In this document: positions 1 to 63,962 of the stretch, piece after piece
Layout of the letters: each line of letters opens with the position of its first letter
Numbering within the stretch: the first letter of the stretch is position 1
Assembly (NCBI GenBank): GCA_002632355.1
Contig: NSJJ01000018.1
Span: forward strand, 1 to 63,962
Source of the DNA: Sulfuricella denitrificans
GTDB lineage: Bacteria > Pseudomonadota > Gammaproteobacteria > Burkholderiales > Sulfuricellaceae
Direction of reading: 5' to 3'
Length of the DNA: 63,962 nt
The notes under the pieces: model-generated
What the model was told of the DNA's origin: nothing
The model's input: the letters and a program-made list of their open reading frames with translations, nothing else
The model's database searches: none
Translations under genes and position numbers: made by a program

Positions 1-111
1 ACCGACTGGATGTGGACCTACAATCACGAACGCCCCAATATGGCACTGGGCGGCATTACCCCAAAACAGAAGTTAGCGCTTTTAACCAACTCTACTTCTG
101 ACCGCCGCTAA
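1..111 (+). CDS. IS3-family transposase, C-terminal end (partial at window edge)
   Basis: Frame 1 is open from the first base and encodes 36 residues ending in TAA. The stretch YNHERPNMALGGITPKQKL is the typical C-terminal end of the DDE integrase domain (rve) of IS3-family OrfB transposases, where the YN..RP motif follows the catalytic Glu. Only the tail is visible, so completeness and activity cannot be judged. The G-rich sequence GGGGGGATTACC at 116-127, just after the stop, may belong to the right terminal inverted repeat; the left end lies outside the window. The element points toward gyrB and is separated from it by a bidirectional terminator. Confidence 0.8.
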   Translation, partial: TDWMWTYNHERPNMALGGITPKQKLALLTNSTSDRR

Positions 112-172
112 AAATGGGGGGATTACCAATGCACCTACCAATACAGCCTGTAAAAATAGTTACCAGTTAAAT

Positions 173-200
173 GAAAAAAGCCCATGATTGGGCTTTTTTC
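173..200. terminator. Bidirectional intrinsic terminator
   Basis: A perfect 12-bp stem (GAAAAAAGCCCA / TGGGCTTTTTTC) with a TGAT loop carries an A-run on one side and a T-run on the other, so it can terminate in both directions. It lies between the convergent transposase (+) and gyrB (-). Confidence 0.85.
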
Positions 201-205
201 AAAAT

Positions 206-257
206 CTGTGTCAGTAATTTTTCACCAACTTGACACAGTTTTTCACTTTCTGTGTCA
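206..257. repeat. Three copies of CTGTGTCA in alternating orientation
   Basis: CTGTGTCA occurs at 206-213 and 250-257, and its reverse complement TGACACAG at 231-238. The last two form an 8-bp inverted repeat around an 11-nt spacer. TTTTTCAC also occurs twice here. The arrangement could be the degraded end of a second insertion element or a protein-binding site; the sequence does not decide. Confidence 0.5.
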
Positions 258-285
258 TCCGACAACACTATCCACTCATAATAAA

Positions 286-333
286 TTCCCACGAAATCTC
301 AATGAATAGGAAAAATCTAGATTATCGTGGGAA
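286..333. repeat. Long-loop inverted repeat at the 3' end of gyrB
   Basis: TTCCCACGA (286-294) pairs perfectly with TCGTGGGAA (325-333) across a 30-nt loop, and pairing can continue inward with one bulge. It lies just downstream of the gyrB stop and has no T-run, so it is more likely an mRNA 3'-end stem or a binding site than an intrinsic terminator. Confidence 0.5.
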
Positions 334-342
334 CCTACACCA

Positions 343-2766
<2,424 letters not shown>

Positions 2767-2785
2767 TTATTTTCTCGATGAACCA

Positions 2786-3892
2786 TTAAATACGCATTGG
2801 CATTACAACATATTTGAACCTGTCATCTCCGGGAACTGTAATAAGGCAACTGCTGTTTGCATCGCCAAAAGAACAGTCCACTTCTTGTGAGGTGATATTG
2901 TTCAACACATCCAATAAATAAGTTACATTAAACCCAATATCTAACGGCTCTTTGGAATATGAAATTTCCAATTCCTCTTCCGCTTCTTCCTGTTCAGTAT
3001 TGTTGCAGACCACCCGCATGCTATTTTGCGTGAGGACCATTCGAACACCACGAAATTTTTCATTCGACAAAATTGATGCGCGCTGCATGGCATGAAGTAA
3101 AGTCAAACGATTTATTAACACGTGATTTTCATACTGTGAAGGAATGACTTTATTGTAGTCAGGAAATTTTCCTTCAATGACTTTTGATACCAAATTGATG
3201 TTTCCAAAAGAAAAAGTAACTAGGTTTTTACCAACACTGATTTTTACCTCGTCTTCCATATCACTCAGTAATTTAATTAATTCAATGACAGATTTACGAG
3301 GAAGTATGGCTTCCGCAGAGTGATTGATACCATCAACCTCCATACTTGCAAAACTCAATCGATGTCCATCTGTAGCAACTACCTTGATAATTCCTGGTTC
3401 GATTACCAACAGTAAACCATTTAGGTAATATCGAATGTCCTGTTGGGCCATTGCATATTGAACTTGATTAAATAGCTGTTTGAGCGTGGTCTGTGATAGA
3501 GATATTTCAGATATGAGTTCGTCAGCTAATGTAAGTTTTGGAAAATCTTCAGCGGGTAATGTTTGCAGATTGAATTGACTTTTACCCGCAATCAGTTGAA
3601 GCCTGCTGTCTTTACGAACAAAGGATATATCAGCATTTTCAGGAAGAGCCCTGACGATATCTTGAAGCTTCTTGGCAGAAACGGTAATTGCCGCATCAGC
3701 TTTTTCACTGTGGTTTTCAATTCTTGTAGTGATTTGAATTTCAAGATCTGTTGCAACAAAAGCGATATCGTTTTCGTTGATTTGGATTAGTACATTAGAC
3801 AGGATTGGAAGTGTATGGCGTCTTTCTACAATACCTGCGACAGATTGCAAAGGTTTAAGAAATTCTTCCTTATTTATTTTAATTAATAACAT
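2786..3892 (-). CDS. dnaN: DNA polymerase III beta sliding clamp
   Basis: Ring-shaped processivity clamp that tethers DNA polymerase III and other clamp-binding proteins to DNA. The 368 residues agree with the family (about 366) and show the three-fold clamp arrangement. It starts MLLIKINKEEFLKPLQSVAG, typical of DnaN, and ends with the conserved VMPMRI tail that forms part of the partner-binding pocket. It lies 190 bp downstream of dnaA in the same orientation. The intervening DNA is AT-rich and has DnaA-box-like sequences, so dnaN may have its own control as well as read-through from dnaA. Confidence 0.98.
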   Translation of the reverse strand: MLLIKINKEEFLKPLQSVAGIVERRHTLPILSNVLIQINENDIAFVATDLEIQITTRIENHSEKADAAITVSAKKLQDIVRALPENADISFVRKDSRLQLIAGKSQFNLQTLPAEDFPKLTLADELISEISLSQTTLKQLFNQVQYAMAQQDIRYYLNGLLLVIEPGIIKVVATDGHRLSFASMEVDGINHSAEAILPRKSVIELIKLLSDMEDEVKISVGKNLVTFSFGNINLVSKVIEGKFPDYNKVIPSQYENHVLINRLTLLHAMQRASILSNEKFRGVRMVLTQNSMRVVCNNTEQEEAEEELEISYSKEPLDIGFNVTYLLDVLNNITSQEVDCSFGDANSSCLITVPGDDRFKYVVMPMRI

Positions 3893-4082
3893 ATATATAT
3901 CCTGATACTAATAGATAAGTGTGGTCTTGTTTTTGTATAACTCAAAAAAAACATTCCTATACAAATAGATAATATGCTTAACATGTTCTGTATAAAGCAT
4001 AGAACGGGTTGTGAATCGTTTGTGGATGAAATTTTTTGATAGGAAAAATTTTAACCTTATTCACATTTCATACATAAATTGT
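3893..4082. promoter_or_regulatory. dnaA-dnaN intergenic region with DnaA-box-like sites; possible part of oriC
   Basis: This 190-bp AT-rich gap contains TTATTCACA (4057-4065), which fits the TTATNCACA DnaA-box consensus. It also has two weaker sites in opposite orientation: TGTGGATGA (4021-4029, one mismatch) and TGTGAATCG (4010-4018, two mismatches). Several A/T runs could melt. The density is lower than in well-studied origins, so assignment as oriC is tentative. Confidence 0.5.
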
Positions 4083-5420
4083 TCAACTTCTCAGTACCTG
4101 TAGTAACACGCTGATATCGCGCGTTATGGTGGGTTCACTATTTTTTAATTCTTCAATTTTTCTACATGCGTGCATGACTGTTGTATGGTCTCTCCCGCCA
4201 AAGGCATCGCCAATCTCAGGAAAACTCAGATGAGTTAACTCCTTTGCCAGTGACATGGCTATCTGACGAGGCCTCGCAACGTTACGCGTGCGTTTCTTGG
4301 AATACATTTCAGCGACCTTGATTTTGTAATAATCGGCGACTGTTTTTTGAATATTCTCAATTGAAATCTGGCGATTTTGAACAGCGAGTAAATCTTTTAA
4401 CGCTTCCTTGGCTAAATCAAGGGTAATTCCAAGCCCGGTAAAACGTGAATAAGCAATGACCTTTTTCAATGCTCCTTCAAGTTCGCGTACATTTGAACGA
4501 ATTTGTTTGGCAATAAAGAAGGCGACATCGCTTTCCAGGTCAAGACGATCTGCTTCAGCTTTTTTAATCAGGATGGCAACACGCATTTCAAGTTCGGGTG
4601 GTTCTATAGCAACCGTTAAGCCCCAACCAAAACGTGAGATTAATCTATCTTCCATGCCGGATATTTGTTTTGGGTAAGTATCACAGGAAATAATGACTTG
4701 TTTCTTACTTTCAATCAGGGCATTGAATGCATAAAAGAATTCTTCCTGAGTACGTGCTTTGCCACTAAAAAATTGAATATCATCTATCAACAAGAGGTCA
4801 AGAGAATGGTAGTAGCGTTTGAAATCATCAAAAGCCTTATGTTGGTAAGCCCTTACAACGTCTGAAACATAACGTTCTGCGTGAAGGTAGCTAATTTTTG
4901 CATTGCTGTTTTGTTCCTGGATATGGTTGCCAATGGCTTGGATAAGATGCGTTTTCCCAAGGCCGACGCCACCATACACAAATAAAGGGTTATACGCAGT
5001 TCCAGGATTGTCAGCGACTTGAAGTGCTGCCGCTCGTGCAAGTTGATTAGCTTTGCCCGTAACAAAATTGTCAAAAGTGAAAGATGAATTAAGTCCCGTC
5101 TTTTCGTTCCTACCTTGTCGGATGATAGGGGCAGCGACAACGATGGCGGGTGCAGAAGCCATTTTTTTTTCTTTAACGCCCAAATTTTCTGCAACAGAAA
5201 GCGTCAACTGCACAGGATGAGAAAAATGATCAAAACCAATCTGTTCAAATCGACTGAGAAATTTGTCACGGACCCATTGCATGATAAAGCGGTTTGGGGC
5301 CACGATACGCAAAGAATCCGCGCTACCTTCAAAACGCAGCGGTTTGATCCAGTTATTAAATTGTTGCGGGGTAAGCTCTTGCTCGAAGCGGCTCAAACAA
5401 GCTTGCCAGAAAGTTTCCAT
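4083..5420 (-). CDS. dnaA: Chromosomal replication initiator DnaA
   Basis: AAA+ ATPase that binds DnaA boxes and melts the origin. At 445 residues it is slightly shorter than E. coli DnaA, with a short domain II linker. Domain I spans about 1-85. The AAA+ core has Walker A GGVGLGKT (150-157) and Walker B LLIDDIQ (210-216). The C-terminal helix-turn-helix carries the DnaA signature [15 protein letters not shown]. It is transcribed away from rpmH. The putative -35 region of its promoter coincides with a perfect DnaA box, which predicts autoregulation. Confidence 0.98.
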
Positions 5421-5474
5421 TGATTACCTAATTTAAGGTGCTCTAAATTAAACAAAATACAAATAGGGCTGTTC

Positions 5475-5505
5475 ATTGTAGTCTGAAAAAGACCACTTAT
5501 CCACA
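5475..5505 (-). promoter_or_regulatory. dnaA promoter overlapped by a consensus DnaA box
   Basis: On the minus strand TACAAT (complement of 5475-5480) is a good -10. The position 17 bp upstream lies inside TTATCCACA (5497-5505), a perfect DnaA box. No good -35 hexamer is seen, so an activator-free strong promoter is not certain. The overlap fits the known autorepression of dnaA by DnaA. Confidence 0.55.
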
Positions 5506-5525
5506 GGCATAAACATTAATATTGA

Positions 5526-5555
5526 TTGACATGTAGTTGTTGAAAGTAGTCTAAT
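5526..5555 (+). promoter_or_regulatory. rpmH promoter
   Basis: TTGACA (5526-5531) and TCTAAT (5550-5555) are separated by 18 bp, giving a perfect -35 and a five-of-six -10. The rpmH start codon follows 39 bp later. This should drive the rpmH-rnpA-yidD-yidC series. Confidence 0.75.
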
Positions 5556-5594
5556 TACGGGTTCACAGTCAGTGTAAAAGCAAGAGGGATAATC

Positions 5595-5729
5595 ATGAAA
5601 CGCACTTATCAACCTTCCGTGGTCAAGCGTAAGCGTACCCATGGATTTCGCGCCCGGATGAAAACCCCGGCAGGCCGCGCAATTATCAATGCGCGCCGCG
5701 CAAGCGGCAGAGCTCGCCTGGCCGTTTAA
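5595..5729 (+). CDS. rpmH: 50S ribosomal protein L34
   Basis: Small basic protein of the large ribosomal subunit. The 44 residues begin [18 protein letters not shown] and end ASGRARLAV, the near-invariant L34 sequence. A GAGGG ribosome-binding site precedes the ATG. It is the first gene of the rpmH-rnpA-yidD-yidC-mnmE block and is divergent from dnaA, a very conserved bacterial arrangement. Confidence 0.97.
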
Positions 5730-5743
5730 GGCGGGATGACAAC

Positions 5744-6124
5744 ATGGTGGATGGCTTTGGATTTACTAAGGCCAGGCAATTACTAAAAACGGATGAAATA
5801 TCATCCGTTTTTAGTTTCAACCACCGATTTTCGAGCGAGCACTTCCATATCCTGATTAAACCAGGAATACATGAATTTGCACGTATGGCCGTAATTGTGA
5901 GTAAAAAAACCACTCGCCTTGCGACAGCGAGAAATTATATTAAACGCGTATCGCGTGAAATCTTTCGTTTGCATCAACATCAACTTGCTGGTCTTGACGT
6001 GGTGATTCGCATACGCAAGGGTTTTTTACCATCTGATTATGTGATGATTGTGCAGGAACTCCGGTCACAATTTGATAGTGCTGGTCGGAAATTTACCTTG
6101 GTGGAAAAGCCGAGTGCTTTATGA
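5744..6124 (+). CDS. rnpA: Ribonuclease P protein component
   Basis: Basic protein subunit that assists the RnpB ribozyme in removing 5' leaders from pre-tRNAs. The 126 residues have the N-terminal [13 protein letters not shown] region and the RNR-type motif in a conserved variant ([13 protein letters not shown], around 60-72). It starts 14 nt after the rpmH stop, and its stop overlaps the yidD start (ATGA). A perfect 15-bp hairpin followed by T residues lies inside its first 25 codons, which may limit its expression relative to rpmH. Confidence 0.95.
5782..5815 (+). repeat. Perfect hairpin inside the rnpA coding region, terminator-like
   Basis: ACTAAAAACGGATGA (5782-5796) and TCATCCGTTTTTAGT (5801-5815) are perfect reverse complements around an AATA loop. 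The 3' arm includes a TTTTT run directly after the GC-containing part of the stem, as in an intrinsic terminator. It covers roughly codons 14-24 of rnpA. Confidence 0.8.
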
Positions 6125-6330
6125 CCAGAATTCTACTTTTTCTGGTAAAAGCGTATCAATATCTAATCAGCCCGATGCTCGCTCCTTCATGCCGGTATAC
6201 GCCCACTTGCTCTGAATATGCCTTGCAAGCGTTGAAAAAATATGGGGCTATTAAAGGCGGCTGGTTGAGCGTGAAACGTGTCAGTCGTTGTCACCCGTGG
6301 CATGATGGCGGCTATGATCCTTTACCTTAG
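6121..6330 (+). CDS. yidD: Membrane protein insertion efficiency factor YidD
   Basis: Small membrane-associated protein of the YidD/UPF0161 family, linked to efficient insertion of inner-membrane proteins through YidC. The 69 residues include an N-terminal amphipathic/hydrophobic helix, the signature [18 protein letters not shown] with its conserved cysteines, and the RC.P.H.GG.DP end. The start overlaps the rnpA stop by 4 nt and yidC follows after 7 nt, so the three are probably co-translated. Confidence 0.95.
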
Positions 6331-6337
6331 GTAATCC

Positions 6338-7990
6338 ATGGATACTCAAAGACTCATAATGTTTGTCGTATTTTCCTTCTCTGTCCTGATGTTATGGGAT
6401 GCCTGGCAGAAGGACCAACACCCGCAGGGTGTACAGAATGCATCTACGACAGTTGCTTCGACTCAAAGTGGAGCCCCGGTACCTAGTTCAAGTGTGACGG
6501 CGCCACTTCAAGCCACTGCGCCAGATGCAGCACAGCAACTATCGAAGGGCGAGAGGATCAGGGTTAATACAGATACTTTGTATGTGGAGATTGATACGGT
6601 TGGAGGAGACATTCGTCGTCTGGAACTGCTTAAGCATCATGACAAGACGGACAAGAGCAAAAATTTTATTCTTTTCAGCGAAGACAAGCCAAATACTTAT
6701 ATTGCTCAATCCGGATTGATTGGCAACGCTTTACCTACCCATAAGACAGTCTATTCAATTCAGGGTTCAGCGTTCTCCCTGGCTGCTGGAAAACAGGATT
6801 TACAAGTTAAATTAAGTGCACCAGCAACGGAAGGTATTCAGGTGGATAAGGTTTTTACATTCCATCGCAATAGCTATGTGGTTGATGTGGAATACCAGAT
6901 ACGTAATGTTGGCAGCAGTTCCATTAATCCTCATGCTTACTACCAGTTAGTTCGTGACGACTCTGCATCTATGGGCGACTCGAAGTTCGTCAATACTTAT
7001 GCTGGACCCGCAATTTATACTGACCAGCATAAGTTCCAGAAGATCAGTTTTTCGGATATTGAGAAGGGAAAAACGGACTATCAAAAACAGAGCAACAACG
7101 GTTGGGTGGCGATGCTACAGCACTATTTTCTCTCAGCATGGTTGCCAAAAAACGGGGTAGAACGAGAGTTTTATACAAAATCCGTAGGGGACAAGTTGTT
7201 TGCCGCCGGAGTAATTCTGCCAGTTGGTTCTATCGCGCCCGGTGCAAGTGGGAAGATTTCGGTACCGCTCTATGCGGGGCCACAGGAACAGGAAAATTTG
7301 AGCAAGCTGGCTCCCGGACTGGATTTAACCGTGGATTATGGGTGGCTGACAATTATTGCAGCGCCTTTGTTCTGGGTTCTGTCTAAAATTCAGAGCATTG
7401 TGAATAACTGGGGCGTCGCCATTATTCTGCTCACAGTACTGATCAAGCTGGCGTTTTATCCCCTGGCAGCAAAAAGCTATCGTTCAATGGCTCATATGCG
7501 TGTGTTGGGGCCGAAGTTGCAGAAACTCAAGGAACATTATGGAGATGATCGCCAGCGGCTCCATCAGGCCATGATGGAACTGTACAAGACCGAAAAAGTG
7601 AACCCGCTTGGCGGCTGTCTGCCAGTGGTGGTACAGATACCAGTATTCATTTCCCTCTATTGGGTGTTACTGGCAAGCGTTGAAATGCGTCATGCGCCTT
7701 TTGCCCTGTGGATTCAGGATTTGTCGGCTGCAGACCCTTATTACGTACTACCAATCATCATGGGCATCACCATGATAATCCAGACAAAACTTAATCCAAC
7801 CCCGCCGGACCCGATTCAGGCGAAGGTAATGATGGTGATGCCTTTTGCCTTCAGTATTTTCTTCTTTTTCTTCCCAGCAGGATTGGTGCTTTACTGGGTG
7901 GTAAACAACGTTCTTTCCATCGCACAGCAATGGCAGATTACCCGCAGCATGGAACAGATGCATGCTGCAAAAGGGCATGGCAAAAACTGA
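6338..7990 (+). CDS. yidC: Membrane protein insertase YidC
   Basis: Inner-membrane insertase for SecYEG-dependent and independent substrates, including Fo subunits a and c, which are encoded downstream in the atp operon. The 550 residues have an N-terminal membrane anchor (about 5-22), a large periplasmic domain, and a C-terminal five-helix core of the 60KD_IMP type starting near residue 340, with the hydrophilic groove arginine region and [20 protein letters not shown]. The stop overlaps the start of mnmE. Confidence 0.97.
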
Positions 7991-9317
7991 TACGATTGCA
8001 GCTGTCGCCACTGCCCCGGGGCGTGGCGGCATTGGCGTAGTTCGCATATCCGGGTATCAACTCAGTGAGCTTGTCCTGCACTTATTGGGAAAGCCGCTTC
8101 GCCCCCGCTTCGCTTCGCTAAAAAAATTTCTTGATATTGATGGCTCGGTTATTGACGAGGGCATCGCCTTATATTTTCCCGCACCAAATTCATTTACCGG
8201 AGAAGATGTTCTGGAGTTGCAAGGACATGGCGGAAATGCCGTGATGCAGCGACTATTGAAACGTTGTTTAAATTTGGGTGTGCGCCTGGCGGAACCCGGG
8301 GAATTTACAAAACGGGCATTTCTCAACGACAAGCTCGATCTTGCTCAGGCGGAAAGTGTGGCCGACTTGATTGATGCCGCAAGTGAAGAAGCGGCCAAAA
8401 GTGCGGTACGTTCCTTACAGGGCGAATTTTCGAATGCTGTGCATGAAGTGGTAGAGCGCCTGATCCATCTGCGCATGCTTGTGGAAGCCAGTATCGATTT
8501 TCCGGACGAGGATATTGATTTCCTTGAGGCGGCCGATGCTTTGGGAAAGTTGTCTGGAGTTCGGGAACAATTGCAGCAATTGCAGAACAGGGCCAAACAG
8601 GGCTGCTTGCTGCGTGAAGGCGTGCATGTTGTACTCGTGGGCCAGCCGAATGTCGGCAAATCAAGCCTGCTTAACCTGCTCGCGGGAGACGAGGTGGCAA
8701 TCGTTACCGCCATTGCCGGTACTACGCGAGATACGGTGCGTGAAGAAATCGAGATCAAGGGTGTTCCTTTTCATATCATTGATACGGCCGGATTACGTGA
8801 TACCTCTTGTGAAGTCGAGCAGATAGGCATTGCCCGGACCTGGGCGGCTGTGGACAAGGCAAGCCTCGCGCTGCTTCTGCTGGATAGTCGGGAAGGCATG
8901 ACGTCTTCGGATGAGGCCATTCTCGCGCGCTTGCCGGAAAACTTGCCAGTTATGCAGATATTCAACAAAATTGACTTGCTCCCGCGAGAAGCAGGCATTG
9001 AATTCGACGCTGGCGTTAAGCGAATTTTTGTTTCGGCAAAAAGCGGGGCAGGAATGGACTTGTTGCGAGAAAACCTCCTTGAAGTCGCAGGCTGGGAGCA
9101 GACTGGAGAAGGCGCATTTATGGCGCGCGAGCGCCATTTGAGAGCTTTGGACGGGGCAGGTGCTTGCTTGAGGAATGCTGAGAATAATTGGCGTCAGCTG
9201 GAGTTCTTCGCTGAGGAGCTCAAGCTGGCCCAGAATGAATTGAACAGCATTACAGGGGCGTTCGGAGCAGACGATTTGCTGGGTGAAATTTTTTCTCGAT
9301 TCTGTATCGGCAAGTGA
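7977..9317 (+). CDS. mnmE: tRNA uridine-5-carboxymethylaminomethyl modification GTPase MnmE
   Basis: GTPase that works with MnmG to modify the wobble uridine (U34) of certain tRNAs. The N-terminal tetrahydrofolate-binding domain begins [21 protein letters not shown]-like. The internal Ras-like domain has G1 [10 protein letters not shown]3 DTAGLRD and G4 NKID. The C-terminus is the diagnostic CIGK with the catalytic Cys. I place the start at 7977 because family members begin two to five residues before DTIAA. An in-frame ATG at 7962 would extend the overlap with yidC. Length 446 residues is normal. Partner mnmG is next. Confidence 0.96.
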
Positions 9318-9341
9318 CTGAAACCAAATAAATATTGTTTT

Positions 9342-9357
9342 TGTTTCACGTGAAACC
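9342..9357. promoter_or_regulatory. parS: parS centromere site 2
   Basis: TGTTTCACGTGAAACC matches the bacterial parS consensus at 15 of 16 positions, with the 14-bp core perfect. It lies in the mnmE-mnmG gap, 2.6 kb before parA-parB, which agrees with the usual origin-proximal clustering of parS. Confidence 0.92.
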
Positions 9358-9363
9358 TCTGTT

Positions 9364-9388
9364 CCGGGCTGACACTCCGGCTTTTTTT
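9364..9388 (+). terminator. Weak possible intrinsic terminator after mnmE
   Basis: A short CCGG/CCGG stem with a 9-nt loop is followed by a CT7 tract at 9381-9388. The stem is only 4 bp, so this is uncertain. Confidence 0.3.
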
Positions 9389-9432
9389 GTCGTATCATTC
9401 GCCTTTCTGAAACCCCCAACATCCGGAACCCC

Positions 9433-11328
9433 ATGTTTTTCCCCTCCCTGTTTGATGTGATCGTTGTTGGCGGCGGTCATGCCGGTACCGAAGCGGCGCT
9501 TGCGGCGGCGCGTATGGGCAATAAAACATTGCTGCTTACCCATAACATTGAAACTCTTGGGCAAATGTCGTGTAATCCGGCTATCGGCGGGATTGGCAAG
9601 GGCCATCTGGTAAAAGAAATTGATGCACTGGGTGGGGTTATGGCGGCTGCCACAGACGAAGGCGGCATTCAATTCAGGATACTGAATTCCAGCAAAGGGC
9701 CTGCTGTACGGGCCACGCGCGCTCAGGCTGACCGGTCTCTGTATAAGCAGGCCATCAGGCGACGTCTGGAAAATCAGCCCAACCTGTGGCTGTTTCAACA
9801 GGCTGTTGATGACTTTACGCTTTCGGGGGATCAAATTACGGGGGTGGTTACTCAGCTTGGTGTGCGCTTCGAGGCGCACGCAGTCGTGTTGACTGCGGGC
9901 ACGTTTCTCGCCGGGCTGGTGCATGTCGGGCAATCCAGCTATCAGGCTGGACGCGCCGGAGACCCTCCGGCGATTAGCTTGGCGCACCGCCTGCGTGAAC
10001 TCAATCTCCCCGTCGGGAGACTTAAAACGGGTACGCCGCCGCGCATTGATGGCCGTTCCCTGGATTATTCGGTGATGACGGAGCAGCCGGGAGATGATCC
10101 TGCGCCGATGTTTTCCTACCTTGGTTCCTCCAATCAACACCCGCAACAGGTTTCGTGCTGGATCACCTACACCAATGAACGGACGCATGACATTATCCGT
10201 AATGGCCTTGATCGCTCTCCTCTCTATACCGGGGTGATTGAGGGAGTGGGGCCGCGTTATTGTCCTTCCATCGAGGACAAGATCATGCGTTTTGCAGACA
10301 AGGATAACCACCAGATTTTCGTCGAACCAGAAGGGCTTTCGACGCACGAAATCTACCCCAACGGAATTTCTACCAGCTTGCCATTCGATGTTCAGTATGC
10401 GCTGGTAAGATCGATGCGCGGCTTTGAAAATGCGCATATCACTCGGCCCGGTTACGCCATTGAGTATGATTATTTCGATCCGCGCGGACTCAAAAGCACT
10501 CTCGAAACCAAAGCGATCAAGGGGTTGTTTTTTGCCGGACAAATTAATGGCACCACTGGTTACGAAGAGGCTGGCGCTCAAGGTCTGCTGGCAGGTATTA
10601 ATGCGGGACTGTTTGCTGCGGGCAAGGAAGGGTGGTCCCTTGGACGAGATCAGGCTTACCTTGGCGTTATGGTGGATGATCTGATTACTCGCGGAGTATC
10701 CGAACCTTATCGCATGTTTACGAGCCGTGCGGAATACCGGCTGCTGTTAAGAGAGGATAATGCCGATTTGCGTCTGACCGAGATAGGTCGCGAGCTGGGG
10801 GTGGTTGACGACGAGCGCTGGGCGCTTTTTTCCACCAAGCGCGATGCCGTGGCCCTGGAGAAAGAAAGACTTAAGAGCACCTGGGTCAATCCGCGCATGG
10901 TAGACGTTGCCAGTGCGGAACGCGTGCTTGGCCAGGCAATGGAACGTGAATATACACTGCTTGATCTGTTGCGTCGCCCCCAGGTCAGCTATCAAGCCCT
11001 GTTAACCTTGCCTGGGGCTGGAAATGGGGTTTTTGACCCAAGGGTGGCGGAGCAGGTTGAAATTCAGGCCAAATATCAGGGGTATATCGAGCGGCAGCAG
11101 GAAGAAATCGAGCGCCATCACCATTATGAGGCGCTGCATTTGCCACCCGATACGGATTACAGCAAGGTTCACGGGCTTTCCATCGAAGTGAAGCAGAAGC
11201 TGGCGCAATACAGACCGGAAACCCTTGGTCAGGCAGCGAGATTATCGGGCGTCACCCCGGCGGCAATTTCTCTGTTATTGGTCTATCTCAAGCGAAACCA
11301 AGGCCGGACGGAGAAAAAAAGCGCATGA
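9433..11328 (+). CDS. mnmG: tRNA uridine-5-carboxymethylaminomethyl modification enzyme MnmG
   Basis: FAD-dependent partner of MnmE in cmnm5U34 synthesis (older name GidA). The 631 residues start with the FAD-binding dinucleotide fold [21 protein letters not shown]. They contain the GidA signatures [13 protein letters not shown] and the MRGFENA...YDYFDPRGL region, and have the C-terminal helical domain that binds MnmE and tRNA. It is followed by rsmG with a 4-nt overlap, the standard gidA-gidB arrangement. Confidence 0.97.
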
Positions 11329-11945
11329 ATCTGGCCGAAAGCCTTTCTGCCGGGTTGGCGAAACTCGGGTTATCGCTGCCAGATGCGCGGCAGCAGTCGC
11401 TGCTGAATTACATTTCCATGATACAGAAATGGAATAAGGTATATAACCTGACGGCCGTGCGGGAGCCTGAAAAGATGCTTTATCAGCATCTGCTCGACAG
11501 TCTTGCAGTCTTGCCATATATCGGTGAGGGTCGTTTGCTTGACGTTGGCACCGGGGGCGGCTTGCCAGGCATCGTCTTGGCCATCGCCAAGCCGGAACTG
11601 GATATCACCTTGCTGGACAGCAATCAGAAAAAAACGACCTTTTTACGCCAGGTCTGTATTGAGCTGGCCCTGAAAAATGTGAAGGTAGAATGCGCACGGG
11701 TTGACGGCTATATCCCTCCCCTGGGCTTTGATATGGTGATTTCTCGCGCTTTCTCTGATCTTGCCGAGTTTGTTCGTCTTTCCGCCCACCTCTGTCTCCC
11801 CGGAGGAATGCTGCTGGCAATGAAGGGCGTCTATCCCCATGATGAACTGGCGCAACTGCCAGTCCGGTTCAAGCAACATGAAGTTGTCACGCTCAATGTC
11901 CCCGGACTCGAGGCGCAGCGGCATTTGGTAATTCTCAGGGCATGA
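11325..11945 (+). CDS. rsmG: 16S rRNA (guanine-N7)-methyltransferase RsmG
   Basis: SAM-dependent enzyme that methylates G527 of 16S rRNA (older name GidB). The 206 residues carry [12 protein letters not shown] and the SAM-binding motif [18 protein letters not shown], both diagnostic. The start overlaps mnmG (ATGA) and the stop overlaps the parA start, so mnmG-rsmG-parA look transcriptionally and translationally coupled. Confidence 0.96.
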
Positions 11946-12733
11946 CCATGACCAGAATCATTGCAGTAACCAATCAAAAGGGCGGCGTGGGAAAAACCAC
12001 TACCACGGTCAATCTTGCCGCCAGTCTTGCCGCAACCCGACGCAAAGTATTGCTGGTCGATCTTGACCCGCAAGGTAACGCTACCATGGGCAGCGGCATT
12101 GAGAAGGATAGCCTCGAGCGTACGGTGTACCACGTGCTTCTGGAGCAAAACAGCGCAGCGGAAGTGCGCGTCCCTTCAACGCGCGGAAAATATGACGTGA
12201 TCCCGGCAAATCGAAACCTTGCGGGGGCAGAGGTAGAGTTAGTGCAAGAACTGGCGCGTGAGTGGCGACTTAAAAAAGCGCTGGAAAGCGTGGCCTCAGA
12301 ATATGATTTTATTCTGCTCGACTGCCCGCCTGCACTCAATCTGCTCACTGTAAATGGCCTGTGTGCGGCAAGTGCGGTGATGATCCCGATGCAGTGTGAG
12401 TACTACGCACTTGAAGGCCTCAGTGATCTGGTCAAGACAATCAAACGGGTGCGCACTCACCTCAATCCAAAACTGGAAATTGAGGGTCTGCTACGCACCA
12501 TGTTTGACCCGCGCAATGCGCTCGCACAACAGGTTTCTGCACAATTGCAGCAACATTTTGGGGACAAGGTCTACCGCACGGTAATTCCACGCAATATACG
12601 TCTCGCGGAAGCGCCTAGTTTTGGCGTGCCGGTGTTATATCACGACAAGGGATCCAAGGGCGCACAGGCATATCTGGCTCTGGCTGGAGAAATGTTGGGC
12701 AAACAGTTTTGCGTTGAGACCATAGACGCGTGA
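11942..12733 (+). CDS. parA: Chromosome partitioning ATPase ParA (Soj)
   Basis: Deviant Walker ATPase that moves ParB-parS complexes during chromosome segregation. The 263 residues have the deviant P-loop KGGVGKTTTTVNLA beginning at residue 13, the Walker A' DLDPQGNATMG and Walker B FILLDCPPALN. It lacks the long N-terminal DNA-binding extension of plasmid ParA, which fits the chromosomal type. Two candidate ATGs lie 6 nt apart (11942 and 11948). parB follows 19 nt downstream, and two parS sites are within 10 kb. Confidence 0.96.
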   Translation: MTMTRIIAVTNQKGGVGKTTTTVNLAASLAATRRKVLLVDLDPQGNATMGSGIEKDSLERTVYHVLLEQNSAAEVRVPSTRGKYDVIPANRNLAGAEVELVQELAREWRLKKALESVASEYDFILLDCPPALNLLTVNGLCAASAVMIPMQCEYYALEGLSDLVKTIKRVRTHLNPKLEIEGLLRTMFDPRNALAQQVSAQLQQHFGDKVYRTVIPRNIRLAEAPSFGVPVLYHDKGSKGAQAYLALAGEMLGKQFCVETIDA

Positions 12734-12752
12734 AAAAGGAATATAGATAAGC

Positions 12753-13586
12753 ATGGTAAAGCACAAAGGTTTGGGTCGAGGTTTGGATGCCCTGTTGGCG
12801 GGCGATGATGGCGAAGCAAACGAGATGCTGCAACAACTCGCTATCAGTGCGCTACAGCCGGGTAAATATCAACCCCGTACGCACATGGACCCAGAGTCAT
12901 TGCAGCAGCTGGCGGATTCGATCAGGGCTCAGGGTGTGATGCAGCCGGTGCTGGTACGGCCCCTTGCGAGCGGGCGCTATGAAATCATTGCGGGTGAGCG
13001 GCGCTGGCGAGCCTCCCAGATGGCGGGGTTGGTCGAAATCCCGGCGCTCGTCCGTGAAATTCCTGATGAGGCCGCGTTGGCCATGGCGCTGATAGAAAAC
13101 ATACAGCGTGAAAACCTCAACCCGCTGGAAGAGGCGCTAGGCATCCAGCGTCTGGTAAACGAATTTCATCTGACCCACCAAGCGGCAGCTGAGGCGGTCA
13201 GCCGCTCTCGCAGTGCAGTAACGAATTTGCTACGACTCTTGAATCTGGCCCCGCGAGTGCAGGAAATGCTGATGCAGAATCTGCTCGATATGGGGCACGC
13301 TCGCGCTTTACTTGGGCTGACACAGGTAAACCAGATTGACGCTGCGCACGAGATCATAAACAAAGGTCTGTCGGTGCGGGAAGCCGAAAAACTAGCGCAG
13401 CGCTTGAACAAACCGGCCGAGGAGCGCAAGCCGGCGCCGGATCGTGATGTCCTGCGCCTGCAGGAAGAGCTGGCGGAAAAGCTAGGTGCACGCGTGACCC
13501 TCACCCCCCGTAAGGGCGGAAGGGGGCGTCTGGCCATAGAGTATGAAAATCTGGATCAGCTCGACAGCATTATCGCCAGATTCTGA
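12753..13586 (+). CDS. parB: Chromosome partitioning protein ParB (Spo0J)
   Basis: parS-binding CTP-dependent clamp that spreads on DNA and stimulates ParA. The 277 residues begin with KGLGRGLDALLAG, the basic ParA-stimulating peptide. The ParB/Srx nuclease-like domain follows with the CTP-binding GERRWRAS motif and ENIQRENLNPLEEA. Then come the helix-turn-helix (LTHQAAAEAVSRSRSAVTNLLR) and a C-terminal dimerisation domain. It is last in the mnmG-rsmG-parA-parB series. Confidence 0.96.
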   Translation: MVKHKGLGRGLDALLAGDDGEANEMLQQLAISALQPGKYQPRTHMDPESLQQLADSIRAQGVMQPVLVRPLASGRYEIIAGERRWRASQMAGLVEIPALVREIPDEAALAMALIENIQRENLNPLEEALGIQRLVNEFHLTHQAAAEAVSRSRSAVTNLLRLLNLAPRVQEMLMQNLLDMGHARALLGLTQVNQIDAAHEIINKGLSVREAEKLAQRLNKPAEERKPAPDRDVLRLQEELAEKLGARVTLTPRKGGRGRLAIEYENLDQLDSIIARF

Positions 13587-13645
13587 ATCGGCGGGCTCTA
13601 AATTCTTGACGTATAACCCTAACTTATTCATTCATAAAGAAAGGT

Positions 13646-13674
13646 TTGACGAGTATTGTAGGGTATATTATCAT
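13646..13674 (+). promoter_or_regulatory. atp operon promoter
   Basis: TTGACG (13646-13651) and TATCAT (13669-13674) are separated by exactly 17 bp, each matching the sigma-70 consensus at five of six positions. It sits 34 bp upstream of atpI in the parB-atpI gap. Confidence 0.7.
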
Positions 13675-13707
13675 TTGCTGATTTTTCGCAGTTCTTGAAG
13701 CATTTCC

Positions 13708-14936
<1,229 letters not shown>

Positions 14937-14972
14937 AGATTTTCAATTAGCAATTCACTTTTAATTAACTAG

Positions 14973-15215
<243 letters not shown>

Positions 15216-15251
15216 ATTGCCTGTGATCAATAACTCAAGAAAGGTTTGTGC

Positions 15252-15722
15252 ATGAATATCAATGCAACCCTTCTCGCGCAAACGATCATGTTCATCATGT
15301 TCGTCTGGTTCTGCATGAAGTTTGTGTGGCCACCTATCATGCAGGCCCTGACCGAGCGCAAGAAGATGATCGCCGATGGTCTGGCCGCCGGAGAACGCGG
15401 CAAGCATGAGCTGGAACTGGCTTCTCGTCGTGCTACGGAGTCCATGCATGACGCCAAGCAAAAAGCAGCGGAAGTCATTGCCCAGGCAGAAAAACGTGCT
15501 TCCCAGATTATCGATGAAGCGAAAAATGCGGCCAAGGAAGAGGGAGACAGACTGGTTGCTGGCGCCAAGGCGGAAATCGAACAGGAAGTAAATCGTGCGC
15601 GCGAAACCTTACGCCAGCAGGTGGCTGACCTGGCGGTCGCTGGCGCAGAGAAAATTCTGCGCCGTGAAGTCGATGCCAAAGCTCACGCCGAATTGCTGAC
15701 ATCACTCAAGAACGAAATCTAG
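15252..15722 (+). CDS. atpF: F1Fo ATP synthase subunit b
   Basis: Peripheral stalk subunit, 156 residues from the ATG of [10 protein letters not shown]. One N-terminal membrane helix (about 8-28, [17 protein letters not shown]) is followed by a long charged coiled coil rich in Ala, Glu and Lys that dimerises and binds delta. A TTG two codons upstream is in frame, but the ATG has the AAGG ribosome-binding site at better spacing. It lies between atpE and atpH in the normal order. Confidence 0.96.
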
Positions 15723-15733
15723 GCGGCGACTTT

Positions 15734-16267
15734 ATGGAAATCGTTACGATAGCAAGGCCTTATGCCGAAGCTTTGTACCGTCTGGCAAGCCAGAAAGGCA
15801 CGCTGGCGGAGTGGTCGAGCAAGCTGGAACTGGCATCTGCCGTAGCAGGCGATGCAGCCATGCAGGACGCAATTTCCAGCCCGAAATTCACGCGCTCAGA
15901 CGTGGTGCAACTATTTCTGGATGTCGTGGGCAAGGACTTCGATGAAGAAGGACAAAACCTGATTCGCCTGCTGGTCGAAAATGGGCGTTTGGCTTTATTG
16001 CCGGAAATTACCGCGCAGTTCGAGAAGCTCAAGGCGGAGCAAAGTGGCTTGCTGGAAGCGACTATCAGCAGCGCCTACCCGCTCACCGACGAACAGGTTG
16101 ATGAGATGGTTGGCATGCTCGAGAAACGTTTTGCACGAAAGGTGACGGCGCAGATAAGTGTGGATCCCGAACTTATCGGTGGTGTAAAAATCAATGCCGG
16201 TGACGTGGTGATCGATGCATCCGTACGCGGCCAGCTTAATAACATGACCTTTGCGCTCAAGCGCTAG
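15734..16267 (+). CDS. atpH: F1Fo ATP synthase subunit delta
   Basis: Links the top of F1 to the b-subunit stalk. The 177 residues show the family pattern [13 protein letters not shown] near the N-terminus. The C-terminal signature is [25 protein letters not shown]. It lies 11 nt after atpF and 11 nt before atpA. Confidence 0.96.
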
Positions 16268-16278
16268 GAGATAAAAGA

Positions 16279-17820
16279 ATGCAGTTAAACCCATCAGAAA
16301 TCAGCGATCTGATCAAGAGCAAGATCGAAAGTTTTGCTACTGCGGCGGAAGCGCGCAATCAGGGTACGGTCGTTTCTGTAACAGACGGTATCGTGCGTAT
16401 TCATGGTCTTTCCGACGTGATGCAAGGCGAAATGCTTGAATTCCCGGGCAACACCTTTGGTCTGGCGCTCAACCTGGAACGTGACTCTGTCGGTGCGGTC
16501 GTTCTGGGCGAATATGAGCACATCAGCGAGGGCGACACGGTCAAGTGTACTGGCAAGATTCTGGAAGTGCCTGTCGGTGAAGCGCTTATCGGCCGTGTAG
16601 TAAATTCGCTGGGCCAGCCGATTGACGGCAAAGGGCCGATCGCCGCAACGGAAAGCTCCCCGATCGAAAAAGTGGCGCCTGGCGTGATTTCTCGTCAGTC
16701 CGTTTCCCAGCCGTTGCAAACGGGTCTCAAGTCGGTTGACGCCATGGTGCCGATTGGTCGTGGACAGCGCGAACTGATCATTGGTGATCGCCAGACCGGG
16801 AAAACAGCGGTAGCCGTGGACGCGATTATCAACCAGAAAGGCACAGGTGTGATTTGTATTTACGTCGCCGTGGGCCAGAAGGCGTCATCTGTTGCCAACG
16901 TAGTGCGCAAGCTGGAAGAACATGGTGCGATGGGTCACACTATCGTGGTGGCGGCAATGGCTTCTGATCCTGCCGCGATGCAATACATTGCCCCGTATGC
17001 AGGCTGCACCATGGGCGAATATTTCCGTGACCGCGGCGAAGATGCGCTGATCGTGTATGACGATCTGACCAAGCAGGCCTGGGCCTATCGTCAGATTTCC
17101 CTGCTGCTGCGTCGCCCGCCGGGCCGCGAAGCTTATCCTGGCGATGTGTTCTATCTGCACTCCCGCTTGCTTGAGCGTGCAGCGCGCGTGAATGCGGACC
17201 ATATTGAAAAAATTACCAACGGTGCAGTAAAAGGCAAGACCGGCTCTCTTACTGCGCTGCCAGTGATCGAAACCCAGGCGGGTGACGTGTCCGCATTTGT
17301 TCCGACTAACGTGATTTCGATTACAGACGGCCAGATCTTCCTTGAAAGCGATCTGTTCAATGCCGGTATCCGTCCTGCGATCAACGCCGGTCTGTCCGTG
17401 TCTCGCGTCGGTGGCGCAGCACAGACCAAGGCGATCAAAAAGCTGGGTGGTGGCATTCGTCTGGCACTGGCGCAATATCGTGAACTGGCTGCGTTTGCGC
17501 AGTTTGCGTCTGACCTCGACGAGGCGACCCGCAAGCAACTGGAGCGCGGCAAGCTGGTAACGGAGCTAATGAAGCAGAACCAGTATTCTCCGATGTCGAT
17601 TTCCGAAATGGCTGTCACGCTGTACGCCGTGAACAAAGGCTACATGGATGATGTAGAAGTGAAAAAGGTACTCGCCTTTGAAGCGGCTCTGCAGGCATTC
17701 ATGAAGAGCAAGCACGGCGCGTTGATGAACACCATTGAGAGCGAACGTGATGTGAACGCCGACAGCGAGAAAACCCTGATGGGCGCCATTGACGAGTTCA
17801 AGGCCAGCTCGGTTTACTAA
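16279..17820 (+). CDS. atpA: F1Fo ATP synthase subunit alpha
   Basis: Non-catalytic nucleotide-binding F1 subunit. The 513 residues match the family exactly. Visible motifs are the P-loop [13 protein letters not shown] near residue 170, the [20 protein letters not shown] segment, and the C-terminal helical domain. A GGAG ribosome-binding site precedes the ATG. Confidence 0.98.
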
Positions 17821-17852
17821 AGCGTCGTGGAATATAGACTTAGGACTGAATA

Positions 17853-20149
<2,297 letters not shown>

Positions 20150-20161
20150 AGGACGCCCTCC

Positions 20162-20590
20162 ATGGCAATGACGATTCATGTAGACGTAGTAAGCGCCGAG
20201 CAGTCCATTTTCTCCGGGGTGGCAGAGTTTGTGGCCGCGCCGGCAGAAGGAGGCGAGGTTGGCATTTACCCTCGCCATGCGCCGCTGATATCGCGGATGA
20301 AGCCTGGAACAGTGCGTGTCAAAGTTCCGGATCGTGACGAAGAAGAGCTGTTTTTTGTTTCGGGCGGAATCCTGGAAGTGCAGCCACAGGTGATTACCAT
20401 CCTTGCGGATACGGCATTACGGGGTAAAGACCTTGATGAAGCGAAGGCACTTGAAGCCAAGCGCCTGGCAGAAGAAGCTTTAAGTGATCGCTCGGCCTTA
20501 ATGGATTATGCGAAGGCCGAATCCGAGTTGGCCGAAGCGGTCGCTCAGATCCGTGCGATAGAACAGATACGCAAGTCTTCGCATCGCTAA
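20162..20590 (+). CDS. atpC: F1Fo ATP synthase subunit epsilon
   Basis: Rotor subunit with an inhibitory C-terminal helical hairpin. The 142 residues have the N-terminal beta-sandwich, with [10 protein letters not shown] and the [21 protein letters not shown] signature, and a C-terminal helical part (about 90-138). It is the last operon gene and is followed by a strong terminator. An alternative ATG lies two codons in. Confidence 0.96.
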
Positions 20591-20610
20591 GCGTATTCTG
20601 ATGCAATTCT

Positions 20611-20636
20611 GAAAAGGCAGCCCAGGCTGCCTTTTC
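20611..20636 (+). terminator. Intrinsic terminator of the atp operon
   Basis: GAAAAGGCAGCC (20611-20622) pairs perfectly with GGCTGCCTTTTC (20625-20636), followed by TATTTATA. It lies 20 bp after the atpC stop. Confidence 0.9.
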
Positions 20637-20671
20637 TATTTATAATGCCATTTTGACTTGGTACGGATGCC

Positions 20672-22045
20672 ATGCCACAAGCCCTCGATATCGTTGTCCT
20701 TGCAGCCGGAAAAGGGACCCGCATGGTTTCGGAACGCCCCAAGGTGCTACACGAAATCGCAGGGAAATCTTTGCTTCGGCATGTGCTGGACACGATAAAA
20801 GCGCTGGACCCGGAGCAAATCTGCGTAGTTTACGGTTATGGCGGCGAGGCGGTACCTCAAGCCATTGCGGACCCATCCCTGAAAATGGTGAAACAGGAGC
20901 CGCAACTCGGTACCGGACATGCCGTGCAGCAGGCGTTACACTGCCTGCACGAGGATCACGTTACGCTGGTGCTGTACGGCGATGTGCCGCTGACGCGTAT
21001 CGAAACCCTGTTGCCCCTGATCCGGATTGCCCAGGGGGGAAAGGTGGGTTTGCTCACTGTAGAAATGAAAAATCCCTATGGATACGGGCGCATAGTCCGT
21101 GAGGGAGGCAAGGTCAGACGTATCGTCGAGGAAAAAGATGCCTCGGCGGAAGAGCGCAAGATCACAGAAGTGAATACCGGGATCATGGCGTTGCCCAACC
21201 AGTATCTTCCCGGCTGGCTGGCTGCATTGAAAAACTGCAATGTGCAGTCGGAATATTATCTGACTGATGTGATTGGCCTCGCCGTCAGCGACGGAATCGA
21301 AGTGGCAACAGCTCATCCCGCCCATCACCGTGAAGTTCTTGGGGTGAACAGCAAAAGCCAGCTGGCGCAACTGGAACGCATGTACCAGCAAGAGCAGGCC
21401 CATAAACTGCTCGACGGCGGCGTTACCCTGCTCGACCCGGAGAGAATCGACATTCGGGGTACGCTCGTCTGCGGCAAGGATGTCGTGATCGATATCAATT
21501 GTGTTTTCGAGGGGCATGTAAAACTGGGCGATGGCGTGAAAGTAGGCGCTAACTGTGTTGTGCGCGATGTCACGATCGAGAAGGGGTGCAACATCGAGCC
21601 TTTCAGTTTGCTGGAAAAGGCAACGATGGGAGCAGACTGCAGGATCGGCCCGTTTGCAAGAATCCGGCCCGGGACGCAACTGGCGGAAGAAGTGCATATC
21701 GGCAATTTTGTCGAGGTCAAAAACAGCCAGGTGGGATTCAACAGCAAGATCAATCATCTGAGTTATATTGGCGACGCCACGGTAGGTGCCAAAGTGAATG
21801 TCGGCGCGGGGGCCATCACCTGCAACTACGATGGTGCAAACAAGCATCGAACCGTGATCGAGGATGGCGCCTTTATCGGTTCGGACACGCAGCTGGTGGC
21901 ACCCGTAACGATAGCAAGGGGCGCTACCATTGGCGCGGGTTCAACCATTACCAAAGACACGCCTGAAGATGAGCTGACTTTATCCCGCGCCAGGCAGATT
22001 ACTATCCGCGGGTGGAAACGCCCGGTAAAGAAAGCCAAGGAATAA
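20672..22045 (+). CDS. glmU: Bifunctional UDP-GlcNAc pyrophosphorylase / glucosamine-1-phosphate acetyltransferase
   Basis: Catalyses the last two steps to UDP-GlcNAc, the precursor of peptidoglycan and lipopolysaccharide. The 457 residues equal E. coli GlmU (456). The N-terminal uridyltransferase domain has [10 protein letters not shown] with the active-site Arg and Lys. The C-terminal left-handed beta helix shows hexapeptide repeats and the [22 protein letters not shown] stretch. A perfect TATAAT (20641-20646) with no clear -35 sits upstream, overlapping the atp terminator edge. glmS follows after 4 nt. Confidence 0.97.
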
Positions 22046-22049
22046 TCCC

Positions 22050-23879
22050 ATGTGCGGAATCATCGGCGCCGTCGCGCAACGCAATGTCGTGCCTATCCTG
22101 CTGGAAGGATTGCGCCGGCTCGAATATCGCGGCTATGACTCAGCCGGTCTGGTCGTCATCAACAAGGGGCTGCAGCGGGTGCGCAGTACAGGTCGCGTGG
22201 CCGAACTGGCGGCGCAGATTGGACGCCAGAAAACCCACGGCCATCTGGGCATCGCCCACACCCGCTGGGCCACGCATGGCGGTCCCACCGAGGACAACGC
22301 GCACCCGCATGTCAGCACGAATAGTATCGCGGTGGTGCACAACGGCATTATTGAAAATCATGAGGCCTTGCGGACAAGGCTGAAATCGCTGGGTTATGAC
22401 TTTGCCTCGGAAACCGATACCGAGGTGATCGTTCACCTTATCCACTTCTACTATCAGGCCAGCCGCGATCTGCTGGTTGCCGTGCGAGCAGCCGTAGCCG
22501 AGTTGCAGGGAGCCTATGCGATCGGGGTGGTCAGTGCGGAAGCCCCTCACCAGCTTATTGCTGCACGTCGGGGCAGCCCGTTGCTGATCGGCGTGGGGAT
22601 CGAAGAAAATTTTATTGCGTCCGATGTCTCCGCCTTGCTGCCGGTAACACAGAGGGTGATTTACCTTGAAGATGGCGATATTGCCGATATCGGCCTGCTC
22701 GGAATACGCATCTTTGACGCGGAGGGGCGCCCTGTTGAGCGTGGCGAGCATGTGTCCGAGCTTTCGGCCGATATGGCGGAGCTGGGCAACTACCGCCACT
22801 TCATGCAGAAGGAAATCCATGAGCAGCCGCGAGCGATCGCAGATACTTTGCTGGCAGGGGTGACCACCCATTCGGTGTTGCCCGGTATTTTCGGGCCGCA
22901 GGCGGAGGACGTTCTGGGCAAGATTAACGGCGTGCGCATTCTGGCCTGCGGCACCAGTTTTCATGCCGCCAAGGTGGCAGAATACTGGATCGAATCGCTG
23001 GCGGGCTTGCCGTGCCGTGCCGAAGTCGCCAGCGAATACCGCTATCGCAACAGCGTAGCCGACCCAGACACCCTGATCCTTACCTTATCCCAGTCAGGGG
23101 AGACGCGCGACACCATCGACGCCCTGATCCAGGCAAAAAAACTGGGGCACAAGCATAGCCTTGCCATTTGCAACGTACCGGAAAGCGCCCTGGTGCGTGC
23201 TTCCGAACTCAAATTCCTGACCCGTGCCGGGCCTGAAATCGGCGTTGCCTCGACCAAGGCATTCACGACCCAACTGGTAGCCCTGTTTCTTCTTGCTCTG
23301 GTGCTCGGGCGCCTGCATGGCAGGGTCAGCGTGGCACAGGAAAAATCGTGGCTGGATCAGCTGCGTGAACTGCCCGGCCTGGTGGGGCAGGCTCTGGCGC
23401 TGGAACCTGAAATTTCAGCCTGGGCAGAACGCTTTGCCGACAAACACCATGCCCTGTTCCTGGGCCGTGGTGCACATTACCCCATCGCCCTGGAAGGGGC
23501 GCTCAAGCTCAAGGAAATTTCGTATATCCATGCCGAGGCTTATCCTGCCGGAGAATTGAAGCATGGACCGCTGGCCCTGGTAGACAAGGATATGCCGGTA
23601 GTGGCGGTGGCGCCAAACGACACCTTGCTGGAAAAGCTCAAATCCAACCTGCAGGAGGTGCGTGCGCGGGGGGGGGAGCTTTATGTTTTTGCAGATCAGG
23701 ATAGCCACTTCAGCGAGCAGGACGGTTTGCATCTCCTGCGGCTTCCTTCGCATGCCGGGCCGCTCAGCCCGATCGTACATACCGTGCCGCTGCAACTCCT
23801 GGCGTACCATGCGGCTTTGTGCAAGGGAACGGACGTGGACAAGCCGCGCAATCTGGCTAAATCGGTGACGGTGGAATAA
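22050..23879 (+). CDS. glmS: Glutamine--fructose-6-phosphate aminotransferase (isomerizing)
   Basis: Makes glucosamine-6-phosphate from fructose-6-phosphate and glutamine, the entry step of amino-sugar synthesis. The 609 residues start MCGIIGA, so Cys2 becomes the N-terminal nucleophile of the glutaminase domain. Two SIS domains follow, with [17 protein letters not shown] and [22 protein letters not shown]. The C-terminus ends [11 protein letters not shown] as expected. Ribosome-binding site AAGGAAT precedes it. No glmS ribozyme is possible in the 4-nt gap. Confidence 0.98.
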
Positions 23880-23888
23880 GAAAAGAAG

Positions 23889-23962
23889 TGGAGCGGGTGA
23901 AGGGAATCGAACCCTCGTCGTAAGCTTGGGAAGCTTCTGCTCTACCATTGAGCTACACCCGC
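23889..23962 (-). tRNA. tRNA-Gly (anticodon CCC)
   Basis: The minus strand folds as a 74-nt tRNA with an encoded CCA end. The acceptor stem is GCGGGTG / CACCCGC, the D arm GCTC...GAGC, and the anticodon loop TTCCCAA gives anticodon CCC. The T arm is GAGGG-TTCGATT-CCCTT. The outermost anticodon-stem pair is a G-A mismatch, the rest is regular. It reads Gly GGG codons. It is convergent with glmS, 9 bp after its stop. Confidence 0.95.
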
Positions 23963-23976
23963 AAGTGTAGCCGCGA

Positions 23977-24005
23977 ATTCTACGTGGCTTCCGGTCTTTA
24001 CTCAA
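23977..24005 (-). promoter_or_regulatory. tRNA-Gly promoter
   Basis: On the minus strand TTGAGT (complement of 24000-24005) and TAGAAT (complement of 23977-23982) are exactly 17 bp apart, with a GC-rich discriminator before the tRNA 5' end, as usual for stable RNA promoters. Confidence 0.65.
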
Positions 24006-24029
24006 CAACCTGATGCGAGTCGAGCATAG

Positions 24030-26135
24030 TTAAGCTTTGTCACTGCATTGCTGGTGAAGTTCTCCATAGAGAACCGACTTCACGGCCGGTGTGATGACCT
24101 CGCTGCTCTCCAGTTCATTCAGCGAAACAATTTGCGACTGAAGAAGTTCCTGTTCCAGGATCTGTAGCTGACGCGTTTCAATAGCAGGGTATTTATCCAG
24201 TAATGTGGATGCCTTGTTCAAAGTTTGCATTTTATATGCCTGATATTGCTCGAGGGTTTCAGAAAATACCTGATCCGCCGCAAAGACCTTGAATCCAGGA
24301 TGCGAAGCCAACGGCGATAGCCGTGCGATGACATTTTGCGCACTGATGGCCAGGGCGCGATAATAAAAAAACTTTTCCGCCGGATCTGATAACCGGTCAG
24401 TCGATAGACCGAAAATATGTCGCAGGCGCAACCAGCGCCGTTTTCCCCTCAGGGTTCCAAAATCCACGCCTTCGGTTAGTCCCTGTTCGAGAAATTCCAG
24501 TTGCTGTTCGAGCTTGCCTAGTACTCTGCGGTAAGCCATTTCAGAAATCTCTGCCCTGGCGTACAGGTCTTTCAGGGTGTGCTTTTCGATCTCGATGGCA
24601 TGAATACGCAGGACACGGGTAAACATCGCTGCAGAATCATGGACGTTGTGAGAAAGCTCCTTGAATGCTTTCTGGTAAAGGCCGGTGTATTTCTCTTGCA
24701 GGGTTTGCAGTATTTTCCTGCTGACATGAAGTTGATCGTTGAGATCCAGCAGACGTAGCAGTGATTGTGCATAGACATAAATCTTGCCTTCCAGGTATTC
24801 CATCGGTTCCAGTCCGTGGAATACGTTGATACGGAACTGCCGGATCGCACTGTTCATGGTCGTTGCCTTGATGAATAGCGTGAAATATATACATCCAATG
24901 GTGATGGCCAGAATGAACTCCTTGATGGAATATGCCGCTTTCCAGTCAGGGTGAGTCAATGTGTCCGGAATGATGAGTACCATGGTAACGGCAAGAGCAC
25001 CGCGCAAACTTCCCCATGCCATGAGATGTTGCCAGGAACGCGGTATGGTTTGTTCCAGATGGGTGGCATTGAGCAAGCCGATAACCGGATAGACGGAAAG
25101 TGCACGTGCCAACATGACCACCAGGATAATGACTGCCAGTGCAGGCAGGATGTCCACTAGGCCAACGGAAAGTGTCGAAAAAAGTAGTCCCAGAAGGATG
25201 AAGACCAGTGAATTGGCGACAAAGGCGGCGTAACCCCAGAAATGAGACATATAGGTCTGAACTCTGGGCATGATCTTGAAGCGGCCAAAGTTTCCGATAA
25301 CCAGTGAGGCAATCACGGTGGCCAGGATTGAGGAAATATGGAGCTGTTTTCCCATTAGCCAGAGGGAATGGGAGAGGAATTCTGAAAGCAGGAAGGTCGT
25401 ATGCGCAGCGACCATGGTGAGTGTGATCTGCAGGTGCTCGTGTTGGGCAAACTGGAGCAGTTTAGAAAACAACCATCCCATCATGAAACCGAAAACGGCC
25501 CCGCCAAATAACATCGAGATGAAAATAAATATGCCGTGCTGCACGGAAGCGCCACCCTGAAATCCAGCACTTATTGATTCCAGAACAATCAGAAAAAGCG
25601 CCAGAGAAGTGGCGTCGTTGAATAGGCTTTCGCCCTCAAAAATCAGAGCCAGACGGCGCGGGGCGCCAAAATCCTTGAATAATGCCAGGATGGCGACGGG
25701 ATCCGTTGCGGAGATTAGTGCTCCAAATAACAGCACTATGATGAAAGGCGCCTCGAACCCGATGAGCTTCAATCCCCAATAACCTGCGAAAGCAATGAAA
25801 AATGCCGACACCAGCAGGCCAACAATGGCGAGTGCGGAAATAGCCCCGATGTTTTCACCGATCTTGCGAATATTCATATTAAAAGCGGATTCGAAAATCA
25901 GGATGGGTAGAAAGATATAAAACAGAAGTTCCGATGTGAGATGGAAGCTGGTGATATAAGAAAAAATCGAAACTTGACTGAGCGGAATCAGCAGAAAACC
26001 AACTGCCACCAGCAGTACTGAATAGGGCACCCGTATTTTTGGCGCAGCGAGATGGGTAATGATAGATAAAAACAGGAGGGTGAGGAGGGCCAAAATGATC
26101 TGGACAGTCGGGCTCATCTCGAAAAGCTCATACAT
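24030..26135 (-). CDS. CPA1-family Na+(K+)/H+ antiporter with large cytoplasmic domain
   Basis: The first roughly 420 of 701 residues form about a dozen membrane helices of the NhaP/CPA1 type. They include ATDPVAILALF and the FEGESLFNDATSLALF segment with the ion-binding Asp. The remaining roughly 280 residues are hydrophilic and helical, as in regulatory tails of large bacterial NhaP proteins and eukaryotic NHE relatives. The ion cannot be read from sequence. The start is uncertain because an in-frame ATG six codons later (MSPTVQIILALL) would remove a polar leader. It is divergent from the CBS protein gene. Confidence 0.85.
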   Translation of the reverse strand: MYELFEMSPTVQIILALLTLLFLSIITHLAAPKIRVPYSVLLVAVGFLLIPLSQVSIFSYITSFHLTSELLFYIFLPILIFESAFNMNIRKIGENIGAISALAIVGLLVSAFFIAFAGYWGLKLIGFEAPFIIVLLFGALISATDPVAILALFKDFGAPRRLALIFEGESLFNDATSLALFLIVLESISAGFQGGASVQHGIFIFISMLFGGAVFGFMMGWLFSKLLQFAQHEHLQITLTMVAAHTTFLLSEFLSHSLWLMGKQLHISSILATVIASLVIGNFGRFKIMPRVQTYMSHFWGYAAFVANSLVFILLGLLFSTLSVGLVDILPALAVIILVVMLARALSVYPVIGLLNATHLEQTIPRSWQHLMAWGSLRGALAVTMVLIIPDTLTHPDWKAAYSIKEFILAITIGCIYFTLFIKATTMNSAIRQFRINVFHGLEPMEYLEGKIYVYAQSLLRLLDLNDQLHVSRKILQTLQEKYTGLYQKAFKELSHNVHDSAAMFTRVLRIHAIEIEKHTLKDLYARAEISEMAYRRVLGKLEQQLEFLEQGLTEGVDFGTLRGKRRWLRLRHIFGLSTDRLSDPAEKFFYYRALAISAQNVIARLSPLASHPGFKVFAADQVFSETLEQYQAYKMQTLNKASTLLDKYPAIETRQLQILEQELLQSQIVSLNELESSEVITPAVKSVLYGELHQQCSDKA

Positions 26136-26344
26136 TAAATATCACAACGATACCCCGTTTCTCTTGTGGCCCGATAGTCTTGCACGCATTGCTGGCTGGG
26201 CAATACATTTGACCTGGGCTATTATACGTTGGCACAGGCCGGGATTTAACCGGTAGCGGCAACCGCCAAGATTTGGCCGAACCACATTGCGATCCGGTAA
26301 TACCTTTCCCCGGCTACGAGTACTGGCCCCAGAAGGAAACCATC

Positions 26345-26800
26345 ATGACCATCCGAACCCTGCCCATCATCATCGCGGCTACCACGATTACTTCCCAGGC
26401 CACGGTCCTGGAGGCGCTGCAGATCATGATTGCCAACAAAAGCAATCATGTGCCCGTATGTGATGGCGAGAATTATGTTGGCGTGATCAGCGTTAACGAT
26501 ATCCTTCAGAAATTGCTGCCCGCCGGGGTAGACGGGCCTCATGGCGTGCCGGATCTCAAATTTGCTGGCGATGCTACGCGCCTGATGGGCTCTCATTTCC
26601 GGCATCTCCGCGAACAGAAAGCGAAAGATATTCTTCATCAGGCGCAGCCTCTGGATGAAAATTGTCCGTTGCTGGAGGCTGCGCTGTTATTGAGTCATAG
26701 CCCTACGCCCCTACCCGTGGTCGACCATAATGGAAAGCTGCTGGGCATGTTGAGCCGCCGGGGTTTGCTTGAATACCTTGCCAGGGAGGCGGAGAAGTAA
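26345..26800 (+). CDS. CBS-domain pair protein
   Basis: A 151-residue soluble protein consisting of two CBS motifs, which usually bind adenine nucleotides and regulate partners. The first has VLEALQIMIANKSNHVPVCDGENYVGVISVNDIL. The second has LLEAALLLSHSPTPLPVVDHNGKLLGMLSRRGLLEYL. I start at 26345 because AAGGA lies 8 nt upstream; the frame is open 24 codons further up. The stop is 1 nt from the start of the following permease, which suggests the CBS protein may control that transporter. The physical interaction is inference. Confidence 0.85.
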   Translation: MTIRTLPIIIAATTITSQATVLEALQIMIANKSNHVPVCDGENYVGVISVNDILQKLLPAGVDGPHGVPDLKFAGDATRLMGSHFRHLREQKAKDILHQAQPLDENCPLLEAALLLSHSPTPLPVVDHNGKLLGMLSRRGLLEYLAREAEK

Positions 26801-26801
26801 C

Positions 26802-28142
26802 ATGCATGGAGTGACGCCTTCGGCAAGCGAGGTGATTTTCGGTCTGAGCCCATTGCTGATTTCAGTGACGGTTTTTGTGATCACCTACGCCATCATCATT
26901 ACGGAAAAAATCAACCGCTCCATCGTGGCGCTGCTGGGTGCCGGCTTGATGATGTTCACCGGGGTGTTGCAGCAGAGCGAGGCCTTTGCCGGGATCGATT
27001 TCAATACTCTGGGTTTGCTTACCGGCATGATGATGCTGGTCGCGATCACGCAGAAAAGTGGTGTTTTCCAGTATGTTGCCATTATTGCCGCCAAAAGGGT
27101 CAAGGCCGACCCATGGGGCCTGCTGGTAATGCTGTCCATCGTCACCGCCATATTTTCGGCTTTGCTGGATAACGTGACTACGGTATTGCTGATCGCACCG
27201 GTAGCCATGCTGATTACTGACGCGCTCAGGATCAATCCCTATCCTTACCTGTTTTCCATCATCTTTGCGTCCAACATCGGTGGAACGGCGACTTTGATCG
27301 GCGATCCGCCCAACATCATGATCGGGTCGGCGGTTAAACTGACTTTTAACGATTTTCTCTTTAACCTGGCGCCTATTGCCGTGGTGGTGTTCATTCTCAC
27401 CCTCATCCCGATTTACTTGATCTGGGGCCGGACCTTATATGCCGCACCCGAGGATCGTGAACAGGTCATGGCCTTTGACGAGCGCGAGGCCATTACCGAT
27501 GTGCAGCTGCTTAAAAAATCCCTTGCCGTGCTGGTCCTGGTGATTGCCGGCTTTGTGTTTTCTCATGCCATTCATCAGGAGCCGGGAACGATCGCCATGT
27601 TTGGCGGCGCGTTGCTGTTATTGTTGCAGGCGCTCGGAAAGAACGCTGAAGAACAAACCCATGAGACCCACAAAATTTTCAGCGAGGTGGAGTGGATCAC
27701 GATCTTTTTTTTCGTCGGCCTTTTCATCGTCGTGGCGGGTATTGAAAAAGCTGGCGCCCTGGACCTGCTGGCGAAACAGCTTATTGAAGTCACCGGTGGG
27801 GATTTCACCATCACGGCACTCACCATCTTGTGGGTCTCGGCCGTCTTTTCATCCATTGTGGACAATATTCCCTTCGTTGCCACCATGATTCCCGTGATCC
27901 AGAACATGGCGCCGACATTTGGCGCAGACAATCTGGTGCCGCTCTGGTGGGCCCTTGCCATGGGCGCCTGCCTGGGTGGAAATGGCAGCCTGGTGGGCGC
28001 CAGCGCGAACCTGGTGGTGGCCGGTTTTGCCGAACGCGCCGGTCAGCCAATTCGTTTTCTGCCCTTCATGCTCATGGCTTTTCCGCTGATGCTGGCCAGT
28101 ATCGCTGTGGCCAGCCTGTATCTATACCTGCGCTACCTGTGA
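26802..28142 (+). CDS. ArsB/NhaD-type ion permease
   Basis: A 446-residue integral membrane protein of the ion transporter superfamily (SLC13 / ArsB / NhaD branch) with about 11-12 membrane helices. Diagnostic are the two inverted-repeat clusters LLDNVTTVLLIAPVAM plus ASNIGGTATLIGDPPNIM, and SIVDNIPFVATMIP plus GACLGGNGSLVGASAN. NhaD members exchange Na+ for protons, ArsB members export arsenite. No ars genes are nearby, and the antiporter-rich setting favours a sodium/proton role, but the substrate is not proven. GGAG precedes the ATG at 26802. Confidence 0.87.
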   Translation: MHGVTPSASEVIFGLSPLLISVTVFVITYAIIITEKINRSIVALLGAGLMMFTGVLQQSEAFAGIDFNTLGLLTGMMMLVAITQKSGVFQYVAIIAAKRVKADPWGLLVMLSIVTAIFSALLDNVTTVLLIAPVAMLITDALRINPYPYLFSIIFASNIGGTATLIGDPPNIMIGSAVKLTFNDFLFNLAPIAVVVFILTLIPIYLIWGRTLYAAPEDREQVMAFDEREAITDVQLLKKSLAVLVLVIAGFVFSHAIHQEPGTIAMFGGALLLLLQALGKNAEEQTHETHKIFSEVEWITIFFFVGLFIVVAGIEKAGALDLLAKQLIEVTGGDFTITALTILWVSAVFSSIVDNIPFVATMIPVIQNMAPTFGADNLVPLWWALAMGACLGGNGSLVGASANLVVAGFAERAGQPIRFLPFMLMAFPLMLASIAVASLYLYLRYL

Positions 28143-28152
28143 AAAGGTTTTC

Positions 28153-28782
28153 ATGATGAGAAAACAGGTTATGACTGCATTTTTTACGGTTATCGGATTT
28201 ATTCATATCGCCGCCCCAGCATTGGCGTGCGAAATCGCACCGAATGCAGAATGCGTTGGCGCCAAGCTGGTTGGGGCAAAGCTCCAGGGGAAAAATCTGG
28301 AAGGAGCCAACCTTGAGGGGGCTGATCTGAGTTTTGCCGCCCTGGTCGGGGCCAACCTGAAAGGCGTTAACCTGAAAGGCGCCAACCTGAAGCACGCACG
28401 TCTGCGCGGAGTAAATCTTACGGGCGCCAATCTGGAAGATTCGGCAATGAATTATGCCGATCTTCGCGATGCGCTCATGGAAGATGTCAATTTGCGCAAT
28501 GCCGGTTTGCCCAGAGCGGATCTCAGGCTGGCCGACCTCGAAAAGTCCAATCTTGAAGGGGCCAATCTTAGTCATGCAGACTTGAGCGGCGCTGATCTTG
28601 AAAGTGTGAATCTGCGTTCGGCATCCATGGTTTCCGCCCATGTCGTGCTTGCCAACCTGAAACGCGCGGATTTATCTCTTGCCGATCTGCGCGATACCAA
28701 TTTACATGGCTCGTTGCTGAAAGGAGCCATCTGGTCGGATGGCCGAACCTGTAAGGCAGGTTCAATTGGTGTGTGTAAGTAA
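28153..28782 (+). CDS. Exported pentapeptide-repeat protein
   Basis: The 209 residues begin with a signal peptide (cleavage likely after APALA, residue 25). Next come two cysteines and then about 30 tandem A(D/N)LXX pentapeptides (for example GANLEGADLS, GANLKGVNLK) that should fold as a right-handed quadrilateral beta helix. The C-terminus has two more cysteines (TCKAGSIGVCK), so a disulfide cap is possible in the periplasm. Function is unknown. DNA-mimic (Qnr-like) roles are unlikely for an exported protein. It lies 10 nt after the permease and may be in the same transcript. Confidence 0.85.
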   Translation: MMRKQVMTAFFTVIGFIHIAAPALACEIAPNAECVGAKLVGAKLQGKNLEGANLEGADLSFAALVGANLKGVNLKGANLKHARLRGVNLTGANLEDSAMNYADLRDALMEDVNLRNAGLPRADLRLADLEKSNLEGANLSHADLSGADLESVNLRSASMVSAHVVLANLKRADLSLADLRDTNLHGSLLKGAIWSDGRTCKAGSIGVCK

Positions 28783-28902
28783 CCTCCCCCTGTGCCGCTG
28801 TTTCCATATGTGAGGCATCCCTTTTAGAAAGGGTAGATAATGTCTCTCGGCCCGTTATTTATAACGACCTTGCCTTTTTCTCATTTGTAGAAAGCCCCGG
28901 CC

Positions 28903-30147
28903 ATGGAATCCTCAGCTTCGATTGAACTGGCAAAGCATATTCTGCTGGTATTCGGCATCATTCTCGCTTTGGGCACGTTTTCCGGATTGCTGGCAAGGCT
29001 GATGCGGGTTCCGGATGTGGTGGTGTTTCTGCTGGTGGGTCTGCTGCTGGGCCCCGGAGTCCTGGGACTGATTGATATCAAGGCGAATTCTGCCATCAAC
29101 CAGCTGATTCTGATTTTCGGTTCAAGTTATATCCTGTTCGACGGTGGCGCCTCGATCCGGATCCGGGTGTTAAAGGAAGTCTGGGTTACTGTTGCCGTCA
29201 TTGCGACGATAGGCGTAATAATTACGGCTGTCATGACAGGAGTGGCTGCTTACTATATTCTTGATGTCCCGATGATTGTGGCTTTGCTTCTGGGCTCGGT
29301 CCTGGCTTCAACCGATCCTGCCACCCTGGTTCCGGTTTTCAAGCAGATCCGGATCAGGGAGCGAGTCGCACAAACCGTCATGACCGAATCCGCCTTCAAT
29401 GACGCCATGGGTGCCATCCTTACATTTACCGTGCTGGGCGTGGCGATGGGCACAGGTGACTTCTCCGCTGGCGATGCCTTGCTCGGTCTGCTCAAGCAAT
29501 CGGTGCTGGGCGTTCTGATTGGCGGCATTCTGGGCTATCTCGCCATTCTGCTGATTGCCCATGAAAAATTCGGTTTTCTTTCCGAGTATGCGCCGGTGGT
29601 CACCCTGATGGCCGTCATCGGCGCCTATATGGGTGCGGACGGGCTGCATTCGAGTGGTTTCATGGCGGTATTCGTTTTCGGTATCATGATTGGCAATCAG
29701 GAAGCATTCGGTTTGCAGCGCGCGCATCATGATGAAAAAATTCTCGAAGACTTCATCTTGACCACGGCGTTGATCATGCGCATGTTCATCTTCATCCTGC
29801 TGGGCACCCAGGTGGATTTTGTCTTGATGAACCAGTACCTGTTGGCTGGTGCAGCACTGGTGGCGATATTCATGCTGGTCGCGCGTCCCCTCACGGTTTT
29901 TCTCTGCGCAGCGCCGGACCGGCACGCCAGGTGGACCCGCAATGAACTCCTGTTCATGTGCTGGACGAGGGAAACAGGGGTGATTCCTGGCGCCCTTGCG
30001 GGCCTGTTGCTGGGAATGAAGGCGCCTGGAGCAGAAATCATTGCTTCCGTCACTTTCATCGCGATACTCATGACCATCCTGATTCAGGCGACTACCACCA
30101 AGTGGCTGGCAAGGCGGCTTGGGCTGTTGCTGAATGACCGCGCCTAA
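28903..30147 (+). CDS. CPA-family cation/proton antiporter, short form
   Basis: The 414 residues are almost entirely membrane helices. The Na+/H+ exchanger core has FLLVGLLLGPGVLGL, ASTDPATLVPVFKQI and TESAFNDAMGAILTF, the last with the conserved ND pair. Unlike the antiporter at 24030-26135 it has no long cytoplasmic tail and no TrkA domain. The ion is unknown. It is separated from the pentapeptide gene by 120 bp and is probably independently expressed. Confidence 0.86.
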   Translation: MESSASIELAKHILLVFGIILALGTFSGLLARLMRVPDVVVFLLVGLLLGPGVLGLIDIKANSAINQLILIFGSSYILFDGGASIRIRVLKEVWVTVAVIATIGVIITAVMTGVAAYYILDVPMIVALLLGSVLASTDPATLVPVFKQIRIRERVAQTVMTESAFNDAMGAILTFTVLGVAMGTGDFSAGDALLGLLKQSVLGVLIGGILGYLAILLIAHEKFGFLSEYAPVVTLMAVIGAYMGADGLHSSGFMAVFVFGIMIGNQEAFGLQRAHHDEKILEDFILTTALIMRMFIFILLGTQVDFVLMNQYLLAGAALVAIFMLVARPLTVFLCAAPDRHARWTRNELLFMCWTRETGVIPGALAGLLLGMKAPGAEIIASVTFIAILMTILIQATTTKWLARRLGLLLNDRA

Positions 30148-30242
30148 TGAGGGAATGCCGGAGGAATGACTGGATGAACATGCGGTAATGGAACTTTCAG
30201 GGCAAACTCATTTCCCATAAATTAGTCATTCCTGAAATAGTT

Positions 30243-31268
30243 TTGTACAATACAATATGTTTGGAGGTTAAACGCATCTCATCCCTTGTCACGGCAAATC
30301 ATCAAAATCACCTGCCCAGGCTGTTAACCAAGCCGCCCCGGCAGTCCGGAAGCGTAGCGCTATTCGGGGAAGTCCTGGCCGACAGGTTCCCTGACCGCAG
30401 CGTGCTGGGCGGAGCGCCCTTCAATGTGGCCCGTCATCTGCGGGCCTTCGGGCTTCATCCGGTGCTGATTACGCGTACTGGAAATGACTCATTGCGGGAC
30501 GAACTCCTCACGAGCATGGAGCGCTATGGGATGGATACGCTGGGTGTGCAGTGCGACCCTGTCCACCCGACGGGTCAGGTCGTGGTGCACATGGAGCAAG
30601 GGGGGCACCGCTTCGAGATTTCACCCAACCAGGCCTATGACTTCATCCATGCTGGTGTCGCTCGCATGGTCGCCCTTTCGACTCAGCCGGAACTGATCTA
30701 TTTCGGGACCCTGGCGCAGCGCCATAAGGTTTCCCGGCGCGCCTTGAATATCCTGTTGCAGAGCGTCGAAACGCCCCACCTTCTGGACATCAACCTTCGC
30801 GAGCCCTGGTACGACGTGCAAACCATCAGGCGTTCGCTGCTTCGCGCGGATATTGTGAAAGTGAACAACGAAGAGCTTTCAGGCCTCGCCCGGTTGCTGA
30901 AATTGCCGGGCAGCACCGCTGTTGGGCAGGCGGAGGCGCTAATCGAACGATTTTCCCTGGAAAAAATCGTGGTGACTTGCGGCGCAGAGGGTGCCTGGCA
31001 ACTGACTGCCGATGGTACAAAGACAAATGCTGGCGGCGGCGCATTATCCGGAGCCATAGTCGATACGGTTGGTGCGGGAGACGGCTTCGCCTCCGTTTTC
31101 ATACTCGGTACGTTGCAAGGATGGCCAGCCAGTCTTGCCTTGTCGCGAGCCAATCGCTTTGCCGCTGCACTGTGTGGATTACGCGGAGCCATTCCGGATG
31201 ATGATGGTTTTTATGACCCGTTCCTGAGGGAGTGGGAGGCTAACGTCGATTCTCATCCAGGGTTGTGA
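30243..31268 (+). CDS. PfkB-family carbohydrate kinase
   Basis: Ribokinase-like sugar kinase. The N-terminal region FGEVLADRFPD with GGAPFNVARHLRAFG and the ATP-site motif DTVGAGDGFASVF with the catalytic Asp are clear and resemble fructokinases. The start is unclear. The frame has TTG codons at 30243 and 30261, and no ATG before the conserved core. A strong GGAGG (30263-30267) is spaced 8 nt before an in-frame ATC at 30276, which would give 330 residues. The specific sugar cannot be deduced. Confidence 0.85.
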   Translation: MYNTICLEVKRISSLVTANHQNHLPRLLTKPPRQSGSVALFGEVLADRFPDRSVLGGAPFNVARHLRAFGLHPVLITRTGNDSLRDELLTSMERYGMDTLGVQCDPVHPTGQVVVHMEQGGHRFEISPNQAYDFIHAGVARMVALSTQPELIYFGTLAQRHKVSRRALNILLQSVETPHLLDINLREPWYDVQTIRRSLLRADIVKVNNEELSGLARLLKLPGSTAVGQAEALIERFSLEKIVVTCGAEGAWQLTADGTKTNAGGGALSGAIVDTVGAGDGFASVFILGTLQGWPASLALSRANRFAAALCGLRGAIPDDDGFYDPFLREWEANVDSHPGL

Positions 31269-31376
31269 AATGCGAATGCAGCGCTCCTTTTGCTGTTGAA
31301 AATGTTTCGGCTTCCTCGATTCAAACATGCGCAGGCAGCGGCGTCCGAACTGCCAAAATAAATAAAAGGATTATTC

Positions 31377-32285
31377 ATGGAAACACTTGTTGCCGGTTTT
31401 TTCCCGGCTGACGTGAACGGACTTTTGCAGTTTTCCCGGGTCGCTATGCATATCCTGGTTGTTCTGACGCTGGCCTGGGTTCTGTTGGGGTTATCCGGCA
31501 AGGCGATCCGGATGTTGAAGGAGTATTTACGAAACAATGCCGAAAACAATCTGGAAGAGCTGAAACGCATCGAGACCCTGAGCCGGGTATTTCGCTATAT
31601 TGCTTCAGTGGCAATTTCTGTCGTTGCCGGAATGGTGGTGCTGAGTGAGCTGGGCATTTCCATTGCGCCGATTCTGGCCACGGCAGGGGTGCTTGGCATT
31701 GCAATCGGTTTCGGTGCGCAGAGCCTGATAAAAGATTATTTCAACGGTTTTTTCATGCTGCTGGAAAACCAGATCCGGCAGGGTGATGTGGTGGAGGCGG
31801 GCGGCAAGGGCGGACTGGTTGAAGAGGTCACCCTGCGCCATATACGGATGCGTGACTACGACGGTAACGTCCACTTTATACCCAACGGAATCGTTACCAC
31901 TGTTACCAATATGAGTCGGGGTTTTGCCTATTCGGTGATCGATGTCGGGGTGGCCTACCGTGAGAGCCTGGACGAGGTGATGCAACTGATGCGCCAGGTC
32001 GGTGATGAATTACGCGAGGATGAGGTATTCGGCGGCAAGATACTGGAAGCCATGGAAATGGCCGGAGTAGACCGGTGGGATAATTCGGCTGTGATCCTGC
32101 GCTGCCGTTTCAAGGTGCTTCCTCTTGAGCAGTGGGGCGTGCGTCGGGAATATCTGTTCCGGCTGAAACAGGTGTTCGACACCCATGGCATCGAAATTCC
32201 CTATCCCCATCTGACCGTTTATGCCGGTCAGGCCAAGAATGGTATGGCGCCGCCTTTGCCTGTCATCCAGCAAAACGCAACATAG
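31377..32285 (+). CDS. MscS-family mechanosensitive channel
   Basis: The 302 residues have three N-terminal membrane segments and then the pore-lining and beta-domain signature GVLGIAIGFGAQSLIKDY with FNGFFMLLENQIRQGDVVEAGG. The C-terminal cytoplasmic vestibule includes the FIPNG motif. Such channels release solutes on hypo-osmotic shock. It is tail to tail with the potassium channel gene, 10 bp apart and without a visible terminator between them. Confidence 0.92.
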   Translation: METLVAGFFPADVNGLLQFSRVAMHILVVLTLAWVLLGLSGKAIRMLKEYLRNNAENNLEELKRIETLSRVFRYIASVAISVVAGMVVLSELGISIAPILATAGVLGIAIGFGAQSLIKDYFNGFFMLLENQIRQGDVVEAGGKGGLVEEVTLRHIRMRDYDGNVHFIPNGIVTTVTNMSRGFAYSVIDVGVAYRESLDEVMQLMRQVGDELREDEVFGGKILEAMEMAGVDRWDNSAVILRCRFKVLPLEQWGVRREYLFRLKQVFDTHGIEIPYPHLTVYAGQAKNGMAPPLPVIQQNAT

Positions 32286-32295
32286 GGGGGCACTG

Positions 32296-34026
32296 TCAGC
32301 GCTTTGGCAGCAGGGAGTCGGCCCTTTCAGGATGGTCTTTTTCGCCTTTGAGCCAGCGCCAGACCGTTCCGCTGGCTCGCTCTTCGCCAGAATAGAGATA
32401 ATCGAACACGTTGTGATTCTTGGCAATCCATTCCATTTGCTGGGCTGCTCCAAAGTGGCCGCAGAGCAGGATGTGGTCACCCCGCTGCAGCATTTCGCTA
32501 TTGTCCGGCAGCATGATCTTGTCTTCTCCACGCTTGATCAGTAAGGCGATGCACGGCAGGCATTCGTCACGATTGCGTGGGTCGCGGCAAATGTCACCGA
32601 TACAGGCCCGCCTGCCTCGAGCAATGCCAGCATAAATGGCCGGAGAAGCCGCCGGCGTGATCCCCAGCATCCAGGTCTGCGGCACCTCATCGCCGGAAAT
32701 GCCGCCGATTCTGCTGACCAGCTGGTTTGCCCATTCGTTGGAATGGCGCCAGGCTTCCTGCAGAAAATCTGCCAGAAGCGGTGTGGTGGTGAGCGCGAAA
32801 ATCTTGTTGGCGATGACGGTGCCGCGCTTCATGGTGAGGTCAAGCCGGGCAGCCTTGAAGGTGATGCTGTTCTGGTGCTGGTTTTGACGTGCAACCATGA
32901 AGAGGTCGGGCTTGAGTTCATGGGCGGTCATGATGATGGAAAGATTGTTCGCATCGTTATCGGTCCCGGCCACGATACCAACCGCACCCTTGATGCCGGC
33001 TTCGAGCAGCGTGACGGCTTCTGCGCCCGATCCGGAGATGGTGCCAGGAGGCGCGCCGGTGATTTCGGGCATGGCCTCGATCACAGTTACCTGAACACCC
33101 TCCGCAACCAGTTTCTCATACACGGCCTTGCCGAAGCGGCCATATCCGCACAGAACCCAGCGCCCGTGAGGCGGAAACAGGGGCTCGCGCAGCGGCTCAT
33201 GCGGTACTGCGGTCATCCATTCATAGAGCAGGAACATGCCAGGAGAATGCAGGGCAAGGGCAAGGCGTCCGGCGAAGGTGTCGAAGGGATTGAGCACCTG
33301 GTCAGTGCCGAACGAAAGCATATTGGCTTCGACGGAATGCGATTCTGCCCGTGCAATGGTGGCAACGTGGGGCCTGAGCAGCTTGGCGGTAATCGCGATA
33401 TTAAGGTTGACGTCATCGACATTGGTGAGCGCGATCACGCCCGCACAGTTTGTGCGCTTCAGCCCCCCCATCACCAGATTCTCGGGTTCGGCGGCATCAG
33501 CGCAAAGTCCGGGCACGGGCATTCCCAGGTCTTCCAGTTCCAGCGCGATGATGCGGCTCTGATCGATTTCGATCACCACCGAGCGGTAACCCGCCTCAGA
33601 CAGGGCACGTACCAGGGTGCTGCCGGTGTCACCATAGCCACACACAAGATAGAAGGGTTCGGTAATCAGGTTAACCGTCCGGCGAAAGGCATTAACCCGC
33701 AGGGTCGACTGGAAAGCCGGGTCCTGCAGCAGCGACAGGGCGGCGCCTATGCCATACAGCCAGGCGAAGACGGTGCCATAAATACTGATTGTGGCCCAGA
33801 GCCGCTGAGCATCGGTAAAGGGATAGGGAATCTCGCCGAAGCCGATGGTGGTGCCCATGAAGCTGACAAAATAGAAGGCATGGAAAAAGCTCATGCTCCA
33901 AGGGTTGCCTTTGTCATCCACGCCGGGAATCATGACAAAACCCAGGATGGAAACGGCATAGACGCAGACCAGCACGATCAGCGGCACATGAATGCGCCGC
34001 AGCAGGACGTACACGAGATTGTGCAT
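32296..34026 (-). CDS. Potassium channel protein with two TrkA (RCK) domains
   Basis: The 576 residues begin with two membrane helices around a pore loop with the selectivity-filter-like TTIGFGE (59-65). Two Rossmann RCK/TrkA-N domains follow: YLVCGYGDTGSTLVRALSEAG, and WVLCGYGRFGKAVYEKLVAEG. The glycine patterns suggest nucleotide binding that gates the pore. I start at MHNLVYVLLRR, which has GGAAGAGG upstream; the open frame extends 55 codons further but overlaps the next gene. A cysteine-containing insert (CIGDICRDPRNRDECLPC) near residue 490 is unusual. Confidence 0.88.
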   Translation of the reverse strand: MHNLVYVLLRRIHVPLIVLVCVYAVSILGFVMIPGVDDKGNPWSMSFFHAFYFVSFMGTTIGFGEIPYPFTDAQRLWATISIYGTVFAWLYGIGAALSLLQDPAFQSTLRVNAFRRTVNLITEPFYLVCGYGDTGSTLVRALSEAGYRSVVIEIDQSRIIALELEDLGMPVPGLCADAAEPENLVMGGLKRTNCAGVIALTNVDDVNLNIAITAKLLRPHVATIARAESHSVEANMLSFGTDQVLNPFDTFAGRLALALHSPGMFLLYEWMTAVPHEPLREPLFPPHGRWVLCGYGRFGKAVYEKLVAEGVQVTVIEAMPEITGAPPGTISGSGAEAVTLLEAGIKGAVGIVAGTDNDANNLSIIMTAHELKPDLFMVARQNQHQNSITFKAARLDLTMKRGTVIANKIFALTTTPLLADFLQEAWRHSNEWANQLVSRIGGISGDEVPQTWMLGITPAASPAIYAGIARGRRACIGDICRDPRNRDECLPCIALLIKRGEDKIMLPDNSEMLQRGDHILLCGHFGAAQQMEWIAKNHNVFDYLYSGEERASGTVWRWLKGEKDHPERADSLLPKR

Positions 34027-34046
34027 GGCGGGCCTCTTCCGGCCGG

Positions 34047-34430
34047 TCAGCGGCGCACCGCGATGGTTTCGGCCACCAGAAGTATGACTGACGTAATATT
34101 GGCCAGCAGGGCGCCTCCGGACAGTGAAACAATAATCGCCATGATGTGAGGGGTCAGCCCGACATGCGTGACATGTTCCGTCACGGCCCATACCACTGCT
34201 GCGGTGATCAACTGCAAATCGGCTACCAGACTGGTGGCGAGCAGCACCGCACCGAGGTGGGTGCGGTCACCAAATTTAAGGATGGTGGCAATCAGGCTGA
34301 TGACGATGGCGGCGAATAACTCATAGACACTGTGATGAACCGGGTTGTCGATACTGCCGACAAAAAAACCGAAGTTCAGTGTCAGTGCGAGAACGATAAA
34401 AAATGCAAAGATCACCTTTTCAAGATTCAT
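34047..34430 (-). CDS. Small integral membrane protein (possible DUF6394 member)
   Basis: The 127 residues contain four hydrophobic segments with short loops and a histidine-containing loop (DNPVHHSVYELFAA). It ends 20 bp before the potassium channel gene in the same orientation and is likely co-transcribed, so it may be an accessory membrane partner. The DUF6394 name is from memory of similar neighbours and is not certain. Confidence 0.65.
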   Translation of the reverse strand: MNLEKVIFAFFIVLALTLNFGFFVGSIDNPVHHSVYELFAAIVISLIATILKFGDRTHLGAVLLATSLVADLQLITAAVVWAVTEHVTHVGLTPHIMAIIVSLSGGALLANITSVILLVAETIAVRR

Positions 34431-34697
34431 TGTTACTACCCCTGTAAACGCTCAGTATAGTGGTCCGGTTAAGCCTTGGAGTGATGTAGCCATTTTCTGC
34501 GCAGGGCTGCACCGATCCATGTAGCGGCTTTTTCTGGGATTATGGGTTCTTTTTGTAGCCTTTGAGAACCGTACCTTTTTGAGTCATTCTTTTCAACTTC
34601 TGCTGAGAATTAAATATATAGGCCGCTCAATTTCCAGAGGGATGAAAATGGCATATGATTCCTTTGCTGCATTTCAGTCGTTCCAACGGGGGAAGTC

Positions 34698-35963
34698 ATG
34701 AAAAAAACGAAATTTGCTTTGGCCGGTTCCATGATACTTGGCGTGCTGTCTTCGGCCCAGGCTGCGGACAAACCCCCGGCCGTCTACTGGATGAGTGTAT
34801 CGACTGAAGTGGGCGCAGCATTTGGTATGGGCGGGATGGCCATGCCGAGTGTCGGAGAGATGGTCTCGGAAGGGTTGCTGGGGGGGATGTTTGGCGGCAG
34901 CAAATCTGCGACGCCTGAATCCGGCAGTGCCCGTCGTTCCATCCTGCTGCAGTTAAGCAGCCCGGAAACGACATCCGACCCGAGGGCTGATCATTTCATC
35001 CCGCCTGGGCAACAAATGGGCGAGTCCCTGCCCCTGATTTCTCCGCGTACGACAACAGGCAAACTTTCCCGGCAGGAAGCCCCGGATGAAGCCCCGGAGC
35101 CGGAAAAACCCAAGGGCAAGATACTGATGTACTGGGGTTGCGGCGACAAAATTCGCAGTGGCCAGCCCAAGGTGCTGGATATGGGGACTGCTTCGCCGCA
35201 GCAGTATGCGGCTTTCTTCAGGGCCTACGCCGTCGGGGGCCAGCGCGGACCGCGCCCTGCCAGTGGCTGGACCTATGCCCGCTGGCCGAATGAAAAGGAT
35301 AGCCAGCAGGTACCCAAAGACAGCTCCCTCGTGGGAGCGCAAACCGTCAAAGCCAGCTACGCGCCGGAAATCCGCTTCGACATTCCCCGCCAGCAGGATT
35401 TCCTTGATCCGGTGGTATTCACGGAAATGGGCAGCAACCCCTCGGAAGCCATTTCCTTGCGCTGGAAACCCATTCCCAACGCGACCGGCTATTTCACCAT
35501 GGCCATGGGGGGGCGGGGTGACAATGAAATGGTGATCTGGGTTTCCAGCGAAGCACCGCACATGGGCTGGAGCCTGATGGATTATGTTCCGACCGGAGAG
35601 GTACATAAACTCGTCAAGGAGCGTGTGGTCATGCCGCCGGCGAATACCGAGTGCAAAATTCCTCAGGGCGTATTCAAGGATGCCGGCGCAATGTTGCAGT
35701 TCATCGCCTATGGACAGGACCTCGACCTGTCACACCCAGCCAGGCCAAAAAACGCGCCCAAGGGCTGGATGCCTGACTGGACTGCCAAGGTACGCCTGAA
35801 ATCAACCACCATGACCATGCTGGGTCAGGAAGTGCATGAAAAAGCAGCCACTGGGACAGGCAGCGGTGGCGGGCGCGATTACACGTCTCAGCCTCGCAAG
35901 AAGGGCGGCACGGATGTGCTCGAAAATCCGCTCAAGTCGATCAAGGGTATTTTCGGCCTGTAA
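34698..35963 (+). CDS. Exported protein of unknown function
   Basis: The 421 residues start with a clear signal peptide (cleavage after AQA, residue 22). A glycine/methionine-rich stretch follows (GAAFGMGGMAMPS, GLLGGMFGG), then a proline-rich linker and a larger domain beginning GKILMYWGCGDKI. I recognise no family. Its predicted beta-rich segments and WxxxP patterns suggest a periplasmic or surface domain. A GGGG ribosome-binding region precedes the ATG. The next gene begins 18 bp later, so it may lead a small operon with the S11 peptidase. Confidence 0.8.
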   Translation: MKKTKFALAGSMILGVLSSAQAADKPPAVYWMSVSTEVGAAFGMGGMAMPSVGEMVSEGLLGGMFGGSKSATPESGSARRSILLQLSSPETTSDPRADHFIPPGQQMGESLPLISPRTTTGKLSRQEAPDEAPEPEKPKGKILMYWGCGDKIRSGQPKVLDMGTASPQQYAAFFRAYAVGGQRGPRPASGWTYARWPNEKDSQQVPKDSSLVGAQTVKASYAPEIRFDIPRQQDFLDPVVFTEMGSNPSEAISLRWKPIPNATGYFTMAMGGRGDNEMVIWVSSEAPHMGWSLMDYVPTGEVHKLVKERVVMPPANTECKIPQGVFKDAGAMLQFIAYGQDLDLSHPARPKNAPKGWMPDWTAKVRLKSTTMTMLGQEVHEKAATGTGSGGGRDYTSQPRKKGGTDVLENPLKSIKGIFGL

Positions 35964-35981
35964 AGGCTAGCTGGCATCGCC

Positions 35982-36821
35982 ATGAATTTCGCGCGTTCTA
36001 TAGCGCTGGTGGTGCTTTATTTCTTTGAAATTCATATCGTTGCGGTGAAGGCGGAACCCCTGAATGACCCTTTTCCCGCTGCAGCAAGCGCCTATTTTAT
36101 CAGCGTGAACGGTACGCCGCTCTGGGCGCACCAGCCTGACATGGCGCTGCCGCCCGCCAGTCTGACCAAGATCATGACAGCGTTGCTGGTGCTGGAACAG
36201 GGTCAGCTGGCACAAGTGGTGCGCGTTTCCGCGGCTGCCACAAGGGAAAGCGGCAGCCGGCTGGGCCTGCGGCCAGGCGAGAACATGCGTGTCGCCGAAC
36301 TGATCGCTGCGACCGTTCTGCAATCGGACAACGATGCCTGCCATGCGCTGGCCGAGCATGTTGCTGTTTCAGAGCCGCGCTTTGTCACGCTCATGAACCG
36401 GCGCGCCTCCGAGCTAGGGTTGCACGATACCCACTTCACCAACGCCTGCGGCCACGATCACCCGGCACATCTTTCCAGTGCGCGCGATCTGGCTCGCCTC
36501 GCCGAATTTACCTTGCGTCGTCCGGAATTCGGACGGCTGGTGGAACTGGCCGAGCTCGAAATACGGGATGCCGACAGACGCCGCAGCTATCTCCTCAGCA
36601 ACAGCAACCAGTTGATAGGCCGATATCCCGGCGCCATCGGGGTAAAGACAGGCTATACCCGGCAAGCCGGTAAATGCCTGATCGCACAGGCGCTGCACGG
36701 GGATAGACGGGTGCTGCTGGTGCTGCTCAATGCGCCCGACCGCTGGTGGTCAGCAACAACCATACTTGACCGGGCTTTTGCCGAAACTTCCACCATGCAG
36801 ACGCCGCATCATGCACCGTGA
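35982..36821 (+). CDS. D-alanyl-D-alanine carboxypeptidase-like S11 serine peptidase
   Basis: Penicillin-binding protein of the S11 class that trims peptidoglycan stem peptides. The 279 residues have a signal peptide and all three active-site motifs: SLTK (60-63), SDN (114-116) and KTG (221-223). It lacks the C-terminal membrane-anchor domain of DacA-type enzymes, so it is a minimal catalytic form similar to PbpG-like endopeptidases. Carboxypeptidase versus endopeptidase cannot be told. Its 3' end overlaps the next gene by 11 nt. Confidence 0.9.
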   Translation: MNFARSIALVVLYFFEIHIVAVKAEPLNDPFPAAASAYFISVNGTPLWAHQPDMALPPASLTKIMTALLVLEQGQLAQVVRVSAAATRESGSRLGLRPGENMRVAELIAATVLQSDNDACHALAEHVAVSEPRFVTLMNRRASELGLHDTHFTNACGHDHPAHLSSARDLARLAEFTLRRPEFGRLVELAELEIRDADRRRSYLLSNSNQLIGRYPGAIGVKTGYTRQAGKCLIAQALHGDRRVLLVLLNAPDRWWSATTILDRAFAETSTMQTPHHAP

Positions 36822-38154
36822 TCCGGTGCGTATAAGCCTTCTGCTGCTATTGGCCCTGGCAGCCTACGGCAACAGCTTTTATGCGGCTTTCCAGTTCGAC
36901 GACTACAATATTATTGTCGGCAACCCCAGCGTCCACACCCTGGCGGCATGGTGGCAGCACGCCATAGGCATCCGCCCGCTACTCAAGCTTTCCTATACGC
37001 TGAACTGGATATCTGGTCTGGGCGTCAGTGGCTATCACGTCATGAACTTTATCGTCCATGGCACCAATTCGCTGCTGGTGTTCCTGCTGCTCAAGCGCTT
37101 TCCTGCCGCTGATGCGGAGACGGCGGGAAAAGTAGCCTTTGTTGCGGCACTGCTGTTTGCCGTATTGCCGGTTCAAACAGAAGCGGTCACTTACATCAGC
37201 GGGCGTTCCGTTTCGCTCATGTCCCTGTTCTACCTCGCCGCACTTCTTGCTTACGCATCTGGTCGCGAATCGAACAGCAGAGCGCTGCACATGGCGGCTT
37301 CCCTGCTTCTGTTCCTTGCTGCCTTGATGGTCAAGGAAATCGCCGTGACGCTCCCCCTCGCCATACTGCTGTGGGAAACGGCACATGGAACACGTTTTGG
37401 CGTGGCATTCCGGCGCGCAGCCCCCCACTGGGCTCTGCTCGCCGTTGCGGTACTATGCATCCTTTCGTTGCGCGACTATGTGGGGCTATTCGCTTATGGT
37501 TTTTCCCTGCGTTCCGTCAGCGACAATCTGTTAACCCAGGTGCACGCCTGCTCATATCTGCTTACCCGCCTGTTTGCACTGTGGGGGCACAATATGGATC
37601 CGGATCTGCCGCTCTTCAGCCATTGGGAGCCTCTGCTGCTGGCTGAGTTGGCGCTGCTGGGCGGGTTTCTGGCGCTTGGTGCCATGCAGTTGAAACACCG
37701 GCCCTGGCTGGGGTTCGGCATTCTGTGGCTGGCGCTGCATCTATTGCCGACCAACTCACTCTTGCCGCGCCTCGATATCGCCAACGAACGTCAGCTTTAC
37801 CTGGGAAGCATCGGCATGTGCCTGATATCCGCAAATGTTTTTTATTGGCTGGTCGCAAACTACCCGGCGCGATACCGCTGGCTGAATGGTGCGCTGGCAG
37901 GGGGGCTATTATTGCTGGTCGCGGCCACTCTGGCCCGAAACCATGATTACCGCAGCGAAATCGCCTTATGGGAGGATACCGTCAGGCAATCCCCCGCCAA
38001 GGCGCGTCCATGGAACAACCTGGGTTACGCTTATGCGCTTGCCGGTGACTATTCGCAGGCACTCCATGCCTACCGGCAGGCCATTGATCTGAAGCCTGAC
38101 TACAAACGCGCTCAGGAAAATTTGGCAGCATTGCAGAAAATCGCCACGCCCTGA
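36811..38154 (+). CDS. Polytopic membrane protein with C-terminal TPR
   Basis: The 447 residues have about ten membrane helices and a periplasmic FDDYNIIVGNPSV loop near the N-terminus. A short TPR region at the C-terminus (PWNNLGYAYALAGDYSQALHAYRQAI) completes it. The arrangement is like TMTC and GT-C glycosyltransferase relatives, where the loop acid pair may be catalytic. A sugar-transfer activity is possible but not shown. The ATG at 36811 overlaps the upstream peptidase gene, implying coupled translation. Confidence 0.8.
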   Translation: MHRDPVRISLLLLLALAAYGNSFYAAFQFDDYNIIVGNPSVHTLAAWWQHAIGIRPLLKLSYTLNWISGLGVSGYHVMNFIVHGTNSLLVFLLLKRFPAADAETAGKVAFVAALLFAVLPVQTEAVTYISGRSVSLMSLFYLAALLAYASGRESNSRALHMAASLLLFLAALMVKEIAVTLPLAILLWETAHGTRFGVAFRRAAPHWALLAVAVLCILSLRDYVGLFAYGFSLRSVSDNLLTQVHACSYLLTRLFALWGHNMDPDLPLFSHWEPLLLAELALLGGFLALGAMQLKHRPWLGFGILWLALHLLPTNSLLPRLDIANERQLYLGSIGMCLISANVFYWLVANYPARYRWLNGALAGGLLLLVAATLARNHDYRSEIALWEDTVRQSPAKARPWNNLGYAYALAGDYSQALHAYRQAIDLKPDYKRAQENLAALQKIATP

Positions 38155-38247
38155 AAAACAACACCTTGAACGCTGCTTATTGCTGGCTTGCCCAGTTGTG
38201 GGTAAAATCGAGCACTTTTCACTTGAGTTTTTGGGGTAGGTTTGGCA

Positions 38248-41200
38248 ATGGACAGACAAGGCTGGTTGGACGGCACGCTCTATCGTCCCGATTTTGAGCA
38301 GGACAGTTGCGGTTTCGGCCTCATGGCCAACATGGACGACAAGCCCAGCCACTGGCTGGTACAGACCGCGATCAATTCCCTCGCCTGTCTGACGCACCGT
38401 GGCGCCGTTGCGGCCGACGGCAAATCCGGCGACGGTTGTGGCCTGCTGTTCAAGAAGCCGGACACTTTCCTGCGCGCCGTTGCCTCTGAAAATGGCTTCA
38501 CCCTCGGCAAGCTGTATGCTGCCGCACTGGTGTTTCTCAACCGTGACGCGAAACTGGCCGAGACCGCCCGCGCCACGCTGAAAAACGAATTTGTAGCGCA
38601 GGGCCTGTCCGTGGCCGGTTTCCGTCCCGTGCCCACCGACAATGCTGCGCTCGGCGAATATGCTCTGCAGACGCTACCCACCATCGAACAGATTTTCATC
38701 AATGCGCCCGATGGGCTGGATGACGCAACCTTCGAGCGCAAGCTGTATATTGCACGCCGCCGCGCCGAAAAAGCGCTGGCTGAAGACAAGACTTTCTACC
38801 TGCCCACGCTGTCGTCCAAAGTCATGTCCTACAAGGGCCTGGTGATGCCGGCCAACCTGCCTGTGTTCTACTCCGACCTCAAGGACGAGCGCTTTGCTTC
38901 CAGCCTGGCGGTGTACCACCAGCGTTTCTCCACCAACACCTGGCCGGAATGGCGCCTGGCACAGCCTTTCCGTTATCTCGCCCACAATGGCGAGATCAAC
39001 ACACTGCGCGGCAACCGTAGCTGGTCCCGCGCGCGCGAGCACACCTTCGCAACCCCGCATATCCCCAATATGGACGATGTGCGCCCCATCGTTTCGATGA
39101 CCGGCTCCGACTCCTTCAGCATGGACAACATGCTGGAAGGGCTGGTAATGGGGGGGGTCAGCCTGTTCCGCGCGCTGCGCCTGATGGTGCCGCCGGCCTG
39201 GCAGAACGTGCAGACCATGGACGCGGACCTGCGCGCCTTCTACGAATACAACTCGATGCACATGGAGCCATGGGACGGCCCCGCCGGCATGGTGCTGACC
39301 GATGGCCGCTATGGCATCTGTGCGCTGGATCGCAATGGCCTGCGCCCGGCACGTTTCGTGGTCACCAGGGATCGTCATGTCACCATCGCCTCTGAAATCG
39401 GCGTGTGGCCTTACAAACCCGAGGATGTGGTGCAGAAAGGTCGCGTCAAGCCGGGCCAGATGGTGGCGGTGGACCTGCAGGAAGGCAGGCTGCTGCTTTC
39501 CGACGATATCGACGCGCAACTCAAGAACGCCCATCCCTACCGCCAGTGGCTGAAAGACAATGCCCTGCACCTGGAAACCGGTATCGAGGACGACGGCCAC
39601 CTGCAATTGATGGATGCAGACCAGGCGCTGATCTATCAGAAGCTGTTCAATGTCACATTTGAAGAACGCGATCAGGTACTGCGCGTGCTTGCCGAGGAAG
39701 GGCAGGAGGCTATCGGCTCGATGGGCGACGACACACCGATGGCGGTGCTGTCGCAGAAAATCCGCAGTCCCTTCGATTACCTGCGCCAGCAGTTCGCCCA
39801 GGTGACCAACCCGCCGATCGACCCGATCCGCGAGGCGGTGGTGATGTCGCTCAATACCTGCTTTGGCTCCGAGCGCAACCTGTTCGAGCAGACGCCAGAA
39901 CACGCCAAGCGTCTGGAAATCAGCTCGCCGGTGCTGTCCCCGGTTAAATTTGCGAAAATGACTTCGCTCAGCGAAGTGGAATTCCGCAGCATCACACTTG
40001 AACTCAACTACGACCCGGCCAGGACCAGCCTGAAAGCTGCGCTGGAAGCGCTTGCCGGGCAAGCCGTAGATGCCGTGAAGAGCGGCCATGTGATCCTTGT
40101 GCTGTCCGACCGTAACATTGCCAGGGACCGGCTGCCGATTCACGCCCTGTTCGCCACGGGCGCAGTGCATCACACCCTGATCAATGCCGGCCTGCGCTGC
40201 AACGCCAACATCATTGTCGACACCGGAACCGCGCGCGACCCACACCATTTCGCCAGTCTGATCGGCTATGGCGCCACGGCGGTATTTCCCTATGTCGCCT
40301 ATCAGGCTATTAACGAACTGATTCGCGCTGGTGAAATCAGGAATCACACCCTCAACGATGCGCTTTACAAATTCCGCAAGGGCATCAACAAGGGCCTGCT
40401 GAAAATCCTCTCCAAGATGGGGATTTCCACCGTTGCCAGCTATCGCGGTTCGCAGCTTTTCGAAGCCGTGGGCCTGGGCGAGGAAGTCATCGACCTGTGC
40501 CTGCCCGGCACTGTGAGCCGCATCAAGGGCGCCGGTTTCGAAGATTTCGAAAGCGATCAGCAACAACTGGTCAGGTTTGCCTACAATCCGATGGAGCCGA
40601 TGTCCCATGGTGGCCTGCTCAAGTTCGTATTCGACGGTGAATACCACGCTTACAATCCGGATGTGGTGATGGAGCTGCAACGCGCGGTGCAAAATGGAGA
40701 CCGCGAGGCCTACAGGCGCTTCGCCGCGCTGGTCAACGAGCGCCCGGTAGCGATGTTGCGCGACCTGATGAAAGTGAAGCTGGATGTCAATACCATAGAC
40801 ATTGATCAGGTCGAGCCTCTGGAAGCTATCCTCAAACGCTTCGATTCCGCTGCCATGAGCCTTGGCGCGCTCTCCCCCGAAGCTCACGAATCGCTGGCGC
40901 AGGGCATGAACCGCCTCGGTGGGCGCTCCAACTCCGGCGAGGGTGGTGAAGACCCGGCGCGCTACGGCACGGACAAGATGTCCAAAATCAAGCAAGTGGC
41001 TTCCGGCCGCTTCGGCGTCACGCCGCACTATCTTGTCAATGCAGAAGTGTTGCAGATCAAGGTCGCTCAGGGCGCCAAACCGGGCGAAGGCGGTCAGCTG
41101 CCGGGCGACAAGGTATCGCCCATGATTGCCAAGTTGCGCTGCTCCAAGCCCGGCATCTCGCTGATCTCGCCGCCGCCGCACCATGACATTTATTCCATCG

Positions 41201-42699
41201 AGGATCTGGCACAGCTGATTTATGATCTCAAGCAGGTCAATCCGCGTGCGTTGGTCTCGGTCAAGCTGGTCGCAGAGCCGGGCGTGGGCACGATCGCAGC
41301 TGGCGTGGCCAAGGCCTATGCCGATCTGATCACCATTTCCGGCTACGACGGTGGTACCGGTGCAAGCCCCATTGCCTCGGTCAAATATGCCGGCACGCCG
41401 TGGGAACTGGGCGTCACCGAAGCGCAGCAGGTGCTGCGCGCCAACGGTCTGCGTTCGCGCGTCCGGCTGCAGACGGATGGTGGTCTGAAAACCGGTCTGG
41501 ACGTGATCAAGGCAGCAATCATGGGTGCCGAGAGTTTCGGCTTCGGCACCGCACCGATGATCGCGCTGGGCTGCAAATATCTGCGCATCTGCCACCTTAA
41601 CAACTGCGCCACTGGCGTGGCCACCCAGAATGAACGCCTGCGCAAGGATCACTTTATTGGCCTGCCTCAGATGGTGATGAACTATTTCACCTTCGTCGCC
41701 GAAGAAACCCGCGAGCTGATGGCACGCCTGGGCGTGAGCGAACTCAATCAGCTGATCGGCCGCATGGACCTGCTGGAAGTCCTGCAGGGTGAGACCTCCA
41801 GGCAGCAGAAACTGGATATCCGCGTGTTGCTGGATCAGGGCAGCATCCCCGACAGCGAACCCCGTTATTGCACCGAAGCCACCAACCCCTCCTTCGACAA
41901 GGGTGAACTGGCGGAACAGATGGTCAGGGACGCCATCGGCGCAATCGAGAACAAGCAGCCGCTGCAACTGTCTTACCCAGTGCACAACACCAACCGCTCC
42001 ATCGGTGCGCGGCTATCCGGTGAAATCGCCCGTATCCATGGCGCTGAAGGCCTGCCTGCCGATTGCCTGACGCTGAATCTGTCCGGCAGCGCCGGACAGA
42101 GCTTCGGCGTGTGGAACCATAAGGGCCTGACCCTCAAGCTGGAAGGCGATGCCAACGATTATGTGGGCAAGGGCATGGCGGGTGGTCGAATCGTAATCTA
42201 TCCGCCAGTGGGTTCGGCTTTCGTGGCGCAACAAACCACGATCATCGGTAACACCTGCCTGTATGGCGCCACAGGCGGCCAGCTCAACGCTGCGGGTGCT
42301 GCCGGGGAACGTTTTGCGGTGCGTAATTCCGGAGCTATCGCCGTGGTTGAAGGCACCGGAGACCATTGCTGCGAATACATGACCGGCGGCATTGTTGTCG
42401 TGCTGGGGGATACCGGCCTCAATTTCGGTGCCGGCATGACGGGCGGCTTTGCCATGGTGTACGACGAGCATGACCAGTTCCAGAACCGCTACAACAACGA
42501 ACTGGTAGACATCAACCGCATCAACACCGAGTCTACCGAACAGTACCGCCACTTTGTGCGCGAACAACTGGAGCAGCATGTCAGGCTCACCGGTAGCGTA
42601 CGTGCCGGGGAACTGCTCGACAGGTTCTCCGATGTCATCGGCAAGTTCTGGCTGGTGAAGTCCAAGGCGCTGCATCTGGACAGCCTCCTTAAAAGTTGA
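38248..42699 (+). CDS. gltB: Glutamate synthase (NADPH) large subunit
   Basis: Transfers the amide of glutamine to 2-oxoglutarate in ammonia assimilation, together with GltD. The 1483 residues comprise the class II glutaminase domain (nucleophile Cys in DSCGFGLM after a short propeptide), a central domain, the FMN-binding synthase domain ([10 protein letters not shown]) with the 3Fe-4S cysteines around [14 protein letters not shown]-like, and the C-terminal GXGXG beta-helix domain. An ATG at 38248 is preferred over the in-frame TTG at 38242. gltD is 13 nt downstream. Confidence 0.98.
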
Positions 42700-42709
42700 A
42701 ATGGGATAA

Positions 42710-44110
<1,401 letters not shown>

Positions 44111-44147
44111 ATTCGTTCATGCGACTGGCCGCATAGAAAATCGGGAC

Positions 44148-44178
44148 CCCGCGTAAGGCGGGATCCCCTCTGGGATCC
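44148..44178 (+). promoter_or_regulatory. Two overlapping, mutually exclusive hairpins in the hemE leader
   Basis: CCCGC (44148-44152) pairs with GCGGG (44158-44162). GGATCCC (44161-44167) pairs with GGGATCC (44172-44178), ending 3 nt before the hemE ATG. The two stems share bases 44161-44162, so both cannot form fully. The second stem buries the only purine-rich ribosome-binding candidate. There is no T-run, so it is not a classical terminator. Confidence 0.5.
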
Positions 44179-44181
44179 AAC

Positions 44182-45246
44182 ATGACCAAACTGAAAAACG
44201 ACACCTTTCTCCGCGCGCTGCTGCGCCAGCCCACCGAATACACCCCGGTCTGGATGATGCGCCAGGCGGGACGCTACCTGCCCGAATATAACAAGACCCG
44301 GGAGCGTGCCGGAGATTTCATGTCGCTTTGCAAGAACCCTGATCTTGCAACCGAAGTGACCCTGCAGCCGCTGGCGCGCTTCCCGCTCGACGCGGCGATT
44401 CTTTTCTCCGACATTCTTACCATTCCAGACGCTATGGGCCTGGGCCTCTATTTTTCCCAGGGAGAAGGGCCTAAATTCGAACGCCCGCTGCGCGATGAAT
44501 GGGAAATTCGCGATCTCGGCGTACCCGATCCCAATGTCCATCTGCGCTATGTCATGGACGCCGTCAGCCAGATACGCTCGGCGCTGGATGGTTCCGTTCC
44601 CTTGATTGGCTTCTCGGGCAGCCCATGGACGCTGGCCTGCTACATGGTGGAAGGCGGCAGCAGCAGTGACTTCACGCTGATCAAAACCATGCTTTACAGC
44701 CGCCCCGATCTGCTCCACCGCATCCTCGATATCAACGCCCAGGCGGTTACCACCTACCTCAACGCCCAGATCGAAGCCGGTGCGCAGGCGGTAATGATAT
44801 TTGACTCCTGGGGTGGCGCGCTCAGCCATGCGGCTTACCACGAATTTTCGCTGGCTTATATGGAAAAAATCGTCAGCGGCCTGATCCGTGAAAAAGACGG
44901 CGTCAAGATTCCTGCCATCGTATTCACCAAAGGGGGAGGATTGTGGCTGGAAAGCATCGCCAACATTGGTTGCGATGCGGTTGGGCTGGACTGGCCGATC
45001 GATATCGGCGAAGCTCGTCGCCGGGTGGGCGACAAGGTTGCGCTGCAAGGCAACATCGATCCTACGGTGCTATTCTCCAATCCCGAGGTGATTCGCACGG
45101 AAACCGGCAAGATTCTGGCTTCCTATGGTAAGGGTTCCGGCCACGTGTTCAACCTGGGGCATGGCATTTCCCAGTTCACTCCGCCTGACAATGCCGCCGC
45201 GCTGGTCGAAGCAGTGCATGAGCTTAGCCGTCCATACCACAATTAA
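44182..45246 (+). CDS. hemE: Uroporphyrinogen decarboxylase
   Basis: Decarboxylates the four acetate side chains of uroporphyrinogen III to coproporphyrinogen III in heme synthesis. The 354 residues match the family. The N-terminal signature [15 protein letters not shown] contains the substrate-binding arginines, and [16 protein letters not shown] is the second signature. The start is preceded by a hairpin-rich leader. It is 71 bp downstream of gltD, with the DnaA-box cluster on its 3' side. Confidence 0.98.
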
Positions 45247-45623
45247 GCCGATTCAGGGCTGTTTATGAGTCGATTTATGCACAGTATTAAAAAAGTTCCC
45301 TGCGTCAATAGGGAAATCCACTAATTATTCATCGCAATTCGCAAGCCAATGTTTAATAAAGACTTAATAAATGGCCTGCAAATGACCCCGCAGTAAAAAG
45401 TGCTTTCCTGCCAAGTGATTATTTCAATGGATGGCAGTTTATTCACAGAGTTATCCACAGACTCTGTGAATAAGCCGAAATTCCCAGACATGACAGGTGC
45501 TTACGCTGAAAACATAAAGTCAGTCTCAACTCCTGAAGGATGGAAACCAGCAAATCGTCGCTGAAACACATCTGGCTTGAGGGGTCTGCAGCCTCATTAC
45601 TTTCAGGTTAAACTGACGCTCTC
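45247..45623. promoter_or_regulatory. hemE-priA intergenic region with DnaA-box cluster
   Basis: This 377-bp gene-free gap is AT-rich in its first half. It contains four nine-base sites fitting TTATNCACA: TTATGCACA (45275-45283), TTATTCACA (45439-45447), TTATCCACA (45451-45459) and TGTGAATAA (45465-45473, reverse). No open frame or terminator is evident. The remaining 150 bp before priA show nothing clear. Confidence 0.75.
45439..45473. repeat. Palindromic triple DnaA-box array
   Basis: TTATTCACAGAGT (45439-45451) and ACTCTGTGAATAA (45461-45473) are perfect 13-bp inverted arms around a 9-nt centre. Each arm holds a DnaA box, and the perfect box TTATCCACA (45451-45459) occupies the centre. 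The first two boxes are spaced 12 bp start to start, about one helical turn. Confidence 0.85.
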
Positions 45624-47822
45624 ATGCCCCATATCCTGAAGATTGCTCTCGATATTCCCCTCGACACCCTGTTTGATTACAGGGCAGGCGAGTTAAAAAA
45701 GGAAGATGTCGGCCTTAGGGTGCTGGTCTCTTTCGGGCGTAGAAAAATGGTTGGACTGATTACCGAAATTTCCGGCCACTCCGAGCTTTCTTCAGAGCAA
45801 ATCAAGCCGGTATTGAAAGTGTTCCGGGATACGCCGGCGCTTACGCCCGATATCCTTAAATTGCTGCGGTTTTGCGCCGATTACTATCATCATCCACTGG
45901 GCGAAGTGATTTTTACCGCACTGCCGCAACGCCTGCGCTCCGACCGCGCGGCGTCCTTGCCCAGCCAGATCAGCTACGTTCTGAACGAAGCCGCGCCACA
46001 ACTGGATGAACTGCCTCCGCGCGCTATCGTAAAACGCAAGTTGCTCGCGCAACTGGCCCAGGGCTCACCCGTTACGCGCGAAACCCTGCTCGCACTCTCG
46101 CCGAGCGCAAACAAACAACTCGGGGAAATGCTCGCAAAGGGATGGATCGCCGAGCGGCAGGAAACCTGCCTGAAAAACTTTGCACGAGCCGCATCGGACA
46201 CGATTCCGGAGCCGCTACCCACACTGACCCCGGAACAGGCTGCGGTCATAGACAGCTGCGCCTCTGAACCTTCTGGGTTTTCGGTCTCGCTGCTACTGGG
46301 CATCACCGGAAGCGGCAAAACCGAGGTCTATTTGCGACTGACCGCCAGCCAGCTTGAACAAGGTCGGCAGGTTCTGGTGCTGGTACCTGAAATTAATCTC
46401 ACTCCGCAACTGGAAGCCCGCTTCCAGACGCGCTTTCCAGAACTTACCGTGGTCAGCCTGCACAGCAGTCTCAGCGACAGCGAACGCTTGCACCACTGGC
46501 TCCTGGCGCAATCAGGGCAAGCCCGAGTCGTTCTTGGAACACGGCTTTCGGTGTTTACCCCGTTACCGGAACTTGGACTTATCATCGTCGACGAGGAGCA
46601 TGACAGCTCGTTCAAACAGCAAGACGGATTGCGCTATGGTGCACGCGATATGGCAGTGACACGTGCCAAGCAGAACAACATTCCGATCCTTCTGGGCTCC
46701 GCCACCCCGTCCCTGGAAAGCTACCACAATGCACTGGCCGGACGTTACCACCTGCTACGCCTGACCCGTCGTGCTGTTGAAGACGCGCAACTGCCTGCCA
46801 TCCGTTGCGTGGATATGCGCAACGAAAAGCCGCAGGATGGGCTTTCTGCCACACTGCTCAGGGCGCTGGCCAGGAATCTCGAACTCGGCCATCAAAGTCT
46901 GGTGTTCATCAACCGGCGTGGCTTCGCCCCGGTACTGATGTGCAACCAGTGCGGCTGGCTGGCGCCCTGCCTGCGTTGTGCCAGCCGTCTGGTGGTACAC
47001 CTGCGCGAGCGGCGCCTGCGCTGCCACCATTGTGGACATGAAGAACGCATTCCGCTCAACTGTCCGGGTTGCGGTAATCTGGACCTGGCTCCCTTGGGGC
47101 TGGGCACGCAGCGCCTCGAAGATGCACTGTCGCAACATTTCCCCGCCGCCCGCATCCTGCGCATCGACCGGGACAGCACACGACGCAAGCACGCACTTCG
47201 CGATATGCTGCAGGAAGTCCATGAGGAACGCGTGGATATTTTGGTGGGTACACAAATCCTTGCCAAAGGGCATGATTTCAAGCGCCTCACCCTGGTTGGC
47301 GCGCTCAATGTGGATGGTGCGTTGTACAGTGCCGATTTCCGCGCAGCCGAGCGCCTTTTCGCCCAGCTGATGCAGGTCGCCGGAAGGGCCGGGCGCGCAG
47401 CCGAAGCCGGAACCGTGCTGATCCAGACGCAGTTCCCCGATCACCCCCTGTTCGAGGCCTTGCGCCTCCAGGACTATGAAGCTTTTGCTACCACGCAGCT
47501 GGCAGAGCGCAAGCAGGCCGGTTTTCCGCCCTTTTGCCACCAGGCCCTGTTGCGTGCAGAGGCCTCGCAACTGGAAACAGCACTGTCCTTCCTGCGTCAG
47601 GCAAAAAAAATAGCCGTACCGATTTCTGCTTCGATCACGCTTTATGATCCGGTGCCCGCCTCCATGGCCCGCCTGGCTGGGCGGGAACGCGCCCAGTTAC
47701 TGGTGCAGGCGGATGCGCGCCGTGATTTGCAGCGCTTTCTTCATCACTGGAATGCGGCTCTCGCGGAGCTCAAGGTGCGTCAGGTACGCTGGTCGCTGGA
47801 CGTGGATCCGCTCGATTTCTAG
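45624..47822 (+). CDS. priA: Primosomal helicase PriA
   Basis: 3'-5' helicase that reloads the replisome at stalled forks. The 732 residues have the N-terminal DNA-binding domain and Walker A GITGSGKTE (226-234). They also have DEEH (motif II) and the zinc-binding cysteine array (CNQCGWLAPCLRC and CHHCGHEE...CPGCG), which is unique to PriA. The C-terminal helicase motifs include QVAGRAGRA. It is directly downstream of the DnaA-box cluster, an interesting pairing for a replication-restart protein. Confidence 0.97.
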   Translation: MPHILKIALDIPLDTLFDYRAGELKKEDVGLRVLVSFGRRKMVGLITEISGHSELSSEQIKPVLKVFRDTPALTPDILKLLRFCADYYHHPLGEVIFTALPQRLRSDRAASLPSQISYVLNEAAPQLDELPPRAIVKRKLLAQLAQGSPVTRETLLALSPSANKQLGEMLAKGWIAERQETCLKNFARAASDTIPEPLPTLTPEQAAVIDSCASEPSGFSVSLLLGITGSGKTEVYLRLTASQLEQGRQVLVLVPEINLTPQLEARFQTRFPELTVVSLHSSLSDSERLHHWLLAQSGQARVVLGTRLSVFTPLPELGLIIVDEEHDSSFKQQDGLRYGARDMAVTRAKQNNIPILLGSATPSLESYHNALAGRYHLLRLTRRAVEDAQLPAIRCVDMRNEKPQDGLSATLLRALARNLELGHQSLVFINRRGFAPVLMCNQCGWLAPCLRCASRLVVHLRERRLRCHHCGHEERIPLNCPGCGNLDLAPLGLGTQRLEDALSQHFPAARILRIDRDSTRRKHALRDMLQEVHEERVDILVGTQILAKGHDFKRLTLVGALNVDGALYSADFRAAERLFAQLMQVAGRAGRAAEAGTVLIQTQFPDHPLFEALRLQDYEAFATTQLAERKQAGFPPFCHQALLRAEASQLETALSFLRQAKKIAVPISASITLYDPVPASMARLAGRERAQLLVQADARRDLQRFLHHWNAALAELKVRQVRWSLDVDPLDF

Positions 47823-47881
47823 CCGATGCACACAGAAAGCTTTAGAATACGCGGTTTTAGTGCTTGTCCAGAGAGATCAAG

Positions 47882-49642
47882 TTGAAACAGCATCTGACTG
47901 ATTTATTTACCAAAGCGCTGCAAGCTTTTGCTCCTGAAGCGACTGACGCCAGCATTATTCTCGAGCGCCCCAAGCAGGCGCAGCATGGCGATTACGCCTG
48001 CAACCTGGCAATGCAGCTGGCGCGCACGCTCAAGCGCAATCCTCGTGAAATCGCAAGCGCACTGCTGGACGCGCTTCCCCCTTCGCCCTGGGTCGAGAAA
48101 GCCGAAATCGCCGGCGCCGGTTTCATCAATATCTTCCTCAGCGCAGCATCCAAGCAGCGCATTGTCAGCACGATCCTGCAACAGGGAGCCGAATTTGGCC
48201 AGGGCCAGACGGGGAAAGGCAAAAAAATCCAGGTTGAGTTCGTTTCCGCCAACCCGACCGGACCGCTCCACGTCGGTCATGGCCGCGGTGCCGCTTTCGG
48301 CATGAGCCTGTCCAATGTGCTGGCGGCGGCTGGATTCGAGGTCAGGCGCGAGTACTACATCAACGATGCCGGGCGGCAGATGGATATCCTGGCGCTCTCC
48401 ACCTGGTTGCGTTATCTGGAATTGAACGGCATCAGCGTGCCTTTTCCCACCAATGCCTACCAGGGACAATACGTGCGTGACATGGCAGGAGAAATCAAAC
48501 GCCTGCATGGTGACCGCTACGTTCACCAGCCATGGACCCTGCTGGAAGGTGTGCCGCCACGCTCCACCGAAGACGACCTGAAACAGGACGAGAAGTGGGC
48601 CAAACAGCAAAACGAACTGCATCTCGACGGACTGATCGCCAACGCCAAGAAGCTGCTCGGCGACGACTATGCGTATCTTCATGATTTCGCGCTCACCGAG
48701 CAGCTGGGCGATGGGCGCAATGACCTGATGGAGTTCGGTGTCAGTTTCGATACCTGGTTCTCAGAAAAATCGCTGTTCGATAGCGGGCTGGTGCAGCGCG
48801 CAGTCGAGACCCTGAGCAAGAACGGCCACCTCTACACGCAGGATGGCGCGGTCTGGTTCCGTTCCACGGCCTTTGGCGATGAAAAAGACCGGGTGGTGCA
48901 GCGCGAGAACGGCCAATACACATATTTTGCTTCCGATATCGCCTATCACCTCAACAAATTCGAACGCGGCTTCGACCAGGTCATCAACGTCTGGGGCGCC
49001 GATCATCATGGCTACATTCCGCGCGTCACCGGCGCGCTGAAAGCACTGGGACTGGACGAATCCCGTCTGGAAGTGACGCTGGTGCAATTTGCCGTGCTCT
49101 ACCGTGGGGAAGAGAAAGTTTCCATGTCGACACGCAGTGGCGATTTCGTCACCCTGCGCGAACTTCGCCACGAAGTGGGTAACGATGCCTGCCGTTTTTT
49201 CTACGTGCTGCGTAAAAGCGATCAGCACCTGGATTTTGACCTCGAGCTGGCCAAGTCGCAGAGTAATGACAATCCGGTGTATTACATTCAGTATGCCCAT
49301 GCTCGCATCTGCAGCGTACTTGCACAGTGGGGCGGCGATGTAAACGATCTTGCAGAAGTCGGGCTGACTTGTCTTGACCTGCCGCACGAGCTGACATTAC
49401 TGCAACGCCTGGAAGCCTATCCGGAAACGGTGGAGAGCGCGGCACGTGAATTTGCGCCGCACCACATTGCCTATTACCTCAAGGATTTGGCCGGCGAACT
49501 GCACAGCTACTATAATGCCCAGCAATTCCTGGTCGATGATGAGGCTGTCAAGCTGGCTCGTCTGGCCCTGATTTTTGCAACACGCGAAGTGCTCCGCAAT
49601 GGCCTGAAACTCCTCGGCGTGAGCAGTCCGGAGAAAATGTAG
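47882..49642 (+). CDS. argS: Arginyl-tRNA synthetase
   Basis: Class I aminoacyl-tRNA synthetase. The 586 residues have the HIGH-type motif PTGPLHVGHGRG and the KMSKS-like variant VSMSTRSGDF. The N-terminal tRNA-binding and C-terminal anticodon-binding domains are also present. I choose the TTG at 47882 (LKQHLTDLFTKALQAF) because relatives start here; an earlier in-frame TTG lies at 47864. A GAGAG purine stretch precedes it. The stop overlaps the next gene by 1 nt. Confidence 0.96.
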   Translation: MKQHLTDLFTKALQAFAPEATDASIILERPKQAQHGDYACNLAMQLARTLKRNPREIASALLDALPPSPWVEKAEIAGAGFINIFLSAASKQRIVSTILQQGAEFGQGQTGKGKKIQVEFVSANPTGPLHVGHGRGAAFGMSLSNVLAAAGFEVRREYYINDAGRQMDILALSTWLRYLELNGISVPFPTNAYQGQYVRDMAGEIKRLHGDRYVHQPWTLLEGVPPRSTEDDLKQDEKWAKQQNELHLDGLIANAKKLLGDDYAYLHDFALTEQLGDGRNDLMEFGVSFDTWFSEKSLFDSGLVQRAVETLSKNGHLYTQDGAVWFRSTAFGDEKDRVVQRENGQYTYFASDIAYHLNKFERGFDQVINVWGADHHGYIPRVTGALKALGLDESRLEVTLVQFAVLYRGEEKVSMSTRSGDFVTLRELRHEVGNDACRFFYVLRKSDQHLDFDLELAKSQSNDNPVYYIQYAHARICSVLAQWGGDVNDLAEVGLTCLDLPHELTLLQRLEAYPETVESAAREFAPHHIAYYLKDLAGELHSYYNAQQFLVDDEAVKLARLALIFATREVLRNGLKLLGVSSPEKM

Positions 49643-50238
49643 TGAGCCGCGATTACAAACCCGCCCCCAGGGGCCAAGCAAAAAAATCCGGTAACCCGAT
49701 GCTGGTCGGGATTTTCATCGGGATGTTTATCGGTCTTGCCATCGCACTGGCAGTCGCCATCTTTATCAAGGGGAGTCCGAGTCCGTTTGTAGAGCGCAGC
49801 AAGCCTCAGGAAATCAGCAGCGGCGAGCAGGTCAAGTCCGAGCCTGTTACTAGCGCACAAACGCCCGCCGAGAAACCGAAAAATGCCGATAAGCCGCGCT
49901 TCGATTTTTATACCATTCTGCCCGGTACCGAGGAACCCGTGACCGAAAAGGACATCAAACAGCAGGATCCGGCTAGCGCAGCAAAAAGTCAGTATTTTTT
50001 GCAAGCGGGAGCTTTCCAGAATGAAGCCGATGCCGACAACCTCAAGGCCAAGCTGGCTTTGATGGGAATCGAAGCCAGCATCCAGACCGCTGCCGTGCCT
50101 GACAAGGGCGTATGGCACCGGGTAAGAGTCGGACCATACGATAATGTGGACGACCTGAACAGGGTTCGCGGCACCCTGACGCAAAATGGCATCACCGCAA
50201 GTCTGGTCAAGGTGCATGATCAGGCACCTGTTCACTAG
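49642..50238 (+). CDS. SPOR-domain membrane protein
   Basis: The 198 residues from a GTG start have a basic cytoplasmic N-terminus, one membrane helix (about 19-42), a charged proline-rich linker, and a C-terminal SPOR domain (YFLQAGAFQNEADADNLKAKL ... VRVGPYDN). SPOR domains bind denuded septal peptidoglycan, and the layout is that of FtsN-like division proteins. In betaproteobacteria the argS-SPOR-dsbA order is common. FtsN identity is not certain. Confidence 0.87.
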   Translation: MSRDYKPAPRGQAKKSGNPMLVGIFIGMFIGLAIALAVAIFIKGSPSPFVERSKPQEISSGEQVKSEPVTSAQTPAEKPKNADKPRFDFYTILPGTEEPVTEKDIKQQDPASAAKSQYFLQAGAFQNEADADNLKAKLALMGIEASIQTAAVPDKGVWHRVRVGPYDNVDDLNRVRGTLTQNGITASLVKVHDQAPVH

Positions 50239-50273
50239 TCGTGATTGACTTACAGCTTATTAGGAGATTCTTG

Positions 50274-50930
50274 GTGAAAGATATGAATTTTGCTTTTCTG
50301 CGTTTGATGTTTGTTGCACTGAGCCTTGCTTTTTTGTGGAGTGCGCCAGTTCGGGCGGAGCTTGCACTGGGCAAGCAATACACCCTGGTTTCTCCGGCAC
50401 AGCCGACTGAAACCGGTAAAAATATCGAAGTGCTGGAGTTTTTTTCCTATGCCTGTCCGCATTGCCATGACCTGGAACCGGTATTGAACCCCTGGGCCGG
50501 AAAACTTCCGGGTGATGTCACCTTTCGCCGCCTGCCCGCCGTTTTCAACGACACTTACCTGATCTACGCCAAAATCTTTTATGCTGCCGAAGCCATGGGC
50601 TTGCTTGATAAACTGCATACGCCCATATTTGATGCCATCCACGTGCAGCACCAGAACCTGAGTGTCGAAAAAACCATGCAGGAGTGGATAGGCAAGCAGG
50701 GCGTGGACGGGAAAAAATTTGCCGAAGTCTATAATTCCTTTGCCGTGGTAAACAAGGCCCAGCGGGCTAAACAGCTTACCCGCGCTTATGCCATCATGGG
50801 CGTGCCGACGCTGGTGGTGGAGGGTAAGTATATGACTTCCGCCTCTCAGGCCGGAAGCAACGAAAAGCTGCTGCCAGTGCTGGATGATTTGATCAAGAAA
50901 GTTCGCCAGGATCGCGGCAGCAAGTCCTAG
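50274..50930 (+). CDS. dsbA: Periplasmic thiol:disulfide oxidoreductase DsbA
   Basis: Introduces disulfides into exported proteins. The 218 residues from the GTG at 50274 (AGGAG 7 nt upstream) have a signal peptide with cleavage after VRA (28), the thioredoxin active site CPHC (61-64) in SYACPHCHDLEP, and the cis-proline loop in GVPTLVVEG. An earlier in-frame GTG at 50241 lacks a good ribosome-binding site. The partner DsbB is not in the window. Confidence 0.95.
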   Translation: MKDMNFAFLRLMFVALSLAFLWSAPVRAELALGKQYTLVSPAQPTETGKNIEVLEFFSYACPHCHDLEPVLNPWAGKLPGDVTFRRLPAVFNDTYLIYAKIFYAAEAMGLLDKLHTPIFDAIHVQHQNLSVEKTMQEWIGKQGVDGKKFAEVYNSFAVVNKAQRAKQLTRAYAIMGVPTLVVEGKYMTSASQAGSNEKLLPVLDDLIKKVRQDRGSKS

Positions 50931-50961
50931 GCTGCCTTTGCCATTAGCAGGAACACGCACC

Positions 50962-51600
50962 ATGCCGCTGTCGATCATTCTGGTGGATGACCATCCTCTG
51001 TTTCGCAAGGGGCTGCTTCACCTGTTGGAGAACCGTCCGGAAATTACCGTCTCTGCCCAACTCGCCAACGCGGCCGAAGTGCGCGAATGGCTAAATCAGG
51101 GCGGCCAAGCCGACGTGGCCCTGCTGGACCGCACCCTGGGCGAAGTCGACGGTCTGGAACTGGTTCCGGAGCTTCACCGGCGCAACATCAAAGTCATCAT
51201 GCTGACCATGGCAGAAGAGGATCACGAGATTCGTGACGCGATGGAAAAGGGGGTGGATGGCTATCTGCTCAAGTCGAGCGAACCGGACCAGATCATCCAG
51301 TCCATCGTTGCGGTTTCTCAGGGCAACAGTATTTTCCCGGCGCAGGTCCTGCAAAAAATCGCCCGCGGCGAACTCGGTCCAAGTATCGCCAGCAGGCTTT
51401 CCCATCGTGAACTGGAGATCGTCAGCTATGTTGCGCGAGGCCTGAGCAACCGAGCCATCGGTGATGCGCTGGGCCTCTCCGAGAATACGGTGCGCAATCA
51501 CCTGCGTAGCATCCTTGAAAAACTGGAGTTCGACAATCGGGTGCAGGTCGCGACTTTTGCCCTGGAACATGGCTTGGCAAAACGTTCGGACGGGAGTTGA
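50962..51600 (+). CDS. NarL/FixJ-type response regulator (orphan)
   Basis: The 212 residues have a receiver domain with acidic pair D9-D10, phosphoacceptor D56, T82 and K104. A LuxR-type helix-turn-helix follows (LSHRELEIVSYVARGLSNRAIG). No sensor kinase gene is adjacent, so the input is unknown. The residue after the acceptor Asp is Arg rather than the usual Leu/Val (LLDRTLG). An AGGAA ribosome-binding site supports the ATG at 50962. Confidence 0.9.
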   Translation: MPLSIILVDDHPLFRKGLLHLLENRPEITVSAQLANAAEVREWLNQGGQADVALLDRTLGEVDGLELVPELHRRNIKVIMLTMAEEDHEIRDAMEKGVDGYLLKSSEPDQIIQSIVAVSQGNSIFPAQVLQKIARGELGPSIASRLSHRELEIVSYVARGLSNRAIGDALGLSENTVRNHLRSILEKLEFDNRVQVATFALEHGLAKRSDGS

Positions 51601-51664
51601 TTTGCCGGTAGAAAGGGACTGCTTTGTCTGGTTATAAAGGACTATTCGCGTCAGGATGTTGTGC

Positions 51665-51739
51665 TATACTGGCCTCGCAAGTGTGATGCTTGTTTCTGTT
51701 CAATATATTTGGGCCCCGTTCGCGGGGCCTTTCTTTTTT
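51665..51739 (+). ncRNA. Possible short transcript ending at an intrinsic terminator
   Basis: An extended -10 (TGC then TATACT at 51665-51670) is followed about 40 nt later by a strong terminator with a UUCG loop. No open frame lies between them. A transcript of about 60 nt would result. The terminator may instead simply end the dsbA-regulator transcripts, so this is a weak call. Confidence 0.25.
51712..51739 (+). terminator. Intrinsic terminator with UUCG tetraloop
   Basis: GGCCCCG (51712-51718), loop TTCG, CGGGGCC (51723-51729), followed by a T-rich tract. It ends the argS-SPOR-dsbA-regulator direction and faces the opposing gene at 51755-53476. Confidence 0.9.
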
Positions 51740-51754
51740 CAGTTCCGGGCGCTG

Positions 51755-53476
51755 CTAATGCTTCTTCAAAACCTCGAAACTTGTCCTGAGCCAGTCATCC
51801 CCTTTCTCGATCACGGCACCCAAAGCAATTGAGTAACTGCGGCTGCGTGCGCTTAGCTCAAAACGACGGCCCGGAGCATATTCTGCACTGTCGAGGATCA
51901 GGCTCACGCCGCTCTTGTCCTCATTATTCGCTGCCAGGTACAGGGCGCTGACCGGCAACACGACATCCACTGCATCCACGCCGTCGATAGTGTAACCACT
52001 GTGACGAGGTTTCGTCGCTTTAAGTGTCACGGTCACGGGCTTGCTGGACAATACCTCGATCCCGACTTTGCGCTGGCCGGACTCCAGCAAGGCAAGCTGC
52101 CTCACCACGCCAACCACCCAGTTCTGGCTGCGCTCTGGCCTTAGGCCGACCAGTTTTCCGAGGCGTATCCAGTCTTTTTCGACTGCATCCACTGTCGCTC
52201 CGAATCCCGTCGAGCTTTCATTTTCCATCAGCCAGCGCTCATGATGAGCCCCTGTCTGCAGCGGCTGGACTGTGCCCTGAGATGGCTGTCCCGCCTGTTC
52301 CAGCTTGGCCTGAGTGCGCTGGGTCACGAAGCCATACAGGCGTACGTCAAGCATCTCCTCATAGCTGATTTTGACTTTCTGCTCGTCTTCCTGTTGCGCA
52401 GGGGAAAGCGCCTCGTTGTCCTGCTTGACCATGGCGCAGATTTCAAGGTAATCCTTGATCACGTCAATCAGCTTGACCTTGGTAATCCGCTCCTGCTTCC
52501 GCCTTGCGCGACCCTCTCCGGATGAAGCCCACTGCTGGGCAATGCGGTCAATAAACTCAAGACACGCGGGTAAACGGCAGTCCTCTCCCAGACCCAGTTT
52601 GGCTGGCGCCTCACCGTTCCGAAGCGCTTCCTTAACCTGAGTTACCCGCGCCATTAAGGCGTTGCTGCCCCAGAAGCGCAACATGCCGTCCGATACGGGC
52701 TTGCGCATCCTTCTCGGGCCTTTATCCTCGCCCAGATGGACGCAAAAAACATGTTGCTCCGGGTCATAGGTCCGCTCGAGCTTTATCGTGGCAGCCCAGC
52801 TATCGAGCCATAAATCCACCATTTCGATCTGTTTCGGAAACAGGCTGTTGGTATTGAGCACATCAAGGCACAGCAACTGCTGATATTCCTCGGCGCAGGA
52901 AGAGTTATGCTGGCATTGCGGATAAAGAAGAAAATGCTTGCGGTCAAACTCCTCATACTCCGCCAGACGGTAGAGGTTGTGAACATGTTTCCACAGCTTG
53001 CCGCCGATGGCCTCATAGCGGAAATAACGCCACTTGGCCTGCAACGCAAAGTGGCGGATGGCTCGGGCGGTGATCAAAGGAATTTCGTGCCGGATCTCGC
53101 TATTATTGGGGTCCCCCACATAGGACATGATGAAAATATGGTAAGCCCGCGCCATCTGCCAGTTGAAGGCGAATATCGCATTCCACAGGCGGCTTTCCAT
53201 CTGTCGTGACATGCGGGGGTTGAGAAGATATTGTCGTACCAGGTTGTTCTGCAATTCCTGGGCGCCTTCATCGATATGCATCAATACCTGCAGGCGATCA
53301 AGGCCGGAAAGTTCGGATTTTTCATTAAACTCGCTTAGCGCCTTAATGATTTTTTCATGCGCTGCGAAAGTATCCCCCATGGGCAATTCATGCATCCATA
53401 CAGTTGCCCCCTTGAGATTGCTCAAGAGGTTGGCTGGGGGCGGTTTTTTCCGGCCAAAAGGCAGAAAGTCGAACAT
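51755..53476 (-). CDS. Conserved protein of unknown function, possibly PilZ-like C-terminus
   Basis: About 573 residues from MFDFLPFGRKKPP, with an earlier in-frame ATG 14 codons upstream. No signal peptide or membrane helix is evident, so it is cytoplasmic. The long middle is helical (RQMESRLWNAIFAF and following). The last 150 residues are beta-rich, with an NESSTGFG stretch like the [D/N]xSxxG motif of PilZ domains, a nearby Arg, and a GIEVL-type strand. The full paired-Arg motif of a c-di-GMP-binding PilZ domain is not seen, so binding is uncertain. It is convergent with the regulator gene. Confidence 0.7.
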   Translation of the reverse strand: MFDFLPFGRKKPPPANLLSNLKGATVWMHELPMGDTFAAHEKIIKALSEFNEKSELSGLDRLQVLMHIDEGAQELQNNLVRQYLLNPRMSRQMESRLWNAIFAFNWQMARAYHIFIMSYVGDPNNSEIRHEIPLITARAIRHFALQAKWRYFRYEAIGGKLWKHVHNLYRLAEYEEFDRKHFLLYPQCQHNSSCAEEYQQLLCLDVLNTNSLFPKQIEMVDLWLDSWAATIKLERTYDPEQHVFCVHLGEDKGPRRMRKPVSDGMLRFWGSNALMARVTQVKEALRNGEAPAKLGLGEDCRLPACLEFIDRIAQQWASSGEGRARRKQERITKVKLIDVIKDYLEICAMVKQDNEALSPAQQEDEQKVKISYEEMLDVRLYGFVTQRTQAKLEQAGQPSQGTVQPLQTGAHHERWLMENESSTGFGATVDAVEKDWIRLGKLVGLRPERSQNWVVGVVRQLALLESGQRKVGIEVLSSKPVTVTLKATKPRHSGYTIDGVDAVDVVLPVSALYLAANNEDKSGVSLILDSAEYAPGRRFELSARSRSYSIALGAVIEKGDDWLRTSFEVLKKH

Positions 53477-53657
53477 TCCGGGATTCCGAATAAGGCGAAA
53501 GGCTATATTAAACAGCAATCATCGTGCCAGTTCCAGGCTTATCACACATTAAAGGGCAGCTATTGGCCATTTTGGCCCGGCGGGCGTTTCTTTATCGGCC
53601 TGACAAAGGCAGGTATACTTCCCCGCAGACCAGATTCACGCCTTCGAGGTTTTTCTC

Positions 53658-54587
53658 ATGAATCAACCCAGCTTCAATCCCTTCACTCTCGATAACGACC
53701 ACGATTACCGCAACTGGCGCAGTCGCAAGCTGGAAAATTACCCTGCCACTCTCGCGGACCTTGTCGTGCAGATTGAGGATCCCCGCCGACTGACTCCGGA
53801 CGAGCACGATGTCATACTGGCTCGCTGCCGCAAAGCCAACATGGCGCTTTATGTCAGCCCGCTGGGAAAAGTGGCTGACAAGGAAATCACGCGCCAGCTT
53901 GGCTATCAGTTCGGCCTCGACCATCTGGATCGCAACATGCTGGCCGAAGATGACGGTATCACCTCGCTTGCGGTCCATGCCAGCGGCGAGCACCAGCATT
54001 ACATTCCCTATACCGACCGCCCCATCAAATGGCATACAGACGGTTACTACAACCCTCGCGAGCGTCAGATATGGGGTGTGCAACTGCATTGTGTGTGTAG
54101 CGCGGCGGCTGGTGGCGAGAACGGTTTGCTGGATCATGAAATCGCATACATCCAGCTGCGCGACGCCAACCCGGACTATATTCGTGCCCTGATGGCGCCC
54201 GATGCCATGACCATCCCCGCACGCATGGACGAAGAAGGGATTGCGCGCCCGGACGAAACCGGTCCGGTATTTTCCCTGCACCCTGTCAGCGGCGACCTGC
54301 ACATGCGCTATACCGCCCGGACACGCAGCATCCGCTGGAAAGATACGCCTCAGGTGCGAGCTGCTGTCGCTCACCTCGACCAGTTGCTGAACAGCGATTC
54401 GCCCTATATTTTTCGTGCGCGCCTCGAACCGGGTATGGGCCTGATCAGCAACAACGTGCTGCATGATCGTGCAGCATTCAGCGACGATGAAAACTGTCAG
54501 CGCCTGCTCTACCGTGCCCGTTATTATGACCGCATCAAAGGTACCGAACTGGCCACCGCCTATCCTGTGCAGACCAATAACTCGTGA
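53658..54587 (+). CDS. TauD/TfdA-family 2-oxoglutarate-dependent dioxygenase
   Basis: The 309 residues have the Fe(II) triad motif HTD at 126-128 in KWHTDGYY and a distal His269 in NNVLHDRAAF, with an Arg-rich C-terminus that would bind 2-oxoglutarate. The substrate is unknown; taurine is not supported because no tau transport genes are near. It overlaps the next gene by 4 nt (GTGA), so they are coupled. Confidence 0.85.
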   Translation: MNQPSFNPFTLDNDHDYRNWRSRKLENYPATLADLVVQIEDPRRLTPDEHDVILARCRKANMALYVSPLGKVADKEITRQLGYQFGLDHLDRNMLAEDDGITSLAVHASGEHQHYIPYTDRPIKWHTDGYYNPRERQIWGVQLHCVCSAAAGGENGLLDHEIAYIQLRDANPDYIRALMAPDAMTIPARMDEEGIARPDETGPVFSLHPVSGDLHMRYTARTRSIRWKDTPQVRAAVAHLDQLLNSDSPYIFRARLEPGMGLISNNVLHDRAAFSDDENCQRLLYRARYYDRIKGTELATAYPVQTNNS

Positions 54588-54931
54588 TGGAAATGGGGTT
54601 TGTGTGGCTGGTGCGCCTGATGTTCCTCGGGCTTTTCCTGATGGCAGGCGGAATGTTTTTTCGAGCCTGGGCCATTGCGTGGCGCAAGGACGCTCGCTAC
54701 GTGGCCGACTGGCGCGGCAGAAAAATCGGCTCCGCCAAGACCTGGGCGTCCTTTGTGCTTACAGTCAATCTGCTTTGCGGTGCGAGCCTGCTGGCCGTAG
54801 GAATATCCGTATTGCTGCTGGGTCTGGAACTGGCACTCTGGATGGGCCTCGCCGCCTTTGTCCTGTGGACCTATTATTTCGTACTGCAGCTTGCTTCGCA
54901 GCGGGCAAGGCGACAATCCCCCGACCTCTGA
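54584..54931 (+). CDS. Small membrane protein coupled to the dioxygenase
   Basis: The 115 residues have three hydrophobic segments (about 8-28, 52-82, 84-101) separated by a basic loop (AWRKDARYVADWRGRKIGSAK). I recognise no family. The GTG start overlaps the dioxygenase stop; an ATG follows in the next codon. Confidence 0.65.
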   Translation: MMEMGFVWLVRLMFLGLFLMAGGMFFRAWAIAWRKDARYVADWRGRKIGSAKTWASFVLTVNLLCGASLLAVGISVLLLGLELALWMGLAAFVLWTYYFVLQLASQRARRQSPDL

Positions 54932-54933
54932 TC

Positions 54934-54951
54934 GGCTGATATTAATCAGCC
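54934..54951 (+). repeat. Small hairpin after the membrane protein gene
   Basis: GGCTGAT and ATCAGCC form a perfect 7-bp stem with an ATTA loop just after the stop codon. No T-run follows, so it is at most an mRNA-end stem. Confidence 0.45.
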
Positions 54952-55132
54952 TCTGTATCCGCAAACCAGATTTGCCCGCAAAATTAACGCTGTGGCTGCG
55001 CTCAGCGCCAAAAGAAACATTGCCGCGGGATTATTTTGAGGTGTAGACTCCGTCTCCAAGCTTGCGGTCAACAGCGAGTAGAGAGCAACAATAAAATCGG
55101 TCAAAATCAACTTCATTTCCTGAGGGGGAAAA

Positions 55133-55399
55133 ATGTCCAGTCCACAAAATTTCGATCCGAAAGCCTACTGGAGCGCAACACTAAAACTCCTGATTACAAC
55201 CCTTGCCGTCTGGTTCCTGGTTTCATTCGGCGCCGGCATCCTGTTCCGCGATGCGCTCGACAACATCCATCTCGGTGGCTATCCACTCGGTTTCTGGTTC
55301 GCCCAGCAGGGTTCCATCTTTGTTTTTGTCGGCCTGATTTTCTGGTACGCCGGGCGCATGGACAAAATCGACCGCGAACATGACGTTCACGAAGACTAA
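55133..55399 (+). CDS. DUF4212 protein, small subunit of sodium:solute symporter
   Basis: The 88 residues have two membrane helices and the motif QQGSIFVFVGLIFWYAGRMD, characteristic of the putative small subunit (TIGR03647-type) that always precedes a VC_2705-type symporter. GGGGG before the ATG. The symporter follows 12 nt later. Confidence 0.92.
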   Translation: MSSPQNFDPKAYWSATLKLLITTLAVWFLVSFGAGILFRDALDNIHLGGYPLGFWFAQQGSIFVFVGLIFWYAGRMDKIDREHDVHED

Positions 55400-55411
55400 G
55401 GGGAAAACAAC

Positions 55412-57223
55412 ATGGATCTGAAAACCTTAACATTCATCGTGGTGGGCCTGTCGTTTGCCCTCTACATCGGCATAGCCATCTGGGCGCGTGCCGGAACCAC
55501 CAAAGAGTTCTACGTCGCCGGCGGCGGCGTGCATCCGATCGTCAACGGCATGGCAACGGGCGCTGACTGGATGTCTGCTGCCTCATTTATCTCCATGGCT
55601 GGCCTGATCGCCTTCCTCGGTTATGGCGGCTCCGTCTACCTGATGGGCTGGACCGGCGGCTATGTGCTGCTTGCCGTTCTACTGGCCCCGTACCTGCGCA
55701 AATTTGGCAAGTTCACCGTGCCCCAGTTCATCGGCGACCGGTATTACTCGCAAACCGCGCGTATCGTGGCGGTGGTTTGCCTGATCTTCATCTCCTTCAC
55801 CTATGTAGCCGGACAGATGCGCGGCGTCGGTATCGTGTTCTCCCGCTTCCTCGAAGTGGACATCACCACCGGCCTGATCATCGGTATGGGTCTGGTGTTC
55901 TTCTACGCCGTGTTGGGTGGCATGAAGGGTATCACCTACACCCAGGTGGCCCAGTACATCGTGCTGATTTTTGCCTACACCATTCCGGCAGTGTTCATTT
56001 CCCTGCAAATCGCTGGCAACCCGCTGCCACAGCTGGGTCTGGGCGGTCACACGGGCGACATGTACTTCCTCGAAAAACTGAACAAGACCGTGACGGACCT
56101 GGGCTTTGCCGCTTACACCTCCGGCAACAAGAGCATGATCGACGTGTTCTGCATCACCCTGGCTCTGATGGCGGGTACCGCTGGTCTGCCACACGTGATT
56201 GTGCGCTTCTTCACGGTGCCCAAGGTACATGACGCACGTCTCTCCGCCGGCTGGGCCCTGGTCTTTATCGCCATCCTCTACACCGCTGCTCCGGCAGTCG
56301 GTGCCATGGCACGTTACAACCTTCATGCTACAGTCAATTCCGCCGTTGCAACTGGTGGCGACGTTTTTGCTCCCGAGGCCAGCATCCAGGGCGAAACCCG
56401 TCCGGAATGGATGAAGCGCTGGGAGAAGACCGGTCTGATCAAGTGGGAAGACAAGAACGGCGACGGCCGCATCCAGTACTACAACGAGAAGAGCAAGGAT
56501 GAGGCTTTCCTGGCCAAAGCGGCAGCTGCCGGCTGGAAGGGCAACGAGCTGGGCTCCGACAAGAAAGGCAAGTTCGATGGCACGGTCGACCGTGACATCA
56601 TGGTGCTGGCCAACCCGGAAATTGCCGGTCTGCCCAACTGGGTGATTGCCCTGATCGCCGCCGGCGGTATTGCAGCCGCGCTATCCACTGCCGCCGGTCT
56701 GCTGCTGGTGATCTCTTCTTCCATCTCGCATGACCTTCTGAAGGGTGTATTCGCCAAGAACATCTCTGAAAAAGGGGAGTTGCTGGCAGGGCGTATTGCC
56801 GCAGCCGTGGCAGTCGGTATTGCGGGCTATCTGGGCTACAACCCGCCTGGCTTCGTCGCCCAAGTGGTGGCGTTCGCCTTCGGTCTGGCCTGCGCATCGT
56901 TGTTCCCGACCATCGTGCTGGGCATCTTCAGCAAGAAGATGAACCGGGGCGGTGCCATCGCGGGCATGCTCACCGGCCTGACCTTCACCATGGCGTATAT
57001 CGTGTACTTCAAGCGCGACGTGCTGCTTGGCATGGACAAGGTGCCAGACAGCCAGTGGCTGTTCGGCATCTCTCCGGAAGGAATCGGCGTCATCGGCATG
57101 CTGCTCAACTTCGCTATCTCGTTCATCGTGATGAAAATGACCACACCATGCCCGGATCATATCCAGCACCTGGTGGAGGGCATTCGCTACCCACGTGGCG
57201 CAGGTACAGCCCAGTCTCATTGA
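55412..57223 (+). CDS. Sodium:solute symporter, VC_2705 subfamily
   Basis: The 603 residues have about 13 membrane helices of the SSS family (TTKEFYVAGG, ATGADWMSAASF near the N-terminus). Relative to the acetate permease ActP it has a hydrophilic insert at about 320-400 that contains DKNGDGRIQYYNE (347-359), an EF-hand-like calcium loop. The transported solute is unknown (acetate or a similar small acid is often guessed). It pairs with the DUF4212 protein and faces the DUF294 genes across a terminator. Confidence 0.92.
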   Translation: MDLKTLTFIVVGLSFALYIGIAIWARAGTTKEFYVAGGGVHPIVNGMATGADWMSAASFISMAGLIAFLGYGGSVYLMGWTGGYVLLAVLLAPYLRKFGKFTVPQFIGDRYYSQTARIVAVVCLIFISFTYVAGQMRGVGIVFSRFLEVDITTGLIIGMGLVFFYAVLGGMKGITYTQVAQYIVLIFAYTIPAVFISLQIAGNPLPQLGLGGHTGDMYFLEKLNKTVTDLGFAAYTSGNKSMIDVFCITLALMAGTAGLPHVIVRFFTVPKVHDARLSAGWALVFIAILYTAAPAVGAMARYNLHATVNSAVATGGDVFAPEASIQGETRPEWMKRWEKTGLIKWEDKNGDGRIQYYNEKSKDEAFLAKAAAAGWKGNELGSDKKGKFDGTVDRDIMVLANPEIAGLPNWVIALIAAGGIAAALSTAAGLLLVISSSISHDLLKGVFAKNISEKGELLAGRIAAAVAVGIAGYLGYNPPGFVAQVVAFAFGLACASLFPTIVLGIFSKKMNRGGAIAGMLTGLTFTMAYIVYFKRDVLLGMDKVPDSQWLFGISPEGIGVIGMLLNFAISFIVMKMTTPCPDHIQHLVEGIRYPRGAGTAQSH

Positions 57224-57243
57224 TCCGGGTGTCTCCGGAGCAT

Positions 57244-57271
57244 AAAAAACCCCGCTTCGGCGGGGTTTTTT
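57244..57271. terminator. Bidirectional intrinsic terminator
   Basis: AAAAAACCCCGC (57244-57255), loop TTCG, GCGGGGTTTTTT (57260-57271): a perfect stem with A- and T-runs on both sides. It separates the symporter (+) from the exonuclease (-). Confidence 0.93.
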
Positions 57272-57292
57272 ATTGCCTTTACAAGCGGCATG

Positions 57293-57997
57293 TCAGACGG
57301 GGTGAGTTTGCTGCCTTCGTTCGCGTTCCTTATCTCGCAAGCCCTGAAAGCTCATTGCCCGTCCAGTCTCCAGATGAGGGCGTAGAGCCAGCAATAACTC
57401 CGCAGTTGCCAGGGCGTCAGCCAGAGCACTATGGCGGGCATAGTTATCAATCTGGAAAAACGCCATCCACTGGTCGAGCGAGCGATAACGGTGTGCCAAC
57501 TGCGGATAGAGAGCCGGAGCGACGTAGGCCAGATCGGCCCATACGTGCAGGAATCTGAAGCCAAGATACACCTTCATGGCCCGCCCGATCATGGCCTGGT
57601 CAAATGCGACGTGGAAGGCCACAAGCGGCGATTTGCCCAGAAACTCCAGAAAAGTGAGCAGGGCCTCGGCCGGTGGCATGCCTAGTCGCTGGGCCTCGCC
57701 ACCGATGCCATGAATCAGGATGTTGTCTTTGTCGCTGATCCGGCTTTGTTGCAGGACGATATCCAGACTATCGGCCAAGGCGATCCGGCCATTGACCATT
57801 GCAACCGCGCCAATGGCGATCAGGCAATCCTTGCGCACATCAAGGCCACTGCTTTCGACATCGACTACCACCACTCGGCTGGTATCGAGCGGCTGCCGCG
57901 CATCCACATCGGGCAAGGCCCGCCAGGCCTTCAAGCGGTTCGCCTGACTGGCCGTTAGCTCAGGTTTTTTACCGAACAGCCGCTGCAGCAGGTTCAT
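57293..57997 (-). CDS. DEDDh 3'-5' exonuclease (DNA polymerase III epsilon-like)
   Basis: The 234 residues contain the exonuclease motifs ExoI VVVDVESSG with D46 and E48, an FHVAFDQAMI-like ExoII region, and HSALADALATAELL as ExoIII with the catalytic His and Asp. It is an RNase T/DnaQ superfamily member, longer at the N-terminus than DnaQ and lacking its polymerase-binding tail. It starts within the last codons of the DUF294 gene (ATGA overlap), so the two are co-translated. Confidence 0.88.
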   Translation of the reverse strand: MNLLQRLFGKKPELTASQANRLKAWRALPDVDARQPLDTSRVVVVDVESSGLDVRKDCLIAIGAVAMVNGRIALADSLDIVLQQSRISDKDNILIHGIGGEAQRLGMPPAEALLTFLEFLGKSPLVAFHVAFDQAMIGRAMKVYLGFRFLHVWADLAYVAPALYPQLAHRYRSLDQWMAFFQIDNYARHSALADALATAELLLALRPHLETGRAMSFQGLRDKERERRQQTHPV

Positions 57998-59895
57998 ATC
58001 TGGTAATCCAGCCCCAGCTTGGTCTGCAGTTTGCGCGCCTGGCGGAAAGCTTCTTTCAGGATGCGCTGGTCGAGACTGTTGAGGCTATCCGGGTCCACCC
58101 TGTTGCTGAGTTTCTCACCGCGTTCGGTCTGCTCGTGGTGCAGGCGCAGGCGCAGGAGCTGGATAAACAGAAAAGCGTCGCAATAGGCCTCGGCATCATG
58201 AGGCTTGAGATTTAGGGGGGCGGCGATATCCCTCAGGCGTTGCAAGGTGTTGGTGGCCATGATGCCGTGCGCCAGAGCGAATATCCTGGCTGCATCGACA
58301 AAGGGTGTGATCCCGTTCAGCTTGAGGTCGAGGGTATGGCCCTCGCCGATGACAAAATCGCGCACCATTCCCAGTGGCGGCCGGTTTTTCAGGGCATTGG
58401 CCGCCAATTGATGCAGGAAACGGGAATTTTTGCTTGCCTCGACGCTTAACCACTCGCGCAGTTCACCTGCGAGATGTTCGGCGCCAAACAGGGGGCGGAA
58501 GTCGAAGAAAATGGTGGAGTGGAGCAGGTCCATGGGTGCGCCATGGTAGATCCATTTATCGAAGATGTCTTTCCATTCGCCGAGCGAAAGACACCATTTT
58601 GGATTCGATGCCATGACATCACCACCGCACAGCGGAAAGCCGCATTCATCCAGTGATTTGTTGATGCGCAGGGCAAAGGGCAGCAGGCGGGCACGCACCT
58701 CATCCGAACTGGAGCCCTCGGGTACGCTGAAAATGAGGCCATTGTCCTGATCGGTGTTCAAGGTCTGTTCGATTCTTCCTTCCGAACCGAGCGCCATCCA
58801 GCAGAATTCGATATCCCCCAGGGGATTTTCGCGCAGCTCCAGCTCGATGATACGGCAGGTAAGCAGATCGTTCAGGGTGGAGATGATCTGGGTCAGCTGT
58901 TCGGCTGCAACGCCCTGTGCCAGCATGTTATGGGCAAGCTCACGGATGTCGAGCGCCGACTGCTGCAGACATTCGATCCGCTCCGCATTGCGGATGGCGC
59001 TGCTGATCTGGCGCAAACCAACCCGCTGCAGACTGAACAGGTCTTTTTCTGAAAGCAGCCCCTTTAGATGACCGTTTTCCACCATCAGAATATGCCGGAA
59101 CCCGTGCTTTGCCATGGCCAGCGCGGCTTCGTGGACCAGGGCGTTAGGCGGCAAAGTGTATGGGTTCGGGCTCATGACGCTGGACAGAGGCGTCTCCAGA
59201 CTCAGGCCAGGCAACGTCACGCGAGAAAGTACGTCATGGAGGGTAAAAATTCCCACGGGTCTGTGATGGGCATCGACGGCGACCATGGACCCAATGCCGA
59301 GCTGTTGCATGGACGTCAGAACTTCCCGCAGCGGCGTCTCCGGACTGCAGGCGACGGGTTCGCGCCGGATGATGGCAGCAAGCGGGCTGGACATGGATTG
59401 CTGTTCAGCGCTGGACTGTGAATATTGGGCCTGGATAATGTGTTTGGACTGCTCCAGAAGGTTCGCGATCCGGCGCGTACAGAAATCGTGGAACGCCTCG
59501 CTCTTGTGAGTCAGAGCGATGAAATCCACCGCGCCAAGCTCATAACAGAACACATCTTCGCGTGCCCGGTAAATGCTGGTGACGGGTCGTTTGGAAAGCA
59601 GCGCGCCAAGCGGAAAACATTCACCTTCGTGAAGTTCGAGCCAGGCGGCGTCTTCCTGTGCCTGCACCACGCCCTGTTCGCCTTGCACCACACCTTGCTT
59701 GATGAGGAAAAACTTATGCGCTTCCCCCTGTTCGGGCGACAGCACGACTTCGCCTTTGGCGTAATAAGCGATTTCCAGCCGCGCCGCCAGCCACTCCAGA
59801 TGCTCTTGCTCCATCCTGTCGAACGGGGCAAAGCGAGTCAAATGGCCAAGTGTGGCGAGGATCAGGGAATTAGGGGGTGTTGTTGAATAACTCAT
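57994..59895 (-). CDS. cNMP-binding/CBS/DUF294 putative nucleotidyltransferase
   Basis: The 633 residues are arranged as an N-terminal cyclic-nucleotide-binding-like domain (about 25-140), two CBS motifs (about 175-285), a DUF294 nucleotidyltransferase-like domain with GSEGR (370-374) and acidic D382/D384, and a DUF294 C-terminal helical domain. The layout resembles GlnD-type signal-protein nucleotidyltransferases, and the active-site acids are kept. I start at MSYSTTPPNS because GAGGAT lies before it; the frame is open 16 codons further. It is adjacent to, and convergent with, the symporter pair. Confidence 0.87.
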   Translation of the reverse strand: MSYSTTPPNSLILATLGHLTRFAPFDRMEQEHLEWLAARLEIAYYAKGEVVLSPEQGEAHKFFLIKQGVVQGEQGVVQAQEDAAWLELHEGECFPLGALLSKRPVTSIYRAREDVFCYELGAVDFIALTHKSEAFHDFCTRRIANLLEQSKHIIQAQYSQSSAEQQSMSSPLAAIIRREPVACSPETPLREVLTSMQQLGIGSMVAVDAHHRPVGIFTLHDVLSRVTLPGLSLETPLSSVMSPNPYTLPPNALVHEAALAMAKHGFRHILMVENGHLKGLLSEKDLFSLQRVGLRQISSAIRNAERIECLQQSALDIRELAHNMLAQGVAAEQLTQIISTLNDLLTCRIIELELRENPLGDIEFCWMALGSEGRIEQTLNTDQDNGLIFSVPEGSSSDEVRARLLPFALRINKSLDECGFPLCGGDVMASNPKWCLSLGEWKDIFDKWIYHGAPMDLLHSTIFFDFRPLFGAEHLAGELREWLSVEASKNSRFLHQLAANALKNRPPLGMVRDFVIGEGHTLDLKLNGITPFVDAARIFALAHGIMATNTLQRLRDIAAPLNLKPHDAEAYCDAFLFIQLLRLRLHHEQTERGEKLSNRVDPDSLNSLDQRILKEAFRQARKLQTKLGLDYQI

Positions 59896-59968
59896 GATAT
59901 CCTCACTGGAATCCTGGGAACGGGCATAGACTCCACAAAGCAAGAGATCGCCTTCATCCGGATAAGTA

Positions 59969-60499
59969 TTAACGCACCAAACCCGGAGAAATCAGGGCTG
60001 AAAGCGGCTTCATTTCAGCTTTTTCGTCGCTGACCTCGATAACCTCGAGCAATCTGGCAAGACTTCTGTTCAGGTCTTCCAGCACTTCATCCGGCAGTTG
60101 ATCAAGCGCTTCAGGGAGCACACCCCGTGCAGGCCCTGGCGCATTTGCAACAATGCGCAACCCCTCTTCGGTAAGAAACAGACGAACAATCCGCTGATCA
60201 GGGTCATTGCGTTCCCTGCGAACCAGATCGCGCTTCGTTAACTTGTCGAGCAGGTTGCTCGCTGTTGAAAGATGCACGGACATGGCCTTGGCAAGATCTG
60301 AAACCCGCTGACCAGGATGCCCGGCAATTTCCCTCATTGCCCATAACTGAGCCCCGCTCAAGCCGCATTGATCTTCAATTTTACGGAAATGCTGTTGTGC
60401 CGAGCTGACAATTTGCCTGAATTTCTTCAGGGCTTCCAGTGACTTCTCGCGCAAACCCGGCTCCTGTTCGCTTGCCATCCTGCGTTGATTCGTTTTCAA
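59969..60499 (-). CDS. MarR-family transcriptional regulator
   Basis: The 176 residues have a winged-helix domain with the recognition region DLAKAMSVHLSTASNLLDKLTKRDLVRRE and the wing RNDPDQRIVRLFLTEEG, flanked by dimerisation helices. The start is uncertain: TTG at 60499 or the in-frame ATG at 60478 (MASEQEPG). Neither has an ideal ribosome-binding site. Palindromic ATTCTGA half-sites lie upstream. The ligand and targets are unknown. Confidence 0.88.
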   Translation of the reverse strand: MKTNQRRMASEQEPGLREKSLEALKKFRQIVSSAQQHFRKIEDQCGLSGAQLWAMREIAGHPGQRVSDLAKAMSVHLSTASNLLDKLTKRDLVRRERNDPDQRIVRLFLTEEGLRIVANAPGPARGVLPEALDQLPDEVLEDLNRSLARLLEVIEVSDEKAEMKPLSALISPGLVR

Positions 60500-60610
60500 G
60501 GGGTATTATTCACCTGAAAAAAGGAATCTCCACAATGCCCAGTTTTTGATGATTCCTCAAGCCTTTTCCGCTAAGAATAACTCACCGGTCAATGTGGCAG
60601 CTTCATATTT

Positions 60611-60660
60611 ATTCTGACTCAGAATGCGTTTGGGCTACACAAACTATCTGCATTCTGAAT
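60611..60660. promoter_or_regulatory. ATTCTGA/TCAGAAT half-sites upstream of marR gene
   Basis: ATTCTGACTCAGAAT (60611-60625) is a perfect 7-bp palindrome with one central base. A further ATTCTGA is at 60652-60658 and TCAGAAT at 60845-60851. This is a plausible operator for the MarR regulator, starting about 110 bp upstream of it. Confidence 0.4.
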
Positions 60661-60676
60661 ATTGGTGCCGTCCTCC

Positions 60677-60808
60677 TCACAACGCTTGGGCAGGACAGCA
60701 TCCAAGGGCGAACGCAAGCGTGTCTCGCTCGAGATACTGTGCGTAAGTGGTAGCTTCTTCCTTGGTGTCGGCGCGAACTCCTAGAAGATGAATGTACAAA
60801 AATTCAAC
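60677..60808 (-). pseudogene. Possible gene remnant
   Basis: On the minus strand a frame of 43 codons, ending in TGA, reads like protein, with GVRADTKEEATTYAQYL followed by ERDTLAFALGCCPAQAL. It is preceded by a stop and has no ATG start, so it looks like the C-terminal tail of a decayed gene. The family is not recognised. Confidence 0.3.
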
Positions 60809-60908
60809 CTATAGTTCTACATTGCCAATCAAATACCATTGACATCAGAATGCGAGGCTAAATAGAATACCGCGGTGTCCTAAATGTACGATGGATAAAT
60901 AACAAAAA

Positions 60909-61127
60909 ATGCCGCGCCTTCACTCAACAATAGCATTCGCGCTTATGCCCGAACGACCCAGTATCAGTTACAACATTTCCGAGGAAGCCAGTGATGAAAC
61001 GAATAGAAATCCTTTTTCATTTTATAGGCTGGGATATGGAAAAGTTACTGATGGCCGCAAGCTGGCAGCAATACCTCTAGACCCTGCGGAATTCGCTGAA
61101 CAGATCAATCGAGTCCGACCCCATTGA
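60909..61127 (+). CDS. Short unidentified open frame in a gene-poor stretch
   Basis: A 72-residue frame whose last 30 residues (GKVTDGRKLAAIPLDP and following) look protein-like, while the first part is not convincing. No good ribosome-binding site. It could be a remnant joined to an upstream start. Apart from this and the remnant at 60677-60808, nothing is seen in 60500-61198. Confidence 0.3.
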   Translation: MPRLHSTIAFALMPERPSISYNISEEASDETNRNPFSFYRLGYGKVTDGRKLAAIPLDPAEFAEQINRVRPH

Positions 61128-61234
61128 TTGTAAAATCTCACGCTGATTTAGAGGACAAACAGATCGTTCTATCCGTGTTATTGAATTTACCAAGAGCCAT
61201 GACTGAAGAAAACAACCGTAATGCAAGAACCAAT

Positions 61235-62041
61235 ATGAAGCATGCACTGGGCCTCTGGCTCGCCGTCCTGTTGTGTTTCCTGGTTACCGCCGGCGCGCAG
61301 GCTGCGCAGAGTCGTGTCGAATGCGCCCGGCAGCCCGAGGCACTGCTGCATCTACTCAAGCCGGAGGAACAGGCAAAAGCCGTGGCCGTGGTGGAAAAAT
61401 TCATGCAGCTCGACTGGAAAGATGGTCGTGGCCAGTTGCCCAACCCTCACGATTATTACGAACCATTGATCGTCGAAAAGCCTTTCAATCAAATGAGCGG
61501 CGAAGAAGCCCTGATCCGCAGCTACCGCATCGTCAGCGCCTGCACCTACATGCGTGAGGTGTACCAGATCCAGGTGTTGCTGGATATCGCCGGAATCCGG
61601 GTCTCCGAGCCCCGCCTGAACAGAAATGGCACCATAACCGCATTTGAACGCCCTCAAACAGTCTACGACACCAAGCTGGGCGGCGCGCAGAGCCCGCTGG
61701 AGGGTGCCACCTTGGTGGCTGAATACTCCTCGTTGCACTGGAAGCTCTACCGTCCCCCCACCCGGCTGCACATGCTGTTCCTGATGGTCGTCAAGCATAA
61801 GGACAGCAAGGACTGGCGTATTTATCACGGCGACCGGCTCAGGTCGCATGTGGGTATTCGCGAGCAGATTCCTTACCTTCAGAAGTGGCGGAACCGAATC
61901 AGTCGTAGCCTATCGAAATGCGCCGATTCCAAGGGACTGCTTGGAAAAGAAGAATGTGACGACATTCGGGGCGAAGATGAAGAAAGCAAACGCTACTTCC
62001 ACGATGTCGAAACCCTGATCCCGCTTCCGCAAGGAGAATGA
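61235..62041 (+). CDS. Exported protein of unknown function upstream of the cell-wall hydrolase
   Basis: The 268 residues from the ATG at 61235 start with a clear Sec signal peptide (MKHALGLWLAVLLCFLVTAG, cleavage near AQA). An ATG at 61199 would add a polar stretch. The mature part is charged, with cysteines early and late (VECARQ, SACTYM, SKCADSKG, KEECDD) and no membrane anchor. I recognise no family. The stop is 2 nt from the next start, so translation is coupled. A periplasmic partner or immunity role is inference from position only. Confidence 0.75.
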   Translation: MKHALGLWLAVLLCFLVTAGAQAAQSRVECARQPEALLHLLKPEEQAKAVAVVEKFMQLDWKDGRGQLPNPHDYYEPLIVEKPFNQMSGEEALIRSYRIVSACTYMREVYQIQVLLDIAGIRVSEPRLNRNGTITAFERPQTVYDTKLGGAQSPLEGATLVAEYSSLHWKLYRPPTRLHMLFLMVVKHKDSKDWRIYHGDRLRSHVGIREQIPYLQKWRNRISRSLSKCADSKGLLGKEECDDIRGEDEESKRYFHDVETLIPLPQGE

Positions 62042-62043
62042 AC

Positions 62044-63962
62044 ATGGCCGGCAATATCCTCAACGCACAGAAGTTCTTCGAGAGCGGCTACGGCTATTCC
62101 ACTAATGGTGGCATCGGCCTGAGCACCAATTCAAGCGGCCAGCGCCTAATCGACTGTTCCGGCCTGGTGTACCAGATGGCACGGGCGGCCGGTTTCAACG
62201 TGCCGCGTTTCGGCACAGGCGACCTGCTCGATGCCAGTGGCAACATCAAGCCAGGCGCCAGCCGGTTTTACCAGCAGGTGGACAAGCAGGATATCCAGCC
62301 CGGCGACATTCTGGTATTTGCCAACGACGGTCACACCACCGGCCATGCCGGGGTGTATCAGGAGGGTGCGATCAAAGACTCTTCCTTCACCGGTGACTTC
62401 TTCGGCGCCCAAAATTCCGGGATCAGAACAGAAAAGGTGGAAGGGGGTAAATACTGGTCCGATCGCACCGTGCTCGGCGTCATCCGCCCGCGCGCCGACC
62501 GCTATGATCCCGCGCTCGATCAGACCGGTCGCAGTGAAATACAACTGACACCCACAGCTATTACCTCCCAAACGCTTGCCAGACAAGTCACCCGCCTCAC
62601 CGACCGCGAATTCGACGTGTACAAGGAAGCGGTCGCCGGTATCGAGGCGAAAGGTCATGCCAACGACGACACCGGTTGGCAATTGGTGGACAGGGGGAAC
62701 GTCCACTGGGGCCGCTACCAGATGGGCAAGGATGCCTTGGTCGAGGCCGGATTCATGGACAAGGCGGGCAATTGGGTCAAGCCCGGCATCAACAGCAAGG
62801 AAGCTTTCCTCAACAGCCCAGAAGCCCAGGACCAGGCTCTCAGAAGTTATGCCGACAAAAATGCGGACTGGGCGGTCAAGAACAACTATGACCTACGTAT
62901 CGGCGAAACCCTGGCAGACAGCGAAGTCACCAAGATCGGTCTGCTGATGAGCGAGCACCATGAGCGTGGTTCGACTGCGAAATTCATGAATAGCGATGGT
63001 GCGGAGGAGAAGCAGGATGCAAATGGAGTAGGCCCGGGCTATTACCTTGCTGCTGGCGCAAAAGCCACCAAGGACGCCGGCTTGAGTGCTGGTGACTTAA
63101 ACACGGGTGGGAATCCAATACCCTTCACCCCCACCCAAGATTCTCCCCTTACCGGCCAGCCCTATCCTCATGACGCCTACCCAGGCGATGGTTTCGTCAC
63201 CCGCAACCCCGACGGCAGCGTCACCTACTCCGGAACCGCGACGGCGGACAGCCCTCAGGGAATCTTCTTCAAGGGTGACCGCACCAGCCAGACCTACGGT
63301 GCCGACGGTAAGCTGATCGACGTGGTGATCTACGATAAAACCACCGACCTGCCGCGTGAACGGTTTTCTGCGGACACGCCGGTTGAGAGTCTGGAAGCGG
63401 CCACCTACCTAGGCTCCGACGGCGCCGAATATCTATATGCCGATGGCTTGTTCGTCAACATTGCCACGGGTGAGTCACGCGAAACCCTGCCGGCTGGGCC
63501 GAGCCAGGTATTGCCGGCCAAAATTACATCATGGAATATTCAGCAGGCCGACGACACCACGATCATCTACGAACTCCTGCCCGGCGGAGATTGGAAACTC
63601 ACCCATCGGGATGCCGATGGACAACTCATCGACACCACGCAGTCGCTGAAAAACGGAGGGTGGATCAAGACGGATGGTAATGGCAATGTGCTCGACGGAT
63701 ACACTCAGGACGGCACCCCTTTTGAGGAAAGGATCGCGCCAAGTGCCGGGAACGCCCAGCCCACACCCCACCTCGACGAAAATGGCCTTCCCCTACCCGA
63801 GATCGCTAACACCTCGACCCAGAATACAGACCCCATCCTCGCCGCCCTGCTCGAAGGCTATCAGCAAGGCAGCCAAAGTGGTCTTGCCGGCGGCACCCAC
63901 TACGCCGACGCCCGAGGCACCACCGACATCGCCATCGGCGAAGCCGAACCCGACCCAGAGAT
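62044..63962 (+). CDS. Large protein with NlpC/P60-like and lysozyme-like domains (runs off window)
   Basis: The frame is open from the ATG at 62044 (GGAG 7 nt upstream) to the window end, 639 codons so far. No signal peptide is present. Residues about 1-160 look like an NlpC/P60 cysteine peptidase: Cys38 in DCSGLVYQMARAAG, and GDILVF then His101 in HAGVY. Residues about 185-275 look like a lysozyme or lytic-transglycosylase fold: AVAGIEAKG with candidate Glu201, then WGRYQMGKDAL (222-232). The rest is beta-rich, with (T/D)xDGx-type turns (RNPDGSVTYSG, TYGADGKLIDVVIYDK) reminiscent of YD/Rhs-like repeats. It resembles secreted or contact-delivered peptidoglycan hydrolases. Confidence 0.75.
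   Translation, partial: MAGNILNAQKFFESGYGYSTNGGIGLSTNSSGQRLIDCSGLVYQMARAAGFNVPRFGTGDLLDASGNIKPGASRFYQQVDKQDIQPGDILVFANDGHTTGHAGVYQEGAIKDSSFTGDFFGAQNSGIRTEKVEGGKYWSDRTVLGVIRPRADRYDPALDQTGRSEIQLTPTAITSQTLARQVTRLTDREFDVYKEAVAGIEAKGHANDDTGWQLVDRGNVHWGRYQMGKDALVEAGFMDKAGNWVKPGINSKEAFLNSPEAQDQALRSYADKNADWAVKNNYDLRIGETLADSEVTKIGLLMSEHHERGSTAKFMNSDGAEEKQDANGVGPGYYLAAGAKATKDAGLSAGDLNTGGNPIPFTPTQDSPLTGQPYPHDAYPGDGFVTRNPDGSVTYSGTATADSPQGIFFKGDRTSQTYGADGKLIDVVIYDKTTDLPRERFSADTPVESLEAATYLGSDGAEYLYADGLFVNIATGESRETLPAGPSQVLPAKITSWNIQQADDTTIIYELLPGGDWKLTHRDADGQLIDTTQSLKNGGWIKTDGNGNVLDGYTQDGTPFEERIAPSAGNAQPTPHLDENGLPLPEIANTSTQNTDPILAALLEGYQQGSQSGLAGGTHYADARGTTDIAIGEAEPDPE

Follow-up and report, generated by a model that had tools for sequence, protein, structure and literature searches.

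A candidate DARS-type core of DnaA boxes upstream of priA in Sulfuricella denitrificans

The gap between hemE and priA in Sulfuricella denitrificans carries three DnaA boxes in the orientation and at the spacing seen in E. coli DARS1 and DARS2. By analogy with those sites, we think it fairly probable that the array is a betaproteobacterial DARS core that promotes release of ADP from DnaA, and perhaps it also controls priA. The window, i.e., the whole stretch of 63,962 nucleotides that was analyzed, contains hemE (44182..45246, plus strand, TIGR01464), the gap itself (45247-45623), and the gene for the replication restart helicase PriA (45624..47822, plus strand; NCBIfam NF004067 at 992.9 bits against a cut-off of 763, and TIGR00595), followed by argS, which was also confirmed by a curated model. 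The linkage to the upstream neighbor hemE is kept in only part of the relatives. The dnaA gene (4083..5420, minus strand, TIGR00362) marks the origin locus by GC skew.

A first-pass annotation had placed three TTATNCACA boxes at 45439, 45451, and 45465 and a fourth at 45275 in an AT-rich gap, and both statements are borne out: all four boxes are exact, and the gap has 42.4% G+C against 54.2% in the whole window. Box III (45439-45447, plus strand, TTATTCACA) lies head-to-tail with box II (45451-45459, plus strand, TTATCCACA, followed by G) at a distance of 3 bp, and box II lies head-to-head with box I (45465-45473, minus strand, TTATTCACA) at 5 bp. The outlying fourth box (45275-45283, plus strand, TTATGCACA) is found on the box III side and points in the same direction as boxes II and III. 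Geometry and conservation define boxes I-II-III, at 45439..45473, as the candidate core, whose minus strand shows the box order and orientations of DARS1 and DARS2. The same 35 bp, TTATTCACAGAGT-TATCCACAG-ACTCTGTGAATAA, had been described as a perfect palindrome; the two 13-bp arms are indeed perfect, but 9 bases lie between them, and the stretch is strictly an interrupted inverted repeat and no continuous palindrome.

The number of boxes in the window is ordinary, with seven copies of TTWTNCACA against a shuffle mean of 4.19 and at least seven in 15 of 100 shuffles, but their clustering is not. Three TTATNCACA boxes within 40 bp occurred in none of 300 simulated windows and none of 20,000 simulated gaps (first-order Markov), and the triple-box cluster is not due to chance. 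The 35-mer occurs once in the 3.09-Mb genome when up to three mismatches are allowed.

Read on the minus strand, the boxes of the window array start at 0 (+), 14 (-), and 26 (-). Identical relative starts were found in E. coli K-12 in the bioD-uvrB gap (boxes at 608 (+), 622 (-), and 634 (-); core L053:608-642) and in the rppH-mutH gap (2136 (+), 2150 (-), and 2162 (-); core L054:2136-2170), with at most one mismatch in each box. From their gene neighborhoods, we take the former core to be DARS1 and the latter to be DARS2. The identification rests further on the map, since DARS1 is placed at 17.5 min (PMC5010248) and the bioD-uvrB core at 813.1 kb corresponds to 17.5 min by calculation, and on the published description of a DARS core (PMC5742627), in which three DnaA boxes are set at a spacing shared by the two sites and box I is inverted relative to the other two. 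In the window array, too, box I is opposite to II and III, and the I-II and II-III gaps are 5 and 3 bp in all three cores.

Relative to the pattern TTATNCACANNNTTATCCACAGNNNNTGTGNATAA, DARS1 differs at two positions and DARS2 at three. DARS1 shares an identical box II (TTATCCACAG) with the window array, but its boxes I and III are off-consensus, whereas those of the window are consensus. DARS1 is found upstream of uvrB and, given the position that we assume for E. coli oriC, about two-thirds of the way to the terminus, whereas the window array lies at priA near the origin. DARS2 and the window have the core geometry in common, and both have a further consensus box on the box III side. However, the nearest exact consensus box of DARS2 (L054:2347) points in the opposite direction, whereas the fourth box of the window points the same way as II and III, and the gene neighborhoods differ. 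The DARS2 core also has an IHF/Fis regulatory flank, whereas no strict IHF consensus was found in 45201-45700, so a DARS2-like IHF switch is unsupported. The datA locus had been named as an analogue as well and, like the window array, is an origin-proximal cluster of DnaA boxes outside the origin. Its essential boxes all point in one direction and it needs an IHF site, according to parts of PMC5742627, while in the window box I is reversed and a strict IHF consensus is lacking between 45201 and 45700; datA identity was rejected. Of the proposed analogues oriC, DARS, and datA, it is thus DARS that matches exactly in orientation and spacing.

The DnaA protein encoded in the window is 58% identical to E. 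coli DnaA, and the alignment shows K178, D269, R281, R285, L290, and R334 to be invariant, as are the domain IV residues R399, R407, Q408, H434, and T435. The AID-1 residue R227 is not conserved. D269 is reported to be needed for DARS1 and L290 for DARS2 (in parts of PMC5742627); their presence here bears on the DnaA protein and not on the site. Hda and IHF-alpha are present above curated cut-offs, and a Fis homologue is present with 41% identity.

In nine of nine priA regions of the genus, an exact TTATNCACA box occurs 164-168 bp before the core start in the same direction, as the sole exact box of its direction in the 250 bp upstream. Because it is kept at this distance throughout, the fourth box probably belongs to the element. 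The DNA between it and the core is mostly variable, apart from two partly conserved blocks on the plus strand, GCGTCAAT (45302..45309; CGTCAA in six of nine regions) and, beside box III, GCCAAGTGATTA (45410..45421; GSCAAGYRATTA in seven of nine). A box kept at so constant a distance could point to a looped complex.

The preference for this geometry was assessed via a search with strict boxes in which both gaps could vary from 0 to 20 bp, giving 441 geometries. In the order, 17 matches were obtained in 15 of 399 genomes, and all but one (in G296) had gaps of 3 and 5 bp. Across the phylum, 22 matches occurred in 17 of 397 genomes, with gaps 3 and 5 in six (5 of 21 without the window), 3 and 3 in four, 3 and 14 in two, 2 and 3 in two, and different gaps in the rest. 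Gaps of 3 and 5 are thus very strongly preferred within the order; a preference also exists across the phylum with strict boxes, though a far weaker one. Triple-box arrays with gaps 3 and 3 were seen in G649, G475, G413, and G421, from families outside the class, and could be origin modules or variant cores.

With the geometry fixed, 21 of 399 genomes of the order matched a loose box pattern, 21 of 22 genomes of the family matched at up to three mismatches, and 111 of 397 genomes of the phylum matched at up to two, mostly with one or two copies and with up to five. Of these 111, 12 come from the order (out of 39, and counting the window), another 54 from the rest of the class, and 45 from other classes, 32 of which belong to a single family (f86). 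Five families of other classes (f85, f92, f95, f98, and f102) had no core in the phylum search at up to two mismatches; absence in any clade is not established, because strict-box pattern searches miss degenerate cores. Kinship among the sampled genomes inflates the counts. Reversed patterns, used as a control, gave zero matches in the rows of the fixed-geometry searches of order, family, and phylum. As a positive control, the phylum search recovered sites resembling DARS1 in family f58, which is presumably enteric, and in 10 of 10 loci read there the core lies 365-387 bp on the 5' side of uvrB, as does E. coli DARS1. Among the listed matches box II is the least variable box, a comparison in which the family and phylum search patterns favor box II.

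An exact-match scan of named genomes gave at least 119 stretches, and the 80 matches listed by name include Nitrosomonas, Gallionellaceae, Methylomonas, Methylobacter, Competibacteraceae, Marinicella, and one Magnetococcales record. One exact core (L193) stands on a contig labeled Phycisphaerales; since the frames beside it cluster with those of Competibacter-type loci, the contig may have been binned wrongly.

Flanks of 600 bp were read at 232 sites with up to three mismatches, a set which contains repeats where loci overlap and leaves out some loci. The recurrence of cores at priA is clear. PriA homologues, 32-100% identical to that of the window, flank 29 sites in 26 loci, and the core lies on the 5' side of priA in 28; the remaining one (L210) overlaps an over-extended reading frame, and no core was found 3' of priA. 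The orientation is the same in all 29, with box I nearest priA, at -7 to 526 bp from the priA frame. Among the 119 exact stretches obtained from named genomes, 16 are at priA. It had been proposed that absence of the array in all relatives would speak against it, and within the genus the core is upstream of priA in eight of eight genomes with 0-4 mismatches. Thirteen other genomes of the family with priA had no priA core at up to seven mismatches; a fourteenth (G402), outside those 13, gave only a priA-like helicase. E. coli priA was also tried as a locus, and its region has no core at up to eight mismatches.

The hemE gene, which the first-pass annotation had noted as a neighbor of oriC in alphaproteobacteria such as Caulobacter, is less often nearby than priA. 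HemE was encountered near 17 sites, compared with 29 for PriA, always with the core on its 3' side and in 16 cases in the orientation of the window; the reversed case (L046) lacks an adjacent priA. The idea of a hemE-specific element was abandoned, as many copies occur at priA without hemE, and the priA-linked copies of gammaproteobacteria have no HemE within the stretch read. The linkage to hemE looks incidental.

Two further classes of placement were found. XseA and a TolQ/ExbB-like gene flank cores in 23 rows each, some repeated, with XseA 5'-facing in 22 (exception L049). Cores on the 3' side of hrpA account for 12 rows, 11 of them from the family and covering all eight genomes of the genus. 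S. denitrificans itself has three cores, i.e., that at priA, one at hrpA (C4:129129-129163, two mismatches), and one at xseA (C33:84961-84995, three mismatches). In the complete congener (G145, 3,826,324 bases, dnaA at 101), the cores are at 3,780,435, 739,561, and 1,184,274. By calculation, its hrpA core is at about 39% of the arm and its xseA core at about 62%, against 41% for DARS2 and 66% for DARS1 with the oriC position assumed above for E. coli. A conserved distance from the origin is not claimed, as the xseA core is at about 60% of the arm in G107 and at 17% in G015. A rule by which cores accompany repair genes (uvrB, mutH, xseA, priA) was also dropped, since many of the listed sites flank other genes, among them proS-, argS-, or kinase-like ones, names which were assigned by eye.

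At priA, the outer boxes tend to covary between species of the genus, with TTATTCACA, TTACTCACA, or TTGCCCACA in both arms. Arm symmetry at the priA cores of the genus amounts to 72 of 81 positions, a value reached in 201 of 20,000 shuffled pairings, which is a hint only, given the kinship of the nine sequences. No symmetry excess of this kind was seen at the cores of hrpA and xseA. Homogenization of the arms or a role of the dyad in binding are possible reasons for the covarying outer boxes.

An AT-rich gap with a cluster of DnaA boxes is also what an origin of replication might look like, and the array had been suggested as the true chromosomal origin. In the window, however, cumulative GC skew is lowest at 3418, beside dnaA, which lies about 40 kb from the array. 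Given the limited length of the window and a skew that becomes negative once more beyond about 36 kb, the complete congener was checked as well; in the 400 kb around its dnaA (101-1429), the lowest point falls within dnaA, at +854, and the array, at -45,889, is 46 kb away. The array thus has no skew minimum, and the main chromosomal origin is ruled out there. GC skew would be blind to a rarely used second origin, and taken together an origin of either sort at the array is extremely improbable. Four near-consensus DnaA boxes occur within 300 bp at 3801-4100, and the AT-rich dnaA-dnaN gap (3893-4082) is likely oriC. The cumulative skew of the window peaks at 36,291 and then declines to the window end, a local reversal despite the origin at dnaA.

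The array could instead be a promoter or operator through which DnaA represses or activates priA depending on its level or nucleotide state, with the geometry being that of a strong cooperative site. The 29 priA-linked sites, in one orientation and never 3' of the gene across widely diverged PriA proteins, and the share of priA among the named-genome matches listed are in line with such control. Constant orientation is, however, also expected from common descent, the distance to the priA frame varies widely, and the core geometry is found at other genes and 3' of hrpA. A consensus scan of 45200-45700 found no sigma-70-like promoter, which says little given a chance mean of 1.0. We consider this explanation rather unlikely. 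It is improbable that the boxes are a near-origin titration site soaking up free DnaA after initiation, for which consensus boxes about 40 kb from dnaA would be suitable; passages of PMC12371093 describe a high density of DnaA boxes near oriC in E. coli. Titration needs boxes and not one geometry, yet the order strongly prefers one of 441, and unlike those E. coli boxes the window core has its three boxes in one fixed arrangement and counterparts remote from the origin, among them two of the three cores of the congener.

The inverted repeat might also act as an RNA hairpin, i.e., an attenuator or terminator between hemE and priA to which DnaA is irrelevant. The folding energy of the stretch (-25.2 kcal/mol, z -6.21) and the arm symmetry at priA within the genus point in that direction, but no T run follows the array, the terminator scan gave none at the array, and a riboswitch or other known RNA was rejected, since a search of 45000-45800 against Rfam gave no match at E values up to 1. 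Moreover, the triple-box geometry is found at priA, hrpA, and xseA alike, whereas the symmetry excess is absent at the latter two. A hairpin function is very improbable.

For the DARS reading that we prefer, the mode of action would follow E. coli, where ADP-DnaA forms a head-to-head dimer on boxes I and II and gives up its ADP, after which the apo-DnaA departs and binds ATP (PMC5742627, PMC8682772). By analogy, ADP-DnaA would occupy all three boxes of the window array, ADP would be loosened in the head-to-head pair at boxes I and II, and the departing apo-DnaA would take up ATP and regain competence to initiate at the origin next to dnaA. The DNA beyond box III, where the fourth box keeps its distance of about 165 bp, may serve as a regulatory flank, and the hrpA and xseA cores may share the work with the priA core. 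Unlike DARS1 and DARS2 of E. coli, a core about 40 kb from dnaA would be replicated shortly after initiation, with an early doubling of its dose. In E. coli, origin concentration rises when DARS1 is moved very close to oriC (PMC5010248), and a DARS near the origin is therefore not predicted by the E. coli model. This placement suggests weak activity, a timing flank, or a second job at priA.

In the literature consulted, DARS function is described for E. coli. Its conservation is reported for seven E. coli-proximal species (in parts of PMC8682772), and the range is given as gammaproteobacteria (PMC4245941) or as beta- or gammaproteobacteria (the review PMC5742627). No report of DARS function in betaproteobacteria or at priA was found among titles and abstract starts of the open-licence literature. 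The exact geometry before priA, here and in distant relatives, suggests that the DARS switch is older and more widespread than the work in E. coli implies. We raise tentatively, as a somewhat doubtful extension, that the priA-linked core is an ancient DARS of beta- and gammaproteobacteria, with DARS cores in other classes, which both recharges DnaA and makes priA sensitive to DnaA, tying initiation to restart, and that E. coli kept only copies elsewhere, DARS1 and DARS2. Should these sites prove functional, the regeneration of ATP-DnaA could be tested in many groups, and the chromosomal place that such sites require is opened to comparative study, with one here only about 40 kb from dnaA.

Two other arrangements were seen in the flanks. 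Three loci (L138, L219, and L278) have two tandem DARS-type cores upstream of one priA, about 360-465 bp apart. In L227, L235, and L271, a DARS-type core lies on the 5' side of genes judged argS-like by eye, and no adjacent priA was seen; the core is possibly a remnant of the priA locus.
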